Under the pieces are notes generated by a model. That model saw nothing but the letters and a program-made list of their open reading frames with translations. It was not told where the DNA came from and ran no database searches. From Bacteriovoracaceae bacterium (GTDB lineage Bacteria > Bdellovibrionota > Bacteriovoracia > Bacteriovoracales > Bacteriovoracaceae): DNA of 62,997 nt. The stretch lies in assembly GCA_019752535.1 (NCBI GenBank), contig JAIEMA010000033.1, positions 1-62,997 on the forward strand, written 5' to 3'. Of the stretch, positions 1 through 62,997 are shown one piece after another. Position 1 is the stretch's first letter. Each line of letters opens with the position of its first letter. The translations under genes were made by a program, and so were the position numbers.

Positions 1-825
1 AAGTTCTCCTCTCATGATGGCCAGAGGTGTGTTGAGCTGATGAGAGGCATGGGCCACGAATTGGTCTTGGGCCTCAAGTGTTTTTTTAACTTTTGAGAGC
101 ATCACATTGTAAGTGACGGCCAACTTGGCGATCTCATCTCCACTGTTTGGAACGGGAAGAGGTTTGTATGATTCGGCTTCCAGGAGCTCCTCCATGCGCA
201 CAATAATGGCACGGATAGGATCAAGAGCTTGGCCCGCGACGAGAGAGGAAATAAAAGCGGAAATCAAAATCGCGAAGGGAATGATCAGAGCTAAAATGTA
301 GAAATGGCGATCCTGCTGGCCGGTGAGATTTTCAACGGTACTGGCCACTTGTAATATTAAAGGAGAGTCCTCGTGAGGGATTTTTAAATTGATCCCACGC
401 ATTCGAGTGTCTTCACCCGTTTGAAAATTCATAAAACGATGGGAGTAGTTTTCAGTTTTAGCGAAGTCTACATTGAAAGGCACATCAATATCTTTTCGAT
501 TCGTATACAGGATGTGACCTTCCAGGTTTCTAATCGCAACCACAGTGTTTTGAATAACGAAGGGAAAGTATCTAATTTTTTCTGAAAGAGGCACATCGAG
601 GGACATGTTTTTTGTGATGAGTCCGGGCTTCACAAAGTGCGAGAGATCGATCGCAAAGTTTCGCAAGAACTGATCATGTTCTTTTCGAGCAAAATCTAAA
701 TACTCACCAGTGATAAAGAGAGAGAGAAGAACGAGGCAGACACCAAAAAGCGCAGAATACACCACCGAGAGTCGGAAGCGTATTCCACGAGTGAGATTAG
801 TGATTCTTTGATAAAATGTAGCCAT
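1..825 (-). CDS. Sensor histidine kinase, 3' part cut off by window edge
   Basis: The frame starts at an ATG at 825, inside the last codons of the response-regulator gene (29-base overlap, different frame), and runs off the left edge, giving the first 275 residues. A membrane segment lies at about residues 19-39, a sensor region that should be periplasmic at about 40-175, and a second membrane segment at about 176-197. A HAMP linker follows, and then the start of a HisKA dimerisation domain whose phospho-acceptor is His262 in FVAHASHQLNTPL. The residue after the His is Gln, where Glu or Asp is more usual; Gln is also found in this box. The ATP-binding domain lies outside the window. The kinase should phosphorylate its neighbour at 797-1471. 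The signal is unknown. Confidence 0.9.
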   Translation of the reverse strand, partial: MATFYQRITNLTRGIRFRLSVVYSALFGVCLVLLSLFITGEYLDFARKEHDQFLRNFAIDLSHFVKPGLITKNMSLDVPLSEKIRYFPFVIQNTVVAIRNLEGHILYTNRKDIDVPFNVDFAKTENYSHRFMNFQTGEDTRMRGINLKIPHEDSPLILQVASTVENLTGQQDRHFYILALIIPFAILISAFISSLVAGQALDPIRAIIVRMEELLEAESYKPLPVPNSGDEIAKLAVTYNVMLSKVKKTLEAQDQFVAHASHQLNTPLAIMRGEL

Positions 826-1471
826 GCCCTACAATAGTACGCAAAAGTTTGCGAGGAAATGGATTATCCATTTTTTTGCGCAAATGATTGACGTAAACAT
901 CAATCACGTTTGAGTCAGGATCAAACTCAGTGCCCCAAACCTGCTTAGCGATGGCATTGCGGTCTAGAACTTTATCCACGTTTCTCAAAAAAAGTTCCAT
1001 CAGAGCAAACTCTTTTGAAGTCAAATCGACGATGTGCCCTTCACGCACCACCGTACGTTTGATGAGATCCATCACCAAGTCACCGTTAACGAGAGTTGTC
1101 GTGGCTTCACCACGACGGCGCAAGAGAGCACGCACACGGGCCAAAAGCTCATTAAAATCAAAGGGCTTTGTGAGGTAATCATCGGCCCCGGCATCAAGAC
1201 CGGCCACCTTGTCGCGAGTCGTGTTCAAAGCTGTCAGCATAAGCACTAGGCCAGAATATCCTTTAGCGCGAAAGCGGCGAGAGAGCTCAAGTCCATCTGT
1301 TTCTGGAAGCATAATGTCGAGAATCAGAAGATCATAGGAGACGTTTTCAACCAGCTCTTGAGCTTGCTTGGGATGATCGGCCACATCGACAAGGTAGCCT
1401 TGTTCAAGGAGTCCTTGCTGAATGAAGCCAGACATTTTCTTTTCGTCTTCAACCACTAAAATTCTATGCAT
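797..1471 (-). CDS. OmpR/PhoB-family response regulator
   Basis: A 224-residue two-domain regulator. The receiver domain has the acidic pair in VVEDEKK, phospho-acceptor Asp52 (LLILDIMLPETDG), Thr80 and Lys102 (YLTKPF). Residues about 125-220 form the winged-helix DNA-binding domain of the OmpR/PhoB class, with the conserved tail VNHLRKKMDNP followed by VGHGYIL. The start is preceded by GGAG at good spacing. It is the first gene of a two-gene unit with the overlapping kinase downstream. The receiver-then-winged-helix build is like CusR/QseB regulators, but the target genes cannot be told from this window. Confidence 0.93.
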   Translation of the reverse strand: MHRILVVEDEKKMSGFIQQGLLEQGYLVDVADHPKQAQELVENVSYDLLILDIMLPETDGLELSRRFRAKGYSGLVLMLTALNTTRDKVAGLDAGADDYLTKPFDFNELLARVRALLRRRGEATTTLVNGDLVMDLIKRTVVREGHIVDLTSKEFALMELFLRNVDKVLDRNAIAKQVWGTEFDPDSNVIDVYVNHLRKKMDNPFPRKLLRTIVGHGYILSKNH

Positions 1472-1573
1472 AGTGTTCTCCTGGTGATGACTCTATTCTG
1501 GCCAATATGTGTCAGGTGGAAACATTTAAATTGTTAATTATTTTTTAGGCTAGAGATGAAAAAGTAAAGGAAG

Positions 1574-1650
1574 TGGTAGCAGCGGGCAGGATCGAACTGC
1601 CGACCTTAGCGTTATGAATGCTACGCTCTAACCATCTGAGCTACGCTGCC
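1574..1650 (-). tRNA. tRNA with CAU anticodon, probably elongator Met
   Basis: A 77-nt cloverleaf read on the minus strand. The acceptor stem GGCAGCG pairs with CGCTGCT (first pair G-U), discriminator A, and CCA is encoded. The anticodon loop is TTCATAA, anticodon CAU. The T arm GGCAG/CTGCC is perfect. The anticodon stem TAGCA/CGCTA has one A-C mismatch next to the loop. The general pattern fits elongator tRNA-Met. tRNA-Ile2 (CAU, modified by TilS to lysidine) is the alternative, and the gene sits about 100 bases from tilS. It is not an initiator, because the first acceptor pair is formed. Confidence 0.9.
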
Positions 1651-1665
1651 ACAAACCTTCGGGGC

Positions 1666-1695
1666 ATCTTAAACGGGCGACCTTGGGCCTGTCAA
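1666..1695 (-). promoter_or_regulatory. Sigma70-type promoter of the CAU tRNA
   Basis: On the minus strand a perfect -35 box TTGACA (1690-1695) is followed after 18 bases by TAAGAT (1666-1671), a 4/6 match to the -10 consensus. A GC-rich stretch follows, of the kind seen in stringently controlled stable-RNA promoters. The first base of the mature tRNA lies 16 bases beyond the -10 box. Confidence 0.6.
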
Positions 1696-1751
1696 CGCCA
1701 AGTCACAGGGATTACGGGACAAAACGGAGTTTTTTAGCATAGCTTTATGAG

Positions 1752-3008
1752 ATGGTGATTAAGTCCTCATTATTTTTTGAACATGTCCGCTCCTTTATGC
1801 GCGCTCATCGCTCACTTCCCGCCCAAAGTGTGGCCGTCGCATTCTCAGGCGGTGTGGATTCGCGTCTTCTTTTAGAGTTCGCCACTTGGTTGAAGCAAGA
1901 GGGAGATATCGTTCACTTAAGGGCTTTGAGCGTTCATCATCACACACGAGCTGGGCAAGATGATGAAATGAGACTCGTGAGAGAGACGTGCGCAAATCTA
2001 GCAGTGGAGTTAAAAGTCCTTCATCGCAAGGGGGCTGCACCGCGTATAAATTTGGAGCATCAGTTGCGAGAGGCCCGACTTGATTTATTGAGTGAGAATC
2101 TTAAAAGCAATGAAGAGCTTTGGATGGGCCATCATTTAAATGACTCTTGGGAGTGGTCACAGCTTCAAATGGCCCGCTCATCTGAAGTGAAACCGAGTCT
2201 AGGAATTCCTTTAAAAAATGGGCCAAGATGGCGTCCCTTCTTGTGTGTGACTCGCAGGCAGATTGAAGATGAAGCCAAGAGAAGAAAAATTTCTTGGATT
2301 GAAGATCCTACAAATCATGGGCCTCATTATGCTCGTGCCATTTTACGACAAACAATTTTTCCTTTACTCGAAAAGCAGCATCCTCAACTCCTTAAACATT
2401 ACGCTCGTCGCTCCAATCGTCTCGCTCAGCAGTTGGGTGTGGCGCTTAAGACAAAATCAAAATGCTTAGTCAGTGAATCTTCTGAAGCGATTCTTCTCAG
2501 AGGCGAGTTGAATGAGCAAGTCGTGTGTGAGGCGATTAAAAAATTATCGCAAGCCAAGAGAGGAAATCTTAATCGCGAAATTCTTAAGATGCTTAAAGCT
2601 TTAAAAAATGGAAAGCGCGGGCCTTTTCTTTTTTCAGGAAAAGTGAAAGCTTGGGGGTATGGAGATTGGCTACTCATCACTAGCGACACGTTTAAAACGG
2701 CCGATGAATATCCCAAGAATTTGCAAATGAGGGCGTGGAAACGCAGTGAGTTTAAAAAAATAATCGAAAATGAAATCGTAAAAAAAAATTTGCGTGTCGC
2801 ACCTTTTTGGTGCGCTTTTGATCCCGACCAAAAACATCGGAATGTATTAGTCGCCTCAGGAGCGGATTCATTGTGGCCCAAGACTACTGGGCAGCGCATG
2901 GTAGGCGTGATTCATGCACAAAAATTATTGTCGCGCTGGAGCGATCCTCAACAAGAGTTAACACTTGCTCCTCTGTGGCCCTTGCACCCAGAGAGTGAAG
3001 AGGGCTAA
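1752..3008 (+). CDS. tilS: tRNA(Ile)-lysidine synthase TilS
   Basis: 418 residues. The N-terminal ATP-pyrophosphatase domain carries the PP-loop SGGVDS at residues 32-37, and a HHLNDSWE-like segment (family pattern GHH..D..E) lies about 95 residues further on. The C-terminal half matches the length of the TilS substrate-binding region but is weakly conserved. TilS adds lysine to C34 of tRNA-Ile(CAU) so that it reads AUA. It is followed after 59 bases by ftsH, the usual tilS-ftsH order of many bacteria, and a CAU tRNA lies just upstream on the other strand. The second residue of the ORF is Val; the ATG at 1752 is the only good start before the PP-loop. Confidence 0.9.
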   Translation: MVIKSSLFFEHVRSFMRAHRSLPAQSVAVAFSGGVDSRLLLEFATWLKQEGDIVHLRALSVHHHTRAGQDDEMRLVRETCANLAVELKVLHRKGAAPRINLEHQLREARLDLLSENLKSNEELWMGHHLNDSWEWSQLQMARSSEVKPSLGIPLKNGPRWRPFLCVTRRQIEDEAKRRKISWIEDPTNHGPHYARAILRQTIFPLLEKQHPQLLKHYARRSNRLAQQLGVALKTKSKCLVSESSEAILLRGELNEQVVCEAIKKLSQAKRGNLNREILKMLKALKNGKRGPFLFSGKVKAWGYGDWLLITSDTFKTADEYPKNLQMRAWKRSEFKKIIENEIVKKNLRVAPFWCAFDPDQKHRNVLVASGADSLWPKTTGQRMVGVIHAQKLLSRWSDPQQELTLAPLWPLHPESEEG

Positions 3009-3067
3009 AATAACAGACACCAAAAGGGAGATGGACTCCCCACTGAATTAGCCACAAAAGGCCAAGC

Positions 3068-4951
3068 ATGAAACGCCAACAAAAAACACTCTTACTCTGG
3101 GTCGTCGTGATTTTACTCATGGCCTTCATAATGAAGACTATTGAGCAGGGACAAAAGCCGGCCAGAAATATTTCTTTCTCTCAATTCATCCAAGCCGTTG
3201 AGAATGATCACATCACGGAAGTCACATTCCAAGGTGAGAACACGATTCAAGGTCGCTTCAAAGAAGGCTATGAAAATGGCTCATTCTTCGAGCTCACTGG
3301 AAACACAGGGGATGAGACTTTCCGTATCCTTCGTGAAAAAGGCATCGTTCCTAATTACAAGCGCGAAGAGAAACAAGGTCTGCTCTCAAGCATCTTGATC
3401 AATTGGTTCCCAATGATCATTTTATTTGGTGTTTTCTATTTCTTCCTTCGTCAGCTTCAATCCGGCGGCGGCAAAGCGATGAGCTTTGGTAAAGCCCGCA
3501 CGAAGATGCTCACAGAAAATGATAAAAAAGTGACGTTCTCAGATGTCGCAGGTGTTGAAGAAGCCAAAGAAGAATTAGTTGAGATCGTCGATTTCCTCAA
3601 AGATCCAAAAAAATACACAGTTCTTGGGGGAAAAATTCCTAAGGGCTGCTTACTTGTCGGTCCTCCTGGTACCGGTAAGACGTTGCTGGCCAGAGCAGTC
3701 GCTGGTGAAGCGGGTGTGCCGTTCTTCTCCATTTCAGGATCAGACTTCGTCGAAATGTTCGTCGGTGTTGGTGCAAGCCGTGTGCGCGATCTCTTTGAGC
3801 AAGGTAAAAAACAAGCTCCATGTATCATCTTTATTGATGAGATTGATGCTGTCGGTCGCCACAGAGGGGCCGGAATGGGCGGTGGGCATGATGAGCGCGA
3901 ACAAACGTTAAACCAACTCCTTGTCGAGATGGATGGATTCGAAGGCAATGATGGAGTGATCATCATGGCAGCCACCAACCGTATTGACGTTCTTGATCCG
4001 GCCCTTCTTCGTCCAGGTCGCTTCGATCGCCGTGTGATCGTGGGACGTCCAGATGTACGTGGACGCTTACAAATCCTTAAAGTCCACACTCGCAAAACTC
4101 CTCTTGAGCCAAATATCGATCTTGAAGTGATCGCTAAGGGAACTCCAGGTTTTACTGGTGCAGATCTTGCGAACCTTGTGAATGAAGCAGCACTTCTTGC
4201 AGCTCGTGATGGAAAGAAGTTTCTTTCATCTGTGGATTTTGAAAATGCTAAAGACAAAGTCTTGATGGGTGTGGCCCGTAAATCAATGGTGATCTCTGAT
4301 AAAGAGAAGCTCAATACGGCTTATCATGAAGCAGGCCATACTCTTGTGGGTCTAAACCTTCCGCAAACGGATCCTATTCATAAAGTTTCCATCATTCCTC
4401 GCGGTCAAGCCCTTGGTGTGACACAGACTCTTCCAAACGAAGACATGCTTTCTCTGACTAAAGAGAAGGGTGAGAACTGGATTGCGTTCTTAATGGGTGG
4501 ACGATGTGCTGAAGAAGTGATCTTCCAGGAATACACCAATGGTGCCTCAAATGATATTGAGCGTGCCACTGATCTGGCCCGTAACATGGTCTGTAACTGG
4601 GGTATGAGTAAGCTTGGTCCTATTAATTATTCTCGCCCTTCAGGCATGAATATTTATGGCGGCAGCGAGCCGACACAGTTCTCGGATGAGACGGCTAAGC
4701 GAATTGATGTTGAAATTGCTAACCTTGTTCAAGTGAACTACGAGAAAGCGAAGAGCATTCTCCAAGAGAACATTGAAGCTCTTCACCGTATTGCCCATGG
4801 TCTTATGCTTTGGGAAACACTTGATGCCGATCAGATCAGAAAATTGATTGGTGGGGAAGATATCGGTCAGCCAATCGCACCTAAAAAACCAGTTGCTCCC
4901 GAAGCAGCACCCTCAATGTCAGTTGTAGGCGGTAAGGTTGCTCCAGCTTGA
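3068..4951 (+). CDS. ftsH: ATP-dependent zinc metalloprotease FtsH
   Basis: 627 residues, close to the family norm. A membrane segment at about 8-24 is followed by a periplasmic FtsH extracellular domain and a second membrane segment at about 108-128. The AAA module has Walker A GPPGTGKT (198-205), Walker [12 protein letters not shown] and the pore motif [10 protein letters not shown]. The M41 protease domain has the zinc site HEAGH (420-424). It degrades membrane and short-lived cytosolic proteins such as LpxC in other bacteria. The C-terminal tail is rich in Pro and Ala. It lies between tilS and folP, and its stop overlaps the folP start. Confidence 0.97.
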
Positions 4952-5835
4952 GTTTTAATTTTCAAAATCAAAAAGTAAATGTCTGGGGAGTGATGAACAT
5001 CACTCCCGATTCATTTTCTGATGGGGGAGAGCTCTCCTCAGTTGAATCTATTGAAAAACGTCTAGAGTCTTGGAAGGGGCTTGTGGATGGAGTGGATATT
5101 GGTGCGGAATCGACTGCACCTAGTAATGCGGCCATCACGGCTTTGATGGAGAGGGAGCGCCTCGAGAAGCATTTCATGCCAGTCCTTAAAAATTGGCCTA
5201 AAGAGCTCTCTATCAGCTTAGATACGTATCACATCGCGACTGCTTCTTGGTTTTTCTCCCAAGTCCCAAATGATATTCCCATCGTCTGGAATGATGTTTC
5301 GGGAAAAGTCGATGACGATGTTATCTCTATTCTTAAACAGCATCCTCGTTTGAAATATGTTCTGTGTTTTAATCCTGTTCCTACGCGCTTAGAAACCAGT
5401 GACCATATGAACTATGTGAGCTCTAAAGCGATCACGCAGTCGGCGAGAACTTTCTTTAAAACTCAATTTGATATCTTTTTGCGCCACGAACTCTTCTCTC
5501 GTGTGATTGCCGACCCCTGTTTTGGCTTCGCTAAATCCCGTGAACAAAATCAGTACCTACTCAACCAAATTCCACTTTTGATCGAAGAATTGGCTTCACC
5601 TTTGTGGATGCTTGGTATTTCTAGAAAATCTTTTTTACGCTTCCCGATGGAGCTCAATCCAAAAAGTCCTGAGGCCCAGCAAAGTCTCGATGGGCTAGCA
5701 CTCCTTTGGTATCGAGAAGTTCTCGACAAGCTCACCAGTCCGCATACAATCAATATAAGGACTCATGCGCCAGTTTTGACTCAATCACTGAAAGCCTGGC
5801 AGCATCTTAGTGATGTATGGACTCAAAAATCATAA
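4948..5835 (+). CDS. folP: Dihydropteroate synthase
   Basis: 295 residues, TIM-barrel fold. The pterin-binding signature MNITPDSFSDGG lies at about residues 16-27, the second motif is WNDVSG, and SRKSFL and a C-terminal IRTH segment complete the site (families usually have RVHD there). It condenses p-aminobenzoate with hydroxymethyl-dihydropterin diphosphate in folate synthesis and is the sulfonamide target. The start is TTG in a TTGA overlap with the ftsH stop, indicating translational coupling. The folate-using genes thyA and folA lie 15 kb away. The barrel is somewhat divergent (WNDVSG for INDVSG) but the key motifs are intact. Confidence 0.88.
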   Translation: MSFNFQNQKVNVWGVMNITPDSFSDGGELSSVESIEKRLESWKGLVDGVDIGAESTAPSNAAITALMERERLEKHFMPVLKNWPKELSISLDTYHIATASWFFSQVPNDIPIVWNDVSGKVDDDVISILKQHPRLKYVLCFNPVPTRLETSDHMNYVSSKAITQSARTFFKTQFDIFLRHELFSRVIADPCFGFAKSREQNQYLLNQIPLLIEELASPLWMLGISRKSFLRFPMELNPKSPEAQQSLDGLALLWYREVLDKLTSPHTINIRTHAPVLTQSLKAWQHLSDVWTQKS

Positions 5836-6194
5836 GCTTTGATCTCTACACAACTCACCCAGAAGAGCTGGAGCGCTTTTTGAGTGATGTGATTGCTGCT
5901 GATATTCAAACTGGGCCCGGACTGTTTACGGCCGTTTTTGAATCTCTAAGCATTAATGTGTATGAAGGAATTTCTCCGGCGATCAACATCCAGCTCTTAA
6001 TTGAGCCCCAAAGTTTTAGTGAACTCAGGTCTCGTTTTGAATTCTATCAATTTCGCCAAGAAAATCTCATGCAAGCGAGTTTTTCAGAAACGCTCAATGT
6101 TTTTAAAGGCATTGATGGACATATTTGGTCCACTATTCCCACACAACTTCATCACACACGTGAAAATTCAAGCATTTCTGTAAGAAACTGTTAG
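5817..6194 (+). CDS. Small cytosolic protein, possibly a degenerate VOC-fold protein
   Basis: 125 residues without signal peptide or membrane segment. It starts inside the folP coding region (19-base overlap) and so is probably co-translated with folP. The opening pattern, with HPEELERFL followed by strands and a FEFYQFRQE-like helix, faintly recalls the vicinal-oxygen-chelate (glyoxalase-like) half-repeat, but the metal-binding His/Glu set is not evident. I do not recognise a specific family, and function is unknown. Confidence 0.55.
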   Translation: MDSKIISFDLYTTHPEELERFLSDVIAADIQTGPGLFTAVFESLSINVYEGISPAINIQLLIEPQSFSELRSRFEFYQFRQENLMQASFSETLNVFKGIDGHIWSTIPTQLHHTRENSSISVRNC

Positions 6195-6263
6195 TTGCCG
6201 GATATTTTTCAATCAAGATTTAATGATCTCCTGTGCTTTCACCATCGGAAAAGGATTTCCTGC

Positions 6264-7136
6264 ATGAAAATATTTCAATCATTACTCTTAGTATCGGCTA
6301 TGGTTCTCACTGGTAAACTCATGGCTTCAGATAAACAAATCAAAGTGATCTACGGCGATGACAATCGTTTAGATGTTTTTGAATCACCAAACAGTGCCTA
6401 CGTTGCTCTTGCTCAATCAACAGCAACGATGATCGCTCCTACAGGCTTGAGAGCTAATGGCGATCAAGTGGATATCGTGGGTCCTTCTCTTCAATCACGC
6501 GGCATGTGTGCTGATGAGCGCTTCAGTAATCAATCAACTGCAGCGATGTGTTCAGGTTTCTTAGTAGGGGATAAGTATCTTGTGACTGCTGGTCACTGCA
6601 TCACTTCACAAGCTGACTGCCAAAGCTACAAATGGGTTTTTGATTACAAAGTTGAAGACGCTTCTCAATCAAACGTTTCAGTTCCAAAGACAAGTGTTTA
6701 TTCTTGTAAAAAAATCATCAGCCGCACACTTGATCGTGCCAGCCAAGATGACTACGCGTTCATCGAACTTGATCGCGCCGTTTCTGATCGTGCGCCACTT
6801 ACTTTCCGCAAAACTGGAAAAATTAAAGTCGGAGACGATATCTTAGTTATCGGTCACCCTACAGGTCTTCCTACAAAAATCACTGATGGAGCCAAAGTTC
6901 GCTCAATCAATGGTAAGTTCTTCATGGCCAACCTTGACACTTACGGCGGTAACTCTGGTTCAGCAGTATTCAATGCTACAACTGGTATCATTGAAGGAAT
7001 CCTTGTTCGTGGAGAGAATGATTACAACTATGACTCTTCTCGTGGATGCCGTGTCTCTAACTTGTGCCCAGAGAATGGATGCCGTGGTGAAGACGTTACA
7101 ATCATCACTAACATCAAAGAGCTTAAAGACATCTAA
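6264..7136 (+). CDS. Exported trypsin-like serine protease (S1 family)
   Basis: The ATG at 6264 gives a 290-residue preprotein starting with a clean signal peptide (MKIFQSLLL, cleavage near MAS). Upstream in-frame codons do not code for a plausible leader. The catalytic triad is His111 (VTAGHC), Asp163 (DDYAFIELD) and Ser231 (GGNSGSA). Many cysteines suggest several disulfides. The fold and GNSGS motif resemble V8/trypsin-like S1 enzymes. It should act in the periplasm or outside the cell, where a predator would use it on prey protein. A strong terminator follows at 7193 and a subtilisin-like protease gene comes next. Confidence 0.9.
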   Translation: MKIFQSLLLVSAMVLTGKLMASDKQIKVIYGDDNRLDVFESPNSAYVALAQSTATMIAPTGLRANGDQVDIVGPSLQSRGMCADERFSNQSTAAMCSGFLVGDKYLVTAGHCITSQADCQSYKWVFDYKVEDASQSNVSVPKTSVYSCKKIISRTLDRASQDDYAFIELDRAVSDRAPLTFRKTGKIKVGDDILVIGHPTGLPTKITDGAKVRSINGKFFMANLDTYGGNSGSAVFNATTGIIEGILVRGENDYNYDSSRGCRVSNLCPENGCRGEDVTIITNIKELKDI

Positions 7137-7192
7137 GACTAAACTAGTCACTCGTTGCAAGGATTGTGATGAACGATTATTTATGTCGCACG

Positions 7193-7218
7193 AAGCCCCT
7201 CTTTTAGAGGGGCTTTTT
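7193..7218 (+). terminator. Rho-independent terminator after the S1 protease
   Basis: A 10-base-pair stem AAGCCCCTCT / AGAGGGGCTT with a TTT loop runs into TTTTT. It separates the two protease genes into independent transcripts. Confidence 0.9.
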
Positions 7219-7281
7219 AATTTGACGGACTCTCGCAATCATCGAGACAATCTAATCAATAGAAATACAGAGGAGTGTTTT

Positions 7282-8622
7282 ATGATGAAACTCGCAATCG
7301 CCATGGTGGCATTCTCTTTTTCAGTTCAAGCAGCAACTATTGCTGTGATTGATTCTGGTTTAGATACAAAACATCAACAGCTACAAGGTAATATTTGGAC
7401 GAACTTGAAAGAGATCGAAGACGGTCGTGATAATGATGGCAATGGCTATCAAGACGACGTTCACGGTTGGAACTTTGCCGAACAAAACGGCATGCTCATC
7501 GATTATAAATATGAAAATACTTATACGGCCGATGCCTTCAAGTTTTTTGAAGTTCAAGGACGCATGCTTCTTGGAAAATCAACTCCAGAAGATAAAGAGT
7601 GGCTCAAGGCCGCTCGTGAGAACAAAGAGTTGATCGCCAATCTTCAAAAGTTTGGTAACTTCGTTCACGGAACACACGTTGCAGGAATTACTGTCCGTGA
7701 TTCAAATAACGAAGCGATGGGAATTAAATTAATTCCTACTGAAGTGAAGCCTTTCTTCTACGGTCTTGAGAAAGAAGTTTCAAACAAGAGCCTTTCGGCC
7801 GATGTTCGCATGAAATTGTTAAAGTCTGGTCTTGATGCTCTTGCTGGTCAGCAAATGAAGCTTCTTGAAGAGATCGGTCTTTTTGTTGCTTCTCACAAAG
7901 CTGATGTCGCCAATGGTTCATTTGGAACTGGCTATGAGCAAGCTAAAGGCATTACTGGAATGGCGTTCAAGGTTCTCTTCTTTAGAGAGGCGAAGCCAGA
8001 AGAGTTAGAAGAGATCACTTTGTACTTTATGAATTCAATGATCACTCAGGGACAGAAGTTCGTGGGAGCTGCTCCTAATACATTATTCGTCTTTGCTGCC
8101 GGTAATGATGGATCAAATAATGATAAGTTTCCTACAAGCCCTACCAACATCAAAGCTGATAACGTGATTAGCGTTTCTGCCACTTATGATGTTCAGTTCT
8201 TGGCTTCGTTTTCAAACTACGGTGAGAAAATGGTAGATGTCGCAGCTCCGGGCATGTTGATTGATTCAACTATCCCAGTGGATCGCCGCCTACAGGTTTC
8301 TGGTACTTCTCAAGCTGCACCTTACGTCGCAAACGTAGCGGCACAGATCAAGGCCATGAACCCAGCCCTTAAGCCTCTGGAAATCAAAAAAATCTTGATT
8401 GGCACTGCTGATCTTAAAGATTTCTTGAAAGGCAAAGTTGTCGCCAATGGTATCGTGAATACTAACCGCGCGGTTCTTGCTGCTGATCTTTCTCGCTCTG
8501 TGGGAATCAGTGAGGCGATCACGCGTTCACGTAGCAGTGTGCGTGATGTTGAGCCAAGCCGTGAGATTGTGAACCCGTTTGTTCAAGTCACACCGATGGC
8601 CTTAATGCCAATGTTTCAATAA
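7282..8622 (+). CDS. Exported subtilisin-like serine protease (S8)
   Basis: 446 residues from the ATG at 7282, chosen because AGGAG lies 6 bases upstream and a signal peptide follows at once (cleavage after VQA, residue 17). The triad is Asp24 (AVIDSGLD), His129 (HGTHVAGI) and Ser343 (SGTSQAAP), with oxyanion Asn275 (AAGNDG). There is no propeptide: the catalytic Asp comes only 7 residues after the predicted cleavage site. The Asp-His spacing is about 105 residues, much longer than in classical subtilisins, and carries a charged insertion; another insertion follows the His. The C-terminal 40 residues are extra. It is probably a secreted degradative enzyme. Confidence 0.92.
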   Translation: MMKLAIAMVAFSFSVQAATIAVIDSGLDTKHQQLQGNIWTNLKEIEDGRDNDGNGYQDDVHGWNFAEQNGMLIDYKYENTYTADAFKFFEVQGRMLLGKSTPEDKEWLKAARENKELIANLQKFGNFVHGTHVAGITVRDSNNEAMGIKLIPTEVKPFFYGLEKEVSNKSLSADVRMKLLKSGLDALAGQQMKLLEEIGLFVASHKADVANGSFGTGYEQAKGITGMAFKVLFFREAKPEELEEITLYFMNSMITQGQKFVGAAPNTLFVFAAGNDGSNNDKFPTSPTNIKADNVISVSATYDVQFLASFSNYGEKMVDVAAPGMLIDSTIPVDRRLQVSGTSQAAPYVANVAAQIKAMNPALKPLEIKKILIGTADLKDFLKGKVVANGIVNTNRAVLAADLSRSVGISEAITRSRSSVRDVEPSREIVNPFVQVTPMALMPMFQ

Positions 8623-8626
8623 GTTG

Positions 8627-8657
8627 AAAGGGCCCTCGAAAGAGGGCCTTTTTTTTT
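8627..8657 (+). terminator. Rho-independent terminator after the subtilisin-like protease
   Basis: The stem GGCCCTC / GAGGGCC with a GAAA tetraloop is followed by a run of nine T. It begins a few bases after the protease stop codon. Confidence 0.92.
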
Positions 8658-8750
8658 GCTGCTTAAGTATCATTTTTAAAACTGACTTCTCTCATCCACA
8701 TTTTTTAAATCCCACCGATAGATAAATACACGTCAACAATGGAGGATGGG

Positions 8751-9110
8751 ATGAAAAGCTTATATGAAAGAATTGGTGGTAAAGCAGCAGTCGAAGCGGC
8801 GGTAGATCTATTTTATAAAAAAGTCTTAGCCGACTCTCGCATCAATATGTATTTCCAAGATATTTCTATGACAGATCAAATCAAGAAGCAAAAAATGTTT
8901 CTCACTTATGCTTTTGGTGGGGCCCCCCAGTATCCTGGAAAAAATCTCAGAGACTCCCATTCTAAGCTTAAGGGGTTAAGCGATGTTCATTTTGATGCCG
9001 TCATTGAAAATCTGGGAAACACCCTCGTTGAGCTTGGGGTGCCTGGGGATCTTATTAAAGAGGCCGCTGCCATTGCGTTAAGTACTAGAAAAGATGTTTT
9101 AGGCCGCTAA
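8751..9110 (+). CDS. Group 1 truncated haemoglobin
   Basis: 119 residues from the ATG at 8751, preceded by GGAGG at good spacing; an ATG 12 bases earlier overlaps that ribosome site. The sequence follows the cyanobacterial GlbN pattern closely: SLYERIGG opening, Tyr B10 region LFYKKVLAD, FLTYAFGG, and proximal His70 in RDSHSKL. The position of the distal E10 His of Synechocystis GlbN holds Lys (QIKKQKMF), so heme bis-histidine ligation is not expected. Likely roles are oxygen, NO or peroxynitrite handling. It is monocistronic. Confidence 0.92.
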   Translation: MKSLYERIGGKAAVEAAVDLFYKKVLADSRINMYFQDISMTDQIKKQKMFLTYAFGGAPQYPGKNLRDSHSKLKGLSDVHFDAVIENLGNTLVELGVPGDLIKEAAAIALSTRKDVLGR

Positions 9111-9165
9111 ATAGTGTGAGTCTCTTCCTACTTTACGGATGAATATATTTTAAGATAGACTCCAG

Positions 9166-9183
9166 ATGTTAATATATAAACAT
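9166..9183. promoter_or_regulatory. Palindromic operator, copy 1 of 3
   Basis: The 18-base near-perfect palindrome ATGTTAATATATAAACAT ends 10 bases before the YceI-like start codon. Near-identical copies lie at 54625-54642 and 57143-57160. The last is next to a MarR-family gene, the likely repressor. The position, close to the start codon, suits repression by blocking RNA polymerase. Confidence 0.75.
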
Positions 9184-9193
9184 TTGGAGTCTT

Positions 9194-9784
9194 ATGTATT
9201 TGATTTTGGCTTTATTCACTTTCACTTTTTCTGCTTTTGCCTTGGAATTAAAAGATCAAAGCCTTGAGTTTACGGTTCCCTATACATTTGGCTCTCACAC
9301 ATTTAAAGGCCATAAACTTAATGGAGAGGTCAGTTGGGATGAGCAAAATCAAAAAATCACTCAAGCTCAATACTCTCTGAAAGTTTCAGAGATCGAAGTT
9401 AAGGATCAAAAACTAAAATGTCATTTTGAAGAATCCATGACACTTGATTATGGAAAATCTGATTTTCCTGCTGAGCATGTTTGCGTTGATAATAAATTAC
9501 CTCAGGAAGGAAAAAACTCATCCATCTATCCTGAAATTAAAATGAAATTACTCTCACCCGTTGGGTTTGAGTCAAAGTTCGCTCAAGTGGAGTGGGAAAT
9601 TCGAGGGATGAAAAAAACTCAAGAGATACCCATTGAACTCAAGCGCGGAGAGAGTGGGGAACTTGTTATAAATACGGAATGGAGCATGAAGAGATCTGAC
9701 TTTGGCATTGAGGTGAAGAAGTTCCTCTTCATTGCGGCCGATGACAAAATTCATCTTAAACTTAAAATGATATGGAGTAATTAA
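9194..9784 (+). CDS. YceI-like periplasmic protein
   Basis: 196 residues with a signal peptide (cleavage after SAFA, about residue 16). The mature part begins with FTVPYTFGSHTFKGHKLNGE, close to the YceI lipocalin-like opening (F.v.H.f..h..G.f..f.G.), and ends with RSDFGI followed by beta strands, again as in YceI. YceI-family proteins bind isoprenoid lipids in the periplasm and are often induced by stress. GGAG precedes the ATG. It is the first gene of a unit controlled by the palindrome at 9166, and the next gene starts one base after its stop. Two cysteines in the mature part are unusual. Confidence 0.65.
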   Translation: MYLILALFTFTFSAFALELKDQSLEFTVPYTFGSHTFKGHKLNGEVSWDEQNQKITQAQYSLKVSEIEVKDQKLKCHFEESMTLDYGKSDFPAEHVCVDNKLPQEGKNSSIYPEIKMKLLSPVGFESKFAQVEWEIRGMKKTQEIPIELKRGESGELVINTEWSMKRSDFGIEVKKFLFIAADDKIHLKLKMIWSN

Positions 9785-10471
9785 ATGAAAATTTTCGTTT
9801 TGTTGATGTTAATGATTTCTCAATCCTGGGCCTTTGATCGAGTCTCTGTTATGACCTCTGCCGGCCATCACGAGCAGCAACTGGCTGCCGATGTCGCCCG
9901 CTTTTGGAGAATAGGTGACTCGAAGTTCATGTGGGGAGTGGGTGTGCGAGGAACTTCTCAATGGGCCAGTGATACAGGATTTACAACGGCTCCCTCACTT
10001 CTCACCACTGGGCAGGAAGGGCCTCACACTATTTTCTTGAGTGATAAAAAGGAGAATATTGATGATTTGAGGATTCAAACCTCTCAAGTGACTTCAATAA
10101 ATATTGCCGCTCACTTGCTTTACGTTCATTCAAGCATTTGGTCGTTTGGAACAAATATTGATGTGATCGGGGGAAGTTTTGGAAAGCGCGTGAAAGCAAA
10201 ATATACTCCTAAGTCTGATGCCAGCTCTTACCCAAGTGATGTGAGTGCTCGCCCGACACCGCTTAATCTTTTGCTCATAAGTGATAATGATCACGGCTCA
10301 CTCAATTCAGAATTTTATGCACGCCAAGACATTGGTGGGGGATGGGGGCTAAAGTACGCTCTTAATTTTGTCTTCAGCGAATACACCACGACTCAGCGTC
10401 TCAGAAAGAACAATGATCGCTTTAGGCATAAAGCTCTTCTTCCAAGTTTTGGTGTGACGAGAGATTTCTAA
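9785..10471 (+). CDS. Exported protein of unknown function, possible small outer-membrane barrel
   Basis: 228 residues with a signal peptide (cleavage after SWA, about residue 16). The mature protein is rich in aromatic residues, Ser and Gly, alternates polar and hydrophobic residues, and ends in Phe (TRDF), all typical of outer-membrane beta-barrels, but no family is recognised. It starts directly after the YceI-like stop codon and is surely co-transcribed under the same operator, so a shared role in envelope stress is likely. The last codons overlap the convergent nhaC gene by 4 bases. Confidence 0.6.
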   Translation: MKIFVLLMLMISQSWAFDRVSVMTSAGHHEQQLAADVARFWRIGDSKFMWGVGVRGTSQWASDTGFTTAPSLLTTGQEGPHTIFLSDKKENIDDLRIQTSQVTSINIAAHLLYVHSSIWSFGTNIDVIGGSFGKRVKAKYTPKSDASSYPSDVSARPTPLNLLLISDNDHGSLNSEFYARQDIGGGWGLKYALNFVFSEYTTTQRLRKNNDRFRHKALLPSFGVTRDF

Positions 10472-11907
10472 CTTCTTTTTCTGATCTTGTATCCAATCGT
10501 TGCAATCACAATCGCAACGATTGGATTGACGAGATTAAAGAAGCAGTAGGGAAGATAGCTTAAAGTTGCAATTCCAAGCACTCCACTAAAATAGGCCCCA
10601 CAAGTATTCCAAGGGACAAGTACTGAAGTCAGTGTCCCTGCATCTTCAAGTGAGCGCGAAAGATTCTCTGGAGCAAGATCAGCTTTCTCATAAGCATTTC
10701 TAAACATTCTTCCCGGAACCACGATCGCAAGATACTGATCTGCGGCCGTAATATTAATAGTGATACAGCTCGCGATAGTCGCCGTGATGAGACTTGCTGT
10801 GCCTGTGACAAGTTTTAGGATGGTCTCAGCAATTTTGCCAAGCATGCCTGACATCTCCATCACACCACCAAACATCATCGCCATCATGATAAGCCACACA
10901 GTATTAAGCATACTGCTCATGCCACCACGAGAGAGAAGAGAATCCATGGTGGCAACACCAGTTTCAATCTTAAAGCCACCATAGCCGATCTCAATGGTCT
11001 TTTTCCATGCGCCTAGGAATGTGAAAGCTTCACCTGACAGGCGCGAGTAGAGGTCTTGTTGGGTAAAGAGAGCAAGAAACGCGCCAGCAATCGCTCCTAA
11101 AAACAAAGCAGGAAGAGCAGGAACTTTTTTTGCGACTAGAATAATAACAAAAGCCGGAAGTAAAAAAGCGACCGGGGAGATCCAAAAGTTTGATTTGAGA
11201 GCCGTTGTGATTTCTTCGACACTCGACATATCAAGCGTCTGAGAGGAGTAATTCAGTCCGACGATTGTAAATAGAATGAGTGCAATAATCATCGAGGGAA
11301 CTGTGGTGTAGAGCATGTAGCGCACGTGAGTGAACAAATCAGTGCCGGCCATGGCCGGAGCAAGATTGGTTGTATCAGATAAGGGAGAGAGTTTATCTCC
11401 AAAATACGCACCTGAAATAATCGCACCTGCGACCATCTCTTCTGGCATCCCAATCGCCTTACCAATTCCCATGAGCGCAATACCGACAGTTCCACCAGTC
11501 GACCAACTTGAGCCTGTGGCCAGTGAGACGACAGCGCAAATAATACAAGTGATCGGAAGAAACCATGAGGGGTTCACGATCTGGATGCCGTAATAAATCA
11601 TTGAGGGAACCACGCCTGAGAGAATCCAAAGACCGATCAGCATTCCCACCACTAGCAAAATCAGAACAGCTTGCATGGAGAGACCGATGGAGTGAATCAC
11701 TTTCTCCTCCATCGTTTTGTAATCAATTTTTAAAACCGTTAAACCAATGATCGCGGCTAAAGAAGCCGCGGCTAATAGGGCCAGCTGATTTGGGCCTGAA
11801 GTCGCGCCATCTTTAAAGAGATAAATATTAAGGGCCAGCAGAACAATTAAAAATAAAAGAGGGATGAGAGAGAGTCCCAAACCTGGTTTTTTATAATCGT
11901 TCTGCAT
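10468..11907 (-). CDS. nhaC: NhaC-family Na+/H+ antiporter
   Basis: 479 residues with about 11-12 hydrophobic segments. Characteristic NhaC stretches are ATGSSWSTGGTVGIALMGIG and GAYFGDKLSPLSDTTNLAP, the latter carrying acidic and polar residues used for cation transport. It exchanges internal Na+ for protons at the inner membrane. GAGGAG lies 6 bases before the ATG. Only 15 bases separate it from the preceding symporter gene, so sodium entry with alanine and sodium extrusion appear to be expressed together. NhaC-like amino-acid antiporters are an alternative. Confidence 0.88.
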   Translation of the reverse strand: MQNDYKKPGLGLSLIPLLFLIVLLALNIYLFKDGATSGPNQLALLAAASLAAIIGLTVLKIDYKTMEEKVIHSIGLSMQAVLILLVVGMLIGLWILSGVVPSMIYYGIQIVNPSWFLPITCIICAVVSLATGSSWSTGGTVGIALMGIGKAIGMPEEMVAGAIISGAYFGDKLSPLSDTTNLAPAMAGTDLFTHVRYMLYTTVPSMIIALILFTIVGLNYSSQTLDMSSVEEITTALKSNFWISPVAFLLPAFVIILVAKKVPALPALFLGAIAGAFLALFTQQDLYSRLSGEAFTFLGAWKKTIEIGYGGFKIETGVATMDSLLSRGGMSSMLNTVWLIMMAMMFGGVMEMSGMLGKIAETILKLVTGTASLITATIASCITINITAADQYLAIVVPGRMFRNAYEKADLAPENLSRSLEDAGTLTSVLVPWNTCGAYFSGVLGIATLSYLPYCFFNLVNPIVAIVIATIGYKIRKRS

Positions 11908-11922
11908 TTGAGCTCCTCGTTA

Positions 11923-13296
11923 TTATTTATGTGGGGCAATCTCACCAGAGGCGAGCTTCTTTTTATAATCAACTAGCAAGGCCTTCACTTTTGGAAGCAA
12001 GATATAGCACGCCATCATATTTGGAAGTGCGAGCAATCCATAAACCGCATCTGAAATATTGAGAACAATATTTAACTGCGCAATAGCTCCAATAAAAATG
12101 AAAACAATGAATACATAGCGGTAAGCCGGAATCCACTTTTCACCAAAGATAAAGGTAATGCCTTGCTCTCCGTAATAGCTCCAAGAAATCAAAGTTGAAA
12201 ACGCAAATAAAGTCACAGTCGCAGTTACAATCCAGCGGCCTGTTGGACCCATTACAGTTTCAAAAGCATAAGCTGTCATCTCAGATCCAGCAGCGATGCC
12301 TTCTGCATTCCAGGCACCAGTCAAAAGAAGAGCAACAGCTGTGATCGTACACACCACGATGGTGTCGATGAATGGCTCAAGCAAAGCCACGATGCCTTCT
12401 TGAATCGGAGTTGATTTCGCTGCTGAGTGGGCCATCGCGGCCGAGCCCATTCCCGCTTCGTCTGAGAATGTCGCACGACGAATTCCCATGACGATCACAT
12501 CTTTAAAGGCCGCACCAGCGAATCCACCTACGGCAGCTGTTCCCGCAAAAGCACCAGAGAAGATCATGGAGAACATCTCAGGGATACGAGTGAAGTGTTG
12601 AACAATAATAAAGACGGCCCCTACAAGGTAGAGTCCTACCATCGCCGGAACCATTTTTTCTGTGACCTTACCAATACGCTTAATTCCACCAATTAAAATT
12701 AAGAAAGCGCCGGCACAAAAAATCAAACCAGAAACCCATTCAGGTATTCCAGCTGAAGTCTTGATGACAGCGGCCATTTGATTGGATTGGAACATGTTGC
12801 CCGCTCCAAATGAAGAGAGGACGACGAAGAAAGCGTAGATCCAAGCGATGGGATAAAAGTTTTTTGAAAGAGCGTTCTTGATCACGAACATCGGTCCACC
12901 GTGAACGACTCCGTTTTCACCTACGTCACGATAAGACATAGAGAGTGTGACTTCAGTAAACTTGGTACACATGCCGATGAAGCCCGCGACCCAGAGCCAG
13001 AATACGGCACCAGGACCACCAAGAGAGATGGCGACCGCTACACCAGCGATATTTCCTAAACCAACTGTCGCTGAAAGAGCGGCACAGAGAGCTTGGAAGT
13101 GAGAGATCTCACCTTTGTCTTCAGGCTTATCAAATTTGCCAAAAATAATATCGATGGCGTGCTTAAAGAAGCGAATTTGAGGAAAGCCAAAATAGACAGT
13201 GAATAGAATTCCCGAACCAACTAAAAGGACAACTAGCGGGACACCCCAGACGAGTCCTACGAAATCACCTGTGAGCTGCTCTAATGTTTGCAACAT
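11923..13296 (-). CDS. AGCS-family sodium/alanine symporter, copy 1
   Basis: 457 residues and about 10-11 membrane segments. Family signatures include ALSATVGLGNIAGVAVAISLGGPGAVFWLW near the N-terminus (cation and substrate site) and RRATFSDEAGMGSAAMAHSAA. It imports alanine or glycine with Na+. It is nearly the same as the gene at 13432-14805 along the full length, with differences scattered and concentrated in the last 20 residues, so the pair arose by tandem duplication. AAGGAG precedes the ATG. nhaC follows after 15 bases. Confidence 0.92.
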   Translation of the reverse strand: MLQTLEQLTGDFVGLVWGVPLVVLLVGSGILFTVYFGFPQIRFFKHAIDIIFGKFDKPEDKGEISHFQALCAALSATVGLGNIAGVAVAISLGGPGAVFWLWVAGFIGMCTKFTEVTLSMSYRDVGENGVVHGGPMFVIKNALSKNFYPIAWIYAFFVVLSSFGAGNMFQSNQMAAVIKTSAGIPEWVSGLIFCAGAFLILIGGIKRIGKVTEKMVPAMVGLYLVGAVFIIVQHFTRIPEMFSMIFSGAFAGTAAVGGFAGAAFKDVIVMGIRRATFSDEAGMGSAAMAHSAAKSTPIQEGIVALLEPFIDTIVVCTITAVALLLTGAWNAEGIAAGSEMTAYAFETVMGPTGRWIVTATVTLFAFSTLISWSYYGEQGITFIFGEKWIPAYRYVFIVFIFIGAIAQLNIVLNISDAVYGLLALPNMMACYILLPKVKALLVDYKKKLASGEIAPHK

Positions 13297-13320
13297 GCAT
13301 TCTCCTTAACGTTTAATAAT

Positions 13321-13348
13321 GTTCTTAGGAGAACACGACATTAAGAAC
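13321..13348 (-). promoter_or_regulatory. Leader hairpin upstream of symporter copy 1
   Basis: GTTCTTA and TAAGAAC form a 7-base-pair stem in the leader, with an inner alternative stem GTTCT/AGAAC, 25 bases from the start codon. It could be a regulatory or stability element; copy 2 has a different hairpin in the same place. Confidence 0.35.
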
Positions 13349-13409
13349 TCCGTAAATCAAGATTTCCTGACTTGGCCTAGGCTTTAGATTCCATCAAAGT
13401 TTTGACATA

Positions 13410-13424
13410 GGGCCATCAAGGCCC
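13410..13424 (-). terminator. GC hairpin between the symporter copies
   Basis: The stem GGGCC / GGCCC with a 5-base loop lies a few bases after the stop codon of symporter copy 2. There is no good T run after it on the minus strand, so termination would be weak and the two copies may be partly co-transcribed. Confidence 0.35.
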
Positions 13425-13431
13425 CATGAGT

Positions 13432-14805
13432 TTAACGAACGGGCTTAATTTCACCTGATTTAAGTTTGGCTATGTAGCTCTTAAGTTCGGCCTTCACTTT
13501 AGGCAGTAACAAGTAGCAAGCCATCATATTGGGAAGAGCGAGCAATCCATAAACCGCGTCTGAAATATTGAGAACAATATTTAAGTGGGCGATCGCTCCT
13601 AAAAAAATGAAAAGAATAAAGACATAACGATAAGCAGGAATCCATTTCTCACCAAAGATAAAGGTAATTCCTTGCTCCCCGTAATAGCTCCAAGAAATTA
13701 AAGTGGAGAAAGCAAAAAGTGTAACTGTAAGCGTCACAATCCAGCGACCAGTAGGCCCCATGACAGATTCAAAAGCATAGGCGGTCATTTCGGATCCGGC
13801 TTCTATACCTGGAGTGTTCCACGCATCTGTGAGTAGAAGGGCGACGGCGGTAATTGTACAGACAACGATGGTATCAATTAAAGGCTCAAGAAGAGCGACG
13901 ATGCCTTCTTGAATGGGAGTTGATTTCGCAGCTGAATGGGCCATGGCGGCCGATCCCATTCCCGCTTCGTTTGAGAATGTGGCACGACGAATACCCATGA
14001 CCACAACTTCTTTGAAGGCCGCTCCTGCAAATCCACCCATCGCTGCTGTTCCGGCAAAGGCACCAGTGAAGATGAGATTAAACATTTCAGGAATTCTTTG
14101 ATAATCGGCGACGATAATAAAGAGAGCGCCGAGAATATAAATTCCCACCATCGCTGGGACCATCTTTTCTGTGACTTTACCAATACGCTTAATCCCACCT
14201 ATCAAAATCAAAAATGCACCCGCACAGAAAATCAGACCTGAAATCCATTCAGGAATTCCGGCCGAAGCTCTCATGACAGAGGCCATTTGATTGGATTGGA
14301 ACATATTGCCCGCACCAAACGAAGAGAGGACGACGAAGAAAGCGTAGAGCCATGCGATGGGATAAAACTTTTTAGAAAGTGCATTTTTAATCACGAACAT
14401 CGGTCCACCATGGACCACACCATTGGCGCCGACTTCACGATAGAGAAGAGAGAGAGTGACTTCAGTGAATTTGGTGCACATGCCAATAAAGCCTGCGACC
14501 CACAACCAGAAAACAGCACCCGGGCCACCGAGGGCCACGGCCACGGCCACACCGGCAATGTTTCCTAAACCTACTGTTGCTGATAACGCAGCGGTCAAGG
14601 CTTGAAAGTGAGAGATCTCACCCGCATCTTCCGGTTTATCAAACTTTCCGAAAACAATATCGATGGCGTGTTTAAAAAAGCGTAATTGGGGGAATCCAAA
14701 ATAGAGCGTAAAGAAAATTCCAGAACCAACTAGAAGCACAACGAGTGGAATACCCCATACAAGTCCGACAAATTCACCAGTTAGCTGCTCAATTGTTTGC
14801 AACAT
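13432..14805 (-). CDS. AGCS-family sodium/alanine symporter, copy 2
   Basis: 457 residues, same length and architecture as copy 1 at 11923-13296, including ALSATVGLGNIAGVAVAVALGG and RRATFSNEAGMGSAAMAHSAA. One change in the second motif is Asn for Asp (FSNEAG versus FSDEAG), beside the conserved Glu. Expected to import alanine or glycine with Na+. It has its own leader with a hairpin that overlaps the ribosome site. As first gene of the row it may drive copy 1 and nhaC as well. Different affinity or timing between the copies is likely but cannot be read from the sequence. Confidence 0.92.
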   Translation of the reverse strand: MLQTIEQLTGEFVGLVWGIPLVVLLVGSGIFFTLYFGFPQLRFFKHAIDIVFGKFDKPEDAGEISHFQALTAALSATVGLGNIAGVAVAVALGGPGAVFWLWVAGFIGMCTKFTEVTLSLLYREVGANGVVHGGPMFVIKNALSKKFYPIAWLYAFFVVLSSFGAGNMFQSNQMASVMRASAGIPEWISGLIFCAGAFLILIGGIKRIGKVTEKMVPAMVGIYILGALFIIVADYQRIPEMFNLIFTGAFAGTAAMGGFAGAAFKEVVVMGIRRATFSNEAGMGSAAMAHSAAKSTPIQEGIVALLEPLIDTIVVCTITAVALLLTDAWNTPGIEAGSEMTAYAFESVMGPTGRWIVTLTVTLFAFSTLISWSYYGEQGITFIFGEKWIPAYRYVFILFIFLGAIAHLNIVLNISDAVYGLLALPNMMACYLLLPKVKAELKSYIAKLKSGEIKPVR

Positions 14806-14810
14806 GCCTT

Positions 14811-14838
14811 CTCCTTAACAAATTTTCATTTTGTTAAG
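14811..14838 (-). promoter_or_regulatory. Hairpin touching the ribosome site of symporter copy 2
   Basis: On the minus strand CTTAACAAA (14830-14838) pairs perfectly with TTTGTTAAG (14814-14822) over a 7-base loop. The 3' arm shares its last three bases with the AAGGAG ribosome site (14811-14816), so folding would partly hide that site. It may act as a translational control element. Confidence 0.45.
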
Positions 14839-14896
14839 AAAAACATGCTGACCCCCATACGACAACCCTTAAAGGCTTTTTTTCAAAAAATTGACG

Positions 14897-15541
14897 CTAT
14901 TTTTCTGGAGCATACCAACAAAAAGGGCGATCTAATCCTTTGAATCCAGCGAGTAAAGTATCCAGTCGACATTGAGGACTTGGATAACCAAAAAAAGTTC
15001 GCGGCACTTTCACCTCATCAGCACGATCGAGATTGGGATATCCACCTGCACCTTGAGTGGCATACAGACGCGTCAGTTTTAAAGCCGTCTCTTCTGGGTC
15101 TTTAAATAAATGAGCACAGGCACTCGCTGACCAATAGTCTGCTTGTCCTTCACAGGCGGCCCATCCGTTACGGCTGGCCGTAGGAGCTCCACCTAAGTGA
15201 TGACCTAATTCATGACACAAAACCAGTTGCAATTCATCATCATCAATATCTGGATGAGTGAGCAGCCCCCCGTAAACTTGTATCTCCCACACTCCCTGTT
15301 TTCGAGTCGCCAGTGCATTCACACGCTGGTCATTCCACTGAGGGATAATGACGAGCTCTGCCCCTTGATTCGAAACGAGAGGTGAGACTTTATTATAGAA
15401 GTGGGCGAGAAGCTGCTCCGTTTGAGCGGCTCGTGCGGGAGAGCTCAAAGATTTAGCAAAGCTTAAAGGTTGAGGGCCCGATTCCGGAAAGAAAGAAGCC
15501 TGGGCGCTAGTTAGCGCCCAGAGGAAAAAAACCAAAGACAT
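14897..15541 (-). CDS. Exported HEXXH metallopeptidase-like protein, paralogue A
   Basis: 214 residues with a signal peptide (MSLVFFLWALTSAQA). Zinc motif HELGHH at 110-115 is followed by LGGAP, and a downstream EGQADYW segment (Glu131, Asp135) fits the third ligand of a gluzincin. The sequence around it, LVLCHELGHHLGGAP, recurs almost unchanged in the gene at 37021-37884, as does the end (CRLDT and RPFCWY). So the two form a family of small secreted metallopeptidases with conserved cysteines. The substrate is unknown. It overlaps the upstream gene by one base and is probably co-expressed with it. Confidence 0.75.
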   Translation of the reverse strand: MSLVFFLWALTSAQASFFPESGPQPLSFAKSLSSPARAAQTEQLLAHFYNKVSPLVSNQGAELVIIPQWNDQRVNALATRKQGVWEIQVYGGLLTHPDIDDDELQLVLCHELGHHLGGAPTASRNGWAACEGQADYWSASACAHLFKDPEETALKLTRLYATQGAGGYPNLDRADEVKVPRTFFGYPSPQCRLDTLLAGFKGLDRPFCWYAPEK

Positions 15542-16248
15542 TATCTCTTCTCCACAAGGGCATTCACAGATTTACCTTCAATCGTGCGGCTCATAAGAAG
15601 AATTTTCTCATAGCTGAACTCTCCTGGGTTGAAAGCGACTGGGATTGAAAGCGGAGTCATCTTCATTGGACAGAATTCAGACACTTTCTTCATGATCGGT
15701 AAAATAGTGACGGTATCTTTACCATTCTTTACGTACTCAACGCGATCAAGCTCTAAGCAATCACTTGGCTTCCAGCCCACAAGCATGGCACTTCCAGATT
15801 CACCACCCAAAAAGCCTAGTTCAATATAATCAACTAAAGCATAGATATGATCGTCTTGGTTTTGAGAAGCGGCTTCTTCAATTTTAAGATTCTCTTTGAT
15901 TTCAAAACGCGTACTAGCGTTGACTTGAACTTTATAGTCTCCCCCTTGAAGATTGCCGACAGGGATCACTTCTTTAAAGGGAACAATCATGGCTGCACAC
16001 GCTGCAGACTTTTCATCTCCTCGGACAAGAGAAGTGACTTTGACATCGACAACATCACCGCGTACATCAACAGTTACATCGTTTCTTCCGTAACATGGGT
16101 TAGGGAAGTGGCCAGTCACAACGAGCTCGACATTATCATTGTTATCAAAACCAGCTGGAATAAAGAGATGTTCAACAGGTGCTTCAATGACCTGAGGAGC
16201 TTGAGCGAATAAAGGGGCCGCAAGAATAAGAGCAAATACACTTAACAT
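15541..16248 (-). CDS. Exported protein of unknown function
   Basis: 235 residues from the ATG at 16248, chosen because GGAGGG lies just upstream and a signal peptide follows (MLSVFALILAAPLFAQA). The mature part appears to be beta-rich with Cys pairs (NPCYGRND, KSAACAAM, SDCLELD, EFCPMK) but no family is recognised. It shares one base with the HEXXH metallopeptidase gene that follows, so the two are a translationally coupled pair. The partner may be a substrate, inhibitor or localisation factor of that enzyme, but nothing in the sequence proves this. Confidence 0.65.
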   Translation of the reverse strand: MLSVFALILAAPLFAQAPQVIEAPVEHLFIPAGFDNNDNVELVVTGHFPNPCYGRNDVTVDVRGDVVDVKVTSLVRGDEKSAACAAMIVPFKEVIPVGNLQGGDYKVQVNASTRFEIKENLKIEEAASQNQDDHIYALVDYIELGFLGGESGSAMLVGWKPSDCLELDRVEYVKNGKDTVTILPIMKKVSEFCPMKMTPLSIPVAFNPGEFSYEKILLMSRTIEGKSVNALVEKR

Positions 16249-16345
16249 AATCCCTCCAAGGAATGTGTGATGGAGGTACATTACGCCTGAGAAAAAATCA
16301 TCGTCCCAGAGTCAGATTAGTAAACTTCATGATTCGCATCAGGTT

Positions 16346-17545
16346 TTAACGGTAAATGAGGATCTCATTTCGCTGAGCTTGATACTCATGAAGAGGGCCA
16401 CTTGCCATGATTTTATTGTACTCATCACGCGAGCCATTCTTTTCAACCCATAGACGCAATTGGTCTGTGCCATTGATAAGATCAATCGGCATACGGTCAT
16501 ATTCGTACTCATAAGGAGGCTGCTTCCACTTAAATTCACTTCCTAAGTGATGATAAAACTCGCGGCAAAGTGTCTGGCATAAACGCCAAGGCTCAAAAGT
16601 TTTTCTATCTGTGACATGAATTTGATAACCGCCGCAAGGCAGGCCTTGATGCTTTTGGAAAGTGGGAAGAAACACGAGCGGACGAAGCACAAATCCATTG
16701 AGTTCTTCTTTCTTGAAAACTGTTTTAAGTTTGTCATGAAACGAGAAGGCTTCAATCTTGGGATGACCCACAATTTCAAGACTGCGTGTGGTGCCTCGGC
16801 CTTCAGAAATATTTGTTCCCTCATAGAGAACAGTTCCGACAAATGTATAAGCTGCTTCCACAGTCGCAAGATTCGGCGAAGGAAGCACCCACGGCAATCC
16901 CGTGTCCTCATAACTCATCTCACGCTTCCATCCTTGCATCTCAATAATCGAGAGATTGCAATCAGGGGCGTTCCAATATTTTTGATTCATGAGTGCGACT
17001 TCACCCATGGTAAGTGCATGGCGAACGGGGATGGGGTGACGTCCCACGAAGGAGTCAAATTTCATATCAAGGACGTTACCTTCCATCGTCACGCCATCAA
17101 TTGGATTGGGGCGATCAAGGATCACGACTTGCACGCCCGCTTTCTGGCACGCTTCCATCATATAAGTCATGGTGTAGATATAAGTATAAATGCGCGTGCC
17201 CACGTCTTGCAGATCCACAAACACATGATCCAGCCCTTCAAGCATCTCTTGAGTGGGGATGCGGGTCTCAGAGTAAAGCGAGTACACTTTTAAATTAAAA
17301 TAAGGGTGAATCGTGTGTTTTGATTCCACCATATTGTCCTGCACATCGGTGACAAAGCCGTGCTGGGGGCCAAAAACTTTAATCAGGCGGTCGCCAAAAA
17401 CTTTTTTCAAAGCAATAAGCCCGTGCTCAATGTCTTTTGTTATTGAAGCAGCGTGACAAAGATACCCAATTTTTCCTGGATATTTCTTTTGAATTTGTGG
17501 ATCAGTTAAAAGTCTTTCAAGTCCGGTGACAACTTTGGCTTTCAT
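16346..17545 (-). CDS. namZ: NamZ-type exo-beta-N-acetylmuramidase (DUF1343)
   Basis: 399 residues matching the DUF1343/YbbC family: N-terminal VVTGLERLL, then KVFGPQHGF, VDLQDVGTRIYTYIYTM, LDRPNPIDG and EGRGTT. Characterised members (NamZ of Bacillus subtilis) release MurNAc from the non-reducing ends of peptidoglycan fragments. Unlike secreted members, this one has no signal peptide (it starts MKAKVVTGLERLL), so it should act on imported muropeptide sugars. It is divergent, across about 70 bases, from a FucP-like permease and a ROK kinase. The three together suggest salvage of cell-wall amino sugars, here perhaps from prey or from self recycling. Confidence 0.85.
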   Translation of the reverse strand: MKAKVVTGLERLLTDPQIQKKYPGKIGYLCHAASITKDIEHGLIALKKVFGDRLIKVFGPQHGFVTDVQDNMVESKHTIHPYFNLKVYSLYSETRIPTQEMLEGLDHVFVDLQDVGTRIYTYIYTMTYMMEACQKAGVQVVILDRPNPIDGVTMEGNVLDMKFDSFVGRHPIPVRHALTMGEVALMNQKYWNAPDCNLSIIEMQGWKREMSYEDTGLPWVLPSPNLATVEAAYTFVGTVLYEGTNISEGRGTTRSLEIVGHPKIEAFSFHDKLKTVFKKEELNGFVLRPLVFLPTFQKHQGLPCGGYQIHVTDRKTFEPWRLCQTLCREFYHHLGSEFKWKQPPYEYEYDRMPIDLINGTDQLRLWVEKNGSRDEYNKIMASGPLHEYQAQRNEILIYR

Positions 17546-17614
17546 TACGTGGCCCTTTCATAAACAGATCGTTAGGATAGGTCATATCTTATCCCTTAAC
17601 TTGGAGTGAAGTCC

Positions 17615-18790
17615 ATGGTTCAAAACCGTGCCTTAGGCTTGTTGTCATTTCTTTTTTTCGCGTTTGGTTTTATCACCTGCCTGAATGATCTTTTGGTGCC
17701 GCATCTCAAAAACTCATTTGATCTCGATTATACCCGCTCCATTTTAGTACAGTTTTGCTTCTTCACGGCTTACTTCGTGATCTCTCCACCATCAGGTAAA
17801 ATTGTTGAAAAAATCGGTTATAAAAAAGGCGTGATCGTGGGCCTTATTATTATGGCCGTCGGTTGTGGACTGTTTGGGCCTGCGGCTAAAGCTCACTCGT
17901 TTAATTTATTTCTTATGGCCCTTTTTGTTTTGGCCGGTGGCATTGCGCTTCTTCAAGTGGCCGCGAATCCTTATATCGCTCGCCTTGGTGCCCCAGAAAC
18001 AGCGTCTAGACGCTTAACTTTGGTTCAAGCTTTTAACTCGCTAGGAACTGCTATTGCTCCGATCATTGGCGCAGCCCTCATTTTTCGTGCTGGCTTCTCT
18101 GGTGCCGAATCCGTTGTAGGTCCTTATACAGGTCTCGCATTTATTCTCATTCTCTTAGCCGTGGGTGTTCACTTCACGACTCTTCCAGAAATTAAAGAAG
18201 AGAGCGAAGAGAGCTCGAAGCCTGCTGGAAAACTTTCTGATTACCCGCATTTGATTTTAGGTATTTTAGGAATCTTCTTTTATGTCGGCTCAGAAGTGGC
18301 GATTGGAAGTTTTCTTGTCTCTCTCATGGGGCTGCCTGAAATGGGTGGGATGATGGAAGTTGAAGCGGCTAAATATGTTTCAATCTATTGGACGGGAGCG
18401 ATGATTGGCCGTTTTGCAGGCTCTGCTTATATGCAAAAAATTGGGCCTGCTCACACACTTCTTTATCATGCTCTAGCGGCAGTGGTTCTTATTGCTGGAA
18501 GTTTCTTGTTCTCTGGTCTCAATGCTCTAGGCTGCTTACTTTTGGTGGGTTATTGCAACTCCATTATGTTCCCTACTATTTTCACTCAAGCCCTCGATGG
18601 AGTGGGGGGCTACACGAAGAAAGGTTCAGCTCTTCTTTGTATGGCGATTGTCGGTGGAGCTTTGTTACCACTGGTTCAAGCGCAGATTGCTGATAGCTCA
18701 ATTGGTCTTCGCCTGTCTTATCTCGTGCCTCTGGTGGGTTATCTCTACATCGCTTACTTTGGCTTCTATCGCACAAGGAAAGTGGCATGA
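17615..18790 (+). CDS. FucP-like (FHS family) MFS sugar permease
   Basis: 391 residues with 12 expected membrane segments. It starts at the ATG at 17615, with GGAG 8 bases upstream; a GTG at 17606 would overlap that site. Family marks are FFAFGFITCLNDLLVPHLK in the first helix, the YKKG loop after helix 2, and VAANPYIARLG near helix 4, as in fucose and glucose/galactose permeases. Some relatives carry GlcNAc or MurNAc. Proton symport across the inner membrane is expected. It overlaps the ROK kinase gene (ATGA) and is divergent from namZ, so MurNAc or a related sugar is the best guess for its cargo. Confidence 0.82.
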   Translation: MVQNRALGLLSFLFFAFGFITCLNDLLVPHLKNSFDLDYTRSILVQFCFFTAYFVISPPSGKIVEKIGYKKGVIVGLIIMAVGCGLFGPAAKAHSFNLFLMALFVLAGGIALLQVAANPYIARLGAPETASRRLTLVQAFNSLGTAIAPIIGAALIFRAGFSGAESVVGPYTGLAFILILLAVGVHFTTLPEIKEESEESSKPAGKLSDYPHLILGILGIFFYVGSEVAIGSFLVSLMGLPEMGGMMEVEAAKYVSIYWTGAMIGRFAGSAYMQKIGPAHTLLYHALAAVVLIAGSFLFSGLNALGCLLLVGYCNSIMFPTIFTQALDGVGGYTKKGSALLCMAIVGGALLPLVQAQIADSSIGLRLSYLVPLVGYLYIAYFGFYRTRKVA

Positions 18791-19716
18791 AAGCTCGCGT
18801 TGCTATTGGCATAGATATTGGCGGAACAAATACGAAGCTCGCTCTTGTCACCAATGATGGCATGCTGAGGGGAGCTCGCTCGTTTAAGACTCAGGACTAT
18901 CCGGATTTTCCCCATTATTTGGCGGAACTCACTAAGCAGATTAATGAGCTGATTGAATTTAAAAAAACTTCTTCTCTCGCTGACACTCCTATTGCAGGAA
19001 TTGGCGTTGGTGCACCGAACGCGAATTGGAACAATGGCTGCATCGTCTCTCCCGTGAATCTTAAGTGGGGCAAGGTCGATATCGCTCATCAATTAGAAGC
19101 CGCGACTGGTCTTCCTGTTGAACTGGATAACGATGCCAATACGGCCGCCATTGGTGAAGCGTTGTTTGGCGTGGCCAAGGGAGTGCGTGATTTTGTCCTC
19201 GTCACACTCGGAACAGGAGTGGGCACAGGCATTTTTGCGGAAGGGATTATTATTCGCTCTGAAAACGGCAAGGCCGGTGAAGGCGGACACATCGTGGTTC
19301 AAAAAGATGGACGTCTCTGCGGTTGCGGCGGCAAAGGGCATTTAGAAATTTACGCCAGCTCTACGGGTGTCGAGATGACGGCCCAAGAGATTTTTGGAAA
19401 GAAAGTCACGGCAAAAGAGATTTCTGAGCTTTATAAAAAAGGCGACGCTCTGGCGGAGAAGGTTGTCGATCAAACAGCTGAGTGGTTGGGGCTAGGGCTT
19501 TCAACAATGGCCGCGGTTTTAAATCCATCTCTCTTTGTGATCGCCGGTGGCGTTTCACAAATCTCAGAAGATTTTGATAAGCGCGTTCAACACTGGCTTG
19601 ATCAATACGCTTTTAAAGCGATTCGGCATGAAGCGCGAGTAAAAACAACATCCACCAATCAAGAGACCGGCTCAGTTTTAGGAGCCGCGGCTTTGATTCT
19701 TCATAGTAAAAGTTAA
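18787..19716 (+). CDS. ROK-family sugar kinase
   Basis: 309 residues. The phosphate-1 loop GIDIGGTNTKLALV is at residues about 7-20, the adenosine/phosphate-2 motif LGTGVGTG is mid-protein, and the ROK zinc motif reads CGCGGKGHLE, with His where many members have the third Cys. Substrates in this family are glucose, GlcNAc, ManNAc and related sugars. The context with a NamZ muramidase and a permease favours an amino sugar (MurNAc or GlcNAc), but glucokinase activity is just as possible by sequence. The start is coupled to the permease stop. Confidence 0.85.
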   Translation: MKARVAIGIDIGGTNTKLALVTNDGMLRGARSFKTQDYPDFPHYLAELTKQINELIEFKKTSSLADTPIAGIGVGAPNANWNNGCIVSPVNLKWGKVDIAHQLEAATGLPVELDNDANTAAIGEALFGVAKGVRDFVLVTLGTGVGTGIFAEGIIIRSENGKAGEGGHIVVQKDGRLCGCGGKGHLEIYASSTGVEMTAQEIFGKKVTAKEISELYKKGDALAEKVVDQTAEWLGLGLSTMAAVLNPSLFVIAGGVSQISEDFDKRVQHWLDQYAFKAIRHEARVKTTSTNQETGSVLGAAALILHSKS

Positions 19717-19717
19717 T

Positions 19718-20587
19718 ATGATGACTCTTTTTTTTACAACATTACTGTTTATCTCTTCAGCGTTTGCAAACTCTTTGAATGTAAAACTTGATGGAGAGTT
19801 TGTTATTGAAATGAAAGAAGAAGATCTTAAGAAATCAAATACACAGGTCGTTGAGTTCTATAATTTTGTCACAAAAAAGAGTGAACCCTATAAAGGGGTA
19901 AGGCTTCGGGAGTTGTTCAAGAAGGTATTCACCGGACCTCACAATATCGTTGAAGTGGAATTCATTTCTAAAAATGGATTTAAATCTTATATCTCCCTTG
20001 ATCAGGCCAGACTTGGTGATCCGATCCTCGCTTTCGAGCGAGCGGATGGAGAAAAATTCGTCCGTTATAGTCAAAAAGAGAAGGCCTTGGTTGATTTAGG
20101 CCCCTATTACGTAGTTTGGAATTTAAAAAATGTTCCCCTACCTCAACAGCCTTTTTATAGCTCTATCTACCAAGTGGTTGGAGTCAATTTGATAACGAGT
20201 TCGATGAATTTTGGAATCGATTCTAAAGAGAGCAATGAAAGCATCGAACTGGGTGCGCGAACCTATAAGCGCTACTGCCTCTCTTGTCATGCCCTCAATG
20301 GCACTGGTGGTGATTTAGGGGTGAGCCTTCTGAAGTTTCAAGTCTTGAAAGAAAAGGGCGCCAATTATATTAAGCAGTATGCTCTTGACCCTTTGAAGAG
20401 TAATCCCCGAACGAAGATGCTTCCTCTCCCGGCCTTTAAAAACAGAGAAGCCATGGCGCAAGGGTTGGTGGATTTTTTGGCTTTTGTGGAAGACCCGAAA
20501 CATACCTTAAGAGAAGCTGAGAAGTTGCCTAACAAGAAGCGGTATTTGCTTCTTAAGGCCCTGCTTGAGGATGCGAAAGCCAAATAA
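19718..20587 (+). CDS. Exported mono-heme protein with molybdopterin-oxidoreductase-like N-domain
   Basis: 289 residues with a signal peptide (cleavage after SAFA). Residues about 20-160 resemble the fold of sulfite-oxidase-type proteins with a segment such as YKGVRLRELF and a strand pattern KNGFKSYISLDQA, but lack an obvious cofactor Cys. Residues about 175-270 form a class I cytochrome c with CLSCH and downstream Met candidates (TKMLPLPAF). The neighbours are not respiratory genes. It probably transfers electrons in the periplasm. The start lies one base after the ROK kinase stop, so it may be co-transcribed. Confidence 0.7.
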   Translation: MMTLFFTTLLFISSAFANSLNVKLDGEFVIEMKEEDLKKSNTQVVEFYNFVTKKSEPYKGVRLRELFKKVFTGPHNIVEVEFISKNGFKSYISLDQARLGDPILAFERADGEKFVRYSQKEKALVDLGPYYVVWNLKNVPLPQQPFYSSIYQVVGVNLITSSMNFGIDSKESNESIELGARTYKRYCLSCHALNGTGGDLGVSLLKFQVLKEKGANYIKQYALDPLKSNPRTKMLPLPAFKNREAMAQGLVDFLAFVEDPKHTLREAEKLPNKKRYLLLKALLEDAKAK

Positions 20588-20664
20588 GTGACAATTTTTA
20601 ACATCTGCAGCGCAGCATTAGAATCAACGTTTTCACCACGTCTCACGAATGTTATTTTTTATTC

Positions 20665-21459
20665 ATGGAACAATATCATCAGCTTTTAAAACGTGTTCTC
20701 GATGAAGGTGTGAAAAAAGAAGATCGCACCGGCACTGGAACTCTCTCTGTTTTTGGTCATCAGATGCGCTTTAAACTCTCTGATGGTTTTCCGATGGTCA
20801 CCACCAAAAAAATTCATATGAAAAGTATCGTGCACGAACTCTTGTGGTTCTTGCAGGGTGACTCCAACATTAAGTATCTCAAAGACAACGGTGTCTCGAT
20901 TTGGAATGAGTGGGCCGATGAAGACGGAAACTTAGGCCCTGTTTATGGTGTTCAGTGGCGCTCTTGGAAAACTCATGATGGCCGCACGATCGATCAGATT
21001 AAAAATCTTATTCACATGATTAAGAACAATCCTGACTCTCGTCGCTTGATCGTGAGCGCGTGGAACGTCTCTGATATTGATCAAATGGCGCTTCCACCCT
21101 GTCATACACTGTTTCAGTTTTATGTCGCGAACAATAAGCTCTCTTGTCAGCTCTATCAGCGTTCGGCCGACATTTTCTTGGGTGTGCCGTTCAACATTGC
21201 TTCCTATGCGCTGTTAACGTTAATGGTTGCTCAAGTTTGCGGCCTTGAGCCCGGTGATTTTGTGCACACGATGGGTGATGCGCATTTGTACACGAATCAT
21301 TTAGAGCAAGCCCAGCTTCAGCTCACGCGCACTCCTTATGCGCTTCCTACATTGAAAGTGAATCCAGCGGTGAAAGATATCTTTGGATTTAAATTTGAAG
21401 ATTTTACTTTAGAGAATTATCAAGCTCATCCTCATATTAAAGCTCCAGTGGCGGTATAA
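20665..21459 (+). CDS. thyA: Thymidylate synthase
   Basis: 264 residues, the same length as the E. coli enzyme, and collinear with it: catalytic Cys146 in [11 protein letters not shown], the phosphate-binding arginines in DRTGTG and DSRRLIV, and the [19 protein letters not shown] signature. It makes dTMP from dUMP with methylene-tetrahydrofolate, yielding dihydrofolate, which the folA product encoded one base downstream reduces. No clear ribosome site lies before the ATG at 20665. Confidence 0.97.
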
Positions 21460-21460
21460 C

Positions 21461-21961
21461 ATGCGTATCTCAATGATTGTGGCCAAAAGCAAAAACGACG
21501 TGATTGGCCTAGAGAACAAGCTTCCCTGGTCACTTAAGACTGATCTCGCCAACTTTAAAAAAGTCACCATGGGCCATCATGTGATTTTAGGACGCAAAAC
21601 TTTTGAATCTCTTGGCAGCAAGCCTTTGCCTGGAAGATTTCATCTTGTCGTCTCAAACGAACCAAAAGCTGCGAGTGAAAATGTGCTTTGGTTTAATTCC
21701 GTTTTTCGTGCCCTGAAGTACGCTGAACGCCAAGGGGATAAGGAAGCCTTTATCATTGGCGGAGCGCAGATCTATAAGGCCTGTCTGAATTTAGTGGATC
21801 GCTTGTATCTTACTGAAGTTCAAACAGAAGTGAAGGGTGATACCTACTTTCCTCCTCTGTCTCTTAAGAATTGGAACCTCGTGAGTGAGACGGTTGTGTC
21901 CGCAGATGCGGACAATCAGTTTGCTTTCACTATGCGCATTCTTGATAGAAAGAAAGTCTAA
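21461..21961 (+). CDS. folA: Dihydrofolate reductase
   Basis: 166 residues: MRISMIVAKSKNDVIGLENKLPW opens the Rossmann-like fold with the Met20-loop pattern, Asp28 (LKTDLANFK) is the catalytic acid, and GRKTFESLG plus FIIGGAQIYK complete the NADPH site. It regenerates tetrahydrofolate for ThyA. It starts right after thyA and its stop overlaps the next start, a normal coupled operon. Confidence 0.95.
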   Translation: MRISMIVAKSKNDVIGLENKLPWSLKTDLANFKKVTMGHHVILGRKTFESLGSKPLPGRFHLVVSNEPKAASENVLWFNSVFRALKYAERQGDKEAFIIGGAQIYKACLNLVDRLYLTEVQTEVKGDTYFPPLSLKNWNLVSETVVSADADNQFAFTMRILDRKKV

Positions 21962-22353
21962 TGCTGATTTTTCTATTTATTCTTCAAGCGTTTGCTCAAA
22001 TCGAAGGCCAGTGGCTCACCGGTGATAAGACGGGTGAGATCGAAATTTATAAAAACGATAAAACTTTTGAGGCCAAAATCATTGGCGGAAAAAAACGCGG
22101 TGATGGTCTTGATGGAAAAAATCCAGATAAGTCTTTGCGCTCAAGAGAAGTGATGGGGATGACCATTCTCACGGGTCTGATTCAAGATAGCGATGATAAA
22201 AATTTCTATTCTCAGGGACGCATCTATGACCCTGATTCAGGTAATACTTATAAGTGCAAAATCACTCAAAAAAATGAAAACGAAATTGAGCTTCGAGGCT
22301 ATATCGGCATCTCACTTTTTGGGCGCAGTGAAACCTGGACCAGAAAACCTTAA
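21961..22353 (+). CDS. DUF2147 secreted protein
   Basis: 130 residues: short signal peptide (MLIFLFILQAFAQ), then the DUF2147 pattern IEGQWLTGDKTGEIEI, GDGLDGKNPDKSLRSREVMGM and a C-terminal GISLFGRSETWTR. Members are small periplasmic beta-rich proteins of unknown function, some reported to bind lipids. It overlaps the folA stop by one base. Convergent with yegD, 9 bases apart. Confidence 0.8.
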   Translation: MLIFLFILQAFAQIEGQWLTGDKTGEIEIYKNDKTFEAKIIGGKKRGDGLDGKNPDKSLRSREVMGMTILTGLIQDSDDKNFYSQGRIYDPDSGNTYKCKITQKNENEIELRGYIGISLFGRSETWTRKP

Positions 22354-22362
22354 TTAATCCCA

Positions 22363-23619
22363 TTAAGCCTGTCTCAGCGCAAATTGCGCTAAACCATTGA
22401 CCACGGATTGGTAAATATTGTGATTAGAGAGCTTCTCTTCACCAAAAATGCTCGCTAGATTCTGACGGATGAGAGGAAATTGAGAAGTTCCTCCAGTGAG
22501 GACCACTTCATCGACATCACTGACTGAAAGCCCTGACTGATTAAAGACATCCATCATTGAATTCATCACTTCATCAACTGTAGGGCTTACGGCCGTTTGA
22601 TATTGAGAGGCCAAGACCTCTTCTTCAATCAGCATATCGAAGAAGTTGTAAAAGAATTTCGCACTCGTCACTTTGCCTAACTTCACTTTCACTTTTTCAA
22701 TTTCATTAAAGAGGGGAAAGCCAAGCTGGCACTCCACAAGTGTTAAAAGATTTTGCATCCGGCGCTGATCGATTTCGGTGAGACTAAACTTAGTGATGTG
22801 CTGAAGAAACTCCCAGGTATCTTTTTCTCGAAGATGTGTAATATGAGCAGGAGAACACATTTTTTTTAAAAGATTTCTAGGAAATTGTAGAACATTTTCG
22901 CTGCCAGGAAATTGGTACTCAAACTGCGAGCCAAAATGCGGCGAGATGAAGTCTTTCATCATCACTCCATCGAGCACATCACCCGCAATGAAGACGCCGG
23001 AGAGTCCCAAAATATCATCTTGGGAGTATTTGCCGTGGTGAAACTTCATGAGTGTAAAATCTGAAGTTCCTCCACCAAAATCTGTGATGAGCACAATTTT
23101 TTCTTTTTTCTCAGCTGACTGATAATCAAGGCCCGCAGCGATGGGTTCCGGACAAAAGATCACCTCGTTGAAACCCGCAAGCCTTGCTGCTTTCTCCATC
23201 CGCTCTTGAGCGAGTTGATCATTTTCTTTATCAAGCGAGTAGAGAGCTGGGCGGCCCAGGATGACTTTATCCGTTTTTGTTCCAGTCAATTTATCAGCGC
23301 GCTTTTTCATCTCAGAGAGAAAAATGGCGATAAGATCGCTGATACCCATGTTGCGGTTGTGCACAGTGGTGCCACTATAGCTTGCTTCAGGCAGAAATTT
23401 CTTAATCGAGCGAAAAAAGCGACCTTCACCTTCATGAGTGACATACTCGCTGATGGCTTCAGTTCCAAAGAACCATTTATTTTTCTCAGGAGTGTAGAGT
23501 AGAGAGCGCAGAACGAAACCAGATTCTGGATCTAGTGGGACAGGCGTGATCTTTCCCTCACTCGAGATGAAGGTGAGAAGTGAGTTCGAGGTTCCAAAAT
23601 CGATCGCATAGTAAGACAT
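22363..23619 (-). CDS. yegD: YegD-like Hsp70-family protein
   Basis: 418 residues. The actin-like ATPase core has the phosphate-1 loop YAIDFGTSNSLL, the phosphate-2 loop LITDFGGGTSDFTL and the adenosine motif VLTGGTSQFPLI. It lacks the substrate-binding beta-domain of DnaK, as is normal for the YegD family of Hsp70 relatives, whose clients are unknown. It follows mutM with a 3-base gap on the same strand, so the two form an operon. Confidence 0.88.
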   Translation of the reverse strand: MSYYAIDFGTSNSLLTFISSEGKITPVPLDPESGFVLRSLLYTPEKNKWFFGTEAISEYVTHEGEGRFFRSIKKFLPEASYSGTTVHNRNMGISDLIAIFLSEMKKRADKLTGTKTDKVILGRPALYSLDKENDQLAQERMEKAARLAGFNEVIFCPEPIAAGLDYQSAEKKEKIVLITDFGGGTSDFTLMKFHHGKYSQDDILGLSGVFIAGDVLDGVMMKDFISPHFGSQFEYQFPGSENVLQFPRNLLKKMCSPAHITHLREKDTWEFLQHITKFSLTEIDQRRMQNLLTLVECQLGFPLFNEIEKVKVKLGKVTSAKFFYNFFDMLIEEEVLASQYQTAVSPTVDEVMNSMMDVFNQSGLSVSDVDEVVLTGGTSQFPLIRQNLASIFGEEKLSNHNIYQSVVNGLAQFALRQA

Positions 23620-23622
23620 AAT

Positions 23623-24426
23623 TTATTTCTGACATTGAGGGCAGTAATAGCTGCCACGTTGCGCCTGAATAATTTTCTTCACGGGTGTCACTCCGCAAAG
23701 GCGGCAAGTCTTCTGATAGAATACCACAAGATTGTTCACTCCCAAGCCTTTCTCACCACTGGTGTCGCGATAGCCGCCTTGAAAGGTGGTGCCGCCTGAG
23801 GATATGGCCCCCTTAATGACTAGCTGGATGGCCTCAAAGATCAAAGGGTATTCTGCGGCTTTAACTTTCCCGCACAGGCGAGTGGGACGGATGCGGGCAT
23901 GAGCACAGATTTCGTTCGCTATATAATTACCAGAGCCCGCGAAATATTTTTGATCAAGCAGGGCGACTTTAAGGGCGCGAGTTTTAAGTTTCTTTAAGGC
24001 AGCGACCATAAAGTCAAAAGTAAAATCTGCACTTGCGAGATCAGGGCCCAATTCATTAAGTTTTTTTTGTGCGCTCAATTCATCGAGCTGATACAGATGA
24101 CCGAAGCGGCGAGGGTCATCGTAGGTGAGGAAAAAACCGCTCCCTTCAAGAATCAGGTGGGCATGCTTTCCTTCAGGTTTCGTTTTTGTAATGAGCCACG
24201 TACCGGTCATGCCGAGATGAGAGAGGAGATGCGATTTATCATCGAGAATAAAATCCAGCATCTTCCCTTTGCGATGAGCGGCGGTGAGTGTCCTCCCGGT
24301 GAGATTGAGTTTTGTATGGAGAATATTTTTTTTTAGACCTTGAGACGCAGTAAATTTCTCAATCGCAAAAGGCAGGATTGATTCGAGTTGGGTTCTGATG
24401 GTCTCGACTTCGGGTAGTTCCGGCAT
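23623..24426 (-). CDS. mutM: Formamidopyrimidine-DNA glycosylase
   Basis: 267 residues starting MPELPEVETIR, in which Pro2 and Glu3 are the catalytic residues. Further marks are HLGMTG and the H2TH helix region GNYIANEICAHARI. The C-terminal four-Cys zinc finger holds CRLCG and YYCPQCQ. It removes 8-oxoguanine and formamidopyrimidines from DNA and nicks the strand. First gene of the mutM-yegD unit; a G-run-rich stretch lies just upstream (24483-24517). Confidence 0.95.
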   Translation of the reverse strand: MPELPEVETIRTQLESILPFAIEKFTASQGLKKNILHTKLNLTGRTLTAAHRKGKMLDFILDDKSHLLSHLGMTGTWLITKTKPEGKHAHLILEGSGFFLTYDDPRRFGHLYQLDELSAQKKLNELGPDLASADFTFDFMVAALKKLKTRALKVALLDQKYFAGSGNYIANEICAHARIRPTRLCGKVKAAEYPLIFEAIQLVIKGAISSGGTTFQGGYRDTSGEKGLGVNNLVVFYQKTCRLCGVTPVKKIIQAQRGSYYCPQCQK

Positions 24427-24491
24427 GGCACTTAACCTATTAAAAATTCTAAAAAACTAACACACCGAGCGCGGCCTGACTTGGGTTCAAA

Positions 24492-24507
24492 CCAACCCAG
24501 ACCAACC
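24492..24507 (-). other. Two-quartet G-quadruplex-like motif upstream of mutM
   Basis: The minus strand reads GGTTGGTCTGGGTTGG, four GG runs with TT, TCT and TT linkers (plus one extra G), nearly the thrombin-aptamer layout. More GG runs lie on both sides. It is 65 bases before the mutM start codon on the template of the same strand, and next to the island border. Confidence 0.4.
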
Positions 24508-24625
24508 TGACCCAACCGGGACTGTGTTTTATTCTTTGATAGCACGACGGCACTTTTTTAGCGATACGACGTTATAAAAACTCGCTTGAACATTCTTTAT
24601 TAATAATGAGGGTAAAAGTTATAAA

Positions 24626-24865
24626 CTAATCTTCTTTTAAAATGAGAAAATTCCAAAAATCATCTAATCCATATGGAAAGACAGAGCAGCCGTGTATTTT
24701 GCAAAGCTTGCAAAATGATTCCAGAAACCGATTAAAGAAATCTGAATCAAGGGTCTTCAATTCATCGTTATGAATAGAAAACGATTTAAGATTGCATTTT
24801 TCCATGATCAGCATTGAGCTAGAATCAAAACCAAATTTAATGTTACCAATATGAATTGTGTCCAT
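24626..24865 (-). CDS. Small protein of unknown function at the island edge
   Basis: 79 residues, no signal peptide or membrane segment; opening IHIGNIKFGFDSSS and four Cys. An ATG start is present but no ribosome site precedes it. It lies in AT-rich sequence like the island genes and points the same way as the HsdS-like gene 80 bases upstream. It could be the end of that transcript. I do not recognise it, and it may be spurious. Confidence 0.4.
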   Translation of the reverse strand: MDTIHIGNIKFGFDSSSMLIMEKCNLKSFSIHNDELKTLDSDFFNRFLESFCKLCKIHGCSVFPYGLDDFWNFLILKED

Positions 24866-24945
24866 ATTCTATAATTTTAGTATTTATCAGAAGAAAATGA
24901 AATGAATAAAGCTTGCAAGGTAACCGACCAAATCGCTTCTTGATG

Positions 24946-26388
24946 TCAATGGCTGAATAGTTTATCTGATAGCTCGCCCAGGGCTTTTCTCCTGTTTTTC
25001 TTAGCCTTTATATATTCGTTTTCGATGTCACTCATTTTTTCTAAAAATTGCCTTTCTGCATCCTCATCAATTATCGGTATAAGTAATTCTAAAAGCTCTT
25101 TGCTGGGAATTGTTTTTATTGAATTGAATTCAGGATTAATTCTTACATAGAGTTTAGATGCTAAGTAGTGATATAAATAATTATTGCTCAACTTAGAACC
25201 TTCAATATGTCGTAAGACAAAGCAACTATTTGGTAAGTAAACTAAACCTTTAACTTCTTCAGCAAGGTATACGCTTAGACGTCTGCTGGATGATGCACGA
25301 GCAACAATTATATCATTTTTTTTTATTTCAAATAATTTATGAAAACGATCTTTTGGGATTTTTGACAAAAGGATCTCTTCGCAGTTTTTATCGGCAAGTT
25401 TTATGATTTTGGATGTTCCGAGTTTTGTCAGATCAAGGTATGCAACTTCCGTAGCAAATTCTCCGTTGTCTTTTTGGATATAAGTTGATGTGTAACTCTT
25501 GAAATATCTTCCAATCCTATCGCACTTGATTTTTATATCTCGCTTCAGCACATCTCTTTTTACGCTCAATGTAGTTTCTCTTAGGTTTATTTCTGAAAAC
25601 TTTTCAGCGCTTAGCCCAGATACCACTCCTTTGTATGAAAGCTTGATAGATCGAGTTGGCATGCTTGAATACATTGTGCATATGAATGGAGGTCTAAAAT
25701 CTATATGAATGGGGTTTACGGTATGTATCATTTTGAGTTTTTCATTAAAAAATGATCTTCCGCAAAGAACAGTTATTCCATTGCTTTCACTTAGCTTTGA
25801 TTTATTTAGTAGAAGTTTTTGAATAGAATCAGAAACAGACTCATGCTCAATGATCTTTTCATTTTTAGAGCCCCGCACTTCAATAACGAGGCAGTAGGGG
25901 TTTTCTAATGATGACATCAATTGTGGTAACTCATAACTGTAGCTGATGTTATCGCTTCCTCTGAAAATTTCTTTTGCGACTGAGATTTCGGTTTTATCAA
26001 ATACAAGAATGTTGAGCTTTGTAGAAAAATCAGCAATCTCTTGTATCAGTCTAATATCCTGATGCCATCCAATAACAATTAGGTTTGAATTTTTGGGTAT
26101 GTTTAACTCTCGAGGGGGGATGTATATATAATTAACCTCTCTCGATGCGTCGGATTCAAGCATCTTTTCTCTTAGAATTTTTATTTTGGCATCAATCTCT
26201 TCTTTTCTGGTGCTGATCAAGCCGGGGGGGACAGCAGCGTCCTTTGAGAGAAACTTCGACTCATGAAATGAGATAGAGTCGAGAAGCTCGTTAATTGGTT
26301 TACCGCTTCTAAGGCTCTCGCGAAGGATATTGATTTCCTTGGCTAAAGCCTTCAAGTCGTCTAATTCGTTTTTGTCCATTGGTGACAT
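24946..26388 (-). CDS. Orphan HsdS-like target-recognition protein
   Basis: 480 residues from the ATG at 26388 (an ATG at 26379 is equally possible; a longer frame starts with TTG at 26442 but overlaps a promoter-like TATAAA stretch). The N-terminal 90 residues are charged and probably coiled coil. Residues about 100-230 have alternating strands such as NLIVIGWHQDIRLI that suggest a Rossmann-like fold with no methylase motif. The last 150 residues, including KNDIIVARASSSRR, SNNYLYHYLASKL and IPSKELLELLIPI followed by a helical tail, match the target-recognition half of type I specificity subunits. No methylase, helicase or nuclease gene is nearby. The AT content is unlike its neighbours. Confidence 0.6.
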   Translation of the reverse strand: MSPMDKNELDDLKALAKEINILRESLRSGKPINELLDSISFHESKFLSKDAAVPPGLISTRKEEIDAKIKILREKMLESDASREVNYIYIPPRELNIPKNSNLIVIGWHQDIRLIQEIADFSTKLNILVFDKTEISVAKEIFRGSDNISYSYELPQLMSSLENPYCLVIEVRGSKNEKIIEHESVSDSIQKLLLNKSKLSESNGITVLCGRSFFNEKLKMIHTVNPIHIDFRPPFICTMYSSMPTRSIKLSYKGVVSGLSAEKFSEINLRETTLSVKRDVLKRDIKIKCDRIGRYFKSYTSTYIQKDNGEFATEVAYLDLTKLGTSKIIKLADKNCEEILLSKIPKDRFHKLFEIKKNDIIVARASSSRRLSVYLAEEVKGLVYLPNSCFVLRHIEGSKLSNNYLYHYLASKLYVRINPEFNSIKTIPSKELLELLIPIIDEDAERQFLEKMSDIENEYIKAKKNRRKALGELSDKLFSH

Positions 26389-26648
26389 ATCGGTTTGTTT
26401 TATAAAAACAAAAGTGCGAGCAAAGTATCTGAATTTAAACAAGTAGTTCGTCGTTGACTTGATTGGTCAGTTATTGTAGTATTAAAACAAATGCATTTGC
26501 TTGGGGTTCGCAAGCGTAAAGCTATTCAATAAAGTAATTGCATCAATACCATGTGATTGAATTCGAAGTAGGAGTTTTGTCATTAGGGCTACAAGTTAAA
26601 CATGAAGGCATTAGAAGAAGATAAGTAGCTTTTTTAGAAAGGAGAGTT

Positions 26649-26849
26649 ATGAAAAAAAAGAGTTCAAGAAAATGTCCAAAAAAAACCAGGATTACTGACC
26701 ACTTCACTAGGGAGCGGCGTATTGATGGCGAGGTTGTGGCGAGGGTGACGAAAGTATTTGTAAATGGAAAGTCGACGGGGAGAACTTATATTAAAGGAGA
26801 TCCCGATGCATTTTTAATTGAATGCCTACCCCAATTTCAAATTGAGTAA
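26649..26849 (+). CDS. Small basic protein of the accessory island
   Basis: 66 residues with a very basic start (MKKKSSRKCPKKTRI), then RRIDGEVVARVTKVFVNGKSTGRTYIKGD, which looks like two antiparallel beta strands. A strong ribosome site AAAGGAGAG precedes the ATG. No family is recognised. It opens the plus-strand island gene row and may be a DNA- or RNA-binding accessory protein. Confidence 0.55.
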   Translation: MKKKSSRKCPKKTRITDHFTRERRIDGEVVARVTKVFVNGKSTGRTYIKGDPDAFLIECLPQFQIE

Positions 26850-26975
26850 TTTTCAGACACAAGCATTTAGCTCTTAAGTTCTGCGAAGTTTCTACAATTT
26901 TGCTTGTGATCTAAGCCACGGGGATTATGAGATTAAGAGAGATTTTTAGTCGAGCAACTTAAGGAGTATATCCAA

Positions 26976-27185
26976 ATGAACGTTAAATATCGAAAACCGA
27001 TTTCTCCGAAAAAGCAAAAAAATCCCTTTATAAAAAGTCCAAGACCTGTCCCGGAAAGATTGTATCCAGATATCTCCGAAACCAACCCACCTCAAGGGCC
27101 ATTAATTGAGTGGTATGAAATAAAACTCTGGAAGCTTGATCCAAGCTCTAATAAATCTTGTGATACGGGAGAGAAATATGGATGA
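26976..27185 (+). CDS. Small proline- and lysine-rich protein of the accessory island
   Basis: 69 residues, rich in Pro and Lys (PISPKKQKNPFIKSPRPVPERL), probably disordered for the most part. AAGGAG lies 11 bases before the ATG. Its stop overlaps the start of the PcfJ-like gene by 8 bases, so it is translated in the same unit. The function is unknown. Confidence 0.5.
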   Translation: MNVKYRKPISPKKQKNPFIKSPRPVPERLYPDISETNPPQGPLIEWYEIKLWKLDPSSNKSCDTGEKYG

Positions 27186-28287
27186 TCGCATTCCAATTGC
27201 ATTGGTAAGCCGGTTGATTCGCTTCTTGCCAGAGCATGCATTCATTGAATCCTTGCAAAGCCATGGCTTCAGCACTGAAGCAGAGGATCTTGAAGGCCAA
27301 GACTTCTTTACCCGGAGAGACGTCTTCATACTTCATGATCTCTCCCGTAAAGAAGGCAAAGGGCAGATCGTCAGCATCTTGCTAGCGGATACAAGGCTAA
27401 GAGGTATGTTCTCTTTCCTCCCCAACGCTCCTTCGAGAGAGCCTTTTATGTCAATGCCCTTGCCAATGGTGGAGACAGAGGACAAAACCCCAGAGCAAAT
27501 ATTTGAGCTCTACTTCTCAAAGGTCTTCCCGCCTGAGGCGGTTGAATTATTCAAGTCATCACTTAGTGAGCATGGAACAAAAGCACTTAACAATCTAATG
27601 CACCTTAAGTGGTATGCTAAAGACTACAAAGGGCACTACAGCGATTTCTTTAAGCTCGATCACTGCAGGGAAATTTGCAATTTTGAGTATCATCCCATTT
27701 TCATTCACCGCCAGATATTGAAGCACTACTCACTAAAGAGATTGTTTCGCCTAATGGTGGACACGACGGGATTCGACGACTTTTCTGCTTTTACTCTGTC
27801 TGACCATTTTAATCGCTTAGTAGGTAGGCCTCAAAAAGATATCAAACAGGTTTTGCCAAAGAGACCGCGTTCTCTACAAGAACTGTATAAGAAAGTAGAC
27901 GACAGAATCCAGCCCATTTTGTTTAAGCAAGTAGAACTAAAACAGAAAATCGAGCATTTGGATGAAGCCTTAGTCTGTGGCTACAAAGTTGAAGTGCCCA
28001 AAGTTAGCGAGGATCTTATTCAGATTTCTAAGGAGCTTCAGGTTTGTACTGATAAGTACATCGAAAGAGTGCTGAAGGGTTGGTCCCAAATCTTAGTCCT
28101 GAAAAAGAACGACGAACGTCAGCTGGTAGTGGAGCTGCAGGAAAATCAAGATGGATTTCGGATTAAGCAGGTTAAGGGGCTTGAGAATGATGATTCAATG
28201 GAGGGTCCTGAGGGGATTTATCTAAGATCCTCCATCTTATTGCAAGTCAATAGTCAAAAAAACGAGAGGAAACTATGTCATACGTAG
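27178..28287 (+). CDS. PcfJ-like protein of a mobile element
   Basis: 369 residues from the ATG at 27178 (ribosome site GGGAG; a longer frame from 27136 lies inside the previous gene). The C-terminal third, with PKVSEDLIQISKELQVCTDKYIERVLKG, then LVVELQEN and IKQVKGLEND, follows the PcfJ pattern (dLi..g.el..Ct..Y...v, vvElq, i.Q.kG..N). PcfJ proteins occur on conjugative plasmids and phages, and their role is unclear. The N-terminal 200 residues are unfamiliar. Its last 13 bases overlap the next gene. Confidence 0.55.
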   Translation: MDDRIPIALVSRLIRFLPEHAFIESLQSHGFSTEAEDLEGQDFFTRRDVFILHDLSRKEGKGQIVSILLADTRLRGMFSFLPNAPSREPFMSMPLPMVETEDKTPEQIFELYFSKVFPPEAVELFKSSLSEHGTKALNNLMHLKWYAKDYKGHYSDFFKLDHCREICNFEYHPIFIHRQILKHYSLKRLFRLMVDTTGFDDFSAFTLSDHFNRLVGRPQKDIKQVLPKRPRSLQELYKKVDDRIQPILFKQVELKQKIEHLDEALVCGYKVEVPKVSEDLIQISKELQVCTDKYIERVLKGWSQILVLKKNDERQLVVELQENQDGFRIKQVKGLENDDSMEGPEGIYLRSSILLQVNSQKNERKLCHT

Positions 28288-28916
28288 AAAATTGCATGCT
28301 GAAAAATACAAAAAAAATAATTAAGGAATTAAATTGCGAGATGGCATATCTGCCAGATGGGGTTGAGAGTTTTTTGGATGAGGTTTTAATTCTGCTTAGT
28401 CGTTACAGTGTTTCTAGAGATGAGATTTTTAGGCTGACAGATCATCTTGAAAGGGATTTTGTTGATCGCTGGAAAGTATTGCCCCTTATATTTAAAAAAT
28501 ATCTTATTGAGCTCAAGACAGATGCAAGTAGCTTAGGATTTAGTGCTGTTGCTGATAAATACGAAAAAAATTACAGGAGGAAAAGACCATATTCTGTAAA
28601 TCTTCCTCAAGGCTTAGCTGCTCTTGCTGAGCTCAAACAAAAACTAGATCAACTTAATTATGATTTAGATACAGATGATCAGTATGCAATGGAGCGTGAC
28701 AGTAGTCTGCTGATGCTTTCGACAATAAAATACAAAATTGAGAATATTTTAGCCACAATCTATCCTGATCCGATTTCATTTTCTAATAAAAAATATCGAG
28801 AACAGATAGTCGACTTGGTATCCTCCAAACGATTTAGTGCTCAAAGCGTCGCAAGTAGAGTTGGCATAAGAGTGGATACACTTCAAAGATGGATACAAGA
28901 AAATGGATCTCCCTGA
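28275..28916 (+). CDS. Accessory-island protein with C-terminal helix-turn-helix
   Basis: 213 residues, mainly helical. The last 45 residues (YREQIVDLVSSKRFSAQSVASRVGIR) have the spacing of a transposase/Mor-type helix-turn-helix, ending TLQRWIQENG, as in the DNA-binding N-domain of IS3 OrfA proteins but at the opposite end. AGAGG lies 5 bases before the ATG, which overlaps the PcfJ-like gene. It is probably a DNA-binding regulator or maintenance protein of the element. Confidence 0.6.
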   Translation: MSYVENCMLKNTKKIIKELNCEMAYLPDGVESFLDEVLILLSRYSVSRDEIFRLTDHLERDFVDRWKVLPLIFKKYLIELKTDASSLGFSAVADKYEKNYRRKRPYSVNLPQGLAALAELKQKLDQLNYDLDTDDQYAMERDSSLLMLSTIKYKIENILATIYPDPISFSNKKYREQIVDLVSSKRFSAQSVASRVGIRVDTLQRWIQENGSP

Positions 28917-29049
28917 TTTAGAGTCGATTGTCGTAAGATTAGTAAAAGTATAAAAGAAAAGTTTTTTGTGTTCGTTTGGTGATTCCTTAACACTATATTT
29001 AAAATTTTTTAATGGTTTATATTTAAGAGTCTGGGAAAGAGAGTAATTC

Positions 29050-30258
29050 ATGAAAAGCTTTAAGTTAGAAGTAGAGTCCTACCTACGAAAAGGCTTTCCC
29101 TGTGAATTAGATCTGCGAAGATGTATTAAAAAAAAAGTGAATCCTGGCACAAATCGTTTTACAAGCGATGAGAGATTTGTTTGGCCACGTCCTGTTAAAA
29201 ATCTTCAAGACAAACTAAAAGAAATTGAAAATGAGTTTTTCGAATACCTTAATTACATTGAATTAAGAGAGGATTTATTCTTTGTCTCTGTCAAACAATT
29301 GCAATCTCAGTTGATAAAGAAGTCAATAGAACTATATGGTGACGAGATTTATCACCCTGTACACATAGTTATCAGTAAATTTATTAATAGCTATCTTAGT
29401 CTCGATGCTGAAACACCCAAGTCGATCCTGTGTAAATTTTCGGCAAAAAAAAAGGTTAGAAGGAAAGTTCAAGCCAAGATTCATCACAAGCATCTTCTTA
29501 CTCAAAATCTTATTAATAAACTTGAGATAAAGTATGGACTAAAATATTTGGTTATCGATGATGACGTTAACCCTAATCTTCAAATGAGTTTCCTTAAAAA
29601 ATTGGTTAAAGCATTTCAAGCGTTTATTAAAGCCACTAAGATTGAGCCAAGTTTGATTGGATTCAACAAAAGGCTATCAATTAGATTCCAAATGATGGAC
29701 AGAAGCAGGCTACTTAATAATGCTTCATTTAATCATGGTTATTTTGAAATAAACTTACATTATTCCTTTAGAACTAGTTCTTTTGTGCATGAGTGGGGGC
29801 ACGCTCTTGATTACTTCATAGGTCAGCGGCATGGATCGCAAGACTATTTTTCATCCTTAGATCTTAGCTTTTTGAAGAATTGTCAAAACAGTGATTTGTC
29901 AGTCTTAAAACAAAAATTCCTAGCTTTAAGTTTAATCCAAAAGACGAATACTCTTCATGAGCTGTTAAAAAGAAACTATGGCAAGGAAGATATAAAATAT
30001 TTTTGCGATGAGACTGAAGTATTCGCTCGTTCATTTGAATTATTTATTGCAAGTGAGATGGAGGATGATGATGAAGCTTGCAGAATGTCTGATCGTTATA
30101 ATACTTGGCACTATCCTTCTCTAAGGGTCATGAAGTACTTCAAGAATGATTTTAGGCATCTCCTTAGGCGATATGAAGATTTGATAAGGGACGATCTATT
30201 AATAGACCAGCCATTCGATTCCAATCCAAAAAGTAATAAAGGCTTATATGAAAATTAG
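29050..30258 (+). CDS. HEXXH protein resembling polyvalent-protein metallopeptidases
   Basis: 402 residues. The zinc motif lies in SSFVHEWGHALDYFIG, and about 80 residues later DETEVFARSFELFIASEME supplies the acidic residues. This arrangement (HEWGHALD, then T.vFARsFE) is typical of the metallopeptidase-like domain in large polyvalent proteins of phages and conjugative elements. The basic N-terminal half (residues 1-180) is unfamiliar. No signal peptide is present, so it would act in the cytosol or after transfer to a recipient. It overlaps the next gene by 11 bases. GC is low, as in the rest of the island. Confidence 0.65.
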   Translation: MKSFKLEVESYLRKGFPCELDLRRCIKKKVNPGTNRFTSDERFVWPRPVKNLQDKLKEIENEFFEYLNYIELREDLFFVSVKQLQSQLIKKSIELYGDEIYHPVHIVISKFINSYLSLDAETPKSILCKFSAKKKVRRKVQAKIHHKHLLTQNLINKLEIKYGLKYLVIDDDVNPNLQMSFLKKLVKAFQAFIKATKIEPSLIGFNKRLSIRFQMMDRSRLLNNASFNHGYFEINLHYSFRTSSFVHEWGHALDYFIGQRHGSQDYFSSLDLSFLKNCQNSDLSVLKQKFLALSLIQKTNTLHELLKRNYGKEDIKYFCDETEVFARSFELFIASEMEDDDEACRMSDRYNTWHYPSLRVMKYFKNDFRHLLRRYEDLIRDDLLIDQPFDSNPKSNKGLYEN

Positions 30259-30709
30259 ATCAGACATTGAAGTTGTCGTTAAAAAGGCAAAAGTCGTATT
30301 TGATGAGTTGGATAAAATAATTCCTGGGATTAAGAAGAAGGCATACCTAGTTTATTCATCTCGATTTGGTCAATGTGCTATTGGAAGTGATATCTTTTTC
30401 ATTCTAACTGAATTTCCTCAAGCTTTTGTTACAAAGGAAAGAGTTTCAATCGTGACTAGTTTATTAAAGGATCGAAAAAAAGCACTAAAAGAATTATCCG
30501 ATATCAAAGTTATAGATAAGAAAATCGATTTGGCGTTAGCTGATATATTAATTTCAGAGGATGTTAATGTTGAGTTGAGGTTTCATCCAGGGATGCTTGA
30601 TTACTCTCTAATAAATAAGGTTCTATCTTCAGGGTTAATTTCAAGCTCTCATACTAAAACACAACTTGCTCCAGTGCTATTTAACATAGGCTCAATTCTT
30701 ATTGGTTAA
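30248..30709 (+). CDS. Small accessory-island protein of unknown function
   Basis: 153 residues, basic, no signal peptide or membrane segment. The ATG lies inside the end of the HEXXH gene with AAAGG upstream, so it is coupled to it. The coupling suggests a partner, for example an inhibitor or immunity factor of the peptidase-like protein, but that is inference only. No family is recognised. Confidence 0.55.
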   Translation: MKIRSDIEVVVKKAKVVFDELDKIIPGIKKKAYLVYSSRFGQCAIGSDIFFILTEFPQAFVTKERVSIVTSLLKDRKKALKELSDIKVIDKKIDLALADILISEDVNVELRFHPGMLDYSLINKVLSSGLISSSHTKTQLAPVLFNIGSILIG

Positions 30710-30723
30710 ATTTTTATTGAGAG

Positions 30724-30778
30724 AAGTTCCAAGCTAAATTCAAAGTGCCAGTGCTTAGGTAAAAGTCATTTGGAACTT
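30724..30778. terminator. Inverted repeat at the right island border
   Basis: AAGTTCCAA (30724-30732) and TTGGAACTT (30770-30778) form a perfect 9-base-pair stem around a 37-base spacer, ending in a short T run. It sits between the island row and the convergent secreted-protein gene and may end both transcripts or be part of the island boundary. Confidence 0.4.
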
Positions 30779-30781
30779 TTA

Positions 30782-31348
30782 TTAATTCGTCTCAGGCCAG
30801 CAAGGAGAATAGTCTTCCGTGGCACTGACGGCTAGGTTGAGTTGAGTGCTGCGATCGACATCAATCGAGCCATTATCGCGCTCAAGAGCACAGTTTAAAT
30901 GCAAAGGACTCATGCGACAGCAGACTGATCCTTTCGTGTCAGTGGACTTAAGCATTGTCGTTTTGGGAGTTTTCTTTTGCTTGTCAAAAAAAGTCACACG
31001 TTTACAAATGAGTTGGGCTTTTACATCAAGGCCTGAGGCGTGAAAGCGATCAGGAAAGAGGCCCATGTTAAATGAGATGCGCTCATTAGGAAGCAAACTC
31101 GTCGCTTCTTCAAGTCGATAAGTCGGCCCTTGGTCTTGGCCATTTTTGTGCTCTACAGATAACTGACAGCCAATCAAACCAGCTTTATGATTTGCTTCAA
31201 AATCGGCAGCGAGATACACGCGTTTACTTGAGGGAATAAGCTCTGTGTGCAAAGTCACAGAAGCGAGATTTTGTTTATCACTAACTGTCAGCGCTGCTTG
31301 GGCGAGAGTAAATGGAATTAAGATGAGGCCTACAAAAAATTTGAACAT
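30782..31348 (-). CDS. Exported protein of unknown function
   Basis: 188 residues with a signal peptide (MFKFFVGLILIPFTLAQA). Six cysteines in the mature part (for example GCQLSVEH, ICKRVTF, VCCRMS, NCALERD and PCWPETN) suggest disulfides; the protein looks beta-rich. No family is recognised. It follows the gene at 31363 on the same strand, 14 bases apart, so the two are likely to be co-expressed. Confidence 0.6.
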   Translation of the reverse strand: MFKFFVGLILIPFTLAQAALTVSDKQNLASVTLHTELIPSSKRVYLAADFEANHKAGLIGCQLSVEHKNGQDQGPTYRLEEATSLLPNERISFNMGLFPDRFHASGLDVKAQLICKRVTFFDKQKKTPKTTMLKSTDTKGSVCCRMSPLHLNCALERDNGSIDVDRSTQLNLAVSATEDYSPCWPETN

Positions 31349-31362
31349 AGAGACTCCTCAGC

Positions 31363-32007
31363 TCAAGTCATGATTGAATAATCTTTCAGATTACTCACAT
31401 GCACTTTTAAATCTTTCATTTTTATATCTACCTTCGCTTTTTCAGGCGCAGTTAACAGGGGAAGCAAGGCTTGTTCAATTTCTATGACTTCAATCATTGG
31501 ATTTTGTTGATTGTAAGTTCCAGTCAGCAGCATCACACTTGCACATCTTTCATCAAAGATTGTCATCAGGATCTGTTTGGCTTCAGCCGTTTTTCCCGTC
31601 TGTTTTAGAAACCAGGCCCAACTGTAACTCTTCTCGCCAAAAGTTGTTTTAAGAAGTTCGATATGTGGAGTGATGGCCTTCACTTCTGGTGCACTTAAGG
31701 TCACTTCCCACTTCGGGCTCTCTTTGATTTTTGCTGCGATAGCTTGGCCAATACTTGTCAGCGGAATGTGCGATAGATCTTGGCTAGGAGAGGTGACTTT
31801 TTCGACTTTAAGAATGGCAGCGACACTGCTTAGATTTTGCATGTTTTGAAGATGAGTCTGAACTGCGGAAAGAGAGAGAGAGTAAGTGGGAGGAGGTGGC
31901 GCTAAAGAAGCTCTTGCTTCCACCATGTCGGCCGACGCATTCTGGGCCATCTTAGCAAAAGTATTTCCGGATAGAATTAACGCCATTAAAATCAAGCAAC
32001 GCATCAT
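31363..32007 (-). CDS. Exported protein of unknown function
   Basis: 214 residues from the ATG at 32007 (GGAG 6 bases before it; an upstream TTG is unlikely). A signal peptide ends at NTFA, about residue 18. The mature part is helical with AEAKQILMTIFDE and NLSSVAAILKVEK, and may adopt a helical repeat fold. The function is unknown. Divergent from the membrane-protein gene at 32055, with a shared promoter region. Confidence 0.55.
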   Translation of the reverse strand: MMRCLILMALILSGNTFAKMAQNASADMVEARASLAPPPPTYSLSLSAVQTHLQNMQNLSSVAAILKVEKVTSPSQDLSHIPLTSIGQAIAAKIKESPKWEVTLSAPEVKAITPHIELLKTTFGEKSYSWAWFLKQTGKTAEAKQILMTIFDERCASVMLLTGTYNQQNPMIEVIEIEQALLPLLTAPEKAKVDIKMKDLKVHVSNLKDYSIMT

Positions 32008-32041
32008 CACAAACTCCAGTGTCAAAAAAAATCACTCTCTC

Positions 32042-32048
32042 TTATACT
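32042..32048. promoter_or_regulatory. Palindromic promoter core shared by divergent genes
   Basis: Around CTCTTATACTAGAG both strands give a -10-like hexamer: TATACT on plus (32043-32048) and TATAAG on minus. The two genes start within about 40 bases on either side. No clear -35 boxes are visible, and the call rests on the hexamers alone. Confidence 0.3.
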
Positions 32049-32054
32049 AGAGTC

Positions 32055-33056
32055 GTGAATGCTATCGTTCAATCATTAGATTTTTGCCGAGTCTCTCTGC
32101 TTAGGTTAACGCTTAGGCCTAGATTCTTTCGCACACTATATGCTCAAGCTCATACTCGTCTTGCGGTGGGAATGCTTCTGGTCACGGCGCTTTTTTTACC
32201 CATAGCTTTTTTAAAACCTGAAATTCTATTAGCTTTCGGCCCTTTAATCTTTGGCTATCCGCATTTGATCTCAAGCTACCGATTTACTCCAGAATTAAAA
32301 AATTTCGCTCTCTTTCTATTCATGACCGCAGTTGCAGTGGCCCTGCATCTGAGCCATGTGGGTGCTCCTCTTCCTTTTGGAGTGTGGCAGATAGTGGTGG
32401 CCACTGTGACGTTGATGATCTCTCGCAAGGGGCAGTGGTCTGCGATCTTGGTTTGCGCGGCCCTAGTGAAGCTTGCTTGGATGGAGCCTTTGATTTTTGT
32501 AGGCGGCTCTCTGCTGCTGCATAACTGGGTGGCGTTCTTTTATTGGATTAAGGTCTCACGAAATTCGGCGCGCCGGACTGTGGCGATCTTAGCGACTCTT
32601 CTTTTCTTAGCGATTCATCTTTTGGTGCTCATGGGAAATTTCGATGGATGGATTCCCCTCAATAATGGCAACGTCCATTTTGCAGGAAACGCTCAGAACA
32701 CCGCCTGGATGCTGGCCTCTTGGTCAAATGATGTGATCGTTTGGTATCGCTTCTTAGTGCTCTATGTTTTTGGTCTCTCGGTTCATTACTTCGTTTGGCT
32801 GAGGGCGATTCCTGAAAGCCGTAAAGTGGGAGAGCACCCAAGTTCGTTTCGTTTGATATACCAAGATCTTAAGGCCTCAATCGGAGAGAAGGTTTTTCTT
32901 TTTACTCTGGCTTTAAGTGCTGGAGGGATTGTCCTTTGGCTCATCTCTCTGCCGCTAGGAGCACAAGTTTATTTTGAAATCGCCATTCTCCATGGATCGC
33001 TAGAGTTGATGTTTCTTCTGCCAAAAAAGTTCAATAATGTGAGATTTATTAAATGA
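32055..33056 (+). CDS. Polytopic membrane protein of unknown function
   Basis: 333 residues from the GTG at 32055. The frame is open from a GTG at 32019, but that start would lie within the promoter of the divergent gene; the true start is uncertain. About 8 membrane segments. Conserved-looking His residues near the membrane, in GYPHLISSYRF, LLHNWVAFFYW, SVHYFVWLRAIPE and ILHGSLELMF, recall membrane enzymes that hold a metal through His, but I cannot assign a family. The next gene overlaps by 4 bases. Confidence 0.6.
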   Translation: MNAIVQSLDFCRVSLLRLTLRPRFFRTLYAQAHTRLAVGMLLVTALFLPIAFLKPEILLAFGPLIFGYPHLISSYRFTPELKNFALFLFMTAVAVALHLSHVGAPLPFGVWQIVVATVTLMISRKGQWSAILVCAALVKLAWMEPLIFVGGSLLLHNWVAFFYWIKVSRNSARRTVAILATLLFLAIHLLVLMGNFDGWIPLNNGNVHFAGNAQNTAWMLASWSNDVIVWYRFLVLYVFGLSVHYFVWLRAIPESRKVGEHPSSFRLIYQDLKASIGEKVFLFTLALSAGGIVLWLISLPLGAQVYFEIAILHGSLELMFLLPKKFNNVRFIK

Positions 33057-34324
33057 TTAAGCTAATCCTCATCTTCATGATTATTTCATCCTCATGGGCA
33101 AGCGAGCGAGTCAAAGTGGACCCGCTCTCCTTTGGTAACGTGAGATTGGGAGAGGAGAGATTACCTCTTCGGACCAACTTTTTTGATATCAAGATGACTG
33201 GAGAGTTGAAAGTGGAAGCCTCACTTGTTGAGCATACATTTCAATGGGTAAGACTGGATGAGGCATTATTAGTTCCAAGAGCTCTTTTGAAAATTTCAAT
33301 TTCTAGTGAGACTCCTGAGAGCTATTCTATTTCCTATGGAGGACAAACTTTTATTCCTCTCTTTGATGCCAATTCAAAAAAGATTCACACGAGTCTTTTT
33401 ATTTCACTCTTTGAAGCGCTACCGCTTCAAATTATGAGTGGTGATCAAGTTCTGCATACCATTCGAGTGACACCTCGAACTCAAATGGGTGAATCAAAGC
33501 GACAATTAATTGATTACTCCTGCGCCCCTTATCATTTGGAGCTCAAAGGCTTAGAGAGTGATTATGTCTCCGTTGGTTGTAAAATTCAGCGCACTGGAAA
33601 ATTTGGAGATGAAACACCTTACCTTGAAGTGATTTTTACCACCGCTTCCCATCGCTTAAAGAATAAAAGTGATCCACCCTACAGAATCATTTTTAATCAA
33701 TCAGGAGAAGCCGTCTCTTCAATGATTAATGATGAGGCCAGAGAGGAGAGCTTTTCTATTTCTGCAACGACACCGACTCATTTACCCAGACTTAAATTGG
33801 CCATGGGAGTTGGGCCCTATTCTCTTTATGCTAAAAGTTCTGGAGAAAAAAAACGACTTGTAGCACCCACTCTGATGCTTTATGGAAATCTCTCTTTAAA
33901 CGATGCCAGCTCCTTAAGATTTTTCGATTCCTATTCAAAAATTGAATCAACAACTTTTCATAACTGGGGAACCTATTTTGCTTGGGATCTTGCTCGCTTC
34001 TGCGATCAGCGCTGTCAGCTCACATCCCTGATAGGGATGCAAGGCGTGGGCTATAGCTTCACTTCCAATGAACGGACTCATTCAGATGTTATCTATCCTC
34101 AGGGATTTGAGTTTGTGTACTCACATCCATTTGGTCTCTTAAACTACAAACTCAGCTATGGCATGTTTACAAGTTTATCGGGACTCTATGACTATCAAAA
34201 TATTTGGTTAAGATTTGGAAAAAAAATTTTCTGGGAGATTAATTACATTGATTGGAAGAAAGGTGAGCAGTCCGCCTCAATGTACGGTCTCTCCGTTGGG
34301 TTTCCTCTCGCTTCATTCTTTTAG
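33053..34324 (+). CDS. Exported protein, possible outer-membrane beta-barrel
   Basis: 423 residues with a signal peptide (cleavage after SWA, about residue 16) and an ATGA overlap with the membrane-protein gene. The first 230 residues are unfamiliar. Residues 240-423 alternate aromatic and polar residues (SLYAKSSGEKK, TYFAWDLARF, NYKLSYGMF, WEINYIDWKK) and end in Phe, as in outer-membrane barrels. I recognise no family. It is convergent with the MAPEG gene. Confidence 0.55.
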   Translation: MIKLILIFMIISSSWASERVKVDPLSFGNVRLGEERLPLRTNFFDIKMTGELKVEASLVEHTFQWVRLDEALLVPRALLKISISSETPESYSISYGGQTFIPLFDANSKKIHTSLFISLFEALPLQIMSGDQVLHTIRVTPRTQMGESKRQLIDYSCAPYHLELKGLESDYVSVGCKIQRTGKFGDETPYLEVIFTTASHRLKNKSDPPYRIIFNQSGEAVSSMINDEAREESFSISATTPTHLPRLKLAMGVGPYSLYAKSSGEKKRLVAPTLMLYGNLSLNDASSLRFFDSYSKIESTTFHNWGTYFAWDLARFCDQRCQLTSLIGMQGVGYSFTSNERTHSDVIYPQGFEFVYSHPFGLLNYKLSYGMFTSLSGLYDYQNIWLRFGKKIFWEINYIDWKKGEQSASMYGLSVGFPLASFF

Positions 34325-34704
34325 ATAAAAAATTTATAAATTAAAAAGAGACAAGAAGTGATGAGAACAGAAAAAGTTAAAAGCATTCCAAGCTGTCTAA
34401 ATCTCAAATCCTCTTTGATTTGACTTATCCCATAGGCGTGAGAAATTCTGCCAATGAGCAGTGCAGAACCTAGAGCGTGAATGAGTGTGCTAGCTGCCCC
34501 TTGCTGAGCAACAAATGAGATTGCAAGAAGTGCTAAGGGAACATATTCAGAAAAATTACAATGGGCCCGAATGGCTTTTGTGAGACTGATGTTCTTATCA
34601 TCCCCTAAAGCGACGCGCAGTTTTCTTCTGAAACCAATGGTTCTAAAGCTCAAGACAAGATAGACAATGGTGAGAAGAGCGCAATAGAGTCCTACAATAT
34701 TCAT
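34321..34704 (-). CDS. MAPEG-family membrane protein
   Basis: 127 residues with four membrane segments. The family pattern is at residues about 45-60 (RAHCNFSEYVPLALLAI, matching RvhgNfaEyvPl of the YecN-type MAPEG group). Members are glutathione-dependent or of unknown role. It overlaps the stop of the DUF3095 gene (ATGA), so the two are an operon. Confidence 0.85.
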   Translation of the reverse strand: MNIVGLYCALLTIVYLVLSFRTIGFRRKLRVALGDDKNISLTKAIRAHCNFSEYVPLALLAISFVAQQGAASTLIHALGSALLIGRISHAYGISQIKEDLRFRQLGMLLTFSVLITSCLFLIYKFFI

Positions 34705-35864
34705 ATTTGATCCTGCTTCATTTGTTTTTTCATCATGATGGCCGCGGCCGTGTAGCCACCGTTTTCAGCATCTATGAAATGGATATGCTCACCTTGGCCC
34801 AAGCCATCGACAAAACAGGTCATGAGTGAGCAGTCTGTCTCAAATGTGCCGTAAAAAAGATCACCTGCCGCATATTTCTTTTCAAGATAAGTTTTAATCG
34901 CTTGGATTTGCTCAAGGCTACAATCAAGCACCATTCGAAGGACATCATCAAATTTTCTAAAATCAGAATGACTTCTCATCGATTGAGAATATTTTTTTGC
35001 ATCAAAGATCAAGGCCGGGAAATGATATTTAAAAACTAAAACGGCATAGCAGATTTCAAGAGCTCTTTTTAAAAACGAAAGGGAGAGAAGCGAAGGGTGA
35101 AGCTTTCTCTCTTCGGCGATCAGTTTGCCTACGGATTTGTACGAGGCAAGATCAACGTTGGTAGGATTAGATTCCTCTATACCTTGAGGCAAGATTTTGT
35201 TTAATTCGGTCAGAAAGCTTTTGTAGATGGTATTGTCACTTTTTGAACTGACTAAAATGGTGAAGATTTTTCCTTTCTTACTTGGGATCGGATTCCATCG
35301 ACATGACAGTCCCGAGAGATCTGGAGACTTTTCAGTCTCTATTTTTGAGAGATATTTGCCTGATTCATCCTTAATAAGTTTCTCAGCATAAGAGATCCCT
35401 TTTCCTCTCAGAATGGCAATACTTCTTCCTGGTGTGATTTCAAATTTTCCGACGAAGACCTCTTGCTTCGCCTGCGTTAATTCCTTCATCGATACAAGAC
35501 CAATTCTTAAATCTAAGTTTTGATTTGTCTGAGAAAGCTTTTGTAGCGCCGCTAAATTTTCCAACACAGAATCAAGGTATTTGTTTGGTATAAGTAAAGT
35601 CGCTCCATCGCCACCAAAGACAAAAGGAAAATCTGCTTCACCCATGCCTTTACGAGCAACGACAATGGTTGCCGCTCCTACCGTATTCACTTCCTTATAC
35701 TTTCCGGCCGCAACCGCTTTGGTTGAACCTTTGATGTCTGTGATCAGAATCGTCCAGTCATCAGGAAGTGGTTTAAAGTGAGATTCCGTGGTGAATTCAT
35801 TAAATTCGCGAAATGAATCTAAGTTTTTATAGAAGCTTTGAGTGTCCATAAGTGATGTTAGCAT
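34701..35864 (-). CDS. DUF3095 protein, class III cyclase-like
   Basis: 387 residues from an ATG at 35864; an ATG at 35849 (start MDTQSFYKN) fits the family better. The N-terminal part shows the DUF3095 pattern PLPDDWTILITDIKGSTKAVAAGKYKEVN, followed by VFGGDGATLLIP, which correspond to the two metal-binding Asp segments of nucleotide cyclases. DUF3095 proteins are cyclase relatives of unproved activity. It probably works with the coupled MAPEG gene. Confidence 0.8.
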   Translation of the reverse strand: MLTSLMDTQSFYKNLDSFREFNEFTTESHFKPLPDDWTILITDIKGSTKAVAAGKYKEVNTVGAATIVVARKGMGEADFPFVFGGDGATLLIPNKYLDSVLENLAALQKLSQTNQNLDLRIGLVSMKELTQAKQEVFVGKFEITPGRSIAILRGKGISYAEKLIKDESGKYLSKIETEKSPDLSGLSCRWNPIPSKKGKIFTILVSSKSDNTIYKSFLTELNKILPQGIEESNPTNVDLASYKSVGKLIAEERKLHPSLLSLSFLKRALEICYAVLVFKYHFPALIFDAKKYSQSMRSHSDFRKFDDVLRMVLDCSLEQIQAIKTYLEKKYAAGDLFYGTFETDCSLMTCFVDGLGQGEHIHFIDAENGGYTAAAIMMKKQMKQDQI

Positions 35865-35968
35865 GAATTTTCAGAAGGTGCGGGGGGAGTCTAAAACACT
35901 CAGGAATGAGGTTTTTACCTATTTTTGCAAAACCTTGAGCATGCTAAAATTCAGAGGCGAGGTTAAAT

Positions 35969-36988
35969 ATGCTTTTTGTTCTTATTTTAGTTTTTTCATC
36001 ATGGGCAAAAGATTGTTCGCCAGTCAATCTAGCCGCTCCAGGAAATATTCATCAAGATATTCCCGTGTTTGATCAAGTGGGAAGTCAAATTTGTTTTTCC
36101 TATGCGGCCATGCAATTGATCGAATCTCAAAGAGTAAGTCTTGGGCATAAATATACGCAAGAGGCTGCGATCAGTCCCTTGTCGATGGCGCTTGGACTAG
36201 CTTATTCAAATGGTCAAAAAAATTTACAGCAAGGAAGTACACCGTGCAGGGCCATTGAATACGCTCGAACGCACGAAGTTTGTCCCGAAGGCAAAACTTT
36301 TAAGAGCAGTGAAGAAATCATTGAACACTCTAAGCAGTTCAGTAACTGTAAAAGTGACTCTGCCCATCCAGATTGCAAGAAAGTCTTAAAGATTGTTTCA
36401 AAAGAGAGCTCTATTCTTAAGCAGGATAATCCTTTGGCCTATGTCTTGGCGGTAGAGAATTCGATGTGTTCACCGGCCGATAAAATCAAATTAGATATTC
36501 CAAAATGTGAAAATTTAAATGACGAATCACAACCGTCAAGCGTCTTTAAACAAAAAGTCGATGCGGTGTTTGATTCATCTAATCCAAGACCGGTGCAGAT
36601 TGGATACAGCATGCATATTTTCTCCTATGACGGAAATGAAAAAGAAAAATATAAAATTTTGAGAGAAGTTAATCCAGATGTGATTGATTTTTCTCTAAAG
36701 TATAAGCCCCATGCTTCAATTCTGTTGGGACGAAGACTTAATAAAAAAAATAAGTGTCAGTATCTCTTAAGAAATACCATGGGCTCAAGCTTTTGTCCGT
36801 CAGGCATCGTCGATAAGCGTGGATGGGAGTGCGATTCTAAAAGTGGAGGCATTTGGATTAATCAAGATGAAATTTTTGATGCTACTTTCGAAGTGTCTAG
36901 TATTGGTGGTTCACCGAATGTCGGGCAGCTGATAGAAAAGCTTGAAAAGATAAATACTGAAGAGTGTAAAACTTGTTCTGGAAAATAG
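35969..36988 (+). CDS. Exported papain-like cysteine protease
   Basis: 339 residues with a signal peptide (cleavage after SWA, about residue 13). The C1 pattern is present: Cys42 in VFDQVGSQICFSYAAM with the upstream Gln of the oxyanion hole, His in PHASILLGRR and Asn in LLRNTMGSSF, although the QGxCGSCW motif is reduced. There is no visible propeptide, and the mature N-terminus follows at once. Eight or more cysteines suggest disulfides. It is probably secreted or periplasmic; a predator's digestive enzyme is a fair guess. Confidence 0.75.
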   Translation: MLFVLILVFSSWAKDCSPVNLAAPGNIHQDIPVFDQVGSQICFSYAAMQLIESQRVSLGHKYTQEAAISPLSMALGLAYSNGQKNLQQGSTPCRAIEYARTHEVCPEGKTFKSSEEIIEHSKQFSNCKSDSAHPDCKKVLKIVSKESSILKQDNPLAYVLAVENSMCSPADKIKLDIPKCENLNDESQPSSVFKQKVDAVFDSSNPRPVQIGYSMHIFSYDGNEKEKYKILREVNPDVIDFSLKYKPHASILLGRRLNKKNKCQYLLRNTMGSSFCPSGIVDKRGWECDSKSGGIWINQDEIFDATFEVSSIGGSPNVGQLIEKLEKINTEECKTCSGK

Positions 36989-37014
36989 GCCTCATCAGAA
37001 ACTCCGATGAGGCC
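36988..37014. terminator. Shared hairpin between convergent protease genes
   Basis: A 9-base-pair stem GGCCTCATC / GATGAGGCC with a 9-base loop sits between the stop codons of the papain-like and HEXXH genes. T runs on both sides are short (TATTTTC on the minus strand), so it may act on both strands, more strongly on minus. Confidence 0.6.
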
Positions 37015-37020
37015 CACATA

Positions 37021-37884
37021 TTATAGCGTCGGCTTAAACCAGCAAAGAGGGCGTAGACCTACTTTGTCACCATTCTTTGGATGACAAGTGCCTTTGACTT
37101 CATCTTTTTGATCGACTTCATCACTGAGGGCCTTATCGCAAAGAGCACCATTGAAATAGGTGTCTAGGCGGCATTGAGCTGCTGGGTGAGCGTCGTCTGT
37201 CTTATCTACAATTGAGCGATCAGGAGAATCGAACTGTGGTGTAGGTGAGCTTCTTAAGCTTGCTAAGAGTTTTGCCAAAGCAAGACCCGCCATTGAGATA
37301 CGCTGACACATGGCCTGCTCTCCACGAGCTGCATAAGAAGCTGAACACTTGTTCACGACAAACTCAGGGATCTGCATTTTTGAGACGATCTCTTCATTGT
37401 CGTCATTTTCAAAAGCACGTCTTAAACACTTAAGACCTGCAAAGTAATCGGATTGGCCTTCGTTTGAAGCCCATTTTTGCATAAAGCCGCCAACCTTTGG
37501 CGCGCCTCCAAGATGGTGGCCGATTTCATGGCACAAAACCATAGCAAAAGCGTCGGGAGTTGTTTCTTGGTGACGAGCGAGTCCACCATACATGTTCACG
37601 TTCCAAGTTGAAAGGAATCGAGAGGCATTTGCATTCACAGTACCGTCATCCCATTTACGAGCGACCTTTAATTTCCCACCCATATCTTTCACGATAGGAA
37701 TGTAAATCTTTTCAAGCATATCAATCACGCCATTAAATTCGGCTTCTGTGATCCCTCCGCCAGTTTTCATTCCTACGGGGATATTAAGATCGTTATCTGG
37801 TAAAAAGCCACCGCTTCCGTCTTCTGTGCACGCGAAAGCATTCATGGCGAATACTAGGGACAAAGTCACTAAAAGTGATTTCAT
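37021..37884 (-). CDS. Exported HEXXH metallopeptidase-like protein, paralogue B
   Basis: 287 residues with a signal peptide (cleavage after NAFA). Zinc motif HEIGHH at 119-124 in VLCHEIGHHLGGAP and Glu142/Asp146 in SNEGQSDYF correspond to the paralogue at 14897-15541. The end of both has CRLDT and a RPLCWF/RPFCWY segment. Extra residues between the motifs (KCLRRAFEND onward) and a Lys/Asp-rich stretch before the end distinguish it. GGAGAG precedes the ATG. Probably a secreted zinc peptidase, substrate unknown. Confidence 0.75.
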   Translation of the reverse strand: MKSLLVTLSLVFAMNAFACTEDGSGGFLPDNDLNIPVGMKTGGGITEAEFNGVIDMLEKIYIPIVKDMGGKLKVARKWDDGTVNANASRFLSTWNVNMYGGLARHQETTPDAFAMVLCHEIGHHLGGAPKVGGFMQKWASNEGQSDYFAGLKCLRRAFENDDNEEIVSKMQIPEFVVNKCSASYAARGEQAMCQRISMAGLALAKLLASLRSSPTPQFDSPDRSIVDKTDDAHPAAQCRLDTYFNGALCDKALSDEVDQKDEVKGTCHPKNGDKVGLRPLCWFKPTL

Positions 37885-38006
37885 GTTCTCTCCTTAGAAC
37901 GAATGGATAAAGCTCATTAAGTATTTCAAAGCTCCATTGTGATCGTCTATTGGTGTCAGGAGATATGAGGCTGGCCGACAAAAGAGTTCAGGGATATCAT
38001 TTAGCG

Positions 38007-38213
38007 ATGGAAACCAGAAGACGCAGTGTAATTAAAGGAATCACTTGGAGAATAACGGGGTCTCTCGATACCGTCATTATTGCGTATTTTTTTACGAGAA
38101 GTTTTAAGCAAGCCACCTCAATTGGTGCTGTTGAAGTGGTCACAAAAATCATTCTTTATTATTTCCATGAAAGGGCCTGGTTACGCATTCCATGGGGAAA
38201 AGTGAAGTCTTAA
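38007..38213 (+). CDS. DUF2061 small membrane protein
   Basis: 68 residues from the ATG at 38007. The pattern METRRRSVIKGITWRITGSLDT opens DUF2061, followed by two hydrophobic stretches (VIIAYFFT and AVEVVTKIILYYFHERAW). It is expected to be an inner-membrane protein. In some bacteria the domain is linked to sulfate assimilation genes, not seen here. Function unknown. A longer in-frame reading from 37950 has no ribosome site. Confidence 0.75.
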   Translation: METRRRSVIKGITWRITGSLDTVIIAYFFTRSFKQATSIGAVEVVTKIILYYFHERAWLRIPWGKVKS

Positions 38214-38936
38214 TTACTTTTGTCTCCAAGAGACTCCGGCACTGATAAAGTAGGAAGATTGACCATGATTCTCGCCACCGCCGCCGTACACATCAAGTTG
38301 CAAATCATTTGAGAGCAGATAGGCCAATCCTGTATCAAAATTTAATTGGGCAAGTTCATTTTGATATGTTCCATAAGCTTCTACAAACGAACTCAAATTT
38401 CCGACTAAGCCAAAAGAGAGATTGTAGACATAATTATAGGTGTGAACTCGTAAGGCTTCAGAATAGACGAGAGAGTAGTTTTGCTCAAAAGTAAAACGAG
38501 AGTTGAGCTGATGGAAAGCTGTCACCAAAAAACCTGGTGAGAAGTGATTGTTTTGAAACTCATGACTCTTATAGGGAAGTGAAGTTCTCGCCTGAAGGCC
38601 TAGGACTGGAATCAGGCCATTTTGTTTTTCTATTAATGTATATCTAAAGCCAGCTCTTAAATCACTTATTCCTTCATCAAAAGAGCGATCAACTCCCTTC
38701 TGATAGGCCACACTCGTTTGAAATTCAACTCTCTCGCTTAGGCCATATCTTAGAAGATTGTTCTGGTTTAAATTTTTTCCATCCTGCCAGTTGTGATCTA
38801 TCCCAGATTGAATTTGAAAGTAATTTTTTCCCACAACAAAAGCCCCGATCGCTTGGCCTGGTCTTCCGGCCCGGATGGTTAGATTGGTTTGGGCGAATGC
38901 AGAATTCAAAAGGAGAAAAAATAAAAACAATTTCAC
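38214..38936 (-). CDS. Exported beta-barrel protein of the MetA-pathway/transporter type
   Basis: 240 residues with a signal peptide (cleavage after SAFA). GTG start overlapping the mscS stop (GTGA). The end, from FDTGLAYLLSNDLQLDVYGG to the last strand ISAGVSWRQK, matches the Phenol_MetA_deg/outer-membrane barrel family, whose members form small channels or have unknown roles. As third gene of the coupled operon (1012-residue P-loop protein, MscS, this barrel) it would supply the outer-membrane part. The final Lys is unusual for a barrel C-terminus. Confidence 0.65.
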   Translation of the reverse strand: MKLFLFFLLLNSAFAQTNLTIRAGRPGQAIGAFVVGKNYFQIQSGIDHNWQDGKNLNQNNLLRYGLSERVEFQTSVAYQKGVDRSFDEGISDLRAGFRYTLIEKQNGLIPVLGLQARTSLPYKSHEFQNNHFSPGFLVTAFHQLNSRFTFEQNYSLVYSEALRVHTYNYVYNLSFGLVGNLSSFVEAYGTYQNELAQLNFDTGLAYLLSNDLQLDVYGGGGENHGQSSYFISAGVSWRQK

Positions 38937-39778
38937 AATGATGCCTGTATCATTTTCTGTTTATCACTCATTTCAAAAAGAGAAGGTCTCTGAATTCCTG
39001 CCTGAATCAGGGCTTCATTTCCCCTTAGCAAAATGTCTGTTTGAAAAGCTTTTTCAAACCTGACATCGATGACATAAGCCTTAACTCTCACTTGCATCGT
39101 GAGGCGATTGGCCATCTCAATCTCATTGAGGACAATAGCGATTGGCTTTTTTAAAAAAACATATTTGCTTGTGGCAGCAGTTTCATAAAGGATCGAGCGA
39201 GCTCTCTTAAGATCACTATCAATGGCGAGATGAAAATTCACCTCAATCATCATATCAAGCTCTCCGAAGTTTCCAGATGAAACTACGTCAGTGATAAAAC
39301 GTGAGTTAGGGATCGTGACGACTGAGTCATCCAGTGTCACCAAACGCACGGCCCGAAGACCAATGGTTTTAATCTCTCCGTAAGTTCCTGCAAAACTGAC
39401 TCGATCCCCGACTTGGAAAGGACGATCAAACAGTAGGATGACTCCGGCCACGACAGAAGAGATGAGATCTTTCAAAGAGAGGCCTAGGGCAACGGCTAAA
39501 GTACCACTGACCGCTAAGAGTAGCCCTTTTGGGGGCTGAACGATGCCATAAAAGACATAGCTGCCGCCAATAATATAGATGACAAAAGAAATAGAGGTCA
39601 CAAGCTGTGCGATTAATAATCGTCGAGAAGGAATCTTATGATGAAGCTTCTCGCCGATACTACTAACAAGTTTGACGATGAAAGCTAGGCTTATAAAACC
39701 AAGAAATAAAAGAGCAACTTTCGTCACACTTAAAACATCAACAATCGTAGCGGCATTACTTAAATCTTGCTCATTCAT
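38933..39778 (-). CDS. MscS-family mechanosensitive channel
   Basis: 281 residues: N-terminal tail, membrane segments at about 15-35, 50-70 and 80-100, and the pore helix and beta-domain pattern in VSGTLAVALGLSLKDLISSVVAG, then LFDRPFQVGDRVSF and TIPNSRF, all typical of MscS. It opens under membrane tension to release solutes. The start overlaps the stop of the 1012-residue gene by 8 bases and its stop overlaps the barrel gene, so the three products are made in fixed proportion. Separately this would be an ordinary MscS. The context suggests a regulated or tethered channel. Confidence 0.9.
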   Translation of the reverse strand: MNEQDLSNAATIVDVLSVTKVALLFLGFISLAFIVKLVSSIGEKLHHKIPSRRLLIAQLVTSISFVIYIIGGSYVFYGIVQPPKGLLLAVSGTLAVALGLSLKDLISSVVAGVILLFDRPFQVGDRVSFAGTYGEIKTIGLRAVRLVTLDDSVVTIPNSRFITDVVSSGNFGELDMMIEVNFHLAIDSDLKRARSILYETAATSKYVFLKKPIAIVLNEIEMANRLTMQVRVKAYVIDVRFEKAFQTDILLRGNEALIQAGIQRPSLFEMSDKQKMIQASL

Positions 39779-42700
39779 ATAAAAAATTCTTTCCGATTAG
39801 ATAATAATCGATCACATATTGTGCTCTTGAAGAGATGCGGGCACGAGCAAAATCATCAATCCAGATAAGCCCCTTATCTTGAGCTTCTTTAAGGCATTTT
39901 CTAATCACAGTACTCTCAAGAGTGGTGACGGTGCAGAGTTCGTCTTGAGTAAGGCTGTCATGCCGTGCCAGTGATGCGAGGACGAAGAGAGACTGATCAC
40001 TCATGGAGGCTACAAGACTTGAACTTACAAAAGAGGGAATCCCAACATGAATATGCTTCTCTTTTGGATGAGAGAGGGCCGAAACCCAATACATTAAGGC
40101 TGAGCGTGGATTCCCACGAGACTGACCCCAAAGGAGTCTAAAGAATTGAGACTCCACTTGCGAGCTAACCACTTCACCACTTCCGTAAGCTCGTATCGAT
40201 TCATCAAAGCTGATTGAGTATTGTGTCTTTTTGTGACGATTCATGATGAGGTTTTGAATTTCAAAATCCTTCCAAGGAGAGAGAGTAAGGACTTTGCCAT
40301 AAAACTGCTGACTCCCAAGGACCCCCTTGAGGTAAGCCCATGAATGAGAATTAATCGAGAGGCACCAGAAAATATTCTTTGTGCGAAGACTCACAATTTC
40401 AAGAAAGACTTTGTAAACCTCAAAGCCTCCAATCATGCCAAGAAACATGTTTTGAATATCATCTAATAGAATGATCTTTTTTGAAGTCACTCGATCAAAA
40501 TCCTGAAAATCCGCAATACTATTAATCTTATGGGCCAAGAGTTTTGAGAGCCAAGTGTAGAACTGCTCGATCTCAATGAGCTTTGGAGAAATTCGAGAGG
40601 CGAGGACTTGAGACTTGTGATCCTCATGATGAGCTATAAAGTCGAAAATTGTCGTGCGACCCATGCCTCGATTGCCCACGATTAAAAGGAGATCATCACT
40701 TCCTTTTCCTCCCTTCCACGCTTGAATGGAGTTGAGAATAATGGAAGTCACCCCATCATTTCTTTGGAGGAATATATCTTCTTTCGCTGGCAGATAATAA
40801 TCAAACAGATGGAGATACTCTTGAGGAGGAGTCGCTTGAGTCTCATCTGAAGACTTATTTTTTTCTAACCTTTTGCGAATATATTCGGAGAGTAGGCGTT
40901 TGAAAAAATCGAACCGAGTTAAATAGGTAAAAGTAATTTTGATAATATCAAGAGTGATTGAAGCAATAAATAGAGGAGGGAGTAACAAAGCCAGAGCAAC
41001 AGGTTTACTTATTAGAAAAGAGAGCTTCTCTTTAATGGATGGGAAGCGATTTTTAAAGGCTTCAATGATTTCGTCTTTCCACCGGTAGGATTCAAAAAAC
41101 AATAAGAAGATATTAATGTAGAAGACGATGGAATAGAAAAGATTATAGGCCAGGGCTCTTCTGACTGCATCTCTTGTAATGTGAAGGAGAAGGAACTCTA
41201 CGAAAATGATTCTTGAGAGTTTTTTTGCAAGATTTTCAATTCTTAACTTCGTTGCATTCTCATCCTTGAAGTTTGTTGCTCCTAAAGTCACCTCAAGAAG
41301 GGATGTAAGAAGTAATCGTGAAAGTTTGTAGAAAAAGTAGGTCTCTAAGTAAAAAACGAAAAATGAGATCTCAGGTAAATCAGTAGATTTAATAATGGCG
41401 ATCGAGAGCTCTAAGCTTACAATCATTCCAACATAGGGAAGAAACGGATTGAGGCGAGTAATCCAGATCGCAAGATTTGTGCGGCTACGATAGTCGATCA
41501 TTGACTTAGCAAGGATCGTTTCTCTTAAAACATCCAAGCGAAGTGAGATGAAATCAAATCCTTTTTTAAGCAAAAATGGGATGAAAAGAAACAGAAAGAG
41601 GAAAACTCCTTGCTCTGCGAGATTGACCCACCCATCGAGACCTAATTTCGATTTCGCCTTGATTTCAATCCACTTACTAAGTCCTGCAGAAATAAAGCGC
41701 AAGGGAAGTACTTCTATCTCCCTTGAGAGTCCTTCAAGATTCCTTTGGCTCAGTCCGCGAGGACGGGGGCAATTGAAGCGGTCACATTCTTGTAAAAAAT
41801 AAGCTCTCAGTTTACCGGCGTCACTGAGGACCTTAAAGTTTTGTGCCTTAAGCAGACTCAATATCCTAGAGCGAGATTTTGCAAGCTTTAGTAATCTTTT
41901 TTGAGCTTTAAGATAAAGACTATCATATTTTTTGTAGATTCCATCCGGGTCATTAAGGGCCTCAGCGACGTATTTTTCAGGGATCTGAGGTGTTGAGCCT
42001 TCAGTGAGATCAGAGAAGAGCTCCTGCATGCTTTGAACAGCTCTCCTCCATGTATCACTACATTTTTGAAATTGTTCACTGAGTGCGATCTTGTCGTTTG
42101 AAGGTTTAATCTGCGTGAGCGAGGTAACTTCCTGTTGGATTTGATCAATGAGTGTCTTTTTTTCTTTTATGACGTTTAGAAATTGAATGTTTTCGGATTC
42201 AACGTCCACAAGGAATTTTTCAAGGAGTGTTTGGGCAGTCAAAAGTGATTCGAGTTGTGTGTCAGTTTGCTTACTTGCACTCTCTTCTGACTCGTTGAGT
42301 TTCTCCTGGGCCAGTTTAAGTGTTTCATTACTTGTGGCTAATTCATTTTCTAGAGCTTGAGTGTTAGATGACTTCTCTCTTAGGCTTTTGTAGGAAGACT
42401 CAAGTAGGGAGCGTCGCTCTTTTGTGAGAGAGAGGAATTCTACTTTCTTATGATTAAATTCAATTTGCGCCCTGATCAGCTCATCCCTTTTTAAGAGGGC
42501 TTGTGTGCAGGTGGCTTCAACTTTGAGCTGAGGGTTGTTTAATAGGTTTTCTTGCTGGCTTTCAAGTTTTAACTCTTTAATTCTTTCCTGAATATTATCG
42601 ACATCAGAGAGATCGACTTTAAAGAGGACAGTTAAGGGAAAATCGGACCCTGTTCCTTGACCCAATAAGGTATTTATTGCTTGAGTCATTTTCTGAATCG

Positions 42701-42809
42701 TGGCAAGACGAGTGTTGATATCCTCTAGTTTTTGTTCACATTGTGGGGTGATGGCAAGAGTTTGAAATGAAAGTCCTAGTAACAGGAAAAGTGAGGCAAT
42801 GATTTTCAT
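39771..42809 (-). CDS. Coiled-coil, membrane and P-loop protein coupled to MscS
   Basis: 1012 residues. A signal-like hydrophobic segment (1-20) precedes a long heptad-rich region (about 20-230) and mixed helices to 390, which should be periplasmic. Membrane segments fall at about 400-625. The cytosolic part begins near 680 with a P-loop at 711-720 (VGNRGMGRTT), Walker B at 777-786 (KKIILLDDIQ), a sensor-1-like Asn at about 820 and a helical tail. The last 75 residues look like a winged helix (DELCTVTTLESTVIRKCLKEA). The Walker A Lys is replaced by Arg. The layout recalls large MscK-like channels with the pore moved to a separate gene (the next one), plus a STAND/AAA module. The function is unknown. 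Confidence 0.75.
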   Translation of the reverse strand: MKIIASLFLLLGLSFQTLAITPQCEQKLEDINTRLATIQKMTQAINTLLGQGTGSDFPLTVLFKVDLSDVDNIQERIKELKLESQQENLLNNPQLKVEATCTQALLKRDELIRAQIEFNHKKVEFLSLTKERRSLLESSYKSLREKSSNTQALENELATSNETLKLAQEKLNESEESASKQTDTQLESLLTAQTLLEKFLVDVESENIQFLNVIKEKKTLIDQIQQEVTSLTQIKPSNDKIALSEQFQKCSDTWRRAVQSMQELFSDLTEGSTPQIPEKYVAEALNDPDGIYKKYDSLYLKAQKRLLKLAKSRSRILSLLKAQNFKVLSDAGKLRAYFLQECDRFNCPRPRGLSQRNLEGLSREIEVLPLRFISAGLSKWIEIKAKSKLGLDGWVNLAEQGVFLFLFLFIPFLLKKGFDFISLRLDVLRETILAKSMIDYRSRTNLAIWITRLNPFLPYVGMIVSLELSIAIIKSTDLPEISFFVFYLETYFFYKLSRLLLTSLLEVTLGATNFKDENATKLRIENLAKKLSRIIFVEFLLLHITRDAVRRALAYNLFYSIVFYINIFLLFFESYRWKDEIIEAFKNRFPSIKEKLSFLISKPVALALLLPPLFIASITLDIIKITFTYLTRFDFFKRLLSEYIRKRLEKNKSSDETQATPPQEYLHLFDYYLPAKEDIFLQRNDGVTSIILNSIQAWKGGKGSDDLLLIVGNRGMGRTTIFDFIAHHEDHKSQVLASRISPKLIEIEQFYTWLSKLLAHKINSIADFQDFDRVTSKKIILLDDIQNMFLGMIGGFEVYKVFLEIVSLRTKNIFWCLSINSHSWAYLKGVLGSQQFYGKVLTLSPWKDFEIQNLIMNRHKKTQYSISFDESIRAYGSGEVVSSQVESQFFRLLWGQSRGNPRSALMYWVSALSHPKEKHIHVGIPSFVSSSLVASMSDQSLFVLASLARHDSLTQDELCTVTTLESTVIRKCLKEAQDKGLIWIDDFARARISSRAQYVIDYYLIGKNFLYE

Positions 42810-42879
42810 TGCAAAATTTTACTTATCGTTTGGCTGTTTTGCAATGTTGTTTAGTCCCTATTTGTGATACGAGTAGAGT

Positions 42880-43731
42880 ATGAAAAGAGAAAATGACCCA
42901 AGTGCTCCGTCGACGGCTTTATTCAACTGGTACCCCGGTCACATGGCAAAGGCTTTGCGTGAGATAAAGCAAAAACTTAAAATGGTTGATCTCGTTTTAG
43001 AAATCCGTGACGCTCGAGCACCTCTTGCCTCTGGTAACATGGCCCTAGATGAAGTCCTAGATCAAAAACGAAAAATTATTGTGCTGAACAAGGCTAATCT
43101 CTCTGATACTGCGATGATGAAGAAATGGTCGTCTTGGTTTGATAAAGAAGATATCCCTTATCTATTTGTGAACTGTTTAGATAAAGCAGCTCTAAGTAAA
43201 GTCATCTCCATGTCTCGCAAAATTTTAAAACCCAAAAAAGAAATTAAACTCATGATTGTGGGTCTTCCGAATACGGGGAAATCAACCATCATCAACCAGC
43301 TGGCCAATAAAAAAGTGACTAAGGTTGCCGATAAGCCGGGACAAACTCAAATTCAGCAATGGATTGATGTGGGAGAAGACATCACACTGCTGGATACACC
43401 CGGAGTGATGCCGCCCAAGATTAGTCGCGCGGAGCATGCCCTTTGGTTGAGTGCCATTCACGCGATTCCTGATGACATTGCCAGTGAGCAGGAGACGGCC
43501 GAATTTTTAGTCGCGCATCTTCTCAAGATCCCTTCAAAAGAATTTTTAGAGCGCTACAAATTAGAGTCAGCTGATTTAAGTGTGAACGATACCCTTTTGA
43601 AAATTGCGACTGTGCGTGGCTGTTTAAGAGGGCAGGGTCTCCCTGATCTAGATCGAGTCTATAAAATTATCCTTTCAGAATTTCGCGAGGGCCTTATCGG
43701 TAAAACCTGTTTTGGAATTCCTCCTAAATGA
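42880..43731 (+). CDS. rbgA: Ribosome biogenesis GTPase RbgA (YlqF)
   Basis: 283 residues, circularly permuted GTPase: NWYPGHMAKALREI opens, VLNKANLSD is G4, GLPNTGKSTIINQL is G1 and DTPGVMPP is G3. The C-terminal ANTAR-like helical domain is present. It acts late in 50S subunit assembly. It overlaps the next gene by 4 bases. The divergent 1012-residue gene starts 70 bases away. Confidence 0.93.
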   Translation: MKRENDPSAPSTALFNWYPGHMAKALREIKQKLKMVDLVLEIRDARAPLASGNMALDEVLDQKRKIIVLNKANLSDTAMMKKWSSWFDKEDIPYLFVNCLDKAALSKVISMSRKILKPKKEIKLMIVGLPNTGKSTIINQLANKKVTKVADKPGQTQIQQWIDVGEDITLLDTPGVMPPKISRAEHALWLSAIHAIPDDIASEQETAEFLVAHLLKIPSKEFLERYKLESADLSVNDTLLKIATVRGCLRGQGLPDLDRVYKIILSEFREGLIGKTCFGIPPK

Positions 43732-44198
43732 TACGCATTTGGATTGATGCCGATGCCTGTCCAAAAGTGATCAAAGAAGTGATCTTCAAAGTCTCTGATC
43801 GCTTGAAAATTCCGGTCACTCTGGTCGCGAACTCTCAGATGTTTATTCCCCCAAGTCCACGTATAAATCTTATTCAGGTTCCTAAAGGGGCCGATGTGGC
43901 CGATCAGTATATTGTGAATCACTGTGAAGCCAGTGATCTGGTTGTGACAGCGGATATTCCTTTGGCCGATTTTATTGTAAAAAAAGGCGCGACGGCGACC
44001 AATCCAAGAGGTGAGCTTTACACTGAAGAGAACATTAGTGAGCGTCTCTCAGTGAGAGATTTTATGAAAGAGCTCAGAGACAGTGGAGTGGAGACTGGGG
44101 GGCCTTCAATCTTTGGCCCCAAGGATAAAGAGAGTTTTACAAACTCTTTGAATAAAATTTTAACTAAAATGAGTAACGCTCAAGGTGCTTCAAAATAA
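43728..44198 (+). CDS. UPF0178 (YaiI/YqxD) protein
   Basis: 156 residues matching the DUF188 pattern: IWIDADACPKVIKEV, VKGADVADQYI-type segment (here PKGADVADQYIVN), VVTADIPLADFIVKKGA and NPRGELYTEENI. The conserved Asp residues suggest a PIN-like nuclease fold. Function not established. Coupled to rbgA (ATGA overlap). Confidence 0.88.
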   Translation: MIRIWIDADACPKVIKEVIFKVSDRLKIPVTLVANSQMFIPPSPRINLIQVPKGADVADQYIVNHCEASDLVVTADIPLADFIVKKGATATNPRGELYTEENISERLSVRDFMKELRDSGVETGGPSIFGPKDKESFTNSLNKILTKMSNAQGASK

Positions 44199-44871
44199 TT
44201 TTTTGAATGCCATCAGTATGCTTGAGATAAAGAATCACCACACTAGGTCCTAAAGCCGTAAACTCTTTATCATCTTTCACAACGACACTCATGGATTCAT
44301 CCACTCCCATGCCGGAGCGAGTAGGATTATTCTCAAGAACTTTTAAAAGTCTCTCTTCACGATTGCGAACAACAAAGTGCTGATCAACAATGAATCTCTT
44401 GAGAAGACCCAAGCCTTCACTGGTCTCGGAGGCATTTCCAGTCAACATCGGATTACTTTGAATGGCCGTTCCTGCGCTGGTTCCTGCAACAGGGACACCG
44501 TCTTGATAAAGTTTTTCAAGCACTGGCTTCAAATTGTTTTGAAGAATGCGGGCCATGATTTTGTTTTGATCGCCGCCAGGAAAATAGATCGCGCCGGCTT
44601 TCTTTAAAACTTTTAAATCTTTAGCCGTAAAAGTGCTCGTGCAGAGACAAACAACCTTCTTGGCCCCCAAAGCTTCAAGTTCAGCTTCAATGGCTTTATG
44701 ACTTTCCTCCGGATAGCTTGTGCCCCAGGGGATTACGACAACGGCTCCGCGCTTCGCTTCCTTAAGAAAAGCTTCGAGAGCTTCCTTAGGATGGTCCCCT
44801 CCGCCAATAAGAACAAGGGTAGAAGCAAAAAGGGGAGTGCTTAATAAAAGAAGTGCAAGAAAGCGAATCAT
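44164..44871 (-). CDS. Exported S51/cyanophycinase-like peptidase
   Basis: 235 residues with a signal peptide (cleavage after LFAS). The catalytic Ser sits in VAGTSAGTAI, the nucleophile elbow of S51 peptidases (peptidase E and cyanophycinase); GGGDHPKE and FPGGDQNKI precede it. Enzymes of this group cleave Asp-X bonds. Export is unusual for peptidase E but known for cyanophycinase. The end overlaps the convergent UPF0178 gene by 35 bases. A cytochrome c gene lies directly upstream. Confidence 0.8.
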   Translation of the reverse strand: MIRFLALLLLSTPLFASTLVLIGGGDHPKEALEAFLKEAKRGAVVVIPWGTSYPEESHKAIEAELEALGAKKVVCLCTSTFTAKDLKVLKKAGAIYFPGGDQNKIMARILQNNLKPVLEKLYQDGVPVAGTSAGTAIQSNPMLTGNASETSEGLGLLKRFIVDQHFVVRNREERLLKVLENNPTRSGMGVDESMSVVVKDDKEFTALGPSVVILYLKHTDGIQKIILKHLERYSF

Positions 44872-44879
44872 ATTAAATC

Positions 44880-45299
44880 CTAGCGGAAAGTTTTTATGTA
44901 GGCGACGAGGTCTTCTCTTTGTGATTCGTCAAAATGCTCTTTCCAGCCTGGCATTTTATTTTCCCACTGAGAGATGCTCATATAAAATTTAAAGTGCGCC
45001 ACTTGTTGGGCAAGCTTCTTGAGATCGGCCGGCTTTCTTTTTAGATCTGTCGCTTTCTCTCCATCTCCCTGACCCATACTTCCATGGCACTCGATGCAAT
45101 GAGCGACATAAAGAGCTTTTCCGCGTGCCACAGAATCCTCACGCATTTTTTCGCTGAAGTTGGCAGGTGTCGTTTTTTGTGGAGTGGGAAGAGGGATCAC
45201 ACCGTGTCTCATTTTGAGATCTTCAGTGTACTGGTCATGTTCTTGTTGGTTTATACGCGAACACGAGATAACTATAAGCATTAAAATAAGTATTTTCAT
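44880..45299 (-). CDS. Lipoprotein mono-heme cytochrome c
   Basis: 139 residues. The lipobox IVISCS places Cys13 as the lipid anchor. The heme motif is HCIECHG, and a Met ligand candidate lies in NKMPGW, typical of class I cytochromes with a single heme. Probably a periplasmic electron carrier. It shares the strand of the S51 gene, 8 bases apart, so co-transcription is likely. Confidence 0.85.
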   Translation of the reverse strand: MKILILMLIVISCSRINQQEHDQYTEDLKMRHGVIPLPTPQKTTPANFSEKMREDSVARGKALYVAHCIECHGSMGQGDGEKATDLKRKPADLKKLAQQVAHFKFYMSISQWENKMPGWKEHFDESQREDLVAYIKTFR

Positions 45300-45336
45300 G
45301 AACTGAGACTAGCGTTAAAAAGGGCGGATGAGCAAG

Positions 45337-45750
45337 TTAGTTTACCTGTTTCATGAGATCGCTCAGGGTCTTTTTGACGAGATATCCTTGAGTTGTGGTT
45401 TCAATTCCACAGACTATTTCATCGAGTACACCCTCAATACAACAACTCACAGGGCAGGCCTTTGTGACAGGCTTTTTGTGGGCCCTCACCAACGTTTTTT
45501 CATTGGTGGCCGCTAGATAAATGTCTTTCAGATTGATGGCGTACAGAGGTTTGGCGAGTTTGATTCCACCGCCTTTTCCTCGATAGCTCTTAATCAGATC
45601 AGCTTCAACCAGATTGGCCACAAGACGACGGATGAAAGTTGCGTTTGTTTTTAAAGTTTTAGCCAAAGCCTCAGAATTTAATAATTCATCTTCGTGATAA
45701 GCAAGGCTCATCATTATTTGGACCGAGACTGAGAAGCGAGTATCAACCAT
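45337..45750 (-). CDS. Rrf2-family transcriptional regulator
   Basis: 137 residues with the Rrf2 winged helix (FSVSVQIMMSLAYHEDE, LAKTLKTNATFIRRLV, YRGKGGGIKLAKP). Four Cys in KACPVSCCIEGVLDEIVCG resemble but do not match the three-Cys iron-sulfur site of IscR and NsrR; the CCI spacing suggests redox or metal sensing, as in the YwnA-type. The targets are not known; the divergent tRNA-Cys/Old Yellow Enzyme unit begins 90 bases away and is a candidate. Confidence 0.85.
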   Translation of the reverse strand: MVDTRFSVSVQIMMSLAYHEDELLNSEALAKTLKTNATFIRRLVANLVEADLIKSYRGKGGGIKLAKPLYAINLKDIYLAATNEKTLVRAHKKPVTKACPVSCCIEGVLDEIVCGIETTTQGYLVKKTLSDLMKQVN

Positions 45751-45799
45751 GTAATAAGCATAGCATAAAACTCAATAAAATCAAATGTGCTTTTTATAG

Positions 45800-45828
45800 T
45801 TGCAATATTGATTAAATGTATCTATACT
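45800..45828 (+). promoter_or_regulatory. Promoter of tRNA-Cys and Old Yellow Enzyme gene
   Basis: TTGCAA (4/6 to the -35 consensus) at 45800-45805 is followed after 17 bases by TATACT at 45823-45828. The mature tRNA starts 14 bases later. This is the only visible promoter before the Old Yellow Enzyme gene. Confidence 0.65.
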
Positions 45829-45841
45829 AGTCTCATTATAG

Positions 45842-45917
45842 GGAGATGTGCCCGAGCGCTTAAGGGAACAGCTTGCAAAACTGTTATTCGGTGGTTCAAA
45901 TCCATCCATCTCCTCCA
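45842..45917 (+). tRNA. tRNA-Cys (GCA)
   Basis: A 76-nt cloverleaf: acceptor GGAGATG pairs perfectly with CATCTCC, discriminator T, CCA encoded. Anticodon loop TTGCAAA gives GCA. The anticodon stem ACAGC/ACTGT closes with only four good pairs, and the T arm GGTGG/CCATC has one G-T pair. U73 is an identity element of tRNA-Cys. An enzyme gene follows only 19 bases after CCA. Confidence 0.95.
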
Positions 45918-45936
45918 ACTTTTTTATGAGATTATT

Positions 45937-46986
45937 ATGTCAAAATTATTAGAGCCCCTAAAACTTGGAAACTTAACTTTAAAAAATCGTATTATCATGG
46001 CGCCGTTAACTCGCTCACGTGCGACTGAAACACGAATTCCGAATGATCTGATGGCCCACTATTATGAACAACGTGCGACGGCCGGTTTGATTCTTACCGA
46101 AGCCACAAGTGTCGATCCAATGGGTGTGGGCTATGCCGATACTCTAGGTATTTGGTCTGAGGCGCAAGTGGAAGGCTGGAAGAAAATCACCAAAGCTGTC
46201 CATGCAAAAGACGGAAAAATCTTTATGCAACTATGGCACGTCGGAAGAATTTCTGATCCTATGTTTTTAAATGGTGAAACTCCTGTGGCGCCGTCTGCCA
46301 TTCGTCCTAAAGGGCATGTCAGTCTTGTGCGTCCAGAGAAGCCTTATGTCACACCAAGGGCCCTTGAGACGAGTGAGATCGCTGGAATCGTGAAGGCTTA
46401 TAAGACTGGAGCTCAAAATGCCAAACTTGCAGGTTTTGACGGAGTCGAGATTCATGCGGCCAATGGTTATTTGATTGATCAATTCCTTCAGGACGGCACA
46501 AATAAGCGTGATGACCAATATGGCGGCTCGATTGAAAATCGCTCTCGCCTTCTTTTAGAGATCACCGATGCAGCGATCGCTGTTTGGGGAGCAGATAGAG
46601 TGGGCGTCCATTTAGCGCCAAGAGGCGACTCACACGATATCAGTGATTCAAACCCACTTAAACTTTTCACTTATGTGGCCAGTGAGCTTGGGAAGAGAAA
46701 AATCGCTTTTATTTTCACTCGTGAACATGAATCAGCGACAAGTATTTCTAAAGAGATCAAAAAAGCATTTGGAGGAATTCTGATTGCTAATGAAAAATTC
46801 AATAAAGAGAGCGCAGAAAAAATTCTCGAGCGTGGTGAGGCGGATGCTGTCTCTTTTGGGGTCCCTTACATCTCAAATCCTGATCTCGTGAAGCGTTTTG
46901 AAACAAATGCTCCCTTAAATGAAACCAATTTCAACACCTTGTATTCGAAAGGGGCCGAGGGGTATACGGATTACCCGAGCCTTTGA
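45937..46986 (+). CDS. Old Yellow Enzyme-family flavin oxidoreductase
   Basis: 349 residues from the ATG at 45937; the same frame is open further upstream but runs through the tRNA. Family marks are LKLGNLTLKNRIIMAPLTRSRA, the substrate pair in VEIHAANGYLIDQFLQDGTNKR and QYGGSIENRSR, and the phosphate loop at ILIANEKF. It resembles NemA/alkene reductases, which reduce activated double bonds and nitro esters with NADPH. Only a weak GAG precedes the start. It is read from the tRNA-Cys promoter, so tRNA processing would leave a 19-base leader. Confidence 0.92.
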   Translation: MSKLLEPLKLGNLTLKNRIIMAPLTRSRATETRIPNDLMAHYYEQRATAGLILTEATSVDPMGVGYADTLGIWSEAQVEGWKKITKAVHAKDGKIFMQLWHVGRISDPMFLNGETPVAPSAIRPKGHVSLVRPEKPYVTPRALETSEIAGIVKAYKTGAQNAKLAGFDGVEIHAANGYLIDQFLQDGTNKRDDQYGGSIENRSRLLLEITDAAIAVWGADRVGVHLAPRGDSHDISDSNPLKLFTYVASELGKRKIAFIFTREHESATSISKEIKKAFGGILIANEKFNKESAEKILERGEADAVSFGVPYISNPDLVKRFETNAPLNETNFNTLYSKGAEGYTDYPSL

Positions 46987-47006
46987 GTTTAATCTTGAAA
47001 TAGCCG

Positions 47007-47044
47007 AAAAGAGAGGATGATTATTTTCATCCTCTCTTTTTTTT
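47007..47044 (+). terminator. Rho-independent terminator after the Old Yellow Enzyme gene
   Basis: GAGAGGATGA / TCATCCTCTC pair perfectly over a 6-base loop, flanked by AAAA and a run of eight T. An ATG within the left arm (47017) would open a signal peptide if the T run had nine T; see the next gene. Confidence 0.9.
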
Positions 47045-47924
47045 GGCCCACGCTCAAACCACTCATCCTGTTAAAGATTTAACTCTTTGCAATCAAATCG
47101 ATATTGAAGGCGATTGGATGAGCATAGGATTTGATTCTGTCTGGGAGATGTCTGATGGTGTACTTAACCGTCTTGCGGCCGATACGAATAAAATCATCGC
47201 GAAAATTCCCATCAGCTATGGGCCGTTTCGAGGGCTTGTGACTGGTGAAGGCTATATCTGGGTCCCAGATGTAGGTAAAGATCAGCTTCATCAAGTGGAT
47301 CCAAAGACCAATAAAATTATTAGAACAATTGATCTTAAACTCTCAGACAGTGAAGGCAGCATTACTGTGGGAGATGGCAGTGTGTGGATCGCGACGGATA
47401 ACGAAAATGGAAAATCAAAATCATTGAAACGCATTGATGTGAAAACGGGAAAAATTGTGGCCGATATTGCGATGCCCTCGACTGTGAGTGGAGCGACATT
47501 TGAGAATGGAAAAGTCTGGCTAACAAGTCCTGGAGATGGAAAAGTGATTGTGGTTGATCCCAAAACCAACCAAATTAAAAAATCACTTAATGTGGGAGCA
47601 GGGCCAAGATTTATCTCCTCTGGTGCCGGATCAGTTTGGGTCTTGAATCAATATGATGGCAATATCGTCCGTGTGAATCCTGAAACGATGGAGGTCTCAG
47701 CGACGATAAAAGCAAATCTTCCCGGTGGTGGGGGGGATATCACTTACGGTGAAGGCTTTATTTGGGCCACGATGCCCGGAGTGCCTGTGGTAAAAATTGA
47801 TCCCAACACCAATCAAGTCGTCGATCGCTTTGAAGGTTATGGAATGGGTGATGCGATTAGAGTGGGTTTAGGATCCGTCTGGGTTTCAGGTGGCAAGCTT
47901 CATCGAATTGTGCTTCCCAAATAA
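47043..47924 (+). CDS. YncE/Vgb-like beta-propeller protein, apparent frame break at signal peptide
   Basis: 293 residues of seven-bladed propeller-type repeats, each with a VWV/VWIA-like strand, a DPKTNK or DVKTGK loop and an I-rich strand (for example YIWVPDVGKDQLHQVDPKTNK). Relatives are YncE and virginiamycin B lyase. In this frame the only possible start is the TTG at 47043, giving LAHAQTTHP with no leader. One base off, the ATG at 47017 codes for MIIFILSFF, which would join LAHAQ to form a signal peptide if the run of eight T had nine. Sequence error, a slippery or phase-variable tract, or true loss of export are all possible. Confidence 0.7.
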   Translation: MAHAQTTHPVKDLTLCNQIDIEGDWMSIGFDSVWEMSDGVLNRLAADTNKIIAKIPISYGPFRGLVTGEGYIWVPDVGKDQLHQVDPKTNKIIRTIDLKLSDSEGSITVGDGSVWIATDNENGKSKSLKRIDVKTGKIVADIAMPSTVSGATFENGKVWLTSPGDGKVIVVDPKTNQIKKSLNVGAGPRFISSGAGSVWVLNQYDGNIVRVNPETMEVSATIKANLPGGGGDITYGEGFIWATMPGVPVVKIDPNTNQVVDRFEGYGMGDAIRVGLGSVWVSGGKLHRIVLPK

Positions 47925-47945
47925 AAAGGGGGCCAGAAGGCCCCC
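47923..47945 (-). terminator. Terminator of the C25 protease gene
   Basis: On the minus strand GGGGGCC / GGCCCCC with a TTCT loop is followed by TTTTT. It lies just beyond the protease stop codon and just after the convergent propeller stop. Confidence 0.85.
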
Positions 47946-47952
47946 AAAACAA

Positions 47953-49545
47953 TTAAAGCATTCTGACGTTTAAGCTTGGATCACCAAACATGTGGTAAGT
48001 TTCCCAGTAATAAACAGAGCGGCCTTGACCGCCGTAGAATTTTGAAACTTCGTTAAGAGCGTTGTGAGTGACTGGGCCAAAAGCCTTAAGACCATTCACG
48101 AAAATTCCATCATACATACGACGCTCGAGGATATCATCCTCATCCCAGTAAGTAGAATCCATCGAACCCCAGAACATAACTGCTCCCCACTCGTGGCGCT
48201 GCCAAGTTTCGGCAAAAGACTCATCCACGCGGAAGTCACCTGTGATACAGGCATTTGAGATGACAAACGGAAGTGCAGAAGTTTGAAGAGAGCGAACATG
48301 GGATTGATCAACTTCTGGGCCGGCCCAATAAGTATTCGCGCCATGACCAGAGTAGTTCACGATACTGCGACCTTGAGAGATGGCCTTCATGACATCATTT
48401 GTGCCAGCACGATTTGTGATCGCGTAAAGCTTATCGCCCCCATTTTGGCGTGCGGCCGGGAAGACACCTGAGTAGCCTTTCTTACTTGTATACGTGTCGA
48501 TCACGTAGTTGTGAGTGCCTTCAGCGACTTCATAACGGTCATCAGTGGCCAAAAATGAAACGTGAGACAACCAATCCATGCGCGAGAAATCACCCTTGAT
48601 GTAGCGAGTGTATTTCTTAAGAATCATATTCAATTCTGCATCGTTACTGGCAGAGAATCTTCCGACATAAAGATCTGGAGTCAAAATATCTGAAGCGTAG
48701 TCATTTGTGTCGATGGCTGCATAATAATGATCAGTGATTCCAGAGATATTATCGGACTCTTTAGCCGTGACATCCTCTGAATCTCCAATAATCACAACAT
48801 ACTTGAGGGCCGGATCTTTTTTGTAAGCGGCTTTGATCTGTGAGCGAATATCATCAGCAGACATATGTGTTGTGACGTCAAGGCGAGAGGGATTGAATCC
48901 TGAAGTGCGCTTGAGTTCAATGTACTTCACGAGTTCAGCAGAATTTTTAAACTTTTCACCGACAACAAACAAAATGCCATCAGTGGCATTGTTCTTAGAA
49001 ACTTGAAGATTGGGGACTTCAACACTAAATGAGCGAGTGATCATCGCTTCAAATCCGTGCATCTCTACGGGATAGAGAGTCACTAGGAATTGTTTCTGAC
49101 CTCTTACTGATCCCATATATTCAATTGTATAGGGGGCATTCGATTTAAATGTCTTATTCAGAGGGACAATGTTTGTACGTGCGCCTGCAATCTTAGCCGC
49201 AGATTCAAAGATCGGCTTCATTTGAGCGACATCTACGACTTCAAGTGATTTGAGCTGGCGAGTCGTGACCGTAATGTCTTGAGCAGATGAGGCTGCCACT
49301 TGGAGACGTAGAACGGGAAGCTCAGGAGCACCTACTTCAAAATTCACACCAGCAAGCGTTGAAACACCCTCTGCGCGAACAGTATCAAAAGAGACACCTT
49401 CAACTTGAGTTTGCCCAACAATCAATTGATCAACAGAGAGATCAAAAACAATCTTGTCATTGAAAGACTGTTTATAAACGGCCGCAGTCGCAGAAAAACT
49501 CACGAAAGCAAGGCAGAGAAGGAGAGAGACGATCCGTGTCCACAT
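47953..49545 (-). CDS. Exported gingipain-like cysteine protease (C25)
   Basis: 530 residues with a signal peptide (cleavage after ATAA, about residue 22). Residues about 25-185 match the gingipain propeptide-like region; the catalytic part begins near LFVVGEKF. The catalytic dyad is His401 (NYSGHGANTYW) and Cys433 (VISNACITGDF). The end, YHMFGDPSLNVRML, is typical of C25 catalytic domains. There is no C-terminal sorting domain, so it is probably released or periplasmic. AGGAG lies 5 bases before the ATG. A strong digestive enzyme for a predator. Confidence 0.92.
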   Translation of the reverse strand: MWTRIVSLLLCLAFVSFSATAAVYKQSFNDKIVFDLSVDQLIVGQTQVEGVSFDTVRAEGVSTLAGVNFEVGAPELPVLRLQVAASSAQDITVTTRQLKSLEVVDVAQMKPIFESAAKIAGARTNIVPLNKTFKSNAPYTIEYMGSVRGQKQFLVTLYPVEMHGFEAMITRSFSVEVPNLQVSKNNATDGILFVVGEKFKNSAELVKYIELKRTSGFNPSRLDVTTHMSADDIRSQIKAAYKKDPALKYVVIIGDSEDVTAKESDNISGITDHYYAAIDTNDYASDILTPDLYVGRFSASNDAELNMILKKYTRYIKGDFSRMDWLSHVSFLATDDRYEVAEGTHNYVIDTYTSKKGYSGVFPAARQNGGDKLYAITNRAGTNDVMKAISQGRSIVNYSGHGANTYWAGPEVDQSHVRSLQTSALPFVISNACITGDFRVDESFAETWQRHEWGAVMFWGSMDSTYWDEDDILERRMYDGIFVNGLKAFGPVTHNALNEVSKFYGGQGRSVYYWETYHMFGDPSLNVRML

Positions 49546-49668
49546 AAAGGCTCCTAGTGGTTAATAACTAATGGTGTAAAAACGATAGAATGAATTTTTC
49601 GCTTTGAAAGCCGAAGTCGCATTGAAGTAAGAAACTGTTTGGAAAAGTGTGAAGACTGTTAAAGAGTT

Positions 49669-51030
49669 TTAATTTCTGCCGAAAATTTGAAACTTTTCAG
49701 TAAAACCTGCCAATTCATGGGCTCCCACATCTTCTAATGATGAGCGCAATTCTTCCGGGAGCATCAAATAAGCACTTTTATCGAGAACCATTCTGCGTTT
49801 CACGGCCTTAGTGAGCGATTCTAGGCGGGCCGAACGATTGACCGTTGCCCCTATGATCGTGTATTGCCAACGCTCCTCGCCACCAATGTTTCCTAAAATG
49901 ACCTCACCACGAGTAATTCCAACGCCAATTTGGATCTCTGGAAGCTGAGCTGCGGTGAGTTTTTTATTAATACTCGGGATTTCGTTCATTAATTCCAGAG
50001 AAGCATTATAAGCTGAAGTGACTTCATCGCCCTCTTTAGGATCCACGTAGGCCAAGATGCCATCACCGATAAATTTATCAACGACGATTGAGTGTTTAAT
50101 AAATATCTTTAAGACTTCTTCAAAATAGATATTTAAAAATCTGACCAGTTCAGCTGAAGAGAGATTTTGAGAGGTCGCAGTGAATCCACGAAGATCAATC
50201 ATTAAAACCGTGAGCGTGAGTGTCTGCCCTGAGAAATCTAATGTTCCGTCTTTCACTTTTTCGGCCACATCTCTTGAAACGAATCGAGTCATGCCGCTAA
50301 GGAGTCGAGAGCGCTCTTGAAGGGCAACGGCGGTTTCAGAAGTCAGCACAGAGAGAGAACCCCATACTCCTCCAATAGAGATTGGAGAAATTTCACTGTA
50401 GGCTCCACTTTTAAGCTTCTCTAATTGAAGGGCAAGCTTCTGAGCACGCTCATTTTCAGTAGAGTAATGAATGGCAAATGTGAGTAGCATCCATACAGTT
50501 GACGCTAAAAGTGTAAAAAAACTCTGTTCCGAATCATGAGACGTCATAGTCAGAAGATAGTGAACATTAAAAATTGTAATCACTAAGATCGGAATCAGTC
50601 CCGCCGCTACAGTTCTTCTCCAGCCCCTTCGAAAAAGAGGATTTAATTCAGATTGAAAGTTCCATCTCACAAGATAGATTTCAAAAACTGCAATCATGAC
50701 AGAAAGCAGTAGTACGATCTCAACAAGGCGAGACCCCATAAGAAGTTCTTCAAGACCTAAAAATAGTCCTGTGAAAACCATGGCGGCTATTGACGAGAGC
50801 ATATAGAGGGAAAAGAGAATGAGAGGAGATTTTTTTTTGGCGACCCAATTTAGAATTAAATTAAATCCAAGAGTGAGACCAATAATCATCATGAGATAGT
50901 GGCAGCCGGCCCAAAATCCCTTCGTGATTAAAACTGGGCAAACTTGAAGCCCATAAGCACTCATGAGGGGGATGGCCCCCAGGTGAATGAGAAGATAGAG
51001 AGCAAGGGAGATGAGGACTTTCTTGTTCAT
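49669..51030 (-). CDS. Membrane-bound class III adenylate/guanylate cyclase
   Basis: 453 residues: six or seven membrane segments in the first 210 residues, then a cyclase catalytic domain. Metal Asp residues are in LMIDLRGFTA and DKFIGDGILAYVD, the Lys before the latter is the purine-contact type of adenylate cyclases, and the transition-state Asn and Arg lie in GATVNRSARLE. It makes cAMP (probably). It is the last gene of a tight row with the PlsC, decarboxylase, OlsB and CDO genes (ATGA overlap with plsC). The second messenger may sense membrane lipid state, but that is inference. Confidence 0.88.
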   Translation of the reverse strand: MNKKVLISLALYLLIHLGAIPLMSAYGLQVCPVLITKGFWAGCHYLMMIIGLTLGFNLILNWVAKKKSPLILFSLYMLSSIAAMVFTGLFLGLEELLMGSRLVEIVLLLSVMIAVFEIYLVRWNFQSELNPLFRRGWRRTVAAGLIPILVITIFNVHYLLTMTSHDSEQSFFTLLASTVWMLLTFAIHYSTENERAQKLALQLEKLKSGAYSEISPISIGGVWGSLSVLTSETAVALQERSRLLSGMTRFVSRDVAEKVKDGTLDFSGQTLTLTVLMIDLRGFTATSQNLSSAELVRFLNIYFEEVLKIFIKHSIVVDKFIGDGILAYVDPKEGDEVTSAYNASLELMNEIPSINKKLTAAQLPEIQIGVGITRGEVILGNIGGEERWQYTIIGATVNRSARLESLTKAVKRRMVLDKSAYLMLPEELRSSLEDVGAHELAGFTEKFQIFGRN

Positions 51031-51776
51031 GCGTATGATTCAAGAATATTCGAATGCGCAATTTTTGCAAGGATACTTCGCTCTTGATTAGGTTCTATTG
51101 CACCTAGAGCAGTGATATGAGCTTTGACCTCTTTTAAAAGGCATAGTCGGTAGAGATGATCTGCAAAAGTCATATCCCCATACCAGTAAACGCTATCCTG
51201 ATCGCGAGGGTCAATTAAGTATTTAAGAGTCAGAGGCTGGATGGGTATCTGTGAATCAATCGCCACTTGAAAGAGAGTCGATTTAAAAGGGAGAACTGTT
51301 TCTCCATTTGAGCTGGTCCCTTCTGGAAATAAGATAACATTGAATCCCGATTTTAGTGTCTGCTGCATCGAGAGCATTTCATTTTTTAAAACCTCAGGAA
51401 TACGCTTAGATTTTCTGCGTTCTACAAAAAAACAAGAAGCCAGTTGAGTGATTTGGCCTAAAAGAAAAGTCTCTTTAATTTCTACAGAGGTAATAAAACG
51501 TCCAGGTACATAGGCAAAAATCAAGAGTACATCAACATAGGATAGGTGGTTACAGACCACCATCTTGCCATGGATTTCAGGTAGGGGGGCCGTGAGCTGT
51601 ATATTTAAAATTTTAAGTACAAGCTTCGCGGCGAGCTGAGTGTTTTGAATAATAAGAGTATTTCTTTTCTTCTCACTCAAAATTAAAAATAAAACAGAGT
51701 GCAACAAAAGGTAGAGGAGGATTGTTGTAAAGACGGCCGTGAATCGAGTGATCGCTCTTAAGTGACTTAGCATCAT
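51027..51776 (-). CDS. PlsC-family acyltransferase, possibly OlsA-like
   Basis: 249 residues with one or two membrane segments at the N-terminus. The acyltransferase motifs are NHLSYVD (His77 and Asp82) and FPEGTSS. Such enzymes esterify lyso-phosphatidate or, as OlsA-type, the hydroxyl of a lyso-aminolipid. The row around it (OlsB-like N-acyltransferase, decarboxylase) favours the OlsA role. It overlaps both neighbours by 4 bases. Confidence 0.85.
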   Translation of the reverse strand: MMLSHLRAITRFTAVFTTILLYLLLHSVLFLILSEKKRNTLIIQNTQLAAKLVLKILNIQLTAPLPEIHGKMVVCNHLSYVDVLLIFAYVPGRFITSVEIKETFLLGQITQLASCFFVERRKSKRIPEVLKNEMLSMQQTLKSGFNVILFPEGTSSNGETVLPFKSTLFQVAIDSQIPIQPLTLKYLIDPRDQDSVYWYGDMTFADHLYRLCLLKEVKAHITALGAIEPNQERSILAKIAHSNILESYA

Positions 51777-53164
51777 TTAGCCGCTTGAATAAGATCATTA
51801 ATTAATTTATTGATGACCACTTGATTTTGCTCTGGGTGAGCAATGATGAGACGAATAAAGCTTTCTCCCTTGCGAGTGGCGATATTGACCATGGCCTGTC
51901 CATTTTCCATTAACTTCTCCCTCAAACTTCTATGCCACTCAAGTTCATGTCCGGGCTTGGCACCTTGAACTTTAAAACACACATTTAAAGAAGTAGGTCT
52001 TGAGATCAACTCGAGCTGAGGTTTTTGTAAAATGAGGTCCGCTGCCATTTGAGCCTGAGCAAAGAGACCATCCACTAATTTCTCCATACCAGCTTCGCCT
52101 TGGGCCCTCCATGCAAACCAGGTTTTCACTGCATCCGTTTTTCGGCCACACTGAAGAGAGGAAGGGCCCAAGTCCCATGAGCCCGCTTCAGAAGCATGAA
52201 AGATGTATTCTCCACCCCCCCCTGCGTGAGAAGCTCTGAGTGCATTTTCATGTTGGGTGAGAAAAAAAGAACTGATGAGTCCGGTGCCCAGCATTTTATG
52301 ATTGTCCCATCCCATACTGTCGACAAGTTCAATCCCTTGCATCAAGCTTCTGTGTTTTTTTGAAATAAGTGCACTACCACCCCATGCCCCATCAACATGA
52401 AACCAGAGACCAAATTTTTTTGCGATCACAGATATCTCTTGGATCGGATCATATTCACCCATGACCGTTGTGCCCGCAGTGGCCCCAATGAAAAAAGGAG
52501 CTTCCTGGGCTTTAAGACTTTGCTCAATGGCTTGTTGAAGGGATTCAGGTTTCATTTTTCCCGACTCGTCTGTTTCAATAAGTCTTAAATTTTTTGAGCC
52601 AAGGCCCATAATGTTAAATGCTTTATCAAATGAGTAATGCGCTTCCTGACTTATAAAAGCGACAAGGGGCTTAGGGCTTCTTCCAGTTTCTTTGATTTCT
52701 GGAAAAAGACGATTCCTCCCCATTAAGAGAGCGACTAAATTGGCATTGGAACCACCAGTCACCATAATTCCATCGTATTTCTTCCACCCAATAAATTCTG
52801 CGAGCTTATCAATGAGACTTCTCTCCATCATGGTAGCGAGAGGTGAAGCCTCATAGGTGGCCATCGTTGTGTTCGTCACTGTGGAGAGAATATCACCGGC
52901 CATCGCCCAAGGCTGGAGTCCTGAGAATAGCTGATTCATAAATTGAGGATGAAGTGTCCCCACTGCATTTGAGAGATAGTCTTCAGCGAGCTTTTTTAAC
53001 TGATCAGCTGAAGTGGTCTGTTTGGGGATTTTAAAATCGTAAATCTCCCTCAGCTTAAGTGGGGAGAGAGAAGGGCCAACTCCGCGATCAGGAAGTTTTG
53101 AGAAATAACTTTCGACGAGCTCTGTTGTGAGTTTCAACACTTCAAGATGTGAGGAATCACTCAT
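51773..53164 (-). CDS. PLP-dependent GAD/cysteine-sulfinate-type decarboxylase
   Basis: 463 residues, group II amino-acid decarboxylase. Recognised stretches are HPQFMNQLFSGLQPWAMAGD, ATYEASPLATMMER, GATAGTTVMGEYDP, HVDGAWGGSALISKKHR and the PLP Lys in WDNHKMLGTG. The whole protein, down to LQCGRKTDAVKTWFAWRAQG, resembles the GAD/CSAD subfamily of animals more than bacterial GadB. CSAD members turn cysteine sulfinate into hypotaurine. A cysteine dioxygenase gene upstream in the same row supplies that substrate. Glutamate or aspartate remain possible, and substrate residues cannot be decided here. AAGGA lies 7 bases before the ATG. Confidence 0.85.
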   Translation of the reverse strand: MSDSSHLEVLKLTTELVESYFSKLPDRGVGPSLSPLKLREIYDFKIPKQTTSADQLKKLAEDYLSNAVGTLHPQFMNQLFSGLQPWAMAGDILSTVTNTTMATYEASPLATMMERSLIDKLAEFIGWKKYDGIMVTGGSNANLVALLMGRNRLFPEIKETGRSPKPLVAFISQEAHYSFDKAFNIMGLGSKNLRLIETDESGKMKPESLQQAIEQSLKAQEAPFFIGATAGTTVMGEYDPIQEISVIAKKFGLWFHVDGAWGGSALISKKHRSLMQGIELVDSMGWDNHKMLGTGLISSFFLTQHENALRASHAGGGGEYIFHASEAGSWDLGPSSLQCGRKTDAVKTWFAWRAQGEAGMEKLVDGLFAQAQMAADLILQKPQLELISRPTSLNVCFKVQGAKPGHELEWHRSLREKLMENGQAMVNIATRKGESFIRLIIAHPEQNQVVINKLINDLIQAAK

Positions 53165-53173
53165 AAATAATCC

Positions 53174-54019
53174 TTAGGCCATAGAAGTTTCAAGTCGGCG
53201 ATTGAAAGTTGACTTGAGATCGTTAAAATCCAGCACGGTAAAAATATCCATACAGTCCATCTCTCCGTCATAGGCCGGAGTCGGACCAATCTTTGAGCCC
53301 GCCGCAAGATACATTTGTAGCAATGAGGTTGGTTTTGTTTCTTTGACCTTGGGCTGATGAGTGATTTGTTGGATTTCTGGATAAGTCTCAAGAGAGAATT
53401 CAGGCAAAGGTTTGGCCCATTCATCTGGTAAAAGAGAGCCCGCACTTTGTGCCTCGGATTTTATGATCGACCAGTCACTCATCTCTTGGCGAGTAAGGCT
53501 TGAGCAGCCGAACATATAACGTGCATTAGATCGAGCAGCATACTCACATAAACCTCTCCATAGAAGTCTAATCACTAGTCCTTGGCGGTGTTCAGAATCC
53601 ACACATGCTCTCCCAAGCTCCATTTTGTTCCCATCATTTTTCATAAAACCAGTGAGATCAAATTCCCCTCTGGTGTAGAAACTCTCATCCATGTCGGGGC
53701 TTGTTCTTAAACGATAGGTCGCTAGAACTTTATGATCCGCCTTTCTGATAATAATAAGGTGATCACATTTGAAATCATGCTCATCGACATCAAAGGGAGG
53801 AGTAAACGGGTAGGGATGAGTGCCTGAAAATTCTTGAAAAAAAACATCAAAGCGAAGTTTTAAAACGGAGAGCCATTCTTTTTTTGTTTGCGCAATTTTG
53901 ATGATGTATTGACCGACCGTGTATTCAAAAGAGATTTTTGGTTTCGGTGTACGAAGGAGTTTGTAATAGTATTGCTTTCTCTGCCAAATAAAGCCTAAAG
54001 AAAAAAGTAATCGCTTCAT
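53174..54019 (-). CDS. OlsB-like N-acyltransferase (GNAT)
   Basis: 281 residues from the ATG at 54019, chosen because AAGG lies 6 bases upstream; an upstream TTG start lacks a ribosome site. The OlsB/hemolysin-type pattern is clear: LRFDVFFQEF, DVDEHDFKCDHLIII, TYRLRTSPDM, FYTRGEFDL, MELGRACVDSEHR, LLWRGLCEYA and FGCSSL. OlsB transfers a 3-hydroxyacyl group from ACP to the amino group of ornithine. Here ornithine is not implied; the neighbouring decarboxylase and cysteine dioxygenase suggest taurine or hypotaurine as acceptor. Confidence 0.88.
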   Translation of the reverse strand: MKRLLFSLGFIWQRKQYYYKLLRTPKPKISFEYTVGQYIIKIAQTKKEWLSVLKLRFDVFFQEFSGTHPYPFTPPFDVDEHDFKCDHLIIIRKADHKVLATYRLRTSPDMDESFYTRGEFDLTGFMKNDGNKMELGRACVDSEHRQGLVIRLLWRGLCEYAARSNARYMFGCSSLTRQEMSDWSIIKSEAQSAGSLLPDEWAKPLPEFSLETYPEIQQITHQPKVKETKPTSLLQMYLAAGSKIGPTPAYDGEMDCMDIFTVLDFNDLKSTFNRRLETSMA

Positions 54020-54125
54020 AGACATCCTTGTTAGAGTGACAACTTTAGGGTCCCGAAACTGATCAAATAAGTAAAAGTATTTAGCACCTTGACCACCCTT
54101 CTTAACCAAACCTTAACTCAAACTA

Positions 54126-54593
54126 TCAAAAGATTTGAGGCTCTCGATTTTCCCAGCTATTTGATGCATGATCCAGAACTTGAAGAAAGGCCAAGGGTTT
54201 TGAGTAAATATGTAAACTCACGGCTTCCTGCTCACTGTGAAGTGTGTGAAAGCTCTCTTCATCGCAGATATAAGTGTCCATCCCAGCTGCTAAAAAATTT
54301 TCTTCTTGAAGTGTGTTACTAAATGGGCGAAATCTTTTTTCTATCAGAGAGCCGGATAGAATTTTCATAAAACAATCGCTGCCCCCATGCCCGTGGAGAA
54401 CAGTAGAGCTTCCTGGGCCCCAGTGCATAAGAACTATCTCATAAGTGTCACAAGTGAAGAGTCTTTCGCGTTTACGTTCATGCAAGGCGAGTGGATGTTT
54501 TTGAAAGTCGATTACAATTTGACTTAAAAGTAGACCGGGTCGATCGTTCTTATTAAGGTTGAGTGAATCTTTATTAACTATCCGGCTAAGCAT
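54126..54593 (-). CDS. Cysteine dioxygenase-type thiol dioxygenase
   Basis: 155 residues, cupin fold. The iron ligands are His67, His69 (LHGHGGS) and His116 (FHTLHS). Cys74 in SDCFMK occupies the place of the cofactor-forming Cys93 of mammalian enzymes, and Tyr130 with His128 and Ser126 in SLHIY match the Ser-His-Tyr triad, a Cys-Tyr cofactor set rare in bacteria. An Arg near residue 43 may bind the carboxylate. It would oxidise cysteine to cysteine sulfinate in the cytosol. It begins the row of lipid-related genes on this strand, 106 bases before the OlsB-like gene. Confidence 0.85.
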   Translation of the reverse strand: MLSRIVNKDSLNLNKNDRPGLLLSQIVIDFQKHPLALHERKRERLFTCDTYEIVLMHWGPGSSTVLHGHGGSDCFMKILSGSLIEKRFRPFSNTLQEENFLAAGMDTYICDEESFHTLHSEQEAVSLHIYSKPLAFLQVLDHASNSWENREPQIF

Positions 54594-54624
54594 GAACTTT
54601 TGTCCTTATTCAGTAGGTAATAGT

Positions 54625-54642
54625 ATGTTAATATGTAAACAT
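54625..54642. promoter_or_regulatory. Palindromic operator, copy 2 of 3
   Basis: ATGTTAATATGTAAACAT, one base different from the copy at 9166 in the 18-base block. It lies between the divergent cysteine dioxygenase and YHS genes, 17 bases before the YHS start codon, and probably regulates the YHS-DedA unit. Confidence 0.75.
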
Positions 54643-54659
54643 TTTGCCAAGGAAGTATC

Positions 54660-55109
54660 TTGAAAACTTTAGTTTATGCCTTCATTCTTAGTTTTGTGAC
54701 GACTTTATCAATAGCGACCTATGCTATTGATAAAAAAGATAACATTCAAGAAGGATATGGCGCTGCGGGCTATGATCTCGTGAGTTATATTCAAGACTTA
54801 AAAGCGGAGGCTGGATCAAAAACATATTCGGCCTCTTATAACGGGACTGTTTATTTATTCAAATCAGTCGAACATAAGACAGAATTTCTCAAATCACCTT
54901 CACTTTATTTACCTCAATATGGGGGTTGGTGTGCTTACGCAATGGCAGATAATGACAATGTGGAAGTGGATCCCAAGACGTTTAAGGTCATCGAAGGGAA
55001 GCTTTATCTTTTTTATAATGGTCTTTGGGGCAATACTCTTAACAAGTGGAATAAGGATGAAGTGGGCCTAAAGAAAAAAGCAGATAAGAACTGGGGATTA
55101 GAGAAATGA
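54660..55109 (+). CDS. Exported YHS-domain protein
   Basis: 149 residues with a signal peptide (cleavage about residue 22). It starts at TTG with AAGGAAG upstream. The mature part matches YHS-domain proteins: YDLVSYIQDLKAEAGS, NGTVYLFKSVEHKTEFLKSP and YGGWCAYAMADND. Relatives are known as periplasmic metal (copper or heme-related) proteins, but no classic metal site is seen here. It forms a coupled pair with the DedA gene and is controlled by the operator at 54625. Confidence 0.8.
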   Translation: MKTLVYAFILSFVTTLSIATYAIDKKDNIQEGYGAAGYDLVSYIQDLKAEAGSKTYSASYNGTVYLFKSVEHKTEFLKSPSLYLPQYGGWCAYAMADNDNVEVDPKTFKVIEGKLYLFYNGLWGNTLNKWNKDEVGLKKKADKNWGLEK

Positions 55110-55651
55110 ATTTTGAAGGAGAGTTTTTAAATCTCGTTCATTCTCCTGCGCTACTTTTTTTTGCTATAATCTTTGCGACTTTTATCCTTGAAGATCCTGC
55201 AACGATTGCGACTGGAGTTCTCCTAGGCAAGGGACTTATTTCATGGCCATTTTCCATGGCCGCACTAACGATAGGTATATATCTGGGCGACTTAGGTCTG
55301 TATTTGATTGGGTTTGGTATTCAGAAAGGATTTTTCAAAAAGAAAGAGTGGAAATTAAAACCTTCTACTTTTGATATTGTCATCGCTCGATTCATCCCAG
55401 GATTAAGAACTTTGACCTTTAGTGCTGCAGGTTTTTTTAAATATCCATTGAGAAAATTTATAGTCATCATCTTTCCCTCTTCTTTAATCTGGAGCGTGCT
55501 GCTTTTGCTTGGAACCAATCAATTGGTGAGATTATTCTCAGATTTACCCGTTTGGGTTTGGACGATCCTAGGAATTGCTTTAATGGGATTAGGCCACGTT
55601 GTGAAATCGTATTTTTCTAAGAGCGCTGACGATACTGAAGCCAGACTCTAA
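55106..55651 (+). CDS. DedA-family membrane protein
   Basis: 181 residues and about four or five membrane segments. The DedA/VTT pattern is visible: LEDPATIATGVLLGKGLISW, GIYLGDLGLYLIGFGIQ, then ARFIPGLRTLTFSAAGFFKYPLRKFI. DedA proteins are inner-membrane lipid scramblase-like or proton-linked transporters and protect the membrane from stress. It overlaps the YHS stop (ATGA), and shares its operator. The convergent ATP-grasp gene overlaps its end by 35 bases. Confidence 0.82.
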   Translation: MNFEGEFLNLVHSPALLFFAIIFATFILEDPATIATGVLLGKGLISWPFSMAALTIGIYLGDLGLYLIGFGIQKGFFKKKEWKLKPSTFDIVIARFIPGLRTLTFSAAGFFKYPLRKFIVIIFPSSLIWSVLLLLGTNQLVRLFSDLPVWVWTILGIALMGLGHVVKSYFSKSADDTEARL

Positions 55652-56627
55652 CAAAGCTCATAAAGCTCGAAGGTTTTTGAGGTGATTTAGAAGAGATATC
55701 GGCTAAATCAAGCCAGTGAATGACTAAATCGCGCCAAGCACTAAGTAAATTATTTTTAGGATCATAGATGTGTCCCGGCTCTGAGAATGCGCCGTTGAGT
55801 TCCATGATTTTCCATCCGCGTCCCATTTTGAATTCTTTCTCAGATGGTGCCTTAAGATCAAAACGTCCAAAGAAAAAACCAGGTGTCTGCGAGGCAATTT
55901 TTTTAGCAGTCTCTAAGACTTCATTTGTAATAAGATGATTCCCGTTAAGAAAAGTCGTACCTCTTTTGTGGTTTCCGATCTTCTCGAGGATAATCTCTTC
56001 ATTTGCTTGTGGAATTTTTTTAGGATCCCAACCTAATTCAATAAGGCGATTCCACTGAAAACGGGCCCTTGGGATTTTACTTACTAATTCTTCAAGACTA
56101 GCTTTGCCGTCTCCCCGGACACTTAAAAAACCTTTCGTCACAACGGAGGTCACACGAGTGAGTTGCGATTGGGGATCTTTAATGACCATGACTCCCGCTT
56201 CAAATGAATCGGTAATAAATTCTTGAACTAAGTAAGGACGCTTGAGTTTTTTGGCATAAAGAAGAAGTTCTTCAGGGGAGTGAATAATTTTAATGAAATC
56301 ACCACGCTCCCCAACATCTGGTTTGGCCACTAAGGGATAAGACAAAGAAGTATTTTTTATAGCGGATTGTATCTCATCAAAGCTCTCATTACTCTGAAAG
56401 GGGCACCACAGAGGAAGATATTCCTTTGGAAGCTGTTTTAAGATAAGAGTTTTTGACTCTTCAATACAACCCCCTAACGGGATAAATGGATTTGAAGCAG
56501 TAAAAAAAACTAACGACCGTCCCTTAAGGCTTAGCCAGGGCCAAATCAGAAAAACAGGAGAGTAGAATGCCCAAAAAGGCCAATACTCAAAGTGGGTCAG
56601 CCTGTGGAGGCGATCTTGTAGATTCAT
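55617..56627 (-). CDS. ATP-grasp enzyme with N-terminal membrane-like segment
   Basis: 336 residues. After FYSPVFLIWPWLSLKGRSLVFFTASNP (membrane-like) comes the ATP-grasp core: YPLVAKPDVGERGDFIKII (phosphate loop and Lys), VQEFI (Glu pair), GRFDLKAPSE and KIMELNGAFSEPGH (metal-binding Asp, Glu and Asn). The D-Ala-D-Ala ligase-like ATP-grasp family is the nearest, but the acceptor is unknown. It overlaps the MarR gene by 4 bases and may be linked to it in a stress response. Confidence 0.78.
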   Translation of the reverse strand: MNLQDRLHRLTHFEYWPFWAFYSPVFLIWPWLSLKGRSLVFFTASNPFIPLGGCIEESKTLILKQLPKEYLPLWCPFQSNESFDEIQSAIKNTSLSYPLVAKPDVGERGDFIKIIHSPEELLLYAKKLKRPYLVQEFITDSFEAGVMVIKDPQSQLTRVTSVVTKGFLSVRGDGKASLEELVSKIPRARFQWNRLIELGWDPKKIPQANEEIILEKIGNHKRGTTFLNGNHLITNEVLETAKKIASQTPGFFFGRFDLKAPSEKEFKMGRGWKIMELNGAFSEPGHIYDPKNNLLSAWRDLVIHWLDLADISSKSPQKPSSFMSFVRVWLQYRQRS

Positions 56628-57097
56628 ATATGGGATTCAATCTTCTCTTTAATCTTTTTCCACTGTTTAAGGAAATGGGCATCCGCCTCCAAAGGGAGTT
56701 TTTGAATATTTTCAAAATGTAGACTCATGAGAGTTTCAGTTTGATCAACACCTTTTTGAGTTAAAATAAATTTAGGTCTTCCCTTCGTGGAGACCAGAGG
56801 ACAAGACATAATCAATCCATCTTCTTCAAGTCTTTTGATGAATGTACTCATATTGCCGCGGGAGACTCTTAAGCGTTCCGAAAGATTAGCCGCACTGAGT
56901 GGTCCGTCAAAATAGAGCGCAAACAGCAGCCTGAAGCGAGGATAGGTACAGTTGAGTTTAAGTAGCTTTTTTTCGAGATGGTCATAGATCAGCTCCACAG
57001 TAAGGAGCATCGATCGCCAGGTCTCAACCTTCGTCTCTTTGAGGGTAGCGTTTAATTTTTTTTTCTTCTTATAGAGGGGGGCGTTTGTTTTTGACAT
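56624..57097 (-). CDS. MarR-family transcriptional regulator
   Basis: 157 residues from the ATG at 57097 (the frame continues to a TTG at 57133). Winged helix pattern: FRLLFALYFDGPLSAANLSERLRVSRGNMSTFIKRLEEDGLI. The basic N-terminal tail (YKKKKKLNATLKE) is an extra. TATAAT lies 11 bases before the ATG, so the transcript may be nearly leaderless. The palindrome at 57143-57160 is 46 bases upstream and recurs at two other operons, so this is the candidate repressor of all three. Confidence 0.85.
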   Translation of the reverse strand: MSKTNAPLYKKKKKLNATLKETKVETWRSMLLTVELIYDHLEKKLLKLNCTYPRFRLLFALYFDGPLSAANLSERLRVSRGNMSTFIKRLEEDGLIMSCPLVSTKGRPKFILTQKGVDQTETLMSLHFENIQKLPLEADAHFLKQWKKIKEKIESHI

Positions 57098-57142
57098 GAA
57101 ATAATTATAATTGAAATGTGGATTGTCTAACAAGGGGGGGCA

Positions 57143-57160
57143 ATGTTAATTTATTAACAT
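57143..57160. promoter_or_regulatory. Palindromic operator, copy 3 of 3
   Basis: ATGTTAATTTATTAACAT, a perfect palindrome (extended arms AATGTTAA / TTAACATT around TTTA). It lies between the MarR and DoxX genes, 12 bases before the DoxX start codon, overlapping neither coding region. Copies 1 and 2 have the same half-sites with one or two changes. Confidence 0.85.
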
Positions 57161-57171
57161 TCGGAGAAAAC

Positions 57172-57549
57172 ATGAAAAAACTAGTGCTCGCCCTAAAAAT
57201 CCTACCCGCAGTGATCCTGCTTCAAACACTCTTTTTTAAATTTACCGGCGCCCCGGAATCTATCGCAATCTTTTCGACTTTGGGAGTTGAGCCCTGGGGG
57301 CGCATTGCGACTGGAGTGCTTGAATTAGTGGGGGCAATCCTGATTTTAATTCCAATCACCTCTCTCTATGGTGCACTCTTTATCTCCTCAATGATGATAG
57401 GCGCAGTCCTCTCTCATCTCATTTTTCTAGGCATTTCCGTTCAAGATGATGGAGGATTTCTCTTCGCTCTAGCAGTCATAGCCTTTATGACAAGCAGTGC
57501 CTCTGCCTATTTAAGTTTTATGAAATCTACCAAGAATAAACGAGCTTAA
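57172..57549 (+). CDS. DoxX-family membrane protein
   Basis: 125 residues from the ATG at 57172, preceded by GGAG at 6 bases. Four membrane segments; pattern LKILPAVILLQTLFFKFTGAPESI and GRIATGVLELVGAILILIP of the DoxX group. DoxX proteins are small quinone-related membrane proteins often regulated by MarR proteins. It is divergent from the MarR gene and controlled by the perfect palindrome between them. Confidence 0.85.
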   Translation: MKKLVLALKILPAVILLQTLFFKFTGAPESIAIFSTLGVEPWGRIATGVLELVGAILILIPITSLYGALFISSMMIGAVLSHLIFLGISVQDDGGFLFALAVIAFMTSSASAYLSFMKSTKNKRA

Positions 57550-58816
57550 ATTGAGCCGAATCATATTTTTGATATATACCAAGGAGAGTCTTTTGAGGTC
57601 CTTGGATATGTTGGGTGCCAAAATCCATTGTTAAAGATGTTGAAAGCCTGCGATTTACATTAAATTTATAAATTGAAGAGCCTCCGACTTGATCATAAAC
57701 GCCACCAAGCATGAAAGTTGTCTCTTCGCCCCAGGGGATTCTCACTCCGGCCGTCCAGGCTTCTTCAAAGAGAGATCTTAAAAAACTAATTTGATTTTCA
57801 TTTAATTTTTTCTGCCTCACATGTTCGATCACCCCTGTAATGAGTCCAATTGGTGTCTCGACACTTTTCTCTAATCCGATCACTCCGGTATAGGTTTCTT
57901 TAGGGACGCGAGAATCATTCGTTTCTGGTTTTTGAATATTGGCACCCCCTTTGATCGCCCAAGATTCGAAGGGAATAAGGAAGGTAGCGGCCATGGCCTG
58001 TTGGCGGTAGTAGAGAGGTTTAAGTTTGACTGGCCCGTCAACCATGAGAACTTGTTTCGGAGACAAGGAGATAAGTGAGGCATTCACCTCTGTAAGAAGA
58101 AAAGGGGATTGCGCTAATCCGTTGTAGTATACGAGTTGCATTTCTAAGTTTTCGGTCTTTCTCGCAATTTTCGCGGCCACGTTGTTTCTGGTAGCATGAT
58201 TAATTTCTTCAGCTGAGAGGTAGCGATAAGTGACATCGTTTGGGATTCTCAATTCAAGATTTTGAGATTCGATAGGGAGTCGATTTTCTCTTGGAAGCCA
58301 AGGGCTATGGGCCCCGGGTAAAACAGGTTTAGTTTGTGAGGGGATATAGAGGATCTCCCAGCTCCAGGCATTTTTTTCTTGAGCGAGTGAAAGACCTGCA
58401 GAACCAAGTGACACAGGATTTGTCGGATCAACCCAGTTTTTTGAATGCACAATATCGGCTGGATTAATAATGTCTGGGCCATCAGTCTGCATCGTTTGAT
58501 AGCCAAGCTTAAGGGCCATCGTTTTATACTTAGATTGGAGATAGAGGTTTTTAATGTTCCACTGAAACCTCTCCACTTCATCTCTAGCGTTGTAATCCGT
58601 TCTAATCCAGATGTCTGATTTAAATTTCAACTGAGAGTTAATTTTTTTCTCTAGCCTGTGCTCTGTTTGCAGGCCCGCCTTTTGGGTGGGAACATTATGA
58701 GAGGTCCCAAAATTGAGACCATTAAAATAAGGCGCCACGTTGCCACTATATTTCCAGTCGGCCACTGCATCAGTTGTGATGATGAAGGCAGCAAACGCTG
58801 CTGATTTCCAATCCAT
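57527..58816 (-). CDS. Exported porin-like protein of an RND export operon
   Basis: 429 residues with a signal peptide-like start (MDWKSAAFAAFIITTDAVADW). Many alternating aromatic strands (for example NLYLQSKYKTMALKLGYQTM, WEILYIPSQTK and LVYYNGLAQS) and a terminal FKLVYSW with aromatic last residue indicate an outer-membrane beta-barrel. Similar barrels accompany MMPL exporters and LolA-like proteins in lipid export operons. The gene follows the exporter after 12 bases. Confidence 0.7.
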   Translation of the reverse strand: MDWKSAAFAAFIITTDAVADWKYSGNVAPYFNGLNFGTSHNVPTQKAGLQTEHRLEKKINSQLKFKSDIWIRTDYNARDEVERFQWNIKNLYLQSKYKTMALKLGYQTMQTDGPDIINPADIVHSKNWVDPTNPVSLGSAGLSLAQEKNAWSWEILYIPSQTKPVLPGAHSPWLPRENRLPIESQNLELRIPNDVTYRYLSAEEINHATRNNVAAKIARKTENLEMQLVYYNGLAQSPFLLTEVNASLISLSPKQVLMVDGPVKLKPLYYRQQAMAATFLIPFESWAIKGGANIQKPETNDSRVPKETYTGVIGLEKSVETPIGLITGVIEHVRQKKLNENQISFLRSLFEEAWTAGVRIPWGEETTFMLGGVYDQVGGSSIYKFNVNRRLSTSLTMDFGTQHIQGPQKTLLGIYQKYDSAQFKLVYSW

Positions 58817-58828
58817 GGAAGACCTCGT

Positions 58829-61771
58829 CTAGTTGTCTTTTAAAGCCGACTGAGTAAAGTCATCTGCACTCAAACCTGAATTCACTTTGATGTCAGACAG
58901 CAGCACAATTGTCCCTCGACCATTTAAATGATTTTTGACAGACATTTTTTGAGCCCGCCAAATCGATCCAACTTTTTTATACTGATCAAATGAAACAGTC
59001 TTTTTCATTTTTTTCCCAATATAGTAATGAGTTGAATGGGGGAGAAGATCTTTCTTGCCAATTTTCGTTACGACATGAGTGTAGTCCGAAGTTCCATTTT
59101 CAGGAGTGAGTTCAATCCAGTGAAATTGAGCGTCCCCTTTTAATTTTTTTACACTCGCGCCTTTGATGGCCTGTGAATTAAGGTCTTCTGGGCTGATCTC
59201 CGAGCCTAAGAGTCCTGCCTTCGTCTTTCCCGTAACCAGTCTTCTAATTTGGCCGCTGGAAGGCATATAGATATATTGTGTCTCATTACCTTCTTCATCC
59301 ACATTACCAAGGAACGACATATCTTTGATATCGGCCGGACTTAGAATCCGAGCGATCACAGAAAAGCCCTCTTTTCTTATCGTTTGTAGTGAAAGCTGGC
59401 GCTCTTTTGTCTCCCCATTTTTTTCAACAATAGTCATTTCAATTTTGGCCTGATCATCTAAGGCATCCAAATTTTTTCTTGATTGCTTCAAAATTTCACT
59501 CGCTTCGTCGGCAAACGCGACTCCTGCAAACAAGACAAGAATGAGAGTGGCACTAAAGTAGCGCCATTTCTCAAACTTAATATTAAGTGATGTGCTCTGA
59601 TAGAGGCTTGGGAAAGTCTTGAGGATTGAAGGCAGAAGTAGCAAGTCTGCCAAAAATCCAGAAACGACTGAAGCGAGCATAAATCCTCCAAATTTTTGAT
59701 TCATGTCAAAGTCGGAAAATAGAAAGATTGAAAATCCAAAGAACATAAAGAGTGATTCAGTAAGGCAAGGATTCCCCTCGGCCAGCAGAGCGTGCTTAAG
59801 TGCTTCAGGGTCATTAAGATCAGTAAACTTCTTTAAGCGAGCTAAAATATAAAGTGTGTTATTAAAGGCAAATCCCAATGCAATGGAAAAGACTAAGGCA
59901 AGACCTGGCTTGATAGGAGTCTGATTTAGACTCATCATGAGAATAAGAACAAAGGGAGGAATTAAATTAGGAAGACAGGCGGTAAAAGCGAGTCGAATGG
60001 ATTTAAATATCAAAACTAAAAAGAGTCCGATCAATACTAATGGTTTCCAGAAGTCATAAACTAGCTGAGAGGCCACTCCCTGATTGATTTCATGTCCATA
60101 GGATGCGAGGCCTCCAACAGTGAATGAGAGTTCTGGGAATTCTGCTTTTAGTTTCGAAAGTATCCATATCTTTGTCTGATCAAGACTTTTTGTAGGAAGA
60201 TCATTAAATTTTATGGCAACGCGAGTATCTTTTCCATCTTCAGATAAAAAAGCCAAAAGGGGATTTTTTTCGGCCATTGAAAAGAGGAAAAAGGTTTCAG
60301 CAATGCTGGCATCAGATTTTGGGATAAATCCTTGAAAAAAATCTGCAACATTTATGACCGATCCGACATGATGATGGTTACGTATCTCTTCTGAGACTTG
60401 ATTGAGTCTTTCGATCGAATTGTGCTTTTTCCAGTATCCCTCTTTGTTTGAATGAACGCTAATGTCAAAACTCACTAATCCACCGAAGGTTTTATCAATC
60501 CATTCATTAGATTTACGAATCGGATTTTCTTGAGGCAAGTCATCAAAGAGGCGGTTAGAGAAGTTGAGATGATTAAGTGAATACAAACCTAATGATACGA
60601 GGAGAGTCGAGAGGATAATTGTTTTATTTGAATGTTTAAGTATAGCAAGACTCCAGCGTGCAGGTCTTGAGAGCCAAGATCGCATGCGAGGATTCACTAA
60701 CGGGAGAAGTGAGAACAGGAGAACCTGTGAGAGAATTGAAATAAACAAAAGAAGCAAAGTTACGGTGTAGCCGTATTGCTTAAGTAGAGGTATCGGAGAG
60801 GGCGAGAGTGCCATGAAACCCACCGCTGTTGTAGTCACACCTAAAATATTAGGCAGAAGGACTTCCTTAATGGTGAGAAGTGATTTCTGGACTTTCATTT
60901 CAAAAGTGTCTCTTTTCAGACGATTATTGGCCCAAAGATGAAAGGTGTGAATAATAAGACTTATCATCGAGACGCTAATAATGACTGGTGTTGTAATCAA
61001 GATAGCATTCATCGGTATTTTAAAGAGACTCAAAAGCGCGAGAGTGATGATGTTCGTATAAACGAGTGTTACAATGGCTGAGACAACGGCACTCCAATGA
61101 GAGAAAACGGCATAAAAGAGAAAGCAAAATATAATTCCAGTAAGACTTAAAAAAAGAGTCAGTTCATCCTGAATCATTTTTGTAAGAGTGTTCTGAATGA
61201 CAGGAATGCCGCCAAATAATATTTTTTGCTGAGGGAAGTGATCGATTAGTGTTTTTTGAATTCGATTCTCAAATTCTCTCTTGGCAACAGATTCTTTCTC
61301 ATGCTCTACAATAACGAGTGTTGATTTAAAATCATTACTTATAAGCATTGGATAGATGAGTTGATTCTCAGGGATTTCTCTCTTCCAGCTCCCAGGCAAG
61401 ATCCTATCAAAAGCACTTCCAATGATGAGATCTTCCCCTTCTAGAGAAGCCCCTTCAATGCTTGTCATCGTGATGACTTTTGAGACCTGGTCTTGGTATT
61501 GCAAATTTTCTGTGAGCTTCTTCAGGTTTTTTATATTTTGAGGATTAAGCCAATAATCTTCTTCTTGTGCCGTAATCACATAAATGTAGGGAGAACTCTC
61601 ATGGAGGCGATATTTCTTTTGCAGTCTTTCATGATTTTCAAGCAATTCATGTTTTTTCGGAAAGAATTGGTCGAGTGAATATTGTGTCTTGATATTCTTC
61701 ACTTCGATAAGGCCCCCCACAAATGTGAGACCTAGAGCTAAATAGAGCAGGGTCATTAGTTTTGTAATCAT
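58829..61771 (-). CDS. RND/MMPL exporter fused to a LolA-like domain
   Basis: 980 residues. Residues 1-720 are an MMPL-type exporter: one membrane segment, a periplasmic domain (25-200), a five-helix set (205-360), a helix and second periplasmic domain (380-575), and a second helix set (575-715). Residues about 733-754 (FEKWRYFSATLILVLFAGVAFA, positions 59575-59510) look exactly like a signal peptide with an AFA cleavage site, followed by a LolA-like periplasmic domain (755-980, QAIKGASVKK, YIYMPSSGQIRRL). The usual two-gene pair is thus one gene. The exporter should move lipid across the inner membrane. The upstream gene overlaps by 4 bases. Confidence 0.85.
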   Translation of the reverse strand: MITKLMTLLYLALGLTFVGGLIEVKNIKTQYSLDQFFPKKHELLENHERLQKKYRLHESSPYIYVITAQEEDYWLNPQNIKNLKKLTENLQYQDQVSKVITMTSIEGASLEGEDLIIGSAFDRILPGSWKREIPENQLIYPMLISNDFKSTLVIVEHEKESVAKREFENRIQKTLIDHFPQQKILFGGIPVIQNTLTKMIQDELTLFLSLTGIIFCFLFYAVFSHWSAVVSAIVTLVYTNIITLALLSLFKIPMNAILITTPVIISVSMISLIIHTFHLWANNRLKRDTFEMKVQKSLLTIKEVLLPNILGVTTTAVGFMALSPSPIPLLKQYGYTVTLLLLFISILSQVLLFSLLPLVNPRMRSWLSRPARWSLAILKHSNKTIILSTLLVSLGLYSLNHLNFSNRLFDDLPQENPIRKSNEWIDKTFGGLVSFDISVHSNKEGYWKKHNSIERLNQVSEEIRNHHHVGSVINVADFFQGFIPKSDASIAETFFLFSMAEKNPLLAFLSEDGKDTRVAIKFNDLPTKSLDQTKIWILSKLKAEFPELSFTVGGLASYGHEINQGVASQLVYDFWKPLVLIGLFLVLIFKSIRLAFTACLPNLIPPFVLILMMSLNQTPIKPGLALVFSIALGFAFNNTLYILARLKKFTDLNDPEALKHALLAEGNPCLTESLFMFFGFSIFLFSDFDMNQKFGGFMLASVVSGFLADLLLLPSILKTFPSLYQSTSLNIKFEKWRYFSATLILVLFAGVAFADEASEILKQSRKNLDALDDQAKIEMTIVEKNGETKERQLSLQTIRKEGFSVIARILSPADIKDMSFLGNVDEEGNETQYIYMPSSGQIRRLVTGKTKAGLLGSEISPEDLNSQAIKGASVKKLKGDAQFHWIELTPENGTSDYTHVVTKIGKKDLLPHSTHYYIGKKMKKTVSFDQYKKVGSIWRAQKMSVKNHLNGRGTIVLLSDIKVNSGLSADDFTQSALKDN

Positions 61772-62997
61772 TGCCAGTCCATGGTGATGAGGTCATTGGT
61801 TTGTCTTAATTGATTGAGCTTATATTCGCGATTATTAAAATTTAAAGAAGGAAGCTTTTGGATGACACTCACATTTTCAAACAGTCCTCTAATAGAGGGC
61901 TCCATAACGGAGGTATCAATTTTTGGTTCCGGTTTATAAAGTAAGCTATAAAAAGGAGAGAAGTACCAATTCAGACTTGAGGTCGCATTCCCTGTCTTAA
62001 GACTTAAGTCTCCTTGATTGAGTGTGAGAGAGAGAGGGGCCGTAAGATTTAAGTCCCAATTCAGATAGGTGATTTGAGCGTATTGAATAGTTGTTTGTAA
62101 TGTACCGAGAGCTCTCATGTGGAGTCTTAGATTATTTGAATTATCCTTTTCTAAAAGAAGTGCTGAATTTTCTGGATCTGGCATGACATAGAAAGGTGTA
62201 TTGCTTGGGTAGCGTTTTAAGTCAGGCCAGACGAATGATTGCAGGAATCGCGAGTTCATAAGCTTTTTAAAACTCGCATTATTTTGCAGATTATAGGATG
62301 CAGGGACTTGCTTCCAGAGATTATCTTCTAGAATGGCCGCAAATCCTTCTTGAGAAAACACTAACTGAGGTTTAACTGAAGACACTTCATCGAGCTGAAC
62401 TTCTCTTATACGGATCTCGAGGTTTCTTTTGATAGGCATTTCACCCACAGCAACTAGACCTAATGCTCTTGGAGCATCAATGCGAGTAATCTTCATTCCC
62501 TGAGCGTTGAGCTTGAATATCTTATCAAGACTCTCAATCCAGAGACTTTGAAGTTGAGAAGCCAGCCATCCCTCAATGAAATGATTGAGTTCAGCTGTCT
62601 CAGTGAGGTTTGATCTCACAAGCTCAGTGATCTGAGCATCAATTCCATCCAGTCCACTGCAATGAAATGGCTCAAGGGTCCATCCTTTTGAGGGAATGCG
62701 GAGGGCACTCGATTCAATCTCTGGCCGCCACTGCGCCTCTCCAAGAACAACATTCTTGGCCTTAAGCTCAAATTTAAACTGAGGAATAGTCAGCTTTATG
62801 TTTTCACACTGCGCTTTAATTTTTATAAGAATGATATTTCCACTAATCTCTTTTTTTATCACTTGATCAAAACTCAATTTCTTTAGCCCCACACGGAGTG
62901 ACAAGTTATTGCTCATCATGACGATGTGATTTTCAGAAAAATTAATCTCGCTCATACTTCCGGAGCCAAAGAGATCGACACCTGTCACTTGCGGATT
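61768..62997 (-). CDS. Unknown protein, 5' part beyond the window edge
   Basis: At least 410 residues in an open frame that continues past the right edge; a GTG at 62988 is probably internal. No signal peptide is visible in the part shown. The sequence alternates polar and hydrophobic residues over long stretches (NIILIKIKAQCENIKLTIPQF) with repeated ELK and Phe/Leu-rich strands, as in extended beta-rich lipid carriers, but no family is recognised. It overlaps the exporter start by 4 bases and so belongs to the same lipid export operon. Confidence 0.6.
   Translation of the reverse strand, partial: NPQVTGVDLFGSGSMSEINFSENHIVMMSNNLSLRVGLKKLSFDQVIKKEISGNIILIKIKAQCENIKLTIPQFKFELKAKNVVLGEAQWRPEIESSALRIPSKGWTLEPFHCSGLDGIDAQITELVRSNLTETAELNHFIEGWLASQLQSLWIESLDKIFKLNAQGMKITRIDAPRALGLVAVGEMPIKRNLEIRIREVQLDEVSSVKPQLVFSQEGFAAILEDNLWKQVPASYNLQNNASFKKLMNSRFLQSFVWPDLKRYPSNTPFYVMPDPENSALLLEKDNSNNLRLHMRALGTLQTTIQYAQITYLNWDLNLTAPLSLTLNQGDLSLKTGNATSSLNWYFSPFYSLLYKPEPKIDTSVMEPSIRGLFENVSVIQKLPSLNFNNREYKLNQLRQTNDLITMDWQ

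What the first reader, a model, noticed from the sequence alone, without database searches (positions are those of the whole stretch)
38214..42809. Envelope-spanning operon: coiled-coil/membrane P-loop protein, MscS channel and outer-membrane barrel
Three genes are coupled by overlaps of 8 and 4 bases. The first has a periplasmic coiled coil, several membrane segments and a cytosolic P-loop/AAA module with a winged-helix tail; the second is an MscS channel; the third has the ending of an outer-membrane barrel. It looks like a giant MscK-type channel split in three with an ATPase added, able to link the two membranes and give the channel a nucleotide-dependent control. I know no described system with this combination. 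STAND and AAA-coupled channels exist in immune and stress systems, so both roles are open.
Basis: partly seen in the sequence, partly recalled or inferred. Interest (0 to 1): 0.8.

Follow-up and report, generated by a model that had tools for sequence, protein, structure and literature searches.

The report
AAA-type partner of an MscS channel
This locus encodes a membrane-anchored ATPase-like protein that always travels with one particular kind of pressure-sensitive (MscS) ion channel in diverse bacteria, with stripped-down versions reaching a haloarchaeon, which suggests a so far undescribed partner that controls the channel.

Summary
The three genes and both overlaps (8 and 4 nt) are real. 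Genes 1 and 2 form a conserved two-gene module; the third is an optional add-on. P1 (signal peptide, periplasmic helical domain, membrane segments, ORC/Cdc6-type AAA+ plus winged helix) is followed by the same MscS subfamily, usually overlapping by 8-14 nt, in 39 of 40 class loci and 53 of 54 further loci; both exceptions are contig ends. In 369 genomes of the phylum, 64 have both and none has the channel alone. In more distant Proteobacteria and a haloarchaeal plasmid the partner can be soluble, without coiled coil and membrane part. This MscS subfamily lacks the C-terminal beta-barrel of MscS. The Walker A lysine is lost repeatedly, and is Arg in the window's own protein, so hydrolysis cannot be assumed. 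Homology of P1 to MscK is not supported (no better than a reversed control). Some loci sit in one run of genes with RimB/RimK/AstE-AspA-type enzymes, which favours osmotic or solute control over defence. Most likely P1 is a dedicated cytosolic gate or regulator of an MscS channel, reporting envelope state through its periplasmic domain. Contact between the proteins is inferred, not shown.

The parts
39771..42809 (-). P1: 1012-aa membrane-anchored AAA+-like partner protein
   Evidence: intact ORF; family in 42/129 class genomes and 70/369 phylum genomes at E<=1e-5; AF2 pLDDT 86.3
42750..42809 (-). signal peptide (about residues 1-20)
   Evidence: hydrophobic N-terminus ending in a small residue; hydropathy and alignment
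41646..42746 (-). periplasmic helical/coiled-coil domain (residues 22-388), with conserved Cys24 and Cys101
   Evidence: AF2 helices; cysteines both present in 34, both absent in 14, one only in 2 of 50 relatives; region missing in shorter family members
40920..41639 (-). membrane region (residues 391-630), 5-6 hydrophobic helices
   Evidence: mean hydropathy of 50 relatives; loop charges; exact topology unresolved
40074..40835 (-). AAA+ domain, ORC/Cdc6 fold (residues 659-912)
   Evidence: VIA-align Z 14.6-16.0 to ORC/Cdc6 chains; AAA_22 in 49/50 relatives
40650..40676 (-). Walker A, GNRGMGRTT: lysine replaced by Arg718
   Evidence: K in 49 of 50 relatives, R only here
40458..40478 (-). Walker B (around residues 778-784)
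   Evidence: Asp783 invariant in 50/50
39786..40022 (-). C-terminal winged-helix domain (residues 930-1008)
   Evidence: AF2 secondary structure; MarR_2-like weak hit; kept in the wider partners aligned
38933..39778 (-). P2: MscS-family channel without the C-terminal beta-barrel
   Evidence: PF00924 1.1e-18; closest solved relatives MscS, MscK and MscM; tails end at I-x-RP
38214..38936 (-). P3: optional outer-membrane-barrel protein, PF13557 type
   Evidence: downstream of MscS in window, L032/L107, L105, L106, L051/L130 and, with one gene between, L054; 13/125 class genomes

Best explanation
P1 and P2 are one channel system. P2 forms the MscS pore (shown by homology only). P1 is its dedicated regulatory subunit: the AAA+/winged-helix part docks under or around the cytosolic vestibule of P2, which lacks the beta-barrel that closes this vestibule in ordinary MscS (absence shown, docking inferred). 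It sets the channel's opening threshold through oligomeric state and nucleotide or ligand binding, not necessarily hydrolysis. The periplasmic helical domain and membrane helices, present in Bdellovibrionota and many others, feed in envelope state such as turgor or spacing (inferred). The physiological role is most likely release of solutes under osmotic or envelope stress (inferred). P3 is an accessory in a few lineages.
For: Linkage: MscS directly downstream in 39/40 class loci, with overlaps of 8-14 nt in all but two, and in 53/54 further loci; both exceptions are contig ends. Co-occurrence in 369 genomes: 64 both, 0 channel only, 6 P1 only (4 contig ends weak AAA fragments), Fisher p 3e-65. 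Mirror-tree r 0.90, reached in 0 of 2000 permutations. P2 is a distinct subfamily: 376-407 bits versus at most 101 for other MscS in the same ten genomes, one copy each. The minimal partner is a soluble AAA/wHTH protein next to the same subfamily: Salinirubellus 331 aa and several gammaproteobacterial loci, so the AAA/wHTH part is the shared core. Missing barrel. Context: RimB-type protease, RimK ligase and AstE/AspA deacylase next to P1, in L050, L052 and L065 as one run of same-strand genes; extra MscS genes nearby in 9/40 loci. RimB/RimK is proposed to modulate glutamate and poly-glutamate levels, and a related protease family is needed for hypoosmotic survival in P. aeruginosa (PMC12239564).
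Against: No direct evidence of contact; complexes could not be modelled. Overlapping genes and co-inheritance also fit coupled but non-contacting proteins. Patchy distribution (12/274 in a gammaproteobacterial sample, 3/289 alphaproteobacterial) fits niche or defence roles as well. The RimK context occurs in only about a quarter of class loci and is absent from the window. Hydropathy suggests six membrane helices, which would put the AAA domain outside; one must not span.
Confidence: 0.55

Rival explanations
1. Abortive-infection or stress-death device: the STAND/ORC-like P1 senses an invader or damage and opens the MscS pore to depolarise the cell.
For: AAA domain related to AAA_22, STAND and NB-ARC types; patchy distribution; found on plasmids.
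Against: No PADLOC hit to the three proteins beyond a meaningless weak coiled-coil match; neighbours scanned show only scattered restriction-type hits, no recurrent defence island; long co-inheritance in one copy; Walker A lost repeatedly; RimB/RimK context; a periplasmic disulfide-type domain is not typical of phage sensing.
Confidence: 0.18
2. Assembly or quality-control factor: P1 is an AAA-type chaperone for the barrel-less MscS heptamer rather than a gate.
For: Missing C-terminal barrel of P2 could require help in assembly; order ATPase before channel with overlap.
Against: Repeated loss of the Walker A lysine; large periplasmic domain.
Confidence: 0.13
3. Split MscK: P1 carries MscK's periplasmic and outer membrane parts and P2 its core, with an AAA domain added.
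For: Same order of layers as MscK (PMC9653487); MscK 7uw5 is Foldseek rank 7 for the N-terminal model, aligned over 621 columns.
Against: Foldseek E 1.7, probability 0.09; hhalign no better than the reversed MscK control; no MscS_porin among the listed families of 50 members; family members without any periplasmic or membrane part; the Alcanivorax genome carries a separate MscK.
Confidence: 0.1
4. Signalling in the other direction: the MscS protein or the periplasmic domain senses tension, and the winged helix of P1 acts on DNA as a membrane-bound regulator.
For: ORC/Cdc6 AAA+ with winged helix is normally a DNA-binding fold.
Against: No target sites known; the adjacent genes vary between loci; DNA binding was not testable.
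Confidence: 0.08

Closest known systems
MscK/MscM (KefA, YjeP) giant MscS channels
   Same: periplasmic helical layer, extra membrane helices, MscS core; P2 scores well against MscK
   Different: two genes instead of one; an AAA+/wHTH domain added; core lacks the C-terminal barrel; N-terminal homology not detectable
E. coli-type MscS
   Same: three membrane helices, beta domain, alpha/beta domain
   Different: no C-terminal beta-barrel; obligate AAA partner
ORC/Cdc6-type AAA+ with winged helix (also TnsC/TniB, AAA_22, STAND)
   Same: fold of P1 659-1012 (Z about 15)
   Different: membrane-anchored or soluble partner of a channel; Walker A often degenerate
RimB/RimK and Rlo systems
   Same: RimB-type PF05618 protease and RimK ligase are neighbours in several loci
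   Different: the published operons are not reported to include an ATPase-MscS pair in the passages I read (PMC12239564)

Membership tests
MscS superfamily (P2) | MS_channel beta domain and pore helix | tested here: met
   PF00924 67.5 bits vs cut-off 20.2; aligns to MscS and MscK structures
MscS (E. coli type) | C-terminal strand forming the heptameric beta-barrel | tested here: not met
   tails end at or shortly after I-x-RP with unconserved residues
MscK (P1+P2) | one polypeptide with MscS_porin domain and MscS core | tested here: not met
   two genes; no MscS_porin hit among the listed families
MscK (P1 N-terminal half) | homology to the periplasmic and TM1-6 region | tested here: inconclusive
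   hhalign equal to reversed control; Foldseek rank 7, E 1.7
ORC/Cdc6-like AAA+ with winged helix | AAA+ core followed by winged helix | tested here: met
   predicted fold
AAA+ ATPase, active | intact Walker A lysine | tested here: not met
   Arg718 in the window protein; Lys in 49 other relatives; lost or replaced in 11 of 22 diverse partners including the window
STAND NTPases | NACHT/NB-ARC/nSTAND domain above cut-off plus sensor repeats | tested here: inconclusive
   only sub-threshold matches for the window protein; matches in a minority of members
Known anti-phage systems (PADLOC 2023) | match to a defence model | tested here: not met
   one match at E 0.31 only
ATP-gated channel | nucleotide-dependent conductance | not testable with these tools
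   needs electrophysiology

The most novel reading that the evidence does not exclude
A new class of prokaryotic channel complex, shared by bacteria and haloarchaea, in which an ORC/Cdc6-type AAA+ or pseudo-AAA/winged-helix protein takes the place of the C-terminal barrel of MscS as the cytosolic gate, with an optional envelope-spanning sensor module.
Probability: 0.4. Interest if true: 0.87.

Novelty: new variant of a known kind. Interest (0 to 1): 0.7.

Why it matters
MscS channels are normally described as opened by membrane tension alone or with ligand domains fused to them. An obligate separate AAA-type partner, conserved over large distances and reduced in some lineages to just the AAA/winged-helix part, would mean that cells can command such a channel from the cytosol. 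It gives a testable system for how a tension-gated pore is put under biochemical control, and for what the C-terminal barrel of MscS is for.

Tried and rejected
The search for related loci with the single P1 sequence found nothing; the alignment query worked. P1 as an MscK homologue was tested by PF12795 search (the class hits mostly score below the curated cut-off and none marks a P1 locus), hhalign with reversed control and a separate fold of residues 22-655: not supported. In pdb_via for that half the best rows are designed helix bundles (Z 11 and below), which the tool warns may be common arrangements; no known fold is claimed or excluded. Defence role checked by PADLOC on the genes and on 87 neighbours. 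Barrel as third core part rejected on distribution. Promoter and terminator scans gave nothing above shuffles. Literature searches gave no description of an AAA-MscS pair; subscription journals are mostly not held, so absence is weak evidence. Co-evolution contact prediction was not attempted: too few pairs (58).

Full report
The observation. The three minus-strand ORFs and the two overlaps (8 and 4 nt) are present and intact. P2 is an MscS-family protein and P3 a PF13557-type barrel by Pfam; P1 alone gives only weak AAA and winged-helix hits. An alignment of 50 relatives makes the AAA assignment firm (AAA_22 in 49 of 50), and AlphaFold2 gives a confident model (mean pLDDT 86.3, pTM 0.64).

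Anatomy of P1. Residues 1-20 form a signal peptide and 22-388 a long helical domain. Cys24 and Cys101 are both present in 34 relatives, both absent in 14 and single in 2, the pattern expected of a disulfide, so this domain is very probably periplasmic. Residues 391-630 hold five to six hydrophobic helices with positively charged loops on what should be the cytosolic side; six spanning helices would put the AAA domain outside, so one probably does not span. This is unresolved. Residues 659-1012 match ORC/Cdc6 AAA+ plus winged-helix structures (Z 14.6-16.0 in the first ten rows; Foldseek E 4.9e-7 for Cdc6).

The module. In the class, 42 of 129 genomes have P1. Of 40 P1 loci fetched, 39 have the MscS gene directly downstream on the same strand; L070 is a contig end. 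The overlap is usually 11 nt, otherwise 8 or 14, with one 10-nt gap and one 47-nt overlap. Among 54 further loci (many from the same genomes), 53 show the same; in L109 the contig ends. Record titles include Gallionella, Gammaproteobacteria, Alcanivorax, Spirochaetes, Rickettsiaceae and Alphaproteobacteria; most are MAGs, so some labels may be wrong, but Alcanivorax sp. S6407 carries no MAG label.

Co-occurrence. In 369 genomes of the phylum, P1 is found in 70 and the P2 subfamily in 64, all within the 70. Of the six others, four P1 genes lie at contig ends (coordinates) and two are weak AAA fragments. Trees of P1 and P2 agree (mirror-tree r 0.898), and most out-of-phylum sequences have the same nearest neighbours in both. 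Vertical descent contributes to this correlation and there was no neutral gene as control.

A distinct channel subfamily. In ten genomes the P2 member scores 376-407 bits against at most 101 for all other MscS proteins. The members examined end at or shortly after the I-x-RP motif, where MscS continues into the C-terminal beta-barrel. So the bottom of the cytosolic cage is open by comparison with MscS.

The wider family. On plasmids of Caulobacter and Novosphingobium the upstream gene is an AAA protein related to P1 (P1 profile E 2.6e-30 and 2.3e-34), and in the haloarchaeon Salinirubellus a soluble 331-aa protein with the AAA/winged-helix part only (E 2.5e-9) overlaps the MscS gene. In samples of Gammaproteobacteria and Alphaproteobacteria (12 of 274 and 3 of 289 genomes, seeds included), 12 further loci were read. 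Ten have an upstream partner; seven match the P1 profile, and three (L197, L199, L203) are recognised only by length, position and shared motifs. Two (L192, L201) were not resolved. Several partners are soluble and about 390-430 aa.

ATP hydrolysis. The Walker A lysine is Arg in the window protein and Lys in the other 49 relatives. In the diverse set it is Arg, Ala, Leu or Ile, or the loop is gone, in several lineages. The winged helix and the tryptophan-containing segment after the sensor-1 strand are kept better. So the constant property is the AAA-winged-helix scaffold next to the channel, not catalysis.

The barrel. P3 relatives occur in 13 of 125 class genomes, 11 of which have P1 (Fisher p 1e-4, but several are from one genus); they are adjacent to the channel in only four of those, and in L105 and L106 outside the class. 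It is an optional part.

Context. In nine class loci the neighbours include a RimK-type ligase, an AstE/AspA deacylase or a PF05618 RimB-type protease, in L050, L052 and L065 all three in one run of same-strand genes with P1. RimB/RimK has been proposed to modulate glutamate and poly-glutamate levels, and the related secreted Rlo proteases are required under hypoosmotic stress in P. aeruginosa (PMC12239564). This favours solute or osmotic control. A PADLOC scan of 87 neighbours shows no recurrent defence island.

Relation to MscK. The order of layers recalls MscK (PMC9653487), but the sequence comparison equals a reversed control, and the structural match is not significant. It may work like MscK; membership is not shown.

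Verdict. Shown: obligate genetic pairing, barrel-less MscS subfamily, AAA+/winged-helix fold (by model), co-occurring cysteine pair, optional modules, degenerate Walker A. Inferred: physical complex, gating, physiological role.

Noticed in passing
L050, L052, L059, L064, L065, L038, L048, L042, L053: RimB-type protease, RimK ligase (with a TrkA_C domain in L065) and AstE/AspA deacylase recur next to the P1-MscS pair; in L050, L052 and L065 as one run of same-strand genes.
   Followed up: partly
L036, L042, L050, L052, L053, L064, L065, L067, L068: A second, different MscS gene lies within a few kilobases of the pair; CorA-type genes also recur in four class loci.
   Followed up: partly
window 40650-40676: Walker A lysine replaced by arginine only in the window's protein among 50 near relatives.
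   Followed up: yes
window 37021-37884: M48-like secreted HEIGH protease; a protein with the same motif (cluster c7) lies near the pair in L046, L055, L057, L060 and L061, possibly only because such genes are common in these genomes.
   Followed up: no
L156 3800-4950: In Halomonas sp. PA16-9 the likely AAA partner upstream of the MscS gene is broken over reading frames, perhaps by sequencing error.
   Followed up: no
L193-L203: Gammaproteobacterial and alphaproteobacterial partners fall into at least two types: P-loop kept but altered, and P-loop lost with a GCNSWAWAFL-like motif kept.
   Followed up: partly
window 35969-36988: Secreted protein with a papain-like DQ-GxQxCFSYA motif but no Pfam hit at E<=1e-4.
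   Followed up: no
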